A DNA stretch of 42,198 bases. Source: a virus. A model generated the notes under the pieces. The model was not told the DNA's origin. It saw nothing but the letters and a program-made list of their open reading frames with translations, and searched no databases. Each line of letters opens with the position of its first letter. Position 1 is the first letter of the stretch. Positions 1-42,198 of the stretch are shown here, piece by piece. A program made the translations under genes and the position numbers. The stretch lies in IMG/VR virus record IMGVR_UViG_3300025141_000227, positions 1 to 42,198 of that record; one strand, given 5' to 3'.

Positions 1-518
1 ACATCCACAAGAATACAAATCAGATGTTTATCCGTATCGACGTTAACGATGATGTAATAGGGGCTTGTGATGTTAAGTCTATTGACTTTAAGCAATATAG
101 TCTTGTGGTTATTTCGGATTATTGCAAAGGCTTCCTAAACGAAGAGAGTATTGCTTATATTGCGTCTCAACACGACACGGTATTTTTAGATACTAAGCGA
201 CCACTCGGCCCTTATTGTAGCGGTATCAAATACATTAAAATAAATAACTATGAGTTTTCGAAGACTGAGACCACAATCACCAACGACATCGAAGAAAGAT
301 TGATCGTTACTCTAGGCTCCAAAGGATGCTTCCATCGGGGGCACACCTATCCGGTTAGCGAAGTGGAAATAAAAGATGTCACAGGCGCCGGCGATACATT
401 TATGGCCGCGCTAGCAGTAAGCTATAATCATAACCCAGACATCAACGAAGCGATCCTATATGCTAATGAATGCGCCACACAAGTTGTACAACGGCGCGGA
501 GTGAATACTGCCCAATGA
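1..518 (+). CDS. PfkB-family sugar kinase, HldE kinase-half-like (5' end outside window)
   Basis: This is the C-terminal half of a ribokinase/PfkB-type kinase. The reading frame is open from base 3, so the ATG at 24 is internal and the true start lies upstream. About 171 codons are visible, against roughly 315-330 aa for HldE kinase domains. The PfkB signature DVTGAGDTFMAAL near the C-terminus contains the GAGD anion hole and the catalytic aspartate, and TLGSKGC fits the preceding nucleotide-binding strand. The family phosphorylates D-glycero-D-manno-heptose 7-phosphate at C1 when paired with the next gene's activity. The stop overlaps the next start by 4 nt (ATGA), which implies translational coupling. 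The HldE assignment rests mainly on this neighbour; taken alone the protein could be another PfkB sugar kinase. Confidence 0.82.
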   Translation, partial: IHKNTNQMFIRIDVNDDVIGACDVKSIDFKQYSLVVISDYCKGFLNEESIAYIASQHDTVFLDTKRPLGPYCSGIKYIKINNYEFSKTETTITNDIEERLIVTLGSKGCFHRGHTYPVSEVEIKDVTGAGDTFMAALAVSYNHNPDINEAILYANECATQVVQRRGVNTAQ

Positions 519-1075
519 CAACAGTATGGACAAATGGATGTTTTGATATCCTCCACCGCGGCCACGTAGAAATGCTACAGTATGCCAAATCCCTAGGGAA
601 AAGACTCGTCGTAGGGATAGACTCAGATGAAAAGGTTAAGAGAGACAAGGGCCTAGATCGTCCTTTTAATACTGAAGAAGATCGTAAAGCTATGTTAAAC
701 TCTTTAATATACGTTGATGAAGTAGTAATATTTCATACGCCCCAAGAATTGGGAAAATACATTAAACGCTTTCGCCCCGCTTATATGGTGGTTGGGTCGG
801 ACTGGAAGGATAAACCAATTGTAGGCTCTCGCTTTGCCAAGGAAGTTCGATACTTCGATCGCATCGGGACCTATTCTACCACTGAAATATTAGAAGGGAC
901 TAATAACATGAAGAAAAAGAAAACACAACCGGAAGCGAGCCTGAGAGAGGGCGATATCCGTGAGATCATAGACCAGATGTTGCGCACCGCGTTTCAAGAT
1001 CATTCGCGACAGATGGAGGGACATCTGAGAGATATCCATGATCGCATTCTAAAGCTGGAGAGAAAACAGAAATGA
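515..1075 (+). CDS. HldE C-terminal-like heptose-1-phosphate adenylyltransferase (RfaE2 family)
   Basis: A 186-aa cytidylyltransferase-fold nucleotidyltransferase. The N-terminus carries TNGCFDILHRGHVEML with the HxGH nucleotide-binding motif. It is followed by GIDSDEKVKRDKG, RPFNTEEDR and a C-terminal YSTTEIL, all typical of the RfaE C-terminal domain, which forms ADP-heptose from heptose 1-phosphate and ATP. The ATG at 515 is chosen because it overlaps the kinase stop and puts the family N-terminus at residue 1; an in-frame ATG at 470 would lie inside the kinase gene. The catalytic domain ends near residue 130. The last 55 residues form a charged, probably helical tail that begins at an in-frame ATG (908) preceded by GAAGGGA, so a second short product is possible. 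In most Gram-negative bacteria both activities are fused in one protein. Confidence 0.88.
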   Translation: MTTVWTNGCFDILHRGHVEMLQYAKSLGKRLVVGIDSDEKVKRDKGLDRPFNTEEDRKAMLNSLIYVDEVVIFHTPQELGKYIKRFRPAYMVVGSDWKDKPIVGSRFAKEVRYFDRIGTYSTTEILEGTNNMKKKKTQPEASLREGDIREIIDQMLRTAFQDHSRQMEGHLRDIHDRILKLERKQK

Positions 1076-1284
1076 AACTTACAGATCAAGCCCTAGGCGC
1101 ACTCATGATGGCTCTACAGAAGTCACTACTGGAGCAGAGCGATATTGTACCGATCCTTAAAGAGATGAACTTTCAAATTGACGGAGACGATCAATCGCAG
1201 GGTACTCTCGTTATAACGAACCCTCCGGTGGTGAGTTTGGAAAATACTGAACTGGGCGACATCCTTTCCTCTCTTGAGGATTAG
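1072..1284 (+). CDS. Small hypothetical phage protein (70 aa)
   Basis: A 70-aa acidic protein that starts on an ATG overlapping the previous stop (ATGA). The first 30 residues look helical (QALGALMMALQKSLLEQ). The C-terminal half has a short beta-like stretch (GTLVITNPPVVSL) and an acidic end (LGDILSSLED). I see no recognisable domain or catalytic motif. The tight packing between the nucleotidyltransferase and the zinc-ribbon gene argues that it is a real gene. Function unknown. Confidence 0.6.
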   Translation: MKLTDQALGALMMALQKSLLEQSDIVPILKEMNFQIDGDDQSQGTLVITNPPVVSLENTELGDILSSLED

Positions 1285-1285
1285 T

Positions 1286-1537
1286 GTGCCCCGGTATGCA
1301 TATAACTGCAGCGCATGCACCGCTAGTGTAACAATCCAGCATCTCTCAAGTGAGCTGCCCGGTAAGTGCCCCAAGTGCGAGGCTTCCGATTCGTTGGTGA
1401 AACAACTCACCACCTTTCGTACAAATAAGCCTGCCCGAGCGCACAAACACAAAACGGGCGATACAACGGAGAAGTTTATTCAAACCTCCCGGGAAGAATT
1501 GCAGCAGCAGAAAAAAGATCTAAAGGATCAAAGATGA
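1286..1537 (+). CDS. FmdB-like zinc-ribbon protein, GTG start
   Basis: A small protein with two CxxC knuckles (C8/C11 and C28/C31, the second as CPKC), the layout of FmdB-type putative regulatory zinc ribbons that begin MPxYxYxC. I place the start at GTG 1286, which gives the family-like MPRYAYNCSAC and has GAGG six bases upstream. A longer reading from TTG 1274 would add four residues and bury that site. With this start the protein is 83 aa. After residue 40 it becomes a lysine/glutamine-rich, probably helical tail (REELQQQKKDLKDQR). The ribbon probably binds one zinc ion. The partner is unknown, but the position just before a sigma factor makes a nucleic-acid or transcription role plausible. 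Confidence 0.68.
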   Translation: MPRYAYNCSACTASVTIQHLSSELPGKCPKCEASDSLVKQLTTFRTNKPARAHKHKTGDTTEKFIQTSREELQQQKKDLKDQR

Positions 1538-1872
1538 CAAATTTTATTATTGCTGCAGTGATCTCGTTTATTGCTAATATTTTCCTTATTTGGTATGTAG
1601 TAAGATTACTTCAAAAGCTAGTGTTCATATCAGAAAACCTCGCCGCCCTGTTTATTGTAACCAAAGATTTTGAAATCTTTGCAAAAAGTTTATATAGCAT
1701 GGATAGCTACAGTGGCGAGCCCCTTATACAGGAAATGATATATCGGATTAAGGGTGTCACAAATGAAATAGAAGTATTTAGAGATACGTTTGAATATACA
1801 CTAGACGACGAAGAAGAGGAAGAACTTTATGACTACTCGCAAGAGGCGTACGAGACGCAAGAAGTCGACTAA
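1534..1872 (+). CDS. Single-pass membrane protein with acidic tail, unknown function
   Basis: A 112-aa protein with one N-terminal hydrophobic segment (about residues 4-24, including AAVISFIANIFLIWYVV) and no obvious signal-peptidase site, so it is probably anchored by its N-terminus. The rest is helical and soluble, ending in a strongly acidic stretch (LDDEEEEELYDY). It starts in an ATGA overlap with the zinc-ribbon gene. Its last 44 nt overlap the start of the sigma-factor gene, and the GAA/GAG codons of its acidic tail supply the Shine-Dalgarno for that gene. No family recognised. Confidence 0.6.
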   Translation: MTNFIIAAVISFIANIFLIWYVVRLLQKLVFISENLAALFIVTKDFEIFAKSLYSMDSYSGEPLIQEMIYRIKGVTNEIEVFRDTFEYTLDDEEEEELYDYSQEAYETQEVD

Positions 1873-2536
1873 GAACCATTATTTTACCAAGGTTCATGAA
1901 GATGCAATAGTTAAATACGCCAACACAGAAGATAGGGAACTACGATCTGTGTTGTATATAGAATATATCCAGCCGGCGTTTGATCAGATGGTGGATAAAA
2001 TCATCTACACCTATCGGTTTACGAGCCTCCCAAACATTGACTCGCTGAAAGACGAGTGTAAAATCTGGCTCACCACAATCCTTAACAAGTACGATCCCTC
2101 TAAGGGGTCGAAGGCCTTTTCATATTTTTCGGTTGTTACAAAAAATTGGTTTATCCACAAAGTAAAGCAGAGACAGAAACGGAACCGAACTGAGGTTTAT
2201 CTTGAGGACGTCATTAATGAGTTAGATGAAGACCTGGTTTCCCGCGAGCCAACCTATGAGTCGAAACGACAAGACATAGAGTTCTGGTCCTCGTTTAATA
2301 GTGAGATGGGTACTTGGGATTCGTTTATGCTAAAGGAAAATGAAAAAAAGGTTTTAATGGCGGTGCGGATCCTTTTAGACTCTGCAGATCAAATAGAAAT
2401 TTTCAATAAAAAAGCTATTTACTTATACTTGAGGGAAATTACTGGGCTCAATACCAAACAAGTTGTGAATAACTTAAACAAATTGAGAAAACGTTATAAG
2501 GTGTTTAAAAATAAATGGGAAAGCGGCGAAATCTAA
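1829..2536 (+). CDS. T4 gp55-like late-transcription sigma factor
   Basis: A 235-aa sigma-70-related protein. The N-terminus is very basic (TTRKRRTRRKKSTK). Residues about 50-125 resemble sigma region 2: a helical stretch containing DECKIWLTTILNKYDPSKG, then KAFSYFSVVTKNWFIHKVKQ, the aromatic region that recognises and melts the -10 element. A C-terminal helical part (KQVVNNLNKLRKRYKVFKNK) follows. In T4, gp55 binds host RNA polymerase and, with the sliding clamp, drives late genes. Here it would serve the long virion block downstream. AGAGGA lies 8 nt before the ATG. The C-terminus (NKWESGEI) lacks the hydrophobic-acidic clamp-binding tail I would expect from T4. Assignment is from motif reading, not a search. 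Confidence 0.75.
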   Translation: MTTRKRRTRRKKSTKNHYFTKVHEDAIVKYANTEDRELRSVLYIEYIQPAFDQMVDKIIYTYRFTSLPNIDSLKDECKIWLTTILNKYDPSKGSKAFSYFSVVTKNWFIHKVKQRQKRNRTEVYLEDVINELDEDLVSREPTYESKRQDIEFWSSFNSEMGTWDSFMLKENEKKVLMAVRILLDSADQIEIFNKKAIYLYLREITGLNTKQVVNNLNKLRKRYKVFKNKWESGEI

Positions 2537-2820
2537 GTTTAGACGACTATATTGAAGAGACAACCACCAACATCCGCGAGGACCGTGCCGTGGCCAAGTC
2601 TCTTCTTGTGGACGCAATCAGTGATATGAAGATGTCCGACTCTGCCCGTCGTGAAATGGGGTCGATCGCCGCCAAGTATGTAGAAAATCTTCAACGCTCT
2701 AACGAGCAAATGGTCAAGCTTGCAGCCCTCCTTCAGAAGCAGAAGAATGATCAAATCGGCCTTAGCGCTGACGATAAAGAACAAATATTTGATTTGCTCA
2801 ACGAACCGGAGGGCGAATGA
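2515..2820 (+). CDS. Small helical protein next to the late sigma factor (101 aa)
   Basis: A 101-aa, charged, mostly helical protein that starts 22 nt before the sigma-factor stop, with no strong ribosome site of its own, so it is probably translationally coupled. The C-terminus, KEQIFDLLNEPEGE, contains a short hydrophobic-acidic stretch that resembles the sliding-clamp-binding tails of T4 late-transcription proteins. That makes a gp33-like co-activator one possibility (gp33 is about 112 aa), but overall similarity is not evident. Function otherwise unknown. Confidence 0.55.
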   Translation: MGKRRNLSLDDYIEETTTNIREDRAVAKSLLVDAISDMKMSDSARREMGSIAAKYVENLQRSNEQMVKLAALLQKQKNDQIGLSADDKEQIFDLLNEPEGE

Positions 2821-4178
2821 TGGCAGACGATACATTAATTGGAAAGCTCGAGCGTTCCTTGGCCCAAAGAGGCATAACAGAGAATACTGGGCCGGCCCTA
2901 AACACCCGCAGCCTCAAAATGAGCTCATTCTTGCCGGGCTTAGGCCTAGGCAAAAACTACGAAAAATCAGCAACAATCTCGCACCCTTGCCAGGGTTATA
3001 TCGTAGCCTATAAGGCCGCTACAGAGCCAGCTGTTCAGAACATCGAAGATCAGCTGCGATATGCAGCAGCAAAGCGGCCTAGTTTTGAAATGTTCAATTT
3101 TCTTTATAAAGTATGGATCCCATCATTGCCTGGATCTGGATACAACTCCTGGGGGCCGAAAGATTGGAAGAGTGCAGAAAAGTTTAAAAAGCTTCTTTGG
3201 GGTCAACAATGGATGCCAATTGATGTAAGCGTAGTTGGCGTCCAGGGAGCGCCCCCGCCGGGCGCCTGGGTTGAAGTAACCTTTCCTACATGGCCAGCAT
3301 CTTTGGCCAATCCCAAGATCACCGCGGTTGGAGAAGTATCAAAAGAGGTTGCCAATAAGATCCCAACTAGGCAGGCCCCACCCACTACCAAGCAGGCTTT
3401 TGCTTTGGGAAGTTCCCCTGAGACCATGGGCAACAACCCGGGCTCGACTGGCGACGCCGGAGACTTCGATACACCGGCGCCCAATAACCCGAAGGTCGAC
3501 CCGAACGACCAAGGGCCCATCAAGGGCCTGGGCAATTACAAACGCGGCCAAAGAAACAGAAATATGAAAACTATTGAGCGCTATATGAAAGAGTTTGGAG
3601 TAACAAATCGTTATATGAAGATCGCGCTGCTGAGCGTTATAGCTAAGGAATCAGGCCTTAAGCCAAAAGGGGAAAAAGGATATGGCGACGCGTCCGTCGC
3701 GAGAATCAAAGAGATCTTCGGATCCCGAGTTAGTAAGTTTAGTGATGCCGAACTCAACGAGTTGAAGAAAGATGACAAGAAGTTTTTTAATTGGATTTAC
3801 GGCGGCCACTTTCCAAGCTTCAAACAATATGGAAACCGGCCCGATACTAGTGATGGCTATGATTACCGCGGCCGCGGCATGAACCAAATAACGTTCAGAA
3901 CAGCTTATAAGAATGCCGGCGAGAGAATAGGTGTCGATTTTTTGGGAACCCCGGACCTTCTGAATGACCCTGAGCATGCTTCTCACGCAGCCATCGACTT
4001 CTTGGTCCGCCGTCTCAAGCAACCGGCCTCACCTGTCTCGGGTGATATTAATAATGTGGGAAGCCAAGCAGAGGCGAACGAAGTTGCTGCAAGAGCAAAT
4101 GCTGGCTGGAGAAAAGAAGGAACAGCCTTAGATCGGGCCATCGACTCAACAAATAAGGCTAGCTACAAGTTCGAGTAG
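2820..4178 (+). CDS. Baseplate hub-type protein with GH19-like lysozyme domain
   Basis: About 452 aa. Residues 45-165 contain a beta-rich region (DVSVVGVQGAPPPGAWVEV) that looks like the OB-fold of gp5-type hub proteins. Residues 185-245 are a Pro/Gly/Asn-rich linker. Residues 255-420 form a peptidoglycan hydrolase of the GH19 chitinase-like type, with LLSVIAKESGL (likely catalytic Glu near 277), a second acidic site at GEKGYG, and the hallmark YRGRGMNQITFRTAYKNAG. The OB plus lysozyme order mirrors T4 gp5, which cuts peptidoglycan during injection, and baseplate genes lie downstream. Two start ATGs exist (2817 and 2820). GGAGG sits 7 nt before the second, which I prefer. A free endolysin is less likely given the N-terminal domain and location. 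Confidence 0.75.
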   Translation: MADDTLIGKLERSLAQRGITENTGPALNTRSLKMSSFLPGLGLGKNYEKSATISHPCQGYIVAYKAATEPAVQNIEDQLRYAAAKRPSFEMFNFLYKVWIPSLPGSGYNSWGPKDWKSAEKFKKLLWGQQWMPIDVSVVGVQGAPPPGAWVEVTFPTWPASLANPKITAVGEVSKEVANKIPTRQAPPTTKQAFALGSSPETMGNNPGSTGDAGDFDTPAPNNPKVDPNDQGPIKGLGNYKRGQRNRNMKTIERYMKEFGVTNRYMKIALLSVIAKESGLKPKGEKGYGDASVARIKEIFGSRVSKFSDAELNELKKDDKKFFNWIYGGHFPSFKQYGNRPDTSDGYDYRGRGMNQITFRTAYKNAGERIGVDFLGTPDLLNDPEHASHAAIDFLVRRLKQPASPVSGDINNVGSQAEANEVAARANAGWRKEGTALDRAIDSTNKASYKFE

Positions 4179-4190
4179 AAAGGGTATAAT

Positions 4191-5192
4191 ATGGGAAAGA
4201 CAGCAGAAGAAGAATGGCGTTCCTTGATGCCGCCTGCAGATCAAGAAGAGTTTGATGCATTAACCGAGTTCCGAAAAGGACGCTTCATGGGATTAGGTGG
4301 GGTTGCTGCCCGTCAGCACATTGACACGCCGAAATATATTGCCACAGCAAACGAAAAGGTTTACAAAAACGGCAACTCTCTTATAGTGTTGGGGTATGAC
4401 CGTACTCACAAAAAGCCTTCTGGTTATGGTGGCAAGGGATTCCCTCACTGCTCGTCAGTCGACATTATTGCTGGCCTCATGGGATATCAAGCACGCCAGA
4501 CCACATCCGATGGGTCCACAGACCTCAGTGCTAACCCTAACTTCAAAAAAGATGCAGCCCGGATCTATCTCAGTCAAAGAGCAGCCGTGGATGATGTCAC
4601 ATATTTTGGTCTTCCTAAGGGAAAAGTAGGAAACGTAACCCTGGACGCGCCTCGTTCTACAATTGCTCTCAAAGCCGATACGATAAGGGTTATAGCCAGG
4701 GAAAATATCAAGCTTGTGACTCGCACTGATGTAAAAAACTCGCAGGGAGGAGAAGAAAGTACAACCTGGAAAGGACAATATGGAATTGATCTTATCGGAA
4801 TGGCAGATGATGCTGATATGCAGCCTTTAGTTAAGGGTGCCAATTTGGTAGCTTGCCTAAAGGACATCATAGATTCTATATCTAAATTGAGAGACAGGGT
4901 ATGCACGATGGCCGACTATCAGCGCGCGATCAATACCGCTCTTTTAAGTCATACTCACTTTTCCCCGTTTATGATCGGAGGCCCCCAGTCGACATCGCCA
5001 GACTTTAAATTTATGGCCCAAGGTATCGAAAAGGTAGTCCATGGTGCTTTAAATGTAGAGATTCCCATGTACACAGAAGATTTGATGGACGGAACTAAGG
5101 GTCACATTGGTATCCAAAGCAGATACCTCTTGAGTCCGGGCGGAGTCAAAGGACCCCGGTGGATTTTAAGCAAATACAATAATACAAATTAA
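4191..5192 (+). CDS. Putative baseplate central-spike / virion structural protein
   Basis: 333 aa, with AAAGGG upstream of the start. Residues about 140-180 contain regular short beta repeats (APRSTIALKADTIRVIARE, then NIKLVTRT) typical of trimeric spike or VgrG/gp5-C-like strands. The middle (MADYQRAINTALLSHTHFSP) looks helical and contains a histidine pair. The gene directly follows the hub lysozyme, so it may supply the needle that T4 gp5 carries as its own C-terminal domain. No signal peptide or enzyme motif seen. The spike call is inference from strand pattern and context; virion structural protein is the safer description. Confidence 0.55.
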   Translation: MGKTAEEEWRSLMPPADQEEFDALTEFRKGRFMGLGGVAARQHIDTPKYIATANEKVYKNGNSLIVLGYDRTHKKPSGYGGKGFPHCSSVDIIAGLMGYQARQTTSDGSTDLSANPNFKKDAARIYLSQRAAVDDVTYFGLPKGKVGNVTLDAPRSTIALKADTIRVIARENIKLVTRTDVKNSQGGEESTTWKGQYGIDLIGMADDADMQPLVKGANLVACLKDIIDSISKLRDRVCTMADYQRAINTALLSHTHFSPFMIGGPQSTSPDFKFMAQGIEKVVHGALNVEIPMYTEDLMDGTKGHIGIQSRYLLSPGGVKGPRWILSKYNNTN

Positions 5193-5194
5193 TC

Positions 5195-8100
5195 ATGACG
5201 ACAGATATCGACTTTAACAGCCTAAACGTATTTAAGAAGTTTCCTTCTTTTATTCCATGGTTTGATATAAACAAGGGAACCTATGCTGTAATCGTTTACC
5301 CGGACATATCTAAAGGAGTAGCTGCAGAGGCAGATGCGAAGATTTTAAAAGAGAAAGCTATCGACGCTTTAATGGAACATTACTTACCAGAGTTTTATCC
5401 CCTTATTTCCAGACCGTCCAGCCCCGCCAGTCCGCGTCCATCCAAAAAGGTTCAACCTAGATCGACTAAGAAAAAGAAAACCAACGGAAGGCCTAAATCT
5501 CGTACCCCCGAGCGCGCCGGCAAGACAACCCCGATCCCTCCGGGAGTCAGGGATAGTTATACCACCATTCGCAAACAGATATCAGATAATCTTGATTTTA
5601 TAAAGACAGATCAAGGTCCCGCCGATCTAGAAGTTGAGGCTCCAGTGGTCTCCAAATATCTTTATAATACAGCCCCCGGCGCCGTCAATTTTAAACGAAT
5701 CCGCGAGGGTCTTCGAGCTTTTGACCCCAACGCCGCATCTCGCCAATCAGCTTCTACTCCTGTTATTAAGGGCGATGAGCCCTGCTTACTACCTGGGCAA
5801 AAACCACCGGTCGTCACCTTTAGTTCTGGCATGCCGGCCTTCTCCGAAGCTGAAGAGCTTTTTATAAATCAATATTATGATCGAAAGCTCCGGTCGGCCG
5901 GAGAGGAGATCATAATCAGCCTTGGGAACTCGTCACGAACCTTGCGCGAACTGAAAGTAGCACTCGAAGGATACAATAAGCAAATTCTCCAATACCCGGC
6001 ACCTCTTAAAATTCCTTTAGATTTGGAAACGATCTATATGGAAATGCAGACATTGGTGGCCACTTTAACGGATGCTGTCCGTCGAGATCTGAATCTGTCG
6101 GGTAAGAGGTCTACGGTTCTGACCCGTGACGACTTGCTTCGTATCCAGCTCGGGCCCGCCCAAAACATTCTCGGAGTGTCTTATGAACTCGATCTGGCTG
6201 ACGGTTCCTTGGAAATCTCGCCCCTGAAGATTGGCTTTATTTCTCTTGTTAAGTATAACCGGAGCGTTAAGGATCCTTGGATGATGCAAACACTGGTAAA
6301 TCATCAAAGAATAATTTCGGACTTCCGTTCAAGCCCGGGCGGACTAAATGGAATTCTTGGCTTTATCAAAGATACTTACGGCTCTCTTCTTTCAAAACCA
6401 ACAGTTAAAGATGTTATCGAAAACCTGCCCATTAAGGGAGAGCCCGACGATGGCTCCCTAGAGATAGAATTCCAAGCGCCACCACCACCCGGCGTCGACC
6501 CGTTGCTGTTTAACCGTGTGTTTCAGGCTACTGAAAGTTCAGTAACGCTAGATATTAGCAACCCCATGGCCATGGCCGCAACCATGAGTAACTTTTTAAA
6601 TCCTGGAGCCATCGCCGCGATGGAGGAGACTCTAAACGATCCAGAAGTTCAAGCATCCTTATTCGCGAAGCAATCCGGCGATGCTCTGTCGGCCAAGTTC
6701 CCTCTTAAGCAACTTATTGATGATGTCATAGCAATGATTGACGAAGCTAAGGGGATCGGCGCAGCTGTAGAAGAGCGCCAGGAACTAGAAGAAGAGGTCG
6801 AGGAGCTCGAAGCCGAGCTCAATGCTGCTATTCAAAATGGAGATCCCCTCGCAATCGAGGATGCCCAGCGCGCTTTCGACCGAGCTGAGGCAGATTTAAC
6901 GCGCGACAGAACTTCTGGCCGAGAGGGCGGCGCAGTCAAGCAGGTTCAAAATACTCTAGAAATTATGGAGGAGGTCCTAGGCCGTTTTGGCATTCCAGAG
7001 TTAATTGCAGAGGCTCTCATTTGCTTGACCATGGGTACAAATTTCTCCCTGGATCGTCTCAAAGCCGCCATAGATTCAGCACTCGAAATTGCCGGGATGA
7101 TAGAAGATTATGAGCGACCAAAGATTAAAGGCGACCTCATAAAATTACCAGAATTCCCAGAGATAAAGTTCCCCAACCCCATTACGGGCGACCCTCCGTT
7201 GTGGAAACAGATTGTCGATATGCTCTTAGAAATTTTGATGGAGTTGGTGATGGATTTGGTCCTCGGTCTAGTCGAGATGATTAAACTTAATTGTAACAAC
7301 TTGCATGATCGACCCGAACTCCTGGGCAACCTCGACGCCGCCCAAGCCATGAGAGATAATTTAAGTCCCGCCGCGGCAGATATTGATCCTCTTCTTGATA
7401 ATGCATTCGGCCAGTTTCAAATGAATCAAGAGGAGGGATTTGATTACCTATCGGCCGTCAGCGCTGTACTGACTCCTATGGAAATTTGTCGTCTTTATAA
7501 CTCCCGACCAGATGTGTTGGAGCCAACCGTCGAGAAGATTGCTATCTTTAATACAACTTGGCCAGCGCCCTCCATTCAAAGACTGCAGAGCCGAAATCAG
7601 ATTTTGTCGTTTTTTGCGACTTTGTCGCCACTAGCTAACATGACGACAATCTGTAATGATCTTGTGAACGATGTGGATGTTAGAGCAGCTGTAGAAAACT
7701 ATTGTTTGAACGAAGCGGATTTTGCTCCTTTGGCTGATCAAGAAAGCATCAAAAAACTAGCAGACATGCTTAATAATGGCATCCCGGTCGACCCAGCATC
7801 CCTTCTTCCTAATCTTCTGTGCCCCGAACACCCCCAGTTCTTGGATAACCCAATTGTAAATCGCATTATCCCCTCTATGTTTAATTCTACAGCTGATAAT
7901 GTAAAGATGCAGTTTATATACTCGGTAGAAAATAGTAGAACTGCGATGTTGGAGCCTAAGATTATCGCCGGCCCGGGCGCCGGTGGCAGAGGCGGTAACC
8001 CCGCGCTCAATGCGGCCCTGAAGGACTTGTGTGTTCATGGGAAAGTCGGCGACGATTGTGTCGAGCCCGAGCCTCCAAATTCAAAATTTCTTTCAATATT

Positions 8101-11100
8101 GTCTGATATCTTTGAGGAAATTTCTAATTTTGGTGCTGATACCATTGATCCTGAAATTTGCCCTGACGTTAATCTGGACAAACTGGGCGGCTCCATGGGA
8201 GCATTTCAAGAGATGCTTCCTATAATAAATCAAATTATGGAAGAGTCTTTTGCGGAGGGCTCCGAGGCCAGAGACGCTCTAGATGAAGGCGCAACGAAGA
8301 TTGAAGAAATAAAAAAATCTATGGACGACAGCAACGGCATGCCGCCCAGCGTAACCTATGTGTTCAATCGTAATTTTTACAATAACTTCATGGCCATGGG
8401 CAAGCAGTCTGCCCCGGAATATGTTGACACAGACGGTACCGACAAACCCAATAACGTTTGGCTAACGAGAACTGAATCGCCCGCCGGAGACCGCACATTT
8501 TATTCTCACATGAAAAAAGACCGGTCAAATAGCGAATATGGTCGCATGCGTATGCAATACCGCTTTTTGGATAAAGTGAAACCTCGCATTAATCCGATCA
8601 ATCTAGACTTTTATTCCAATGAAGATATTATGTCGGGCCGTCCACCCTTCCGCGTTAAGGTGCCAGAAGGCCTCGTACCCGGCGTTGAGGCTACGTGGCT
8701 GGAAGGCTCCGTAGAAGATGACTCATTCACCCCGCTATATGGGGCAAGCAGCAACACATCCCCGGAAGGTATTTTGGGAGATTTTGGCTCTGAAAGCGGC
8801 TTTAACCCATATATTTTTAACTTCACATATCCTCTCCAAACACAGCTTCTGAATCTGGCCGATACCCCACTCGGCGCAGCAGACAAGCGATACTTGCAGG
8901 ATAAATTGCAAAAACAGGTTTTTCCTACTGCTTTGAATGGTATGATAGAAAGGTCAGTTAGCCAGATAGAAAAACAAGGCATCTTCACCATCTCTAAACT
9001 GAATAGCTTAAACCTCTTTAAAGACAACAGCAACTGCGATCCTGCACAAGCGGGGGACCTCTTGGATATACGAGGAATACTGGAACAACTTAAGCAAGAG
9101 TTCGGAGAGGCCGCCTGCAACGATGAGGGTACAGCCCGAGACTGTGCAAAAAATGCCCTAAAGATGGGCCTTATTTACTTGTTCATCCAGGTGTATGTTG
9201 TAGAATTTTTAATAAAGAATGTTTTTGTATTAAGTGCATTTAAGTTTGAAGAAATATTCCAAAAGCCTCTCTTGCGAGAAATGTTCTTAACTAGTATGAT
9301 TACTCAAATAGAGGAGAAACTCGGCCGTGCTGCGGGCGGAATTGAAAGGTTCATAAGGGATCAATTCGAAAAGATGCTAGTTCGTGATAAAGCTGTCAGC
9401 GCCGGCGGAATCGCCCACTCTTATAGTCCGGACACGGTGGTGTCGCTTCTTAAGACTGGGGCTGACGTGGGTAAAGATGGAGTCCCGTTTAAGACGCTAG
9501 TTCAATATTTAATTGAAGAGCGCCTAGGCTTTACTCATGAAGTTTGCGGACAGATGGTTGACACCATGCAGTCTATCAACAATATTTTGAGTCCCGCCGG
9601 TGCGCGGTCGACCTATGAGGATGACTTTATTAAAGAGATTTTGGGTGTTTACAAGGCCCCCTATGGCCACTCGCGCACCCCACAGAAATCTAACAATGGC
9701 CGCGTGTTCTTTGCCAAATATGCCTATTGGGACGGTATTTCTAACTGGGGCTCCTTGGCCTCGTCACAGATTATAGTTCCCTGGAACGAGCGCGAGCTAG
9801 CAAGGGCCCAGAGCGCCTGGGACCAGGCAGCAACATCAGCCCAAACCGGCTTAGGTCATGTCACAGCCGGCGGCCCGCTGGGCCTCTATACAACACAAGA
9901 GCTATATTATGAAGCCACATACGGCGGCCGCCCAGACGGCACCCTCCCGCGGCACACCTTAACCTTGCAGGATATATTAGGGTCCTCTGGTCCTGGAGCC
10001 ATGCCGGTCAAAACTGGTACCGCGATAGATTTTATTGACCTTATTGAGCTGACAGATGGCACGCTCCCGGAGTTTGAGGGCTTAAAGGTTGGTTATAAAT
10101 TAATATTTAACTTCCCGCAATCCGCTCGACACCATCGAACGCTGAAAAAAGAACAAAGGGAGTGGGATGCCGAGGCAACCTCTGCGGAGACGGCCGCCCT
10201 TTGGGCTCTTGCTGTAGTTGGCAACTTCAACCAACGTACAGGAATTTTCGCCACCCCGGAAACGTGGTATGAAAGTACACATGGGCCGCGCCCAACTACG
10301 GTGCAGAACGACTTTATTGAATCTTTCCCCGCGGGCCCCGTACGGGAGTTAATGACAAAAGCAATAGGCCTCCAGGCCAGATCAACGGGGCATGATTCCA
10401 TCCTTGATTCCGCTCAAACAGATCTGGATATAATCACTCCGGGCCCCCAAATCTTGGGTGATTTGCTGACGGTGAATATTAAATCTTTAGGTGACTTCAA
10501 CCCCAATGAGTTGAATGTATCCTCCCGACCCGGCGAATCGGCGGACACAATTTTCCAAAAGATCAAAAGGTTTGATCGGGTATCCCCATCCAGTCACATA
10601 CCCCGCATCAAAGAAGACCCGGAATATTCTCGCTTTATCTCACAAACGTTTAATCCAGAAATAATCATGATGATTCCTGTACTTTATAGCTTTGGACTTA
10701 CAAATACATTTTTTGATGAGATAGAGAAAAGCTTTGACACCACGAAAGTCGAAATCCTAGGACTTCTGGCGATGATTGATCGTACAGATCAAGCGCCCCC
10801 CGTACAGGGCCTGATGGCATCAGATAATTTAGAAAGCGGCCTGGCCTCTAACGGAGAGAGTGATATGAACGCTTCCGCGCGGGAGTTCATTTTGAAAATG
10901 CTCAGGGAAACACCAATTAAAATTCTTAAGGGTTTCTGTGAGATGCTCGATCCACATGTCGCGATTTGGAAATTGGTCAGACAGATCACGGGCGATGTAT
11001 TTGGGTATGTTATCGATATAATAGACACAGGGATCGACATCGCAGTTGCTTCTCAACCAGATGACTCCCCACTTAAACCGATGCTCAAAACACTTGAAGG

Positions 11101-11401
11101 AGAACAATTACTTGCACTGGCTTTCTGTGGTTTAAATACCATGAACGCCGAGGCATCTGCAGAGCTGCCAGATCCTCCGGGACCACTTGAGGCTCCATCG
11201 TTGGGCCCAAAGATGTCCGTGAATGGTGTCGACTTTACCGGCACTATTGTCGGCTTGTTCTGCATGCCCCCGTTTATATTCGGAATCATCTATCTTTTGC
11301 TGAATCTTCTAGATGATGCTGACGCCGGAGATGCTGGCTCAGAAGGCACAGGGAACTCCCAACAGAATATGGCAGACGGACAAAGTTCAAATGTTTGTTA
11401 A
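5195..11401 (+). CDS. Very large (2068 aa) virion protein in the baseplate block, function unknown
   Basis: Residues 74-114 are a Pro/Lys/Arg/Ser-rich linker, residues 527-573 a short coiled coil (EERQELEEEVEELEAEL), and residues about 1323-1350 a hydrophobic segment (GLIYLFIQVYVVEFLI). Two copies of a W..A..G-R-P repeat follow (residues 1536-1582 and 1652-1702). A second hydrophobic segment near 2015-2040 (IVGLFCMPPFIFGIIYLLL) precedes an acidic, Gly/Asn-rich end. Many regions are helical with scattered cysteines. Its size and its position between the hub/spike genes and gp25 suggest a structural role, possibly tape-measure or baseplate-associated. It is not a typical tape measure: the coiled coil is short and there are long non-helical Gly/Pro-rich stretches. 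The start ATG follows the previous stop by 2 nt. Confidence 0.7.
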   Translation: MTTDIDFNSLNVFKKFPSFIPWFDINKGTYAVIVYPDISKGVAAEADAKILKEKAIDALMEHYLPEFYPLISRPSSPASPRPSKKVQPRSTKKKKTNGRPKSRTPERAGKTTPIPPGVRDSYTTIRKQISDNLDFIKTDQGPADLEVEAPVVSKYLYNTAPGAVNFKRIREGLRAFDPNAASRQSASTPVIKGDEPCLLPGQKPPVVTFSSGMPAFSEAEELFINQYYDRKLRSAGEEIIISLGNSSRTLRELKVALEGYNKQILQYPAPLKIPLDLETIYMEMQTLVATLTDAVRRDLNLSGKRSTVLTRDDLLRIQLGPAQNILGVSYELDLADGSLEISPLKIGFISLVKYNRSVKDPWMMQTLVNHQRIISDFRSSPGGLNGILGFIKDTYGSLLSKPTVKDVIENLPIKGEPDDGSLEIEFQAPPPPGVDPLLFNRVFQATESSVTLDISNPMAMAATMSNFLNPGAIAAMEETLNDPEVQASLFAKQSGDALSAKFPLKQLIDDVIAMIDEAKGIGAAVEERQELEEEVEELEAELNAAIQNGDPLAIEDAQRAFDRAEADLTRDRTSGREGGAVKQVQNTLEIMEEVLGRFGIPELIAEALICLTMGTNFSLDRLKAAIDSALEIAGMIEDYERPKIKGDLIKLPEFPEIKFPNPITGDPPLWKQIVDMLLEILMELVMDLVLGLVEMIKLNCNNLHDRPELLGNLDAAQAMRDNLSPAAADIDPLLDNAFGQFQMNQEEGFDYLSAVSAVLTPMEICRLYNSRPDVLEPTVEKIAIFNTTWPAPSIQRLQSRNQILSFFATLSPLANMTTICNDLVNDVDVRAAVENYCLNEADFAPLADQESIKKLADMLNNGIPVDPASLLPNLLCPEHPQFLDNPIVNRIIPSMFNSTADNVKMQFIYSVENSRTAMLEPKIIAGPGAGGRGGNPALNAALKDLCVHGKVGDDCVEPEPPNSKFLSILSDIFEEISNFGADTIDPEICPDVNLDKLGGSMGAFQEMLPIINQIMEESFAEGSEARDALDEGATKIEEIKKSMDDSNGMPPSVTYVFNRNFYNNFMAMGKQSAPEYVDTDGTDKPNNVWLTRTESPAGDRTFYSHMKKDRSNSEYGRMRMQYRFLDKVKPRINPINLDFYSNEDIMSGRPPFRVKVPEGLVPGVEATWLEGSVEDDSFTPLYGASSNTSPEGILGDFGSESGFNPYIFNFTYPLQTQLLNLADTPLGAADKRYLQDKLQKQVFPTALNGMIERSVSQIEKQGIFTISKLNSLNLFKDNSNCDPAQAGDLLDIRGILEQLKQEFGEAACNDEGTARDCAKNALKMGLIYLFIQVYVVEFLIKNVFVLSAFKFEEIFQKPLLREMFLTSMITQIEEKLGRAAGGIERFIRDQFEKMLVRDKAVSAGGIAHSYSPDTVVSLLKTGADVGKDGVPFKTLVQYLIEERLGFTHEVCGQMVDTMQSINNILSPAGARSTYEDDFIKEILGVYKAPYGHSRTPQKSNNGRVFFAKYAYWDGISNWGSLASSQIIVPWNERELARAQSAWDQAATSAQTGLGHVTAGGPLGLYTTQELYYEATYGGRPDGTLPRHTLTLQDILGSSGPGAMPVKTGTAIDFIDLIELTDGTLPEFEGLKVGYKLIFNFPQSARHHRTLKKEQREWDAEATSAETAALWALAVVGNFNQRTGIFATPETWYESTHGPRPTTVQNDFIESFPAGPVRELMTKAIGLQARSTGHDSILDSAQTDLDIITPGPQILGDLLTVNIKSLGDFNPNELNVSSRPGESADTIFQKIKRFDRVSPSSHIPRIKEDPEYSRFISQTFNPEIIMMIPVLYSFGLTNTFFDEIEKSFDTTKVEILGLLAMIDRTDQAPPVQGLMASDNLESGLASNGESDMNASAREFILKMLRETPIKILKGFCEMLDPHVAIWKLVRQITGDVFGYVIDIIDTGIDIAVASQPDDSPLKPMLKTLEGEQLLALAFCGLNTMNAEASAELPDPPGPLEAPSLGPKMSVNGVDFTGTIVGLFCMPPFIFGIIYLLLNLLDDADAGDAGSEGTGNSQQNMADGQSSNVC
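9800..9940 (+). repeat. Protein-level W..A..G-R-P repeat, copy 1 in the 2068-aa protein
   Basis: Encodes about 47 residues running from SAWDQAATSAQTG to YYEATYGGRPDG. It resembles the copy at 10145-10300 in spacing and key residues: WD, ATSA-T, a T-E-xx-YE turn, then G-x-RP. DNA identity between copies is low, so this is an old duplication or a recurrent module. Confidence 0.55.
10145..10300 (+). repeat. Protein-level W..A..G-R-P repeat, copy 2 in the 2068-aa protein
   Basis: Encodes about 52 residues from REWDAEATSAETAALW to TWYESTHGPRPTT. It shares WD..ATSA.T and the closing YE.T.G.RP with copy 1. A weaker third version ends the 1004-aa protein near 32492-32608 (NEWDAKRKAW ... LHGRRP). Confidence 0.55.
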
Positions 11402-11417
11402 AAAACATCTTTTTTAA
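11398..11417. repeat. AT-only inverted repeat at the end of the 2068-aa gene
   Basis: A perfect 8-bp stem (TTAAAAAA / TTTTTTAA) with a 4-nt loop (CATC) spans the stop codon and the start of the 38-nt gap before the gp25-like gene. It has no GC base pairs, so it would be a weak hairpin. It could be a weak terminator or mRNA-end signal, or chance in AT-rich spacer. Confidence 0.35.
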
Positions 11418-11439
11418 GTAATTACTGAGAGGGCGAGAG

Positions 11440-11823
11440 ATGACAACTGGATTAGCACCTTTATTACCTATTGAATCAAGCAGGTTTGAATTGATTACCG
11501 ACTATCTTACGTTGGCGAAACAAAATTTAAAAATGCTTATTCTTACTAGTCCTGGTGAAAGAATGATGGATATTAATTTTGGCGTCGGTCTTAAGCGATA
11601 TTTGTTCGATATGAATAACGAGTCTACATACCAGGACATAGCATCTAATATACGATCACAAGTGTCGAGGTATATGCCTTTTATAGAGATTCAGAAAGTG
11701 GAGTTTAGAACACCAGAGAACGATCCAGACATATTCCCAAATGACGTACGCACAAGAGTTACTTTTAAGGTTGTGCCGCTTCGGATCACAGGAATGCTGC
11801 AGCTTGATACAAATTTGGACTAA
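11440..11823 (+). CDS. gp25-like baseplate wedge protein (GPW/gp25 family)
   Basis: 127 aa. The family core is clear: LTSPGERMMDINFGVGLKRYLFD, the conserved turn of the gp25/phage P2 gpW family, followed by the helix of an SNIRSQVSRYMPFI segment and C-terminal strands (VTFKVVPLRI). Family members form part of the inner baseplate wedge that connects to the hub and starts sheath assembly. The length matches T4 gp25 (about 130 aa). The start has a GAGAGGGCGAGAG leader directly upstream. The next gene encodes gp6-like protein, the usual wedge partner, which supports the call. Confidence 0.9.
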   Translation: MTTGLAPLLPIESSRFELITDYLTLAKQNLKMLILTSPGERMMDINFGVGLKRYLFDMNNESTYQDIASNIRSQVSRYMPFIEIQKVEFRTPENDPDIFPNDVRTRVTFKVVPLRITGMLQLDTNLD

Positions 11824-11841
11824 TTATACCGAGGTGGACAT

Positions 11842-13632
11842 ATGTCAAAGAAATTAGAGGCCATTGATTATACTAGTAGAGATTTTGCATCCATCCGGCA
11901 GGATCTAGAAAATTTTGCACGTAGATATTATCCAGATACCTATCGAGATTTCAACGAAGCCAGCTTCGGCTCCCTCATGTTGGATACCGTTTCTTATGTT
12001 GGAGATATTCTCTCCTTTTACTTGGACTACCAGGCCAACGAGAGTTTTCTAGATACTGCTATTGAGTACAACAACGTGGTGCGCCTCGTTCGCCAGATGG
12101 GACTCAAGATTAATCCTAGTCCATCTTCTTATGGAGTTGTGACGCTCTATATTAAAGTCCCGGCGTCGACCACTACACAGGGCCCTGATACCAACTATAT
12201 TCCTGTATTAAAGTCCGGCTCCGAATTTACGAGCGACGCCGGCGGCTATTATACTTTAGTAGATGACGTAGATTTTGCAAAAGAGCAAAACCAGATTGTT
12301 GTGAGTGACGCGAGCAGCACCGGTGCACCAACTCATTTCGTTATTCGCGCGCAAGGCCGCGCCGTCTCTGGTCGAATCGGCAGGGATAAAGTTAGTGTGG
12401 GAAATTTTCAACGTTTTCGAAGAGTTCCCCTATCTATAGCAAAAATTAACAATGTTGTGAGCGTTTACGATCTCGATGGCCATCGCTTCTACGAGGTAGA
12501 CCATTTAACACAGAATGTTATATACAAAGCTGTGAAAAACACAACAACTACTCGAGCCACAGTTCCAAATATTCTCAAGCCCTTTCCGGTCCCTCGCCGG
12601 TTTACGGTTGAGTTTGAAAATGGGGGCACCTTTTTACAGTTTGGGTATGGTTCGAGCGCCGAGCTGACAAATGGATCTGTTGTTGATCCTTCCAATTTGA
12701 TGTTAAACATGAATGGTCGCGACTATGTGACAGACGCCGGCTTCGATCCCACAAAACTGCTCGACACAGACAAGCTCGGCATCGCCCCGGCTAACACAGA
12801 TTTAATAATCTCTTTCCGATATAACACCACAAACGATGTTAATGCAGCTGTGAATTCCATTAATGAGGTCACTCGCGCACTGGTATCTTTTAAAGAAGAA
12901 AATCTTTTAACAAGCGACAAGAAAAGCAATGTTGTTGGTTCTGTGCAGGTTGTGAACGAAGAGCAATTTGTCGGAAGCGTCGCTTTACCAAATTCAGACG
13001 AAATTAAACAGCGCGCCTATAGCTATTTCGCAACACAGAATCGCGCCGTAACCGGCGAAGATTATAAAGCTATTAGTTATGGCATGCCAGCTAAGTTCGG
13101 AAAAGTGAAGCGCGCAGCCATCGTTCGCGATTTTGATGCGTTTAAACGAAACCTCAATCTATACGTCGTCTCGGAAAATGCCAGCGGCAAATTAGTAACT
13201 GCCAACGCTACTTTAAAAAATAATCTTAAAAATTGGCTTGGACAGTATAAAATGATTAATGACACTGTTGATATATTAGATGCTAGGATTATTAATTTTG
13301 GAATTGAATATGAGGTTAGCATAGATATCAGCGCAAATCGATTTAATGTTATTAATTCTGCCTCCCGGGCGCTGGCCGCCAAATTCTCTCGCTCCTATGA
13401 CATCGGTGAATCGATAAGCCTGTCGGACATTTATAAAACTCTTAACAAGGTTGAGGGACTTTTGGATGTTATTAGGGTTAAGATTGTTGAAAAATCTGGA
13501 TCGAACTATTCGGGTGATTCTTATGATTTCATGGCTGCCACAAGTGCTGACAATATGCGTATATTGGCTGAAGAAAATATTGTTTTTGAGATAAAATTCC
13601 CGAACACGGATATCAGAGGGAGCATTAAATAA
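11842..13632 (+). CDS. gp6-like baseplate wedge protein (baseplate J-like)
   Basis: 596 aa. The N-terminus has the family pattern DYTSRDFASIRQDLENFARRYYPD followed by FNEASFGSLMLDTVSYVGDILSFYLDYQANESFLDTA, as in T4 gp6 and P2 gpJ-related wedge proteins. The C-terminal part contains the repeated alpha/beta arrangement (NRAVTGEDYKAISYGMP, ILDARIINFGIEYEVSIDIS, SLSDIYKTLNKVEGLLDVIRVKI) seen in baseplate J proteins. In T4, gp6 forms the ring that joins the wedges around the hub. A strong GAGGTGGA lies just before the ATG. It sits 18 nt after the gp25-like gene and its stop overlaps the next ATG by one base. Confidence 0.9.
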   Translation: MSKKLEAIDYTSRDFASIRQDLENFARRYYPDTYRDFNEASFGSLMLDTVSYVGDILSFYLDYQANESFLDTAIEYNNVVRLVRQMGLKINPSPSSYGVVTLYIKVPASTTTQGPDTNYIPVLKSGSEFTSDAGGYYTLVDDVDFAKEQNQIVVSDASSTGAPTHFVIRAQGRAVSGRIGRDKVSVGNFQRFRRVPLSIAKINNVVSVYDLDGHRFYEVDHLTQNVIYKAVKNTTTTRATVPNILKPFPVPRRFTVEFENGGTFLQFGYGSSAELTNGSVVDPSNLMLNMNGRDYVTDAGFDPTKLLDTDKLGIAPANTDLIISFRYNTTNDVNAAVNSINEVTRALVSFKEENLLTSDKKSNVVGSVQVVNEEQFVGSVALPNSDEIKQRAYSYFATQNRAVTGEDYKAISYGMPAKFGKVKRAAIVRDFDAFKRNLNLYVVSENASGKLVTANATLKNNLKNWLGQYKMINDTVDILDARIINFGIEYEVSIDISANRFNVINSASRALAAKFSRSYDIGESISLSDIYKTLNKVEGLLDVIRVKIVEKSGSNYSGDSYDFMAATSADNMRILAEENIVFEIKFPNTDIRGSIK

Positions 13633-15185
13633 TGGGCTTCAAGAGATATACGGCTAGCGCCGACACTACCATTACCAATGCTTTTAAGGCGAACCTAAGC
13701 ACCAGAGGTACAGGTTCTAACATGGGTTATGCAGACTCGGTAGAAATCTTTTCAATCTATGGTCAGAGTTCTGCCTCGACCACCGGGCAAACTCAAGAGC
13801 TATCGAGAGCGCTCATTCAGTTCCCCATTACCACTGTCGCTGCCGACCGAACCGCTGGGAGAATCCCAGCGTCCGGAAGTGTCAACTTTTTCCTTAAGAT
13901 GAGCAATGCCAAGCATCCTTGGACCCTCCCCCAGGACTTTACCTTGGTTGTAGCAGCTGTTTCACGCTCATGGGCCGAAGGTGACGGTCTGGATATGGAT
14001 GAATACTCAGACGCAGGAAAGTCTAATTGGATGTCGGCGTCTACTACCGTAGCGTGGACCAAGAACGGAGGGGACTATCGGGACGATAACGAGGCGTCCG
14101 ACTCACCCGTATACCGTCAGACATTCGAGCAAGGCTATGAAGATTTAGAAATCAACATTACCCCAACCATTGAGAGGTGGATGCAAACATCCGGGACCAC
14201 GAAACATGTTCCCAACTATGGCCTAGGCGTTTTCTTAACCTCAAGCCAGGAGGCGTATACAGCCGCAGCCTATGCTAATGGTGTTTTACAAAATACCGGC
14301 GGAGCAGATACCTCATACTACACCAAGAAGTTCTTCGCGCGTTCAAGTGAGTACTTCTATAAACGACCATGGATCGAAGCACGTTGGGATTCCCGCGTCA
14401 CTGATGAGAGGGGCTCATTTTACTACAGTAGCTCTGCGGCCCCAGCCACGGATAACCTCAATACTCTGTACTTGTATAACTATGTTCGCGGTCAGCTTAC
14501 AAATATTCCAAATCTTACCAGCAACCTTCTGTATGTTTCTCTCTTCTCAGGAAACGCCGGCAACACAAAACCATCTGGAATTCAAGCTCTTTCTGGCGCC
14601 GGCGCTGGCAACGCTGTTTGTGTTACGGGCGGTTTGGTTAGTACAGGAATATACACAGCATCTATCTGTATGACCTCTTCATCGGCTAACGGAGCACCGT
14701 CTAAAATGTTTGATGTGTGGTCGTCCCTGCCGACAGGCTCTACTCAATATAAAACCGGCTCTTTCTCCACTAAAACTTTCCGCAACTTTGAAGGCGCGCC
14801 AACATTTGAAAGAGTTACTTCTATCAAAAATCTTCAACCTTCGTACCGAAGGAATCAGAAGGTGCGCTTCCGAACTTTTGTGCGAGATAAGAATTGGAGC
14901 CCCACCATTTATACGGTGGCCACCAATGTTAATCCTACGGAAATTATTGAAAGCGCATCTTATCGTATTTTGCGAATGATCGATAATTACGAAGTGCTTC
15001 CATATGGTACTGGAAGCGAGTATTCAACATACTTGTCCTACGACGTAAGCGGCAACTATTTTGATTTAGATATGCTGGAATTGGAAGCTGGATATATGTA
15101 TGGGATTAAATTTTCTTATTATAATGGTAGTATAGCAACGTGGGTCGAACAATCAGAAACGTTCAAATTTAGGGTTGACGAATAA
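13632..15185 (+). CDS. DNRLRE-like beta-rich virion protein (517 aa)
   Basis: The first 200 residues resemble DNRLRE-type beta-sandwich domains: SADTTITNAFKANLSTRG, a SRALIQFPI strand, AVSRSWAEGDGLDMDEYSD, and an EINITPTIERWM segment. These domains usually occur in bacterial surface and carbohydrate-active proteins, here probably as a structural or adhesive module. The remaining 300 residues are beta-rich, with many aromatics, Ser, Thr and Gly. It begins one base inside the gp6-like stop (TAATG) and precedes the giant LamG protein, so it probably belongs to the outer baseplate or tail-fibre attachment. No catalytic motif seen. Domain call by eye. Confidence 0.6.
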   Translation: MGFKRYTASADTTITNAFKANLSTRGTGSNMGYADSVEIFSIYGQSSASTTGQTQELSRALIQFPITTVAADRTAGRIPASGSVNFFLKMSNAKHPWTLPQDFTLVVAAVSRSWAEGDGLDMDEYSDAGKSNWMSASTTVAWTKNGGDYRDDNEASDSPVYRQTFEQGYEDLEINITPTIERWMQTSGTTKHVPNYGLGVFLTSSQEAYTAAAYANGVLQNTGGADTSYYTKKFFARSSEYFYKRPWIEARWDSRVTDERGSFYYSSSAAPATDNLNTLYLYNYVRGQLTNIPNLTSNLLYVSLFSGNAGNTKPSGIQALSGAGAGNAVCVTGGLVSTGIYTASICMTSSSANGAPSKMFDVWSSLPTGSTQYKTGSFSTKTFRNFEGAPTFERVTSIKNLQPSYRRNQKVRFRTFVRDKNWSPTIYTVATNVNPTEIIESASYRILRMIDNYEVLPYGTGSEYSTYLSYDVSGNYFDLDMLELEAGYMYGIKFSYYNGSIATWVEQSETFKFRVDE

Positions 15186-15192
15186 TTAGGAT

Positions 15193-18100
15193 ATGAGCTT
15201 TAAACATCTTTTTGAAAAAGCACAAACACTCAAGTCACTTTCCAACCAGTCAGCAGATGAGGTTGGATCTGCAATTGAGTCGGCTGAATATCAAAGACAA
15301 GATATTATAAAAGAGCGCAGGTTTATTCCTGCGGTTGATTATACAACTGCCTCTAATTTTGCTCGGTACGGATCAGCCGAGAAATATTATGGTGAATCCA
15401 TAGATCGGATTTACAAGACCTATCCATATGATGGCTCCCTTCGCGAGCGGCTTAAGTGGGAAAATGAATCTACGGAGATAGATCTCTATATTCTAAACAA
15501 CCTTTATCCGCGTCGTACAGGTTATGGCCTGATGTCCCCTAGCGGGTGGGGAACCAGAAATGGGTCGCTTGCTAATGGTTATGGTCTCCCCAATACTTTA
15601 GAATACATTTATTTTAAGGGTGGTCCGCATCCAAATCCGGATGGCATGTCGCCGCTTAGCCTTCAGTTTACCGGGTCTAACTTTTATGATACCGGTTCTA
15701 ACAGAACATCGAACCTTAAATATGATCTGTCTGGCGATGGAGTTACTGTAGAGTTCTGGATGAAGAAGGATGCATATGCGTCTTCATTGACCACCAAAGA
15801 GGTGATCTTCGACATGTGGAATGGCGCCACTGAGGGATTGGCCCACTATGGACGACTGTCCTTGGCTCTAAATTCCTCAAACGAAGGCGCCGCAGTCTTC
15901 ACTGCGACCCTGCTTTCGGGATCTGACGGAGTAAGTGAGAGTTCAATCGGTAGTGCGGTCACCATAGCGGACTCAACATGGCACCACTATGCGTTCTCCT
16001 TTAAAAATGCCACAGCCGGCATTACCAGCAGAGTCTATATTGATGGGGCCCTCAATCAGGAGTCTACTCTTGGCAGCGACGCCCTTAATGAAGTAACTGG
16101 TGCGATGCAGGCCACACTAGGTGCCCTAGCAACCACTCTTGGCGGAGCCGCCCAATACGCAGGCAAACTCTCCGCATCTTTAGATGAGTTTCGATACTGG
16201 AAAACTCAGCGAAGTAGCCAAGACGTCGGCCGCTTCTGGTTTACGCAAGTTGGGGGTGGTGTTAACACTGATCCGCAGACATTCAAGGACACTACAGAAG
16301 TGGCCAACACTACTTTAGGTGTTTATTACAAATTTAACGAGGGCATTACTGGCACGAGTTCGGTCGACAGCAACGTTTTGGATTATTCCGGCCGCATATC
16401 AAACGGCGCCTGGACTGGGTACACTAGCGACTCACGTAACACTGGCTCAGCCATCATCTCTTCAAGCGCTGCTATTAAAGAATTTGAAGATCCGATTATT
16501 TATTCCTTTGATCCCGCGGTGGTTACTCTTCGAGCCGGTCTTATTCAGTCTGGTTCTGACCATGATGCCTCAAATGCCGCCTCTATCTATAAATCCATCC
16601 CTGCCTGGATAACAGAAGAGGATGTCGAGCGTGGATCTCAGCTTCATAACGTAACTCAGATCATGGCGAGCTATCTGGACACTCTTCATCTACAGATCGA
16701 GTCACTAAATAAGCTCAAGGATATCAACTACGTAAGTGGATCAGATAAGGTTAGCGTTTTTTCAGAACGACTTCTTATGTCTACGGGTCTTGTGTCTCCG
16801 GAACTGTTTGTTGACGCGACAGTACTTGAAAAACTCGGTGACCGCAGCGAAGATCGTGTATTTGAAAAGAATATTACAGAGATTAAGAATCAGATTTATC
16901 AGAACATTTACAACAATTTATCCTACATTTACAAGACAAAGGGAACTGAAAAATCATTTAGGAATTTGATTCGATGTTTCGGTATTGATGATGAGCTAAT
17001 CAAGATCAACATGTATGCTAATAATGCAGAGTTTGATTTTACGACAAACCGAAAAAACCAGTCATATGGTAAAAAGTATGTCAACTTTAATTCGATTCGT
17101 AGCATGGATGCTAACGTTTTCCAATTTCGGGATCCCGGTGACACCACAAATACTTATGGTTTTATTTCTTCGAGCACCAATTTAACTGGCGGATTTGCCT
17201 TTACCATGGAGGCAGACGTTCTATTCCCTGAGAAGTTTGATCAAAGTCATGACTTTTATCAGGACACAAATATTATTTCGTGCTCTCTTTTTGGTGTACA
17301 CGCCACGACAGCACAGTCGTCAGACACCGCCGGCTCCGAAAACGCCCAGACAGACACAGCATTTCCCACAGATGATGCAACAAACTTCCAGGTTTATGCT
17401 GTTAGGGAAACAAAGGACTCTCCTAACGTTACCTTTATCCTGAAGAGTAGCACCGGTGGCAAGGTACCAACTCTTACGAGTTCGATGTATTATGATGTTT
17501 ATGATAATAACCAGTGGAACTTTGCTGTTAAGATTAGCCCCTCTCGTTATCCTTGGACAGCATATGTGCCTACCGCGCCAATAGCTGACTATGATATTGA
17601 ATTCCAAGGAGTCAATGTCGACGCCGGCGTGGTTGTTAATAGCTTCAATGTGACAGGCACGGCAACCGCCCCCGGAGCAGCCTTTATGACTGGTTCTCGT
17701 CGAGCATTCGTTGGCGCCCACCGCACGAACATGACGGGGACTGTCCTTCAGCGCTGTGATGCTAAGATCGGCTCGTGCCGATTGTGGCTCGACAAGCTCA
17801 GCCAGGAGACAATTAAAGCTCACGCCCTCGACCCCACCAATTATGGCCTCGCTGACACAGGGCTCTATGCGTTCCCATTCCAAGCCACTGCTAGCTACGG
17901 CGACCTTCCACGTATCAACACATTAATGTTGAACTGGGACTTCAACCAGAATACCGGATCCGATGCTGCCGGCAGTTTCCGCGTCGCTGATTTGTCTTCT
18001 GGTTCTGCAACCATGGCATCAACTAGGAACGATTGGCTTGGAAACATACTTTATTATCAGCATCCAGGTTCTGGTTCAAGTTTTTCCGCTAGCGCCACCT

Positions 18101-21100
18101 CTGTTGTTGACAAGGAATATGTGGTGGCATCCAAGCAGAATCTGCCCGAATCTCTAGAATCATCGGACATGATCACAGTCCTGTCGCAACAGGATGAGGT
18201 TGAGTTCACGCGTGACTCACGGCCACTTAACTACTTCTTGGCGTTTGAGAAGAGTATGCAACAGTCAATTTCTGATCAGATGATCAATTACTTTGCAACT
18301 CTTACAGATTTAAACACCATTATAGGTGCACCGGTTAATCGCTATAGAGGCGAGTACAAGGGACTTAAGCTCTTGCGTCAGCGCTTCTTCGAAGGCGTCT
18401 CTAACAGTGAAATAGATTTTGAAAAGTTCTTTGAGTATTATAAATGGATCGATGGAGCCCTCAGCGTTCTTCTCGGACAGTTGGCTCCTATTTCGTTGGA
18501 TTTTGATCCCAACATTCGAACTTTGATTGAAAGTCACATTTTAGAGAGGAGCAAATATCAGAACAAGTTCCCGTTCTTGGCCCAGTCCGATCCAGATCTA
18601 ACGGGCTCTATTGGTACTATCGCCACACCAATTACTGTTAACTCTATTATCAATGATGCTCAGGGCACTGGCATTGAATCAGCACAGGCGCCTACAAAAC
18701 GAGTTACTGGCATGCCAAATACTTCGGTGCTTAATAGTTGGAAATATGATCATGCCCCCTTGGGCTCTACAACTCCCACTCCCCTTTCTTTGCTTTTCGA
18801 CGGTGTTGACGAATATGTTAGTGTTGGGGCTGCCGCTACTTGGGAGCCGCTGATCGGAGGGGCGAACGGCTCCGCAAAAGAATATAGCGTTTCTTTCTGG
18901 TTTAAACCAGCGGCGATGGTAGCTACAAATACGTGGTTATATTCTTTCGGAACTCGCGATAGAGATCTTTTTCTGCTTGGGGGCTCCCTCGGCGCGGCGA
19001 ACCTGAAGGCGACCAACAAATCTAACAGTGGCAACTACGCGCAAACTGCCGCTGGCGAATTAACTGCCGATACCTGGCATCATATTACTGTAACATGTGC
19101 CGGCGGCTCGGCCGGGTTAACCACAATTTATATTGACGGTGCCGACGCAACAGACTCGCAGGATGTATCCGCCGGCGGCCCGGACGAGATTATCGGCAAT
19201 TCATCAATTGGCGCTGACCCCGCGGCCGGCTCATACACTAAAGGCAATTTCTGCGACTTTGCTGTGTGGGACAAAGAGCTTTCTTCTGCCGAAGTAACCG
19301 AAATTTATGGCGCCGGCGCTCGAGTTAAATTAAGCACAAGTACTTGCCAATCAAATCTCTTATCGTGGTGGAAACTGGGCAATGGTTTGGACGACACTTA
19401 TACCGGCGCCGGCGCTTTAGCCGATGAAGCCGGCGGCCGCGACGGGACTCCTACGAACTTTGATTCGGCGTCAGATATTGAGGCTGACTCACCTGACTTT
19501 ATTGCCAACTATAATGGCGCCGCCCAGAACAGTAAATCAGTTTGGTGGCAGAACCGGGCTGGGAGAGATCTGCCAGCCTTTGCTACTCCTGATAATGTTG
19601 ATGCCGACAGAGAGGTCCTCCTTAACGCCATCAAGTCTTCCAACAACCGAACCCTAGGGCGCCCCTACCGATTCAGCGGGGGAGGCTCTGTGGTCCTAGG
19701 AGGCGTTGCCAGACACCCCAGCCAGCGCAAGGGTGTCGTGTATGAGGCGACGGCACCAGCCGGCCCCACAGTGGGTCAGGGAACCTATGGCGCGGTACCA
19801 AGCGATATCATGGTCGCCAAGTCCGCAGACGTAGAGAGCCTGATAAGCTCATCAGATGAGTACTTCCCATCTCAGAAAGTTCGTTATGGATTCGGAATGG
19901 GAGTCCAGTCAGCAAGTTACAAAACATATGAAAGAGACACTGATGGTGCCACGGTTGCACCCTTTAGTCTCTACAGTTCATCTATTAGCGATGCTCTATC
20001 GAGCGAGATGTCGAACTTCACCGGCAGCACAATCATCACCAACATGCACGCAGATCTCACATCAGATCAGACAGACGTCCCAATGCAGGGCCCCTTTACT
20101 GAGAAATTCGTTGGAGGCCGTCAGCACCGCCATATTGAACTGAACCAGTCCGGATCTCCCGACAGTATCTCAGATGATCTCACTATGGCCAATAACTTCA
20201 ATGGCCTTGACACGCGCGTAAATCGCCCTGAAGGCTTCCGAGTGCAAATGGGCTACGAGTTCACGGGCTCCAACACCGGAAGCCCCTGGAAGGCATCCTC
20301 GGGCCACCTACAGGTGGTCTCACCGCAGTATCCTGAGTTGGACACCTCTCCCGGCACTACAAACCTTTATGACAGACCCAAAGCAAATCTGCCGCGAGGA
20401 GAATATGCCAAGCGCCCCGTAAACATCAAGAACATTCGTATGACGACGGCGTCCTTGAGTCAATCCATGTCCGGGGTAATTGATCACAATCGAATTGGCA
20501 ACTACACGAAGAACTACGAAGTCATTCAAACTGCTGGAAGATCACAGAACGATCCTTATTTCCGTGAGGGGACATTTACATTTGCTCCCAATCCGGAAAC
20601 TATGGCGACGAGGGGCCGCTTCCCTATGCTGTCTGGCGCCGTCCCATCTGCCTCTTCTCCGTATGCTACTGCTTCTAACCGCGGCCCAAATGTATCTGGA
20701 GCTCTTGATTATGAACTCCCAGTTCGAACGGGGTCTGCATCCAATCAAACGATTTTGGTAAATCGATTTAATGCTCCGGGATCCCCAGAAGCTTCTTCAC
20801 AAGGTTATTTAGACCCAGCTCATGAAGAGTTTTCTGTGTATAACGCGCTTCCTTATCGTAATCAAACTGTTGTTAATTATGGTCTATCAGGAAGTGCATC
20901 GCTTGCACCCTCTGGAAGTAATTCAATCATCCCCCAAGACCAGCTCGACCTCCCCCGCGGCCTAAACCAGCTTTCGACACTTCATTGTGGTCCGTTTGGC
21001 GCGGACTCAGCGTTTGGCGAGATAACGCTGGCTGCAGCCATCGCCGGCGCCGACGGCACTGTGGTGTCTCCCAGTTTCCATAAGACACAGAGGAACAGCA

Positions 21101-24100
21101 CGAAGAGATTGAAGTATATTCAGGAAACTCGATCATTGTTGTTTGATGGCGTAGATGATCAGTACCTGTGCAACGGTGGAATCAGCACCGTGGATTCAAG
21201 CTGGGAGAATCTTATTGGTGGCGCAGGGAGCTCGGCCCTTCCGTTTACTTTTTCATTTTGGGTAAACCTCGATAGTGTCGCCCAGGATCAAACAATCATA
21301 AGCCTAGGCACCGATGCGCGCGGTGTTTATTTCGAGAACACCGGTGACTATATGCAGTTCTTCATCGGGAAAGACTCGGGCGGCAACGACGGCATAGTAA
21401 GAACCGGCGCGCTCACGGCCGGCCGATGGTATCATATTGTCGCGACGTTTTCGGGAGGTGATCCGGGAGGATCCGATACCGAAGATGATATGAAAATTTA
21501 TCTCAATGGTGCCCTGGACACGACGGTGGTGTCGGAACTAGACGATCCCAAAGAAATACCCGGCGATGGCGACGGGTTTAGAATTGGTGGCAGGGAGTGG
21601 GGTTACCTAGATGGATATTTGAGTAATGTAGCAATATGGAAAGCAGAACTAAGTGCTGCAGAAGTTAGCGCAATATATAATTCCGGGCACCTATTTGATT
21701 TGGCACGCGTGAAAATAGATGATCTTCTTGCGTGGTATCGGATGAGCGATCAGGGTGGTTTAGAACCGCCAGATAGCACCGTGCTTCTCCAGAACCGCGC
21801 CCCCAAAGCGGCGTATTATTTTGGAACCGCCGGTAGAACTAATTTCCGCGCGCGCGCAGGTGCACCTGGGGCCTATGCCAGTACTGTTCCGGCATCACCG
21901 CCGACGTGGCCCATCGTCACCGGGTCTGTGTATGACAACCTATATGAACAGCATGGCGTTCCCAATGCCGACAGGAACTATGCTTGGATCACTGCATCTT
22001 TGGAAGCAGACGTTCCGTTTTATGGTTTTGATCAGAAGATCCCAGCACCCGGACAGACAGACACACCGTGGTATATTGGAAATAAATCTACAAACTGGAA
22101 CAGCAGCAACTACGGCCTCGAAGATGCCGACGAATATGCACGTGATAAGTGGAACGCCCTGATTGGTGGTCCCGTCGGTGCAGCCAAGGCTTATAGTTAT
22201 TCAATGTGGGTACGACCTACTACTATGGTTGATTCTATTCCTAAATTCGTATCGTGGGGCGGTTTCGCGCGATATCTAGAAATATACGGAGCGAGCCTCC
22301 CTGCTCCCCTTCGAGCATATAACGGCCCAGTTATGGGGGGCAACTATCGAGCAAGTTCAACGAGCTTGAGTGCAAATACTTGGTACCATGTGGTGGTCAC
22401 GTATGAGGGAGTATATGAGGGAAATCCTCCAAATATTTATATAAACGGGGCTCTGGATAACGGCGCCGGCGCAGCCACCTCGGACCCAGCCGGCTTCGGC
22501 GTTTACGGCATGAGCGTCGGCGCCTCGGAGGTCAACACTATGGATTATCGCGGCCATATGTGCGACCTTGCAGTTTGGACAAAAGCATTGTCAGCCGGCG
22601 AAGCTTTCACCATCTATAATAACGGAGTTAGGTTTAACCTTAAGGCTTCCAACGCACCAGAGCGCTTGGTTGCATGGTGGCCCCTCGGCTCTGATCCGGA
22701 AGATGTCTCGTCCGGCTACGACGATGTACCTCCGGCATTCTATGATGAAGTTAGTCGCCAAAAACTGGTCGCCCTTATCGGTCCAGGTGTCGCAGGCCCA
22801 CCGATAGACTCAAGCGAGGCACCATCGGCGAAACTGCCTCTATATGGCTTTTACAAAAATACTACACCCAAAGTTCCCGAAATTTCTGCATATGTCGAGC
22901 GCGGCCTACAATCTACATCTGGTACAACTGTCCCTGACCTATATCCCTTCCAGGGACGTCCCTCCGGCACCTATGGCGCGCCGACCTCAACTACCACTTC
23001 CATGAATCAGCTTTATGAGCCTCCTTACTCATCACTAATCGATAGCGCAAGTGTCAATATTGCTGGCTTTGCTTATGGCGATCATTCAATTCGCTATGCG
23101 AACTTGGATACGCATGTGCTGGAGGCCCCTGCCTTTGCTCCCAATACCTCATCGCTGTGGTTAACCGGCACCTGGGGCGTCTCGGGCTCCTCACCATATG
23201 AGCATGGTGGCTTCTTTGTTGCGGGCGCCCCCAAAGACTGGAACTCCTACGGCGCCCCTCTTGCATATAGCCAATCATCCCCTTACCCGGGCCATCCGGC
23301 CTCCAATTGGAGCGACGCCCACGCATCGCTAGCCTCTCCTTGGACAATGGCCTTATGGCTTAAAATAGTTTATACTGGAAGCTATATTGAGGCCAGGCAA
23401 ACCGCCTCGAACCCGGCCGTCGACGGCACCGGGACGCCCTGGATGCCCCCATATGTCCTGTCTCCGGACGACAAATGGGGGGGAGACGCCGGAGCAATGC
23501 AAGTGGCCGGCTGGAAGACAAAGGCGATCGGTAACTGGTTCCAGGACGCCACCTCCCTCGTCGGCACCGGTTTATCACTATACCCGGCCCTAAACAGAGA
23601 TGATGACTATACCAATTCATCCTCGGCTAACCCTCCTAAGTGGATCCCCGTTTTCGCCATGCAAGGCACCGGGACGTCTCCTACGACGGACGCCAATAAT
23701 AATACTCGATATAATGGCTTCGTCATGCTCACCGGATCAGATTGGAACTTAACAAGCGGTTCAGGAGGATATTTAGAGTCCGACAAGTGGTATCATATAG
23801 TGCTTACATATGACGGTATCAGTCCGAAATGTGCCTCCGAGGGAGACTCCAAGCTCCAATGCGACTCAATGAAGATGTACGTTAATGGAGTGGATACTAC
23901 AAATAATGGATTGGTTGCATCTGGAACAGTGTTTGGAACCACACAGACGGCCGGAAACGCCGGCGGCCTAGAGAATGTTAAACCGATTGGCGGCGCATTT
24001 GCATTTGGAGGCGTGTCGGATTTCCTCTATTCTTGGCCCTTCAGAGGCTATCTGAATGACATACAGTTGTATAATACAGTGCTTTCTGCGTCTGAGGTCA

Positions 24101-27100
24101 CAGAACTTTATCAGCGACGCAGTTATAATTTATTTAATTATCCCTTTAAGCACACCATGACAAATTGGTGGCGTATGGGTAGCACACAAAACGACGATGC
24201 CTCTGTAATTTATGATGTAGTTGGTGGCATACAGGCAAATAATATGGGGCTCACTGGCACGACAGCGATAAATCCGCAGACTGCACTATCTGCAACTGCC
24301 CCAGCAACAGGCTCTTCTCTTCCGGGCAGTAATGAATTCCGATTTATATCAGGCACCCAGCTGGCCAACTCTTTTGTTACCTTTAATCATGCGATGTTAA
24401 ATAATAATGGGCCATATCAAAGCCCGACTTGGAAACAGGTGCGCACTGGGGATACACCAATGGCGCGCGCCTTGAGGAAGGCTAATCGTATTTCTATAGC
24501 CTCTCCTCCACCGATGGTACCGACCTTTGTGCCCGGAGGCACGAATGCAATTAATTTTGTACGCGGGAAGTCCTCGACTGAATTTGTAGATTATGTTGAA
24601 TCACCAGTACAGTCTAAATATAAAACTTTTGTGGCGGCCTTTGAAGATCGGTCGGAGAACCCCGATCGTGGTAATAATTCAATAGTCGAGGTTTCATATG
24701 GCAATAATTTGGGCTATTTTTCTAACAACGGTTTGAATAATAAACTAAATTTACGTTTAGACGTCAGAGCGAATCAACCATATACAGAAGTTCAAGACTA
24801 TATTGATAAAACGGGTGACCAAAAAATAGAAGTATATGCGTCCTATGGCGAGCGCGTGTACCCCGCCGATGTAAATTCTTATCAATCCCGGGTACGCACC
24901 AGACAAAATTATTCTATAAAAAATGTTTGGAATGATATTCGCCGCATGCGCAGCTTTGATGGATTAAATTCTCAAGGTTGGCCGGCCTATTCTTTTGCCC
25001 AACAGTCCGGCACTCAGAGCCCCGGGCCTTCCCAGGGAGATTACTTGGCCGATATCCTCGGCCGGCACAAGGAGGAACAAGTCTGGCCCGGGGACGTTCA
25101 GGCTCAATCTTCATGGCCTCTAGATGCTCCCGGTAAATACACTGAATTAACAAATTCATCCGGATTCGAATCCGGCACTGGTTCGATATTGGCTGCAGAT
25201 GGAACAACAAGAGTTTATAACACTGCATCAGTGTTCAAAAAAGGCCAATCTGGGTTTTATGGTGCATATTCGGATACCAATATGTTGGGCGACGCCGGCG
25301 TCTTTTCTTTGTTTAATAATTTGATCCAACCCGGTTCTGGCGCGGGAGCCGGCGAATTACAAAATACTTATAATTATTTTTCTAATATTAATGCAGTACG
25401 CAGGTCGGATTTGCTCGGGATTCTGAACGCTCAAAGTCAGTCTTCCCACCCGGCTGCTTGTTATCTGCGGCCGCTTACAGAAACGCCTGCTCGAATTCAA
25501 GCAGCTGGCCCGGCTGCAACCACAACAGCTCTCATTCCCGCCGGAACCACCCTTATGGGATTCCATCCATGGGTGGCTCCCCATCAAACGGGCCTAAGTC
25601 CATACAAGCCATATCAAGAATATGCTGAGAATCTTCGAATCGCCGGAAAAGATTGTTCGATCGTACCGGAGTATAGAATTAGTGAACACCTAGAAACTTA
25701 TTTGGGCAACGAGAACACTGAACCCGCCGATAATAGTTTTTTGACAAAACTAGGAAATTTGCTAGGCTTAACCGGGTCCTCCCTCGATTCTACAACTAAA
25801 GATTTCTATAGTGTTTACGCAACCACAGATTTCTTAGAATTGTTTAGGGTGGTCGACGCCGACCTCCGCGGCCCACGTGGCCAGTCCGAGTCCGACAATA
25901 TTGTTCGACATGGAACCACATTGCAGGCAACTGCTTTTACTTCTTTCCTGCCATATAAGGGCTTCTACCCTGCTGAAAGAACTGTTAAACTTGCTTCATA
26001 CTTCTCTCAATCTATGGGTTCATTTCTCCCGGGTACGCGCAGCAATGATCTCAGCCCAGGATTCCTTGGCGCTATTTCGTCGCCGGCGGCCACACCTAAT
26101 CAAACACTATCTAGAATTTTGTTAGAGCCTTTGTTTGCACCAGGTATTTTATTTAATACTATCAAGTCAGGGATTGCAGTAGGGAACTATGTGCTCCGAA
26201 ATACGGCTTCTAACCCGGGGGATACGGAAGGAAATACTCCTTGGAACATGAAGGCAATTGGCCCAGTAGGCCTTTCGGCCAAAGTGCCAGGAAGTTGGGA
26301 AACCACAATAGCCATCAAGTCTGCATCCGCCGGCGACCCCTACATGCACACCACCATAGTAGATGATTATTATGAATATAATTTTAATTCATCGGCCTCA
26401 TACCAGTCTGCCTCGGTATCATCAGCGAGCTTTGGAGCTCTTAACATTGGTCACAGCGGAAATGCCGCGCTTCCTTCATATAACCCCATTATCCAGAGCT
26501 ACGGTGAAGGCGCCGACCCCGTAGACATTGTCGAACAGACGCGCTGGGGTTATTATCTCTATAAAGTTCCTTTTGAGGCTATTCGCCAGCCGGCTAGATA
26601 TTTATCTTATCGAGCCCTCGCCGGCGTCACTGGCGCTAGCGAACCACCGCTGTGGGACGGCGGTCGACTGTCCAATACAGCCTCAGCCGGCTCAAACTCC
26701 CCAGTGCCCGAACGAGGTGTCGGCGCAGGTTGGCTGTATGACACAGGAATCCAAGAGAGTTCTAGCATAGCAAACCAGGTGGTGACCTCCCTGGCCAGTA
26801 CCGGCACCGGGTCGATCTTCGATGGCCTAACAAGCGGGCCCCTCAATGACCAGCGGCAGAATAAGATACGTTGGGATGGCGCTATGTCAACACAACTTTA
26901 TGAACTTGCAATTGATAACTTTTTGTGTGAAACAGTGAACTTTTTCCAAGATGGATTAACGAGTTACGTCTCTAAAGAAGAAACAGCTTGGGAACCCGTG
27001 ACCAAGAACAACTATTATGGTATGAGAGTTTCGTTATATCGGTCAACAACCGATGATGGAAACCCTAACTTTGGCATGTACAGCCGTGCTAGCGCATTTG

Positions 27101-28569
27101 GAACCCCCGTTTGTGTCACCGGAAGCCATGGCCTAGGGATCACTTATAGTCATCTCACTCCTTCTTATTATAATGGAACGTCTCATGTGGACATTGTGTG
27201 GCAGGCTCCCTATAGTGATCGGCCTACCATGCAAGATATTGCCTCTCGCGCGTCCGTTTTTTATAGCCGACGAATAGAAGACAATGTCGAGGTTTCTCCT
27301 TACAACTTTAGCTCTTCTTATGTCGGATATGTAACCAGCTCTCAACGCGAAGATTATGATTATAATCAAATGCAGATTACGGCGAGCGTTAATATTTTTG
27401 ATAAAGTGCTGGCCATCCCTGAGGGAACAAATGAGCAGAAAGTGCAGTGGCTCGTACAAACTAAATTTGAAACTCCTATTTTTGATTTTTATGATACCCC
27501 GTCGCTTCCACACCCGACTGCCTCTACTAGTGCTAGTTATTTAGGCGACGGCGCCACGCCTTCGGCTTGGGATGCCCCTATTGACGTGACCTCATCTGCC
27601 GCACCCTTCCAGATCCGTGGTATGTGGCACCAGTATGGTCGTATTCCTGAACCTTCGAAGGGCGTTTTTCTGGGGATTTCAGATTTGCCGATTGAATATC
27701 ATATGTCTGGAACTGGCGAAATTCAGGTTTCCTCACTTCGAGAGGTTGTAGGATTCGGAAATGCTGGAGATAAAAGAGTTGGAGAATTGTCCACTAGCAA
27801 GACGGTGCGAGAAGCTGTTCTCGTAGTGCCCTTCCGTACTGCCCTCGGAGAAAGGGAATTTATAAAACTGCCTTCCACCAATATCTTTGAACGATCCTCT
27901 GAGTTGGCTGAAAGAGCTCGATCCCGCGGCCGAGAGCAAAGGGGCGAGTTCTGGGACGAGATGCTCGGCCGATACAATCGACAAGTCGAACTCTTGGAGC
28001 GTTACATCTTGCCCCCCACTCTTGACTTTTTCATTAACAGGTCAGTTCGTCCGATCTTTTTTGATGCCTTCGAGTTTACAGAAACATTTTCCTCGAAGGA
28101 TTTGCAAAACATGTGGCAAAACCTGCCGCCCGAGAGCAACCAGAAGATGCGAAGACAAAGCAGCACGATCAATATATCTGATTTCTTCACAGATCGAATC
28201 TTTGGCAGAACAGATATACAGTGGCTTGTATTTAAAGTGAAACAGCGTGCTACAAAGGATTATGATATTCTTTCCAAGCGTGGCCTCACAAGGGATATAC
28301 CTCTTGTGCCTTCATCAATTAAATCTCCCTACAGTTTCAACTGGCCATATGATTATTTCTCTCTAGTAGAACTACTTAAAATTGACGAGAACGTGGAGTA
28401 CGTGTCCAAGGGTGCGGGTGCAACCCCGTGGGAGGATCCTCCCCCGCCACCGCGCCTAGGCGCATCCCCTGGTTCGGATACTACTGGACAATCTCAGTTT
28501 GTTGGAAACTATACGGAGGCAGAAGCGACAGCAATTCTAAATGATTTAAACAACAATCAGAATGACTGA
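15193..28569 (+). CDS. Giant (4458 aa) virion protein with about six LamG/ConA-like lectin domains
   Basis: One uninterrupted 13.4-kb gene, about a third of the window. It carries six regions with the LamG-3/concanavalin-like pattern (xFDGxxxY, FWxxP, WHH or WYH + V/I, IYxxGA, then xxVAxWxxxLSxxEV) near residues 153-410, 657-926, 1196-1436, 1981-2191, 2306-2520 and 2711-3016. Between them lie Ser/Thr/Gly/Pro-rich connectors. The last 230 residues differ: a charged helical part (RSRGREQRGEFWDEMLGRYNRQ), then QNMWQNLPPES and QWLVFKVKQRATKDYD, probably the domain that anchors it in the virion. Such lectin modules bind glycans, so adsorption is the likely role. The Shine-Dalgarno is weak (AGG only 2 nt from the ATG), so coupling to the gene before it is likely. 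Confidence 0.85.
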   Translation: MSFKHLFEKAQTLKSLSNQSADEVGSAIESAEYQRQDIIKERRFIPAVDYTTASNFARYGSAEKYYGESIDRIYKTYPYDGSLRERLKWENESTEIDLYILNNLYPRRTGYGLMSPSGWGTRNGSLANGYGLPNTLEYIYFKGGPHPNPDGMSPLSLQFTGSNFYDTGSNRTSNLKYDLSGDGVTVEFWMKKDAYASSLTTKEVIFDMWNGATEGLAHYGRLSLALNSSNEGAAVFTATLLSGSDGVSESSIGSAVTIADSTWHHYAFSFKNATAGITSRVYIDGALNQESTLGSDALNEVTGAMQATLGALATTLGGAAQYAGKLSASLDEFRYWKTQRSSQDVGRFWFTQVGGGVNTDPQTFKDTTEVANTTLGVYYKFNEGITGTSSVDSNVLDYSGRISNGAWTGYTSDSRNTGSAIISSSAAIKEFEDPIIYSFDPAVVTLRAGLIQSGSDHDASNAASIYKSIPAWITEEDVERGSQLHNVTQIMASYLDTLHLQIESLNKLKDINYVSGSDKVSVFSERLLMSTGLVSPELFVDATVLEKLGDRSEDRVFEKNITEIKNQIYQNIYNNLSYIYKTKGTEKSFRNLIRCFGIDDELIKINMYANNAEFDFTTNRKNQSYGKKYVNFNSIRSMDANVFQFRDPGDTTNTYGFISSSTNLTGGFAFTMEADVLFPEKFDQSHDFYQDTNIISCSLFGVHATTAQSSDTAGSENAQTDTAFPTDDATNFQVYAVRETKDSPNVTFILKSSTGGKVPTLTSSMYYDVYDNNQWNFAVKISPSRYPWTAYVPTAPIADYDIEFQGVNVDAGVVVNSFNVTGTATAPGAAFMTGSRRAFVGAHRTNMTGTVLQRCDAKIGSCRLWLDKLSQETIKAHALDPTNYGLADTGLYAFPFQATASYGDLPRINTLMLNWDFNQNTGSDAAGSFRVADLSSGSATMASTRNDWLGNILYYQHPGSGSSFSASATSVVDKEYVVASKQNLPESLESSDMITVLSQQDEVEFTRDSRPLNYFLAFEKSMQQSISDQMINYFATLTDLNTIIGAPVNRYRGEYKGLKLLRQRFFEGVSNSEIDFEKFFEYYKWIDGALSVLLGQLAPISLDFDPNIRTLIESHILERSKYQNKFPFLAQSDPDLTGSIGTIATPITVNSIINDAQGTGIESAQAPTKRVTGMPNTSVLNSWKYDHAPLGSTTPTPLSLLFDGVDEYVSVGAAATWEPLIGGANGSAKEYSVSFWFKPAAMVATNTWLYSFGTRDRDLFLLGGSLGAANLKATNKSNSGNYAQTAAGELTADTWHHITVTCAGGSAGLTTIYIDGADATDSQDVSAGGPDEIIGNSSIGADPAAGSYTKGNFCDFAVWDKELSSAEVTEIYGAGARVKLSTSTCQSNLLSWWKLGNGLDDTYTGAGALADEAGGRDGTPTNFDSASDIEADSPDFIANYNGAAQNSKSVWWQNRAGRDLPAFATPDNVDADREVLLNAIKSSNNRTLGRPYRFSGGGSVVLGGVARHPSQRKGVVYEATAPAGPTVGQGTYGAVPSDIMVAKSADVESLISSSDEYFPSQKVRYGFGMGVQSASYKTYERDTDGATVAPFSLYSSSISDALSSEMSNFTGSTIITNMHADLTSDQTDVPMQGPFTEKFVGGRQHRHIELNQSGSPDSISDDLTMANNFNGLDTRVNRPEGFRVQMGYEFTGSNTGSPWKASSGHLQVVSPQYPELDTSPGTTNLYDRPKANLPRGEYAKRPVNIKNIRMTTASLSQSMSGVIDHNRIGNYTKNYEVIQTAGRSQNDPYFREGTFTFAPNPETMATRGRFPMLSGAVPSASSPYATASNRGPNVSGALDYELPVRTGSASNQTILVNRFNAPGSPEASSQGYLDPAHEEFSVYNALPYRNQTVVNYGLSGSASLAPSGSNSIIPQDQLDLPRGLNQLSTLHCGPFGADSAFGEITLAAAIAGADGTVVSPSFHKTQRNSTKRLKYIQETRSLLFDGVDDQYLCNGGISTVDSSWENLIGGAGSSALPFTFSFWVNLDSVAQDQTIISLGTDARGVYFENTGDYMQFFIGKDSGGNDGIVRTGALTAGRWYHIVATFSGGDPGGSDTEDDMKIYLNGALDTTVVSELDDPKEIPGDGDGFRIGGREWGYLDGYLSNVAIWKAELSAAEVSAIYNSGHLFDLARVKIDDLLAWYRMSDQGGLEPPDSTVLLQNRAPKAAYYFGTAGRTNFRARAGAPGAYASTVPASPPTWPIVTGSVYDNLYEQHGVPNADRNYAWITASLEADVPFYGFDQKIPAPGQTDTPWYIGNKSTNWNSSNYGLEDADEYARDKWNALIGGPVGAAKAYSYSMWVRPTTMVDSIPKFVSWGGFARYLEIYGASLPAPLRAYNGPVMGGNYRASSTSLSANTWYHVVVTYEGVYEGNPPNIYINGALDNGAGAATSDPAGFGVYGMSVGASEVNTMDYRGHMCDLAVWTKALSAGEAFTIYNNGVRFNLKASNAPERLVAWWPLGSDPEDVSSGYDDVPPAFYDEVSRQKLVALIGPGVAGPPIDSSEAPSAKLPLYGFYKNTTPKVPEISAYVERGLQSTSGTTVPDLYPFQGRPSGTYGAPTSTTTSMNQLYEPPYSSLIDSASVNIAGFAYGDHSIRYANLDTHVLEAPAFAPNTSSLWLTGTWGVSGSSPYEHGGFFVAGAPKDWNSYGAPLAYSQSSPYPGHPASNWSDAHASLASPWTMALWLKIVYTGSYIEARQTASNPAVDGTGTPWMPPYVLSPDDKWGGDAGAMQVAGWKTKAIGNWFQDATSLVGTGLSLYPALNRDDDYTNSSSANPPKWIPVFAMQGTGTSPTTDANNNTRYNGFVMLTGSDWNLTSGSGGYLESDKWYHIVLTYDGISPKCASEGDSKLQCDSMKMYVNGVDTTNNGLVASGTVFGTTQTAGNAGGLENVKPIGGAFAFGGVSDFLYSWPFRGYLNDIQLYNTVLSASEVTELYQRRSYNLFNYPFKHTMTNWWRMGSTQNDDASVIYDVVGGIQANNMGLTGTTAINPQTALSATAPATGSSLPGSNEFRFISGTQLANSFVTFNHAMLNNNGPYQSPTWKQVRTGDTPMARALRKANRISIASPPPMVPTFVPGGTNAINFVRGKSSTEFVDYVESPVQSKYKTFVAAFEDRSENPDRGNNSIVEVSYGNNLGYFSNNGLNNKLNLRLDVRANQPYTEVQDYIDKTGDQKIEVYASYGERVYPADVNSYQSRVRTRQNYSIKNVWNDIRRMRSFDGLNSQGWPAYSFAQQSGTQSPGPSQGDYLADILGRHKEEQVWPGDVQAQSSWPLDAPGKYTELTNSSGFESGTGSILAADGTTRVYNTASVFKKGQSGFYGAYSDTNMLGDAGVFSLFNNLIQPGSGAGAGELQNTYNYFSNINAVRRSDLLGILNAQSQSSHPAACYLRPLTETPARIQAAGPAATTTALIPAGTTLMGFHPWVAPHQTGLSPYKPYQEYAENLRIAGKDCSIVPEYRISEHLETYLGNENTEPADNSFLTKLGNLLGLTGSSLDSTTKDFYSVYATTDFLELFRVVDADLRGPRGQSESDNIVRHGTTLQATAFTSFLPYKGFYPAERTVKLASYFSQSMGSFLPGTRSNDLSPGFLGAISSPAATPNQTLSRILLEPLFAPGILFNTIKSGIAVGNYVLRNTASNPGDTEGNTPWNMKAIGPVGLSAKVPGSWETTIAIKSASAGDPYMHTTIVDDYYEYNFNSSASYQSASVSSASFGALNIGHSGNAALPSYNPIIQSYGEGADPVDIVEQTRWGYYLYKVPFEAIRQPARYLSYRALAGVTGASEPPLWDGGRLSNTASAGSNSPVPERGVGAGWLYDTGIQESSSIANQVVTSLASTGTGSIFDGLTSGPLNDQRQNKIRWDGAMSTQLYELAIDNFLCETVNFFQDGLTSYVSKEETAWEPVTKNNYYGMRVSLYRSTTDDGNPNFGMYSRASAFGTPVCVTGSHGLGITYSHLTPSYYNGTSHVDIVWQAPYSDRPTMQDIASRASVFYSRRIEDNVEVSPYNFSSSYVGYVTSSQREDYDYNQMQITASVNIFDKVLAIPEGTNEQKVQWLVQTKFETPIFDFYDTPSLPHPTASTSASYLGDGATPSAWDAPIDVTSSAAPFQIRGMWHQYGRIPEPSKGVFLGISDLPIEYHMSGTGEIQVSSLREVVGFGNAGDKRVGELSTSKTVREAVLVVPFRTALGEREFIKLPSTNIFERSSELAERARSRGREQRGEFWDEMLGRYNRQVELLERYILPPTLDFFINRSVRPIFFDAFEFTETFSSKDLQNMWQNLPPESNQKMRRQSSTINISDFFTDRIFGRTDIQWLVFKVKQRATKDYDILSKRGLTRDIPLVPSSIKSPYSFNWPYDYFSLVELLKIDENVEYVSKGAGATPWEDPPPPPRLGASPGSDTTGQSQFVGNYTEAEATAILNDLNNNQND
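15649..16420 (+). other. LamG-like domain 1 of the giant protein
   Basis: Contains LQFTGSNFYDTGS, VEFWMKKDAY, STWHHYAFSFKN, RVYIDGALNQE, LDEFRYWKT and a GVYYKFNEG closing strand, followed by a DYSGR..NGAW unit. This is a full LamG-3 pattern within the N-terminal tenth of the protein. Confidence 0.75.
17161..17970 (+). other. LamG-like domain 2 of the giant protein (divergent)
   Basis: Weaker match than domain 1: GGFAFTMEADVLFPEKFD, NQWNFAVKISPSRYPW, CRLWLDKLSQETIKAHAL and LMLNWDFNQNTGSD follow the same strand order, but the FDG opening and IYxxGA turn are degenerate. Confidence 0.6.
18778..19500 (+). other. LamG-like domain 3 of the giant protein (cassette type)
   Basis: Opens with SLLFDGVDEYVSVG and WEPLIGGANGSAKEYSVSFW, then WHHITVTCAGG, IYIDGADATD, CDFAVWDKELSSAEVTEIY and LLSWWKLGNG. 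It shares the LIGG..GSAK.YS.S.W block with domain 5 and SLLFDGVD with domain 4. Six GCCGGC palindromes fall within 19099-19434. Confidence 0.8.
21133..21764 (+). other. LamG-like domain 4 of the giant protein (cassette type)
   Basis: SLLFDGVDDQYLCNGG, WENLIGGAGSSALPFTFSFW, RWYHIVATFSGG, KIYLNGALDTT, LSNVAIWKAELSAAEVSAIY and LLAWYRMSDQ form a complete LamG-3 pattern closely related to domains 3 and 5. Confidence 0.8.
22108..22752 (+). other. LamG-like domain 5 of the giant protein (cassette type)
   Basis: NYGLEDADEYARDKWNALIG leads into GAAKAYSYSMWVRPTTMV, TWYHVVVTYEG, IYINGALDNGAG, CDLAVWTKALSAGEAFTIY and LVAWWPLGSD. It is closest to domain 3 at the protein level, while codons differ widely. 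Confidence 0.78.
23324..24240 (+). other. LamG-like domain 6 of the giant protein (expanded)
   Basis: SPWTMALWLKIVYTG opens the domain; KWYHIVLTYDGISPKC, KMYVNGVDTTN, LNDIQLYNTVLSASEVTELY and TNWWRMGSTQ close it. A long Gly/Pro/Trp-rich insertion of roughly 100 residues separates the first strands from the WYH motif, so this copy is longer than the others. Confidence 0.72.
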
Positions 28570-28577
28570 GTAAAATA

Positions 28578-29627
28578 ATGGAATTTTTTAACAAAAAAGA
28601 AGAAGTTTTAGATGTTCAGTTGACCGAATACGGCAAGTACTTACTTTCGCAAGGTCGCCTCCATCCTGCCTTTTATGCTTTTTACGATGAAGAAATTCTT
28701 TATGATGTTTCCAAAGTTGCATCCTCCAACGAGGGGGTAAGAGTAGAATCACCCAAAGATGCCGATCGTCGAATTCGTTATGAAACCCCCAACCTTAAGC
28801 CCCAGTCTAATACTACTGGCGTCGAGACTCGGGTACGACAGTTTCAAAAAGTTGTTGAAGCAAATATGAACAAAAAAGGAGTGACAGCCAACTCGATAAA
28901 TTTTGCCGATGCATTTGACAAGGTGCCTCAATTCGACCAGAAATTCTTCATCGCCTCCGATCCCATCGGCACCAGCGCGCTTATCTCTCAATATGCACCA
29001 GCGTGGGGAGTGAACATGTTGAGCAACGAAGTATCCTCCAGTCAAGATTATTATACGGTTAACTTGACGAGCAGCGCTGCAACCACGAATAACGGCGTGA
29101 TTAAAGAAATCCCCCAGATTGAGATAGTCATGAACTACAATCTTTTTTATACGAAAGATTTTCAGAGCAAAAACAAGATGACGGTCATGACAAATGCTAA
29201 TAACGAGGGAATTAACGTTGCGGTCAAAGAAGATTATATCTTAATTGATTTGCAGGAACACAATACCAACTACGAAAAGGAAAATTTTTATTGTGAGGTA
29301 TATGTTTCTGGTTCAGATGAAGGCCTTCAACAACTAAAACATCAGGACCAGCATCTCGCCGCGGCCACAAAAGATGATGTAGAATATTTTTTGAATTTCT
29401 TGTGTGATTTTGATATTCCCATTGATACCGCAATATTGTACGGCATTAACGAACGGGCTATTACCCACAACGAGGGCTTGACCCCCGGGGAGACAGAAGG
29501 AACGATTGCAAACATTCATCGCGCCGAACTTGAGGGCGATATATACGGCCCGCGCCCCGACGCCCCTGCACTCGACTTGGGTGACGACTTGGACATCCCA
29601 GATGAAGGTGAGGAGCCCTGCGACTGA
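28578..29627 (+). CDS. Virion structural protein with LT-x2-G-x3-L N-terminal module (349 aa)
   Basis: The N-terminus (EFFNKKEEVLDVQLTEYGKY, then LLSQGRLHPAFYAFYDEEIL) is a short conserved module that I recognise from marine phage structural proteins. A related version starts the gene at 36737. The middle is mixed alpha/beta (KDFQSKNKMTVMTNANN) and the C-terminus is acidic and Pro/Gly-rich (ALDLGDDLDIPDEGEEPCD). It follows the giant protein by 8 nt without a clear Shine-Dalgarno, which suggests coupled translation. It probably belongs to the tail/baseplate assembly; exact role unknown. Confidence 0.6.
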   Translation: MEFFNKKEEVLDVQLTEYGKYLLSQGRLHPAFYAFYDEEILYDVSKVASSNEGVRVESPKDADRRIRYETPNLKPQSNTTGVETRVRQFQKVVEANMNKKGVTANSINFADAFDKVPQFDQKFFIASDPIGTSALISQYAPAWGVNMLSNEVSSSQDYYTVNLTSSAATTNNGVIKEIPQIEIVMNYNLFYTKDFQSKNKMTVMTNANNEGINVAVKEDYILIDLQEHNTNYEKENFYCEVYVSGSDEGLQQLKHQDQHLAAATKDDVEYFLNFLCDFDIPIDTAILYGINERAITHNEGLTPGETEGTIANIHRAELEGDIYGPRPDAPALDLGDDLDIPDEGEEPCD

Positions 29628-32600
29628 TGGGAAATATAGCAACTAAAGCATTCGAGTTTCCCATTCCGTTGCCGCTGGTTAAGAGCGTAGAAATACTGGG
29701 AACGGCCGACGACACAACCAAGGCTCAACTCAAGATAGATCTGAGTCTTCAGTCTATCGCAAAAGAAGATGGTCGTCCGTTTGGGCTTTTTGTGGCCCTC
29801 ATTAATGATGAAAGTGTAGTCAGCAACCTCAAAAATAAAGAGCCCGCGCTTCGTTATGAGATCGCCAACCAAAACAGCCCAGCTACGAAATCGAGCATGA
29901 TTAAGAAGTATATTGGGATTGAGGATTTCGTTACAGACGGAACAATAAAACACGTCACAAACAAGGATACTGGCGCCGGGGTCGTTACACGTGAAGTGCC
30001 AATAAATGTAGATATATATTTAACTGAAGAGCAAGATCTCTGGCTTTATTGTGTGGCGTATGAGTTAGATAGCGAAAGCTCCGACCTCAGCAAAGCCGCC
30101 ATCCCGCGGTCTAAGAGGTTTCAAGTGAGCTCTCCGGTTATTGAGACAATCATGACTCGCGGTAAGGCAAGTTCCACTACCTATCTGTTCACTTTAGCCG
30201 CATCATCCGAGGAGGCGGGAGAAAGGGGAGATGTTTGGCCCGGCCCAGTACATCGCCAGGGCGCCGATTACTATGCTGGTCAAAGACCCGGCGAGGGTGG
30301 TCGATCGCCCAAACTGATTCGCACGTTGGTCAGCAACCAAAAGGTCCGTGATTTGCGCTTGCTAAAAGCTGTTGAGAGTTTAAATTTAAATAACTTTGTA
30401 TCTAACGCGGAAAACGTCAACAAGACTAATAGGCGGAATTTCGAGAGATTCCGTCAAACTGTTGGAAAAAGATATTTTTCGCGCCTTCATTATTCGCGCA
30501 CTACTTCTGGCGAATTTAAATTATGGCTTGCAATGGATTATGATGCTTTTATTAATGATCACTGTAGGTTAGCAAATGTTTTTACGAATAAAGCATCCCT
30601 TCGGTCTTGTTACTCCGTGAGCAATATCACCGTCTTTAGACACAAAAGATCGCGCCCCGACGAAGGATCAAAACTCGCCAGCCAATTAACAGCAGAAGAC
30701 CAATCTAAAACGTTTGAATCTCCGGTTGCTATTGCAGATCTCCAAAAGGGCAATATTGTTCCTTTTGATACGGCTAACGATAATTTTGTAAATTTTCTCA
30801 TCAACGACACGAAAATGAAAGAGAATGAAATAAACATCTATGAATACACTCTTAATTTTGAATTTGTAGACCACACGGCTGTTGCGATAAGCAACGTGGT
30901 ACAGGGACTTCAGGCGCGCCTCACCGAATTTCAGGCGTTTATGTCAAACTTCGAAGGCTTAGGAAAGAAGAACTTTGATATTGAAGAATATTTGAGAGTG
31001 AATGCAAAAGTAATTAAGAGCGATGACTCATGGCTTAAATTAATAAATGAATTTTTATCTTCTATATGGTTCTTATTTGGCCAAGATGGTTTCGGGGAAC
31101 AGTCGGCGGAGGTGTGGAAGAAAAATTTGATAACGATGATTAATCCCATGAGTGCCACAGAGTCGTCCATGCAGCGGTTCGTAGAAGTTATCAAGGGGTA
31201 TGTTAATGATCTAGACTACCTGATATCAGCATCCCCGACCGGTCGAAGTGAAGCGAAGTTTAACGCCCGCTCAAAGCTCGGTGCCTCACAAAACCTGATA
31301 AAACGGATTGAATATACACATATCCCTCGACGTGTACTAAAAAATACTGAGAATAGTGTGGGCTTTGATTATCTGGGAGTGGGATCTCTTGCCACTGAGC
31401 CGTTCCATGGATTTCCAACGATTAGTTCTGAAGCATTTATTACGAGAATTAATCGGGAACTTAATAAATATGGGGTGGGAAATCCTAATGTTCCTGAGAT
31501 CAATAAGTTTGGTTTCTTATCTCCCTATAATATTTATACTCCCTATGAGGTGCAAAGCGTGGCCCGCCCGGGCCTTGAACTTTCAGATGGCCTAGTCATG
31601 TTAGATAATAATGTTAATCCTGGCATTAATCTTTTTGCTTCTGACGGCGCCGTCGCAGATCTGGACGTTAAGTTAGCCAAGATGCAAGGGATTCAGGGAT
31701 CGGCAGGAATTACTATGCAGCCCCTCCGCGAAAACCTTAGTTCTTTTGTTGATTCTCGGAAGAACCCCGCTGTCGACCAAAAGACTTCCCCCGCACTTGA
31801 CTATTTTGCACCGGAAGCATCAGCGGAGATAGGCTCCATAAGCCCGGGCAGCGGCAGTACGAGTGCCGCGACAACAAGTTTACAATTTAATAGAGCCCTG
31901 ACTCGCGCACTAGAGGGTCCTTTATCTGAAAAACTTTTGGATGGTGTCTCACAGGACTTTAAATCACCTACTCCCACTCGAACCACTTTTATACAAGGTT
32001 CACTTGCCCTAGCTCGTGTCGTACAGAGTGTTGTCGAATTCTTAGATCTTAACTCTTTTGAGAGGGACATAAATTATAACTCTTTAAGGAGAGTGGAATT
32101 TTTAGACGGGTACCAAAGAAACAATATTCGCCGCCCCAATTGGTCGACCCTTTCACAGGGGAGACTAAAGGAGATGGAAGAGTCCGGCGGCACAATTCTC
32201 TGTCGCCTAAAGAGGTGCCCTCCTATGACCTCTCCGGGAAGTTCCTATGAGCTGCCTCCTTTTAATTACTTGTTTACTATCGGACAAGATTTTCTGGAAA
32301 AGCCACAAATGGTGAAGCCTACCTTCAACATGCGACAGAGAAGCTACCAACTTCGTCTGCAAAACCTAGACAAAAGTCCAGTTATTAATATCAACCGCCC
32401 CGAGGCAGAATATGGTGCAGAATACTACAGCTCCTCCGGCATGATATTCGGGACATTTATACCCCCCAGAGTGGCCCTTACGGATGTTCAAATCGCCCAA
32501 AACGAATGGGATGCCAAGAGAAAAGCTTGGCGCGGCCGCGGCTGGAACTGGCGCCGCTCAAAAGCAGATCGAATGTTTGTGAGACTTCATGGGCGCCGCC

Positions 32601-32641
32601 CAATGAAAATTGTCGAGCAGGATCCAGGGATGGACGAATAA
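29627..32641 (+). CDS. Large virion structural protein (1004 aa), unknown role
   Basis: Starts in a TGATG overlap with the previous gene. The N-terminal 180 residues are beta-rich (LVKSVEILGTADDTTKAQLK, FGLFVALINDESVV). The central part is helical and basic (RRNFERFRQTVGKRYFSRLH). A region near residues 700-760 is Ser/Gly/Ala-rich (ISPGSGSTSAATTS). The C-terminal 45 residues (NEWDAKRKAWRGRGWNWRR ... LHGRRP) are Arg/Trp-rich and resemble the W..G-R-P repeats of the 2068-aa protein. No enzymatic motif. Being in the run of tail genes, it is most likely a virion component. Confidence 0.6.
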   Translation: MGNIATKAFEFPIPLPLVKSVEILGTADDTTKAQLKIDLSLQSIAKEDGRPFGLFVALINDESVVSNLKNKEPALRYEIANQNSPATKSSMIKKYIGIEDFVTDGTIKHVTNKDTGAGVVTREVPINVDIYLTEEQDLWLYCVAYELDSESSDLSKAAIPRSKRFQVSSPVIETIMTRGKASSTTYLFTLAASSEEAGERGDVWPGPVHRQGADYYAGQRPGEGGRSPKLIRTLVSNQKVRDLRLLKAVESLNLNNFVSNAENVNKTNRRNFERFRQTVGKRYFSRLHYSRTTSGEFKLWLAMDYDAFINDHCRLANVFTNKASLRSCYSVSNITVFRHKRSRPDEGSKLASQLTAEDQSKTFESPVAIADLQKGNIVPFDTANDNFVNFLINDTKMKENEINIYEYTLNFEFVDHTAVAISNVVQGLQARLTEFQAFMSNFEGLGKKNFDIEEYLRVNAKVIKSDDSWLKLINEFLSSIWFLFGQDGFGEQSAEVWKKNLITMINPMSATESSMQRFVEVIKGYVNDLDYLISASPTGRSEAKFNARSKLGASQNLIKRIEYTHIPRRVLKNTENSVGFDYLGVGSLATEPFHGFPTISSEAFITRINRELNKYGVGNPNVPEINKFGFLSPYNIYTPYEVQSVARPGLELSDGLVMLDNNVNPGINLFASDGAVADLDVKLAKMQGIQGSAGITMQPLRENLSSFVDSRKNPAVDQKTSPALDYFAPEASAEIGSISPGSGSTSAATTSLQFNRALTRALEGPLSEKLLDGVSQDFKSPTPTRTTFIQGSLALARVVQSVVEFLDLNSFERDINYNSLRRVEFLDGYQRNNIRRPNWSTLSQGRLKEMEESGGTILCRLKRCPPMTSPGSSYELPPFNYLFTIGQDFLEKPQMVKPTFNMRQRSYQLRLQNLDKSPVININRPEAEYGAEYYSSSGMIFGTFIPPRVALTDVQIAQNEWDAKRKAWRGRGWNWRRSKADRMFVRLHGRRPMKIVEQDPGMDE

Positions 32642-32642
32642 A

Positions 32643-35360
32643 ATGAGTGCATATCAAAATGACATCCTTTTAGTCGATACGACCGCTATAGGAATTCGTT
32701 CGCGTTATGGAAAACAAGAGGGTGATTATTATTTACATCCGCTCGTTCGAGATTCTTGGGGAACCGAAGATAAGTTCCGAGGAGTCCAAGGATATTATTT
32801 TGCCAAAAACTTGAATTCGAAATATCCGTATATGGTTAATTTTTCTAAACTTGCGAGCGGCCTTCCTCGGCCGCTTAACATGGTACTGGGCGGAAGGTTC
32901 ACAAATTCTTCTTTTACTGTGACAGCAGATGCTCAAGGCTGGGCCCGCGCCAACCGGGGAGGAGGCGAGGCAAGAAAGAAGCTGTACAGCTACCTGTTGA
33001 AACCAAAGACCGGTGCCACCTCCGGAGATCCCAATTTTTATCAATATATGGCTGGCAACATTGGTAAAACCTCTTATTATCAGCAATATTATAAGAACCT
33101 TAACGGGAACCAGGTTGAAATATCCCCCATTGTGAATATGGGCCCCGAGTATATGGACCACACTACTCTATATCGCAGCCCGCCCAAAAGCCGCGCGGCC
33201 CTAGGTAAAAGTAATTATAATGTGGCAGTTAATTCATTTTATAATTTCTATCTTGATACAATGCCTCCCTATGAATCGGTTGTATCCAAAGCCGGCCGCG
33301 GCGTAGAGCTTTTGTTGCCTAACCTGTATATGTTAGAATCAGATATTGTGAACACCGCTAGCGTAAACTACACAGATCAGCTTACCCTAAATCAAATCGG
33401 TACCGAAGAAGACGGGCCCCAAATGGACGTATGGTTCCTAGATCAGACTCAAGCTAGCCCGGAGTCCGGAAAGGCTTATTTCCAACAATTCTCAAAGATC
33501 TTAGACACAGTGACTCTAAATGGTGCACTTAAGGGCATTAAGGATACTTTCGAAACTCGGTTTAAGAACATCGCAATCCTTTACCCTGATTTGGATATTT
33601 TAAAGAAATATAATGTTCGTGACGACCGCGGCACCCCTAACGATACATCTGATGACATCAAGTCGACTGCGTTTTATCCTTTCTATAATGAAGTAATCAT
33701 CGGGTTTGATCGGGATGATGTGTTGGGAGTTGATGCATCCCCCGGCGCGCAGTCGTTCTTTACATCTCTGTTTGCTTCGAAATTAGATGCCGATCACGTA
33801 CGAAGTTTTATTGTTTTCCTGCAGCTATACATTATGGAAAATATGCGGACAGGAGACGATGTATTCGGCTCCGGATACGAGAGTTTTGCAAGGAAAGCAG
33901 TTGATGCATCAGGACGTCGTTCCCGAGAAATAGCCTCCATGAGTGGTAAAAGTGAAGTCGTTTGTGACATAGACTTTTTCTTAGAAGCCTTAAAAAATAG
34001 AGAATTGGATTATCTTCTTGATGTATATAATGAATCTAAGGAAGAAATGGCCGAGGGCTCCAACTATACAGTTCTGCGTGAGTGGGAAAAAGAAGAGTTG
34101 TTTAAAATAAATATTAAAGATGCAATTAAGGTGGCAAACAGTCGAGAACTTGAGGACGCCCTTGACGACCGTCTGCGTAGCTTGAAAGAGGTTTTCCAAA
34201 ACAAGCCATCCCCAGGAGAGACCTTAATGTATCTAATAGAAAAGAGAGAGGTCATCCCCGGCAGAGAAACGCCGAGTCCGATAATTCAGACTATTATGAT
34301 ATCTAAGGATGTGGTCTATGGCGATTTGATTCGATACCTAGATACGCAGGTACGCTATGGGGTTCGATATTCATATGAGGTAAAACAAGTTCGCATGATA
34401 TTTGGTAACACCTACTCCTATGATGGTATTAGTTTTGACTTCGGCGCCAAGAAAATCGGTCAAGGGAAGGCAGTCGGAAACGCCTTAGGTTTCTACAAGG
34501 ATCAGGCCGTTGGCACCGCAGCAACAACAGTTAATGGCCTTGACGCATCACAAGAATATGAGTACTTAAAACCGGGCACAGAGCAGCTCCCAGCTTCGGT
34601 TCAGCAGGGCCACTTTATATTTAAATTACCCACAGCAAGCTCTAATGCACTAGTTGCGGACCGCAAAGTCCCGGCCACCCGCGGCAGCGCCAAAAACTCT
34701 TCGTTGGGTAGGTACTATCAAGCAGTTCGCGCAAAGAATGTTGACCTTTCTGGATTGGTTGTAGAGCTTCATGCGGGCTATGGCACAAACGGTGCTACCG
34801 ACGGGGGAATGACCGCATATGAAATCAGTATACCAGAAACGGAAATAAACGTCTCTGGCATGTCCACACAAGCCCTCGACGATGCCGACCCCGACAAACA
34901 AGATCCAGCCGCCCTTTATCGACAGGCTATCAGTATTATGACAGGCGACACCGCCGGCGGACAGGGGGATTTGGATTCTACTATTAACGAAATCATCACT
35001 AAGCTCACACGCCTTTTAGAAGAGGGAAACCAGAGTAGCGTTAATGGATCTTTGGCCCATATGCGGCGCTCGCGAGACGGGCTAACCCCAATAGCCCAAG
35101 GTTCCGGCCAAAGCTCGCTCGGCGCCACTGATCGTCGATCTTTAGCGGCGCGCCAAATTTATAATACGATCGACAATAAGGTGAGAGAGTTGATGCAGGT
35201 GGTGTTGCCGGTCGAGCGAGAGCGTAAAAATACCGACTTAACTAATCCTCTTCTAAAAGAGATCTTGGGTGCTGCCAATCGAGCAGAGCGATCGAGTACT
35301 GCTACTACATTTACCGGCGGTAAAGGCAACCCCGGCAATAAAATGCAGTTTGGGAAGTAA
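32643..35360 (+). CDS. Large virion structural protein (905 aa), unknown role
   Basis: I choose ATG 32643, right after the previous stop, with GGGA about 11 nt upstream; an in-frame ATG at 32610 would overlap the preceding gene by 32 nt. The N-terminus (SAYQNDILLVDTTAIGIRSR) is beta-rich. The middle is helical with acidic stretches (YNESKEEMAEGSNYTVLREW). A region near residue 570 (RYLDTQVRYGVRYSYEVKQV) looks like a fibronectin-type strand pair. The C-terminus is Gly/Asn-rich and basic (FTGGKGNPGNKMQFGK). It probably pairs with the next gene in the tail structure. No known domain assigned. Confidence 0.6.
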   Translation: MSAYQNDILLVDTTAIGIRSRYGKQEGDYYLHPLVRDSWGTEDKFRGVQGYYFAKNLNSKYPYMVNFSKLASGLPRPLNMVLGGRFTNSSFTVTADAQGWARANRGGGEARKKLYSYLLKPKTGATSGDPNFYQYMAGNIGKTSYYQQYYKNLNGNQVEISPIVNMGPEYMDHTTLYRSPPKSRAALGKSNYNVAVNSFYNFYLDTMPPYESVVSKAGRGVELLLPNLYMLESDIVNTASVNYTDQLTLNQIGTEEDGPQMDVWFLDQTQASPESGKAYFQQFSKILDTVTLNGALKGIKDTFETRFKNIAILYPDLDILKKYNVRDDRGTPNDTSDDIKSTAFYPFYNEVIIGFDRDDVLGVDASPGAQSFFTSLFASKLDADHVRSFIVFLQLYIMENMRTGDDVFGSGYESFARKAVDASGRRSREIASMSGKSEVVCDIDFFLEALKNRELDYLLDVYNESKEEMAEGSNYTVLREWEKEELFKINIKDAIKVANSRELEDALDDRLRSLKEVFQNKPSPGETLMYLIEKREVIPGRETPSPIIQTIMISKDVVYGDLIRYLDTQVRYGVRYSYEVKQVRMIFGNTYSYDGISFDFGAKKIGQGKAVGNALGFYKDQAVGTAATTVNGLDASQEYEYLKPGTEQLPASVQQGHFIFKLPTASSNALVADRKVPATRGSAKNSSLGRYYQAVRAKNVDLSGLVVELHAGYGTNGATDGGMTAYEISIPETEINVSGMSTQALDDADPDKQDPAALYRQAISIMTGDTAGGQGDLDSTINEIITKLTRLLEEGNQSSVNGSLAHMRRSRDGLTPIAQGSGQSSLGATDRRSLAARQIYNTIDNKVRELMQVVLPVERERKNTDLTNPLLKEILGAANRAERSSTATTFTGGKGNPGNKMQFGK

Positions 35361-35366
35361 TAGAAA

Positions 35367-36692
35367 ATGGCAATTAAATCAATTAATTGGTATCTGGACA
35401 TCGAAGAATACTTTGATGGCAGCCACTATAATTCATTTTCCGCGGGCCCCATCGCACGTACATGGGACGATAACGGAGATACAGCTAGCGCTAGCAAGTA
35501 TATGACACTTCAAATTTTGGTAGATGAAATTAACGAGCTTTTTGAGGAATCATGGGACGGCGGTGACGGCCAGACTGAAAACTTATACGAGGTCGTGCCT
35601 ACTCTGATTCCGTCCTCTGAGACTTATAGCCCATCAACAGCCGGCCAAGCTACCATTAGGTTTGAGTTTCGACGAACCTATCCTATCCGCCCCCCCAAGG
35701 AGGCTGCCCTTTGTAAGTTTAAAATTGCCCTTCGATCGGGTCCCCATGGGTCAACCACGTTTCAGCCTGAAGAACCAAAATACCCCGCCGCAACGATCAC
35801 TTATAGTAACGACAACAGCGTGAGAGCAACCACATTGCCATATTGGTCCCAAACTGCAATGATTACTGATAAGCCTCCAATTGCCCCAGATGTAGTGTTC
35901 GTACCCTTTATGGGAATAAGCAATAAAATTTTGTTACTACTTGACGGAAACATGGGAAATTTAGATCTGGCGCCCGTTATTATTAAAGACGCGGACACAA
36001 CGTTTTTAATCGAGGAGCTGTATTCTCAACTTAAGGTCTCAGTCTCACGCCAGAGTGTACGCGCATTTTTAGAAGATACCCCGGTTACGCTGAATTATAA
36101 AAGCGACGACCCAATAACTACCTATCAGATTTTTAGGACCACAAGCAAACCAACTTCTTATGCAGATTTTAATACAGAGAATAATCCGATTGCCACCGTA
36201 AGCGAAATGATAGCGCCCAACAAGCCCTCCGCTCCGGCAACGTATATCAGCTCAATTCGTCCGAACGTGAAGTATTATTATTGCGTACGTGGCATTGATA
36301 TTCATGGCAACATCTCTAATCCCACAGAAATATTTCAGATTGAGATGGTTGACAATAATGGTCAAATATCTTATGTTCTTAGCGTTGTAGACATGAGCGT
36401 CCCGCCCCCCAAGAAGATTAAACTCCCTGGGCGCCGCTTTCTTTATGTAGCACCAGCATTACAACAAGCTGTCTTCAACCGCGACGTCTTTAATGAGACA
36501 AATGAAGTGAAGGAAAAACCACAAAATATAAAAATAACTGATTTACCTCCTTCAAATGTGTTAGGATATCTAGATGAAGCCGGAGAATCTGTCTGGCAGA
36601 AGAAGTTTAAAATTAGAGTGACCAGTGCCAAAACTGGAAAGAAGTTCGATCTGAACATTACAGTGAAAAATACGGGAGTTACTAATCCGTAG
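35367..36692 (+). CDS. Virion structural protein with a fibronectin type III-like segment (441 aa)
   Basis: The N-terminal half (INWYLDIEEYFDGSHYNSF) has aromatic-rich beta strands. Residues about 245-330 fit an FN3 fold: TYQIFRTTSKPTSYADF, TYISSIRPNVKYYYCVRGID, then IHGNISNPTEIFQIE, with the YYYCVRGID strand typical of FN3. The C-terminus is basic with short strands (KIKLPGRRFLYVAPALQ, KFKIRVTSAKTGKKFDLNI). FN3 modules are common in tail proteins that contact the cell surface. The gene begins 6 nt after the previous stop with a weak upstream GGGAAG. Confidence 0.62.
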   Translation: MAIKSINWYLDIEEYFDGSHYNSFSAGPIARTWDDNGDTASASKYMTLQILVDEINELFEESWDGGDGQTENLYEVVPTLIPSSETYSPSTAGQATIRFEFRRTYPIRPPKEAALCKFKIALRSGPHGSTTFQPEEPKYPAATITYSNDNSVRATTLPYWSQTAMITDKPPIAPDVVFVPFMGISNKILLLLDGNMGNLDLAPVIIKDADTTFLIEELYSQLKVSVSRQSVRAFLEDTPVTLNYKSDDPITTYQIFRTTSKPTSYADFNTENNPIATVSEMIAPNKPSAPATYISSIRPNVKYYYCVRGIDIHGNISNPTEIFQIEMVDNNGQISYVLSVVDMSVPPPKKIKLPGRRFLYVAPALQQAVFNRDVFNETNEVKEKPQNIKITDLPPSNVLGYLDEAGESVWQKKFKIRVTSAKTGKKFDLNITVKNTGVTNP

Positions 36693-36720
36693 GAACAATT
36701 AGTATTTCGTAACTATTTAA

Positions 36721-36739
36721 TAGGAGAGGAAAAGATATG
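36721..36739 (+). promoter_or_regulatory. Strong Shine-Dalgarno before the 317-aa structural gene
   Basis: GGAGAGG ends 8 nt before ATG 36737, within a 44-nt gap, the longest in the window. The gap is AT-rich (CTATTTAATAGG), but I see no convincing T4-type late promoter octamer. The strong site suggests high translation of this and perhaps the following structural genes. Confidence 0.55.
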
Positions 36740-37690
36740 GGATTCTTGCAAAACGATGGCGACATCATACTTGATGCCGTTTTAACTGATACCGGAAGGA
36801 TGAGGCTAGCCAAGGGAGATGGCAGTTTCAAAATTTCTAAGTTCGCCTTAGGCGACGATGAGATGGACTACGGTCTCTACGATAAAAACAACACTAGCGG
36901 CTCCGCGTATTATGATTTGACGCTGCTTCAAACTCCCGTCTTAGAAGCATTTACCAACAACACTTCGACAATGAAGTCGAAGCTGATATCCATTAACCGC
37001 AACGATATTTTGTATCTACCGGTTCTTGAACTTTATACGACAGCTGGGAAAGGCTCCGCGAAGAATGCAAATGGTGCCTTTAACGTTGCCGTTGATAAGA
37101 ACACCGTGGATACCCTGGTCACGCCAGGCACGGGTATTCTCAATGGGTTTAAGCCAAATGACGATGTTTCCCGCGTCGAGGTACACCAGGGACTCGATAC
37201 AACAGAGCTTTCCAATGAGGAACCTCTAGCGCGTGATCTTGTGGAAGTGGCGTATATTGTTGAGGTTGATAATCGCTTCGGCTCCATATTCCCTCCCCCC
37301 GGCGGTGTTTCCAACACGGTTCTCGAAACAGACACTCAGAGCCCTGCTGCCACCCCCTCCTTTATCGATGACGACAATATCGCTTCTTACTACTTTACGC
37401 TTCGTAATACTAACGGTTTTGTGGCCAACTTAGGAGGAACAGAAGACTCTTCTATTGCCGGCCCACGCGGCACGAAACTCGGATTTAGAATCATGTCGAG
37501 TCTCGAACTTCGCACCAGCGACTATTTATTTACACAGCTGGGCACGCTTGCAACGTCGGCCTTGTCCAACGATGCTGGTACAAACCTTTCATCTGGTAAC
37601 TATCGTTTCATTGATACGACCGTTCGAGTGACAGGTGTTAACACTGGTTATCGAATTGATATTCCCATTCGATTCGTGAGATCGACCTAA
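36737..37690 (+). CDS. Virion structural protein with LT-x2-G-x3-L N-terminal module (317 aa)
   Basis: The N-terminus (DGDIILDAVLTDTGRMRLAK, then GDGSFKISKFALGDDEMDY) aligns with the start of the 349-aa protein at 28578: LD..LT..G...L..G, then A..D.E..Y. It continues with beta-rich segments (NDILYLPVLELYTTAG, NRFGSIFPPPGG) and ends with strands (YRFIDTTVRVTGVNTGYRID). It probably forms part of a repeated tail structure. It is the first of three consecutive genes with good ribosome sites and so may be a major virion protein. Role unknown. Confidence 0.62.
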   Translation: MGFLQNDGDIILDAVLTDTGRMRLAKGDGSFKISKFALGDDEMDYGLYDKNNTSGSAYYDLTLLQTPVLEAFTNNTSTMKSKLISINRNDILYLPVLELYTTAGKGSAKNANGAFNVAVDKNTVDTLVTPGTGILNGFKPNDDVSRVEVHQGLDTTELSNEEPLARDLVEVAYIVEVDNRFGSIFPPPGGVSNTVLETDTQSPAATPSFIDDDNIASYYFTLRNTNGFVANLGGTEDSSIAGPRGTKLGFRIMSSLELRTSDYLFTQLGTLATSALSNDAGTNLSSGNYRFIDTTVRVTGVNTGYRIDIPIRFVRST

Positions 37691-37702
37691 GAAGGATAAA
37701 AG

Positions 37703-38875
37703 ATGGCTACCACATTTAAGACTTTACGCTCCAAAGACGTTGTTTCAACGAGGACCATGCTCCACGAAGCGATCCCTATGACGGGAACAATTGTCTCTGG
37801 CACGTATAATGACCTCAACATTAAGAACTATTCCCATGGAATTTTCCAATCAGTTTATGATTACCCTTATTTAAGTTCGTCGGCAAATCATATTTTTGAT
37901 ATAACGTTTGGCTTTGCTTCTGGCTCACAGCTTTCTGGCTCTGGGTTTCTCAACAATGCCAAGAAGCAGAATATTTATAACGAGCTTGCCCAGGTTCTTG
38001 TTGGGTTTGATGAGACGGGATCGGTTCGACAGTTTGATGAAGATGGCGATCTCACCGGCGGTACAAAGATTAAGGAAGCGTTCTTCCTGAATTTCACCAG
38101 ATTGCTTCAGAAGGATGAAATCAAAAAGGGAAGCTTTACTCTAGAGCTTGGCGTTGGTGCTTCCCCGGCTAGCGTCCCTGGAGCAGATCCTTTTGGTTCT
38201 CGCGTAACTCTTCAAGACGTCAGCGGCGCCACGCAGTATAAGGTTAATTCTCCCGCCGGCGAGTATGGTATTCTATATGCCAACAACTCTGTCGGCACGC
38301 AGCTTAAGAATGCCGACACAATTATGCAGACCAAAGCGGGCCTAATCTTTTACCAGGCTGGCATCGTCGTTGTAACGGCTTCTATCTTTTCTGGATCTTA
38401 TGATACCACCGGCGCGTCAGGCGAGTCCGCCTATAACAACGGTGGTCTCGGGCTCCTAACCCAATCGATTTCCGGCACGCAGCTTTCGCCTAATGGCACC
38501 GGCCCTGCCCTCCCCATGGTGAGTGGTAATAATGGCATTACCGCCTCTCTTAGTGCTTCGGCAATTTCTGGAACCTGTGATGTATTAAGGCACCGTATTT
38601 ATAATGTTCAGTTCAATAATACAACCGAGCTGAATTCTACCATTTATTTCTGTCGAGCGAATCATAACGAGTTCAACTATTCTTCTAACCCCACCTACTT
38701 GAGCGCAAGTAAGCTGGTTGTGAAGAACAACTCTCAAGATACTCCGGTATCATATGCAACCTCTGTAGGACTGTATTCGCCCGACAACGAATTGTTGGCT
38801 GTCGCAAAGCTTTCAGAACCAATGAAGAAGGACCCATCAAATGAGTTTACGGTTAGGGTACGCTTGGATTATTAG
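37703..38875 (+). CDS. Virion structural protein (390 aa), paralogue of the next gene at its C-terminus
   Basis: AAGGA precedes the ATG by 7 nt. The N-terminus is Thr/Ser-rich (TTFKTLRSKDVVSTRTMLHE). The centre has a KKGSFTLELG strand, and the C-terminal 70 residues (NYSSNPTYLSASKLVV, SVGLYSPDNELLAVAKL, EPMKKDPSNEFTVRVRLDY) match the C-terminus of the 432-aa protein downstream: NPTYL, VG-Y/F, NELLA-AK, KK, F-x4-L-D. It is Gly/Ser-rich with abundant beta prediction, as in tail sheath, fibre or tube proteins. Probably a multi-copy virion component; exact role not identifiable. Confidence 0.62.
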   Translation: MATTFKTLRSKDVVSTRTMLHEAIPMTGTIVSGTYNDLNIKNYSHGIFQSVYDYPYLSSSANHIFDITFGFASGSQLSGSGFLNNAKKQNIYNELAQVLVGFDETGSVRQFDEDGDLTGGTKIKEAFFLNFTRLLQKDEIKKGSFTLELGVGASPASVPGADPFGSRVTLQDVSGATQYKVNSPAGEYGILYANNSVGTQLKNADTIMQTKAGLIFYQAGIVVVTASIFSGSYDTTGASGESAYNNGGLGLLTQSISGTQLSPNGTGPALPMVSGNNGITASLSASAISGTCDVLRHRIYNVQFNNTTELNSTIYFCRANHNEFNYSSNPTYLSASKLVVKNNSQDTPVSYATSVGLYSPDNELLAVAKLSEPMKKDPSNEFTVRVRLDY

Positions 38876-38883
38876 GACATGGA

Positions 38884-40182
38884 ATGTCTCTATTCTTCCA
38901 TAAGTTCAAAAGCAATGATGTTTACGTCAACACGATCAAGACTTATCCTGAAGTAAAGTTTACGATATTTCAAGGTGGTGCATTCTATAATGACACCCCC
39001 AGTATCTCGGGGTCACTGACAAGCTCGCTTAATCTTCTCAGTTCGGGTGGAGTAAGTCTTTACGAATTGAACGTCGACCGTCATGAAAGCAGCTCTGCTG
39101 GTCCCGACGCTGCGCCGACCCCTCGCACTTTTGGTCCGAACGATGTTTTAAACAACAAACTGATTCGACCATGGATTTCTAAGGAAGGTTCCCGTATGAC
39201 CTTCCGTACCACCACCAAGGCTAGTTTTAATAGCACAAGCCCGGGCAATATCATGTACGGTTCGTATCCCCTGAGTGCGTCGATTAAGAAGACTTATTAT
39301 GCATCATCAGATGCGCGCTACACAGCCGCCACATTTGACAAGACCTCCGGTACGGGCATTGCAGTAAGTACCGCAGCGTCGGTTACTCGTATCCGAGCGC
39401 TTAAGAACGTCATAAATTATTATAACTATATAAGCCCGGAGTTTGCGTATTCCAATACCGCGCGAAGTTTCGATAGTATTAACCTCGGCCTCGTGAGTGT
39501 TCCTAGTATCTTTTATGGAAAGAATATTAAAAAAGGAACTGTCGATCTTAAGTTCTATTTTACGGGCACCCTTATTGCGCGCGCACAAGACACCGCGCAA
39601 AATGGCCTGTTATATGAGACGACTGGCCCACGGACCGGCACAGTTATTGGTCTTGCTCTCTACAACGAGGGGATGTTAATTTTAACAGGGGCCTATAACC
39701 TCGCACCGGATGCTGGCACGGGCGCCGATGCCTGTACGGACACATATACTGGCGGTTCAGCGATTAGCCCCGCGTGGACTTACTTTGCTGCCGGCGCACA
39801 GGAGACCGGTGTTGCTCCTCCTAAAAGCACCTTTACAATAGAAATGAGTGGCAGCGAACCAATTCAGTCTCTGACAATGTTTGCTACTCTCCCCAAAGGA
39901 GAACTAAATCACTCGAATAATCCCACCTATCTTCAGTTTTCTACTGCTAGTCATGTCTTGACTGCATCCACTGGTTATTTACAAGATCAAAAAAGAGCTA
40001 TTAAAAATGTTGTCTCTTCGTCCTATAATGATCCTACTGGGTCGTTTGTGAAAACGACCTATGTTTCGAAGATTGGAATTTTTGACAAGGACGAAAACTT
40101 GATTGCTATAGCTAAGCCCGCCACGCCGGTTAAGAAGACCGCCGAGCGAGACTTTACGTTCAAACTCAAAATTGATATTTAA
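38884..40182 (+). CDS. Virion structural protein (432 aa), paralogue of the previous gene
   Basis: Starts 8 nt after the previous stop with AGGACATGGA upstream. It shares the C-terminal module described for the 390-aa protein (NHSNNPTYLQFS ... IGIFDKDENLIAIAKPATPV ... FTFKLKIDI) and a KKGTVDLKFYFTG strand matching KKGSFTLEL there. Its N-terminal half (FHKFKSNDVYVNTIKTYPEV) differs. Rich in Ser, Thr, Gly and aromatic residues. The stop overlaps the next ATG by one base (TAATG). The two genes probably arose by duplication with later divergence and may form a mixed or neighbouring layer in the tail. Confidence 0.62.
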   Translation: MSLFFHKFKSNDVYVNTIKTYPEVKFTIFQGGAFYNDTPSISGSLTSSLNLLSSGGVSLYELNVDRHESSSAGPDAAPTPRTFGPNDVLNNKLIRPWISKEGSRMTFRTTTKASFNSTSPGNIMYGSYPLSASIKKTYYASSDARYTAATFDKTSGTGIAVSTAASVTRIRALKNVINYYNYISPEFAYSNTARSFDSINLGLVSVPSIFYGKNIKKGTVDLKFYFTGTLIARAQDTAQNGLLYETTGPRTGTVIGLALYNEGMLILTGAYNLAPDAGTGADACTDTYTGGSAISPAWTYFAAGAQETGVAPPKSTFTIEMSGSEPIQSLTMFATLPKGELNHSNNPTYLQFSTASHVLTASTGYLQDQKRAIKNVVSSSYNDPTGSFVKTTYVSKIGIFDKDENLIAIAKPATPVKKTAERDFTFKLKIDI

Positions 40183-40715
40183 TGATTTTAGGACTGGATA
40201 TTTCAACCAGCATTACTGGATACACCATATTAGACAGTGGTGGTTCTATACTTGTATGCGACCATATTGACTTACGAAAAGAAAAGAACTTCTTTAAGAA
40301 AATACAAATTGTGAGAAAGTGTCTGGAGGAGTTAGAGGGCGAATATCCTATAGAACAGGTATATGTTGAACAATCGCTCCAATCCTTCCGCTCCGGCTTC
40401 TCATCAGCGCAAACCTTATCGCTTTTATCAAAAATAAATGGCATTGTTTCGTGGTTGTGTTATAATATGTTTTACGGCGAACCCAAGTATCTCGCCGCCA
40501 CATCCGCTCGCAAACTGTGCGGAATAAAGGTTCCCAAGGGACAGAAAGCAAAAGCTGTTTCTTTACAGTTTGTTGTTGACAACGTGCCCGGTTTTGAGGT
40601 AGAATACACTAGACATGGAAATCCCAAGGCCGGTTATGCTGATCGGTCGGATAGCTATGTAATTGCAAGGGCGGGCTGGATTCGTGAAAGAGAAGAAGCT
40701 AAAGATACTGACTAA
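40182..40715 (+). CDS. RuvC-like Holliday-junction resolvase
   Basis: 177 aa with an RNase H-like fold: ILGLDISTSITGYTILD places the first acidic residue (D6) on the leading strand, VYVEQSL gives E63, and GYADRSDSYVIARA gives D154 and D157, matching the four carboxylates that bind magnesium in RuvC. Family members cut four-way DNA junctions. In phages they resolve recombination intermediates and branched DNA before packaging. It begins in a TAATG overlap with the last structural gene and its 3' end overlaps the primase gene. It marks the shift from virion to DNA-metabolism genes. Confidence 0.85.
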   Translation: MILGLDISTSITGYTILDSGGSILVCDHIDLRKEKNFFKKIQIVRKCLEELEGEYPIEQVYVEQSLQSFRSGFSSAQTLSLLSKINGIVSWLCYNMFYGEPKYLAATSARKLCGIKVPKGQKAKAVSLQFVVDNVPGFEVEYTRHGNPKAGYADRSDSYVIARAGWIREREEAKDTD

Positions 40716-41619
40716 TGTATTGGGGACCGGCTACCGGACCAACAACGAATATCTTTTTAAATGCCCCTATTGCGATCATCACAAGCGTAAGTTCTCCGTA
40801 AATCTAGACAAAGGCTACTACAAGTGCTGGGTGTGCGACACCCGAGGCAAGAATATTTATCGCGTCGTCCGCCGTTTTGGCACGAACCATGATAAGTCTC
40901 AGTGGCGCGAATTTACATCTGAGATCGATTTTGATAAGCTCGAAGACTTATTTTCTGAGAAAATAGAAGAAAAACAAATACTTGAGATGCCGGAGGGGTT
41001 TATATCTTTGGCGAATAAAGGCATGCCGCCCACTGGTTTTGCGGCCATGAATTACCTGAGAAAGAGAGGGATCGCCAAGCAAGACATTGTTTGGTGGAAG
41101 ATGGGATATTGCGCTAGCGGAGAGTACGAAGGCAGGGTCATAATTCCCTCATTTGATGATGAAGGAGATCTCAGCTATTTCGTATCCCGGTCTTACGATA
41201 GATCCTATTATCCTAAGTATAAGAACCCGCCGGCAAGTCGTAATATCATTTTTAACGATTTGTTTGTGGACTGGAGTTCAGACATTATTTTGGTTGAGGG
41301 GGTTTTTGATGCGATCAATGCCGGCCGCAATGCGGTCCCCATCCTCGGCTCCACCTTAAATCAGAACTCTGTTCTGCTTCGTAAGATCGTCAAAGAGGAT
41401 GCAGGTGTTTACGTGGCACTCGACCCGGACGCAACGAAGAAAGAGCTTGAGATTATCAAGACTTTACTGGATTTTGACATTGAAGTTTGGAAGGTCGACA
41501 TCGGCGATAACGAAGATGTGGGCTCCATGGAAAAGGAACAATTCCAGAAATGCTTGGAAAATGCGACCCTTATAACTCCGGACAACTATTTATTATTGAC
41601 GTTATCGATGTCAATATAG
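40684..41619 (+). CDS. DnaG-type primase (zinc-binding plus Toprim domains), GTG start
   Basis: 311 aa from GTG 40684. A longer reading from TTG 40663 would add seven residues inside the resolvase gene. A zinc ribbon lies at residues 27-51 (CPYCDHH ... YYKCWVCDTRGK, CxxC..CxxC). The Toprim catalytic core has ILVEGVFDAI (E205) and VYVALDPDATKK (D247, D249), the acidic pattern that binds metal. The layout fits phage DnaG-like primases such as T4 gp61 (about 340 aa), which lay RNA primers for lagging-strand synthesis with a helicase partner. No helicase is encoded here. The start overlaps the resolvase gene by 32 nt. Confidence 0.85.
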   Translation: MKEKKLKILTNVLGTGYRTNNEYLFKCPYCDHHKRKFSVNLDKGYYKCWVCDTRGKNIYRVVRRFGTNHDKSQWREFTSEIDFDKLEDLFSEKIEEKQILEMPEGFISLANKGMPPTGFAAMNYLRKRGIAKQDIVWWKMGYCASGEYEGRVIIPSFDDEGDLSYFVSRSYDRSYYPKYKNPPASRNIIFNDLFVDWSSDIILVEGVFDAINAGRNAVPILGSTLNQNSVLLRKIVKEDAGVYVALDPDATKKELEIIKTLLDFDIEVWKVDIGDNEDVGSMEKEQFQKCLENATLITPDNYLLLTLSMSI

Positions 41620-41629
41620 AGGAATAGAT

Positions 41630-41770
41630 ATGAAACAGTTATTATCAGACACCATGGTTTTTGCAAAGCAGCTTTTGTTGTTGCAGGGATCCCGCGAGGT
41701 TTATGTCCTCCTAGCACTTAAAGGCACCGGCGCATTTGTCGCTGGGATGATCGTAGGTTCCTTACTTTAG
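41630..41770 (+). CDS. 46-aa membrane peptide
   Basis: A short gene with AGAGGA seven bases before ATG 41630. The peptide MKQLLSDTMVFAKQLLLLQG is amphipathic, and the rest (SREVYVLLALKGTGAFVAG, MIVGSLL) is hydrophobic enough for one membrane span in residues about 24-46. It sits between the primase and the repeat-bearing ORF with 10-nt gaps on both sides. Function unknown; a small membrane effector or lysis helper cannot be excluded. It is too short for strong confidence, but the ribosome site and packing support it. Confidence 0.55.
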   Translation: MKQLLSDTMVFAKQLLLLQGSREVYVLLALKGTGAFVAGMIVGSLL

Positions 41771-41780
41771 GCAACACAAT

Positions 41781-41823
41781 ATGAAAATCACCAAACAAAG
41801 ACTAAGAGAAATTATTAAGGAAG
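41781..41823 (+). repeat. 43-bp direct repeat, copy 1
   Basis: Identical base for base to 42072-42114. It begins exactly at an ATG and ends after the AAGGAAG that encodes the KE of IIKE. Identity stops just before the ATG and just after the module, so the repeat unit equals the N-terminal segment. Confidence 0.95.
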
Positions 41824-42198
41824 AACTTTCGAACGTTCTCTCCGAAATGAATGAAGATGATTATCATGCTGTTCGCCTGAGGCTACAAGTAGAATATGGT
41901 GTTGGCGCTTCGGGGGACCTAATAGAGGCTGTCTATAGGATTTGGCCAGAATTTGCAACAGAAGCAGTAGAGGTCCCACCCGAGATAGACCAGGCTATTA
42001 AGATGGCCATCGAGAAGTACCCCGCTGCACCCGAGTCCGCTCCGGACATGTCGTTGGAAGAAACTAATATAATGAAAATCACCAAACAAAGACTAAGAGA
42101 AATTATTAAGGAAGCGATAGAGGACTCTGAATGGGCCGGAAGCCCAACGGAAGCTGATCGCGATGTTGCCCGCGCCCGACAGAAAGAAATAAAGTCCT
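41781..42198 (+). CDS. ORF with repeated MKITKQRLREIIKEE module (3' end outside window)
   Basis: Open from ATG 41781 to the window edge (139 codons, no stop). The N-terminus MKITKQRLREIIKEE is lysine/arginine-rich and helical. After about 80 residues (LSEMNEDDYHAVRLRLQ ... IDQAIKMAIEKYPAAP) the same segment recurs in frame at codon 98, starting with its own ATG (42072). AGG lies 9 nt before the first ATG; GGAAG lies 11 nt before the second, so internal initiation is possible. The segment contains LRE and IKE, which fit the (L/I)xE cleavage site of T4-type prohead proteases. That is inference. Family unknown; I recall similar short N-termini from other marine phage proteins, but this is memory only. 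Confidence 0.65.
   Translation, partial: MKITKQRLREIIKEELSNVLSEMNEDDYHAVRLRLQVEYGVGASGDLIEAVYRIWPEFATEAVEVPPEIDQAIKMAIEKYPAAPESAPDMSLEETNIMKITKQRLREIIKEAIEDSEWAGSPTEADRDVARARQKEIKS
42072..42114 (+). repeat. 43-bp direct repeat, copy 2 (in frame with copy 1)
   Basis: Exact match to copy 1, offset by 291 bp (97 codons), so both copies are read in the same frame. The sequence after it (GCGATAGAGGACTC) differs from that after copy 1. Confidence 0.95.

Follow-up and report, generated by a model that had tools for sequence, protein, structure and literature searches.

An exact repeat in the last open reading frame of the window

The window (the whole stretch of viral DNA analysed here, 42,198 nucleotides) is a fragment without the head region, and it ends in an open reading frame (ORF) that carries one short coding sequence twice. 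RuvC-like and primase-like genes precede this ORF, and the features at this end of the window are as follows.

40182..40715, + strand: gene for a RuvC-like resolvase, which flanks the variable slot on its left
40663..41619, + strand: gene for a DNA primase-like protein, which borders the slot on the left (SbcD borders it on the right in relatives, here past the contig end)
41781..42197, + strand: ORF of 139 codons with two tags in one frame, without a stop before the contig ends; probably an in-frame fusion of two tagged cassettes
41781..41823, + strand: 43-nt repeat, copy 1; 41781-41822 encode the tag MKITKQRLREIIKE, with a predicted protease cut after E14 (41822/41823)
41823..42071, + strand: body 1 (residue 15 on), with a second L-S-E motif at residues 20-22
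42072..42114, + strand: 43-nt repeat, copy 2; 42072-42113 encode the same 14 residues, then A
42114..42197, + strand: start of body 2, ended by the contig end

The two copies of ATGAAAATCACCAAACAAAGACTAAGAGAAATTATTAAGGAAG (41781-41823 and 42072-42114) are identical at 43 of 43 bases, lie in one frame of the ORF at a spacing of 97 codons, and form the sole direct repeat of at least 25 nt anywhere in the window (42.2 kb); another listed match, at 63%, was rejected as due to chance. No base next to the repeat is identical on the left and only one on the right, past the 42-nt tag, and 18 of the next 60 nt agree. The first-pass annotation, which had described an exact 43-bp repeat in frame with unrelated flanks, was thus accurate in these respects. 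It was also right that one peptide is common to both copies, but the length that it gave, 15 residues, has to be corrected to 14 (MKITKQRLREIIKE), because the DNA identity stops inside codon 15; copy 1 continues with E at residue 15 and copy 2 with A (...IIKEA).

Chance was rejected as the source of an exact repeat of this length, and so was the codon usage of the virus (computed probability of synonymous identity, 0.0000). It is unlikely that the repeat itself gave rise to an assembly artefact, because the contig contains the two copies separated by unique sequence, and other contigs also have double tags. The contig ends (42198) before the ORF does, which leaves the body of the second module incomplete. 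A frame error within body 1 is possible. In a structure model of low confidence (pLDDT 54), both tag copies were modelled as helices. Octamers of the T4 late-promoter type number four in the window against 2.1 expected, which is not above chance. Elsewhere in the window, an ORF of 4458 residues (15193-28569) with five Laminin_G_3 stretches is situated amid baseplate-like genes.

Tagged genes and their variable slot in uncultured viruses

The same peptide (consensus MKITKxQLKQIIKE, 14 residues; hereafter the tag) stands at the beginning of hundreds of ORFs that are otherwise unrelated and for the most part lie side by side in arrays. A degenerate peptide search matched six viral contigs, in each of which the match was one of three to four nearby small tagged ORFs with unrelated remainders. 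A looser pattern found at least 294 tags in at least 119 viral loci (at least 120 stretches), and with longer pieces added, at least 327 non-redundant tagged ORFs from at least 106 virus loci were collected, with up to 25 tags per record; a reversed control pattern gave zero matches in 26 whole records. The bodies of these ORFs form at least 240 clusters, 203 of them single among the matches listed, and any body similarity was seen in only 8 of 1022 tagged pairs within a virus. The first-pass annotation had proposed this search and had suggested a mobile N-terminal tag placed on several proteins; the result agrees with it, if mobile is taken to mean copied or shuffled between genes. It had suggested no function for the tag. 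No transposition of the tag was seen.

Almost no functions emerged when 122 tagged proteins were scanned against Pfam and PHROGs. The tagged bodies are acidic, with a median net charge of -0.060 per residue (-0.019 in other ORFs). We found no published description of the tag in the open-licence literature, and an earlier description may exist.

Only two of 84,980 genomes of cellular species (bacterial and archaeal) matched the tag pattern. One of the two matches is a phage-like contig of 305 kb with 25 tags and with matches to the S77 protease and the gp23-like capsid protein; this contig (NHDW01000006.1; L179, L180), binned as Methylococcaceae bacterium TMED69, is a jumbo T4-like phage in a bacterial bin. 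A tblastn search of 50,697 phage records with the bare tag gave weak matches only, in one uncultured phage of 484 kb, which is weak evidence of the absence of the tag from cultured phages, because short K/E-rich queries may be masked. In short, the carriers of the tag are uncultured, mostly T4-like viruses, and bear it on hundreds of otherwise unrelated small proteins.

The gene order in relatives of the window is RuvC, primase, tagged cassettes and SbcD. In the closest of them (L003, L004/L008, L006 and L005/L185), identity to the window is 76-90% for the RuvC and primase proteins, while most cassettes differ, so the cassettes occupy a variable slot between fixed genes. Neighbouring tagged ORFs are closely packed, most often with a 4-nt overlap or a 1-nt gap. 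Mosaic internal or C-terminal modules (EVSSEKQRRWACAQKD..., NPWAICTASVGREDKEKYE..., KKVKGGYKATSKSG...) are also common to tagged proteins in different contexts (L112, L118, L076, L109, L114, L023, L061 and L068), and the tag or a tag-like sequence stands at the C-terminus of two ORFs (L183:16260-16868 and L025:4972-5511; ...MKITRRQLRRIIREAAEI, ...GKIKKSQLKRIVKEELKRFLKNK).

Copying, doubling and exchange of the tag

Tags with the same peptide share 73% of their codons within a virus and 64% between viruses, and identical tag DNA was found in 4 of 44 within-virus pairs and 8 of 701 between-virus pairs (an identical pair in G019 was left out of these counts, because its two members are one and the same site, present in two overlapping loci). 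When the labels were shuffled, the value for identical copies was 0.028 and that for codon identity 0 of 2000. Codon usage is not the cause of the within-virus excess, because it predicts nearly equal values for the two classes (0.417 within and 0.415 between viruses). Recent copying of the tag, as first suggested from the window, is also supported by virus G013, in which exact DNA copies limited to the tag recur in three pairs; in these as in the window, the identity ends at the tag edges.

Besides that of the window, six ORFs in five viruses contain two full tags in frame, which agrees with the fusion at a gene boundary that the first-pass annotation had offered as an alternative. Most of the second copies have no good ribosome site and are thus probably read within one chain. 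For the window itself, the doubling (not the nature of the tag) could also have arisen when two ordinary neighbour genes were merged by a frameshift or a lost stop, through mutation or sequencing error; tagged genes next to one another mostly adjoin directly or have a 4-nt overlap, and a TAA lies just upstream of the second ATG in both other frames. We regard such a merger as a substantial possibility at somewhat less than even odds, because of the six other double-tag ORFs and because no good ribosome site was found before copy 2 (42072).

An alternative start, MKL[IL]xExWxx[FY]xxE, was found on 25 unrelated ORFs (L184:59-283, L184:283-1170, L184:2333-2845, L090:5939-6532, L092:8194-9843, L095:4267-4986 and L069:2117-2833 are alternative-start ORFs), and its reversed control matched none. 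Some of these ORFs have exonuclease, AAA_33 (P-loop) kinase, acetyltransferase or Zeta-toxin-like domains. For two bodies, versions with each of the two starts, tag A and tag B, were found (L053/L082 and L094/L113), and in the L053/L082 pair the similarity starts directly after the tag.

A candidate capsid-targeting sequence and its known counterparts

When positions 10-16 were left free in the search, I12 (348 of 366) and E14 (355 of 366) proved to be near-invariant, whereas position 13 varies, and conservation drops past position 16. The motif [IL]xE occupies positions 12-14 in 96% of tagged proteins, in a protein set from a search that partly required this motif, and it peaks again at 19-22. 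Of 22 tag-bearing records, 17 have an S77 protease and 15 a gp23-like capsid protein; these T4-type genes are present in most of the long records, and the records without them may be fragments. The capsid propeptides of tag-bearing viruses end in [LV]L[RK]E, followed by S, T, A or Q, and were aligned with the N-terminus of T4 gp24. In several records, tagged or tag-like ORFs adjoin the protease gene. The prohead protease gene also has a small conserved neighbour, which begins MKKSELKxxxKPLVKECIxEVLxEEG (L134:2032-2421, L138:741-1142, L139:2576-2968, L140:2025-2429 and others); it resembles a lengthened tag and is possibly the source or partner of the tag. Virus G005 has two tandem, very similar genes for gp23-like capsid proteins (L150:421-2331 and 2393 onward).

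We interpret the repeat as a cleavable capsid-targeting sequence (CTS) that has multiplied greatly and heads a library of cassettes for proteins packaged in the head, and give this reading of the sequences a probability of about 0.7. The 14-residue tag would bind the prohead core and bring the attached protein into the assembling head, where the S77-type prohead protease would cut after I-x-E and leave the cargo loose, to be injected with the DNA. If any protein with the tag at its start were accepted, arrays of unrelated tagged cassettes would result, and copying of the tag from gene to gene by recombination or duplication would leave exact DNA identity that ends at the tag. The window ORF would then represent two cassettes fused in frame, which the protease could split again, a cut at each tag yielding two separate cargo proteins. 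There are two main counterpoints to this interpretation: the acidic bodies, which do not favour DNA binding in the head, and the protease, which was not found in 5 of the 22 tag-bearing records, including the long G019 (147 kb) and G006 (123 kb), all of which may be fragments.

The acidic bodies would suit an uncleaved tag that serves as a docking helix for a host-takeover complex, a membrane or a replication site, as would the helices in the low-confidence models of both copies and the position of most arrays, including that of the window, amid replication and recombination genes and not head genes. However, a near-invariant I-x-E whose middle residue is free to vary is more in keeping with a protease site than with a helix face, the tag does not exceed shuffles in its helical moment, and the capsid propeptide has a similar end, so we consider a docking helix unlikely. 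It is highly improbable that the conserved unit is DNA or RNA, such as a translation start signal or a recombination site that is incidentally coding. Codon identity between viruses (0.526) does exceed the expectation from codon usage (0.415), and the sharp ends of the identity would agree with such a unit, but the peptide is kept while synonymous codons vary freely between viruses, and the alternative tag, unrelated in sequence, replaces it on the same bodies. A repeat within one conserved gene family, the opposing explanation that the first-pass annotation had named, accounts for two copies in one ORF and nothing more, and is refuted by the body clusters, at least 240 in number, and by the window bodies, neither of which has a relative among the fetched ORFs.

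An extension of the CTS interpretation is offered only tentatively: a large group of uncultured T4-like viruses may have an open-ended library of head-packaged, injected proteins, in which each of the interchangeable tags would combine the roles of loading signal, cleavage site and homology hook for cassette shuffling, and the double-tag ORFs would be polyproteins split by the prohead protease inside the head. The injected head proteins of T-even phages include counter-defence proteins. If the CTS interpretation is right, a 14-residue signature would pick out, from sequence alone, the virion-borne, first-entering proteins among the many unknown ones of uncultured viruses and give a direct, testable list of candidate injected proteins. 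The tag would also be a natural example of how the copying of a short DNA module between genes can spread a targeting signal.

The closest parallel is the CTS of phage T4 (IPI, IPII, IPIII and Alt), which, like the tag, is a short start common to unrelated proteins with an [I/L]-x-E end, in viruses that have both an S77 prohead protease and a gp23-type capsid protein. The T4 prohead protease, gp21, cleaves behind L/I-X-E, and IPIII needs no more than its first ten residues for head targeting (PMC9026906); the internal proteins of T-even phages are diverse, and only the CTS is conserved (PMC3012670). As with the tag, DNA identity between the paralogues ipII and ipIII is confined to the start (30 of 30 bases over the CTS and 5 of 15 after it). 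However, the tag is another and longer sequence (14 residues against 10), the residue after the predicted cut (P1') is usually E in tagged proteins and A in T4 ipII and ipIII, and no clear similarity to the ipII/ipIII CTS was found, only M-K and the I-x-E end being in agreement. So the tag appears not to be homologous in sequence to the T4 CTS and to be alike in place, end motif and behaviour; the starts of the T4 internal proteins and Alt differ among themselves, too. The tag also differs in its abundance (as many as 25 tagged proteins in one record, well above the number in T4), in its arrays in the primase-SbcD slot and in its double-tag ORFs, and its packaging is a prediction.

In the giant phages SPN3US and phiKZ, N-terminal regions of head proteins are removed after x-x-E by a gp21-like protease, and gp53 and gp54 of SPN3US have an identical 15-residue start and diverged remainders (PMC5694885). 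However, the SPN3US motif is A-x-E, most of its propeptides are far longer, and no mass spread over orphan proteins has been reported for it. In a search of the paper on Far-T4 phages, neither internal proteins nor the prohead came up (PMC4360716). The nearest named relatives of the capsid protein of the tag-bearing G003 include Microcystis phage Mel-JY01, Flavobacterium immuto phages and Rhodothermus phage RM378, and any placement in Far-T4 would be tentative; the tag pattern was not matched in Mel-JY01 and the immuto phages. The promoter-early stem-loops of T4-type phages, which are mobile regulatory cassettes, are short repeats thought to promote the shuffling of small genes. These stem-loops sit between genes, whereas the tag is coding and begins at ATG, and the small gaps between adjacent cassettes (mostly -4 to about 30 nt) leave little room for an early promoter and a stem-loop.
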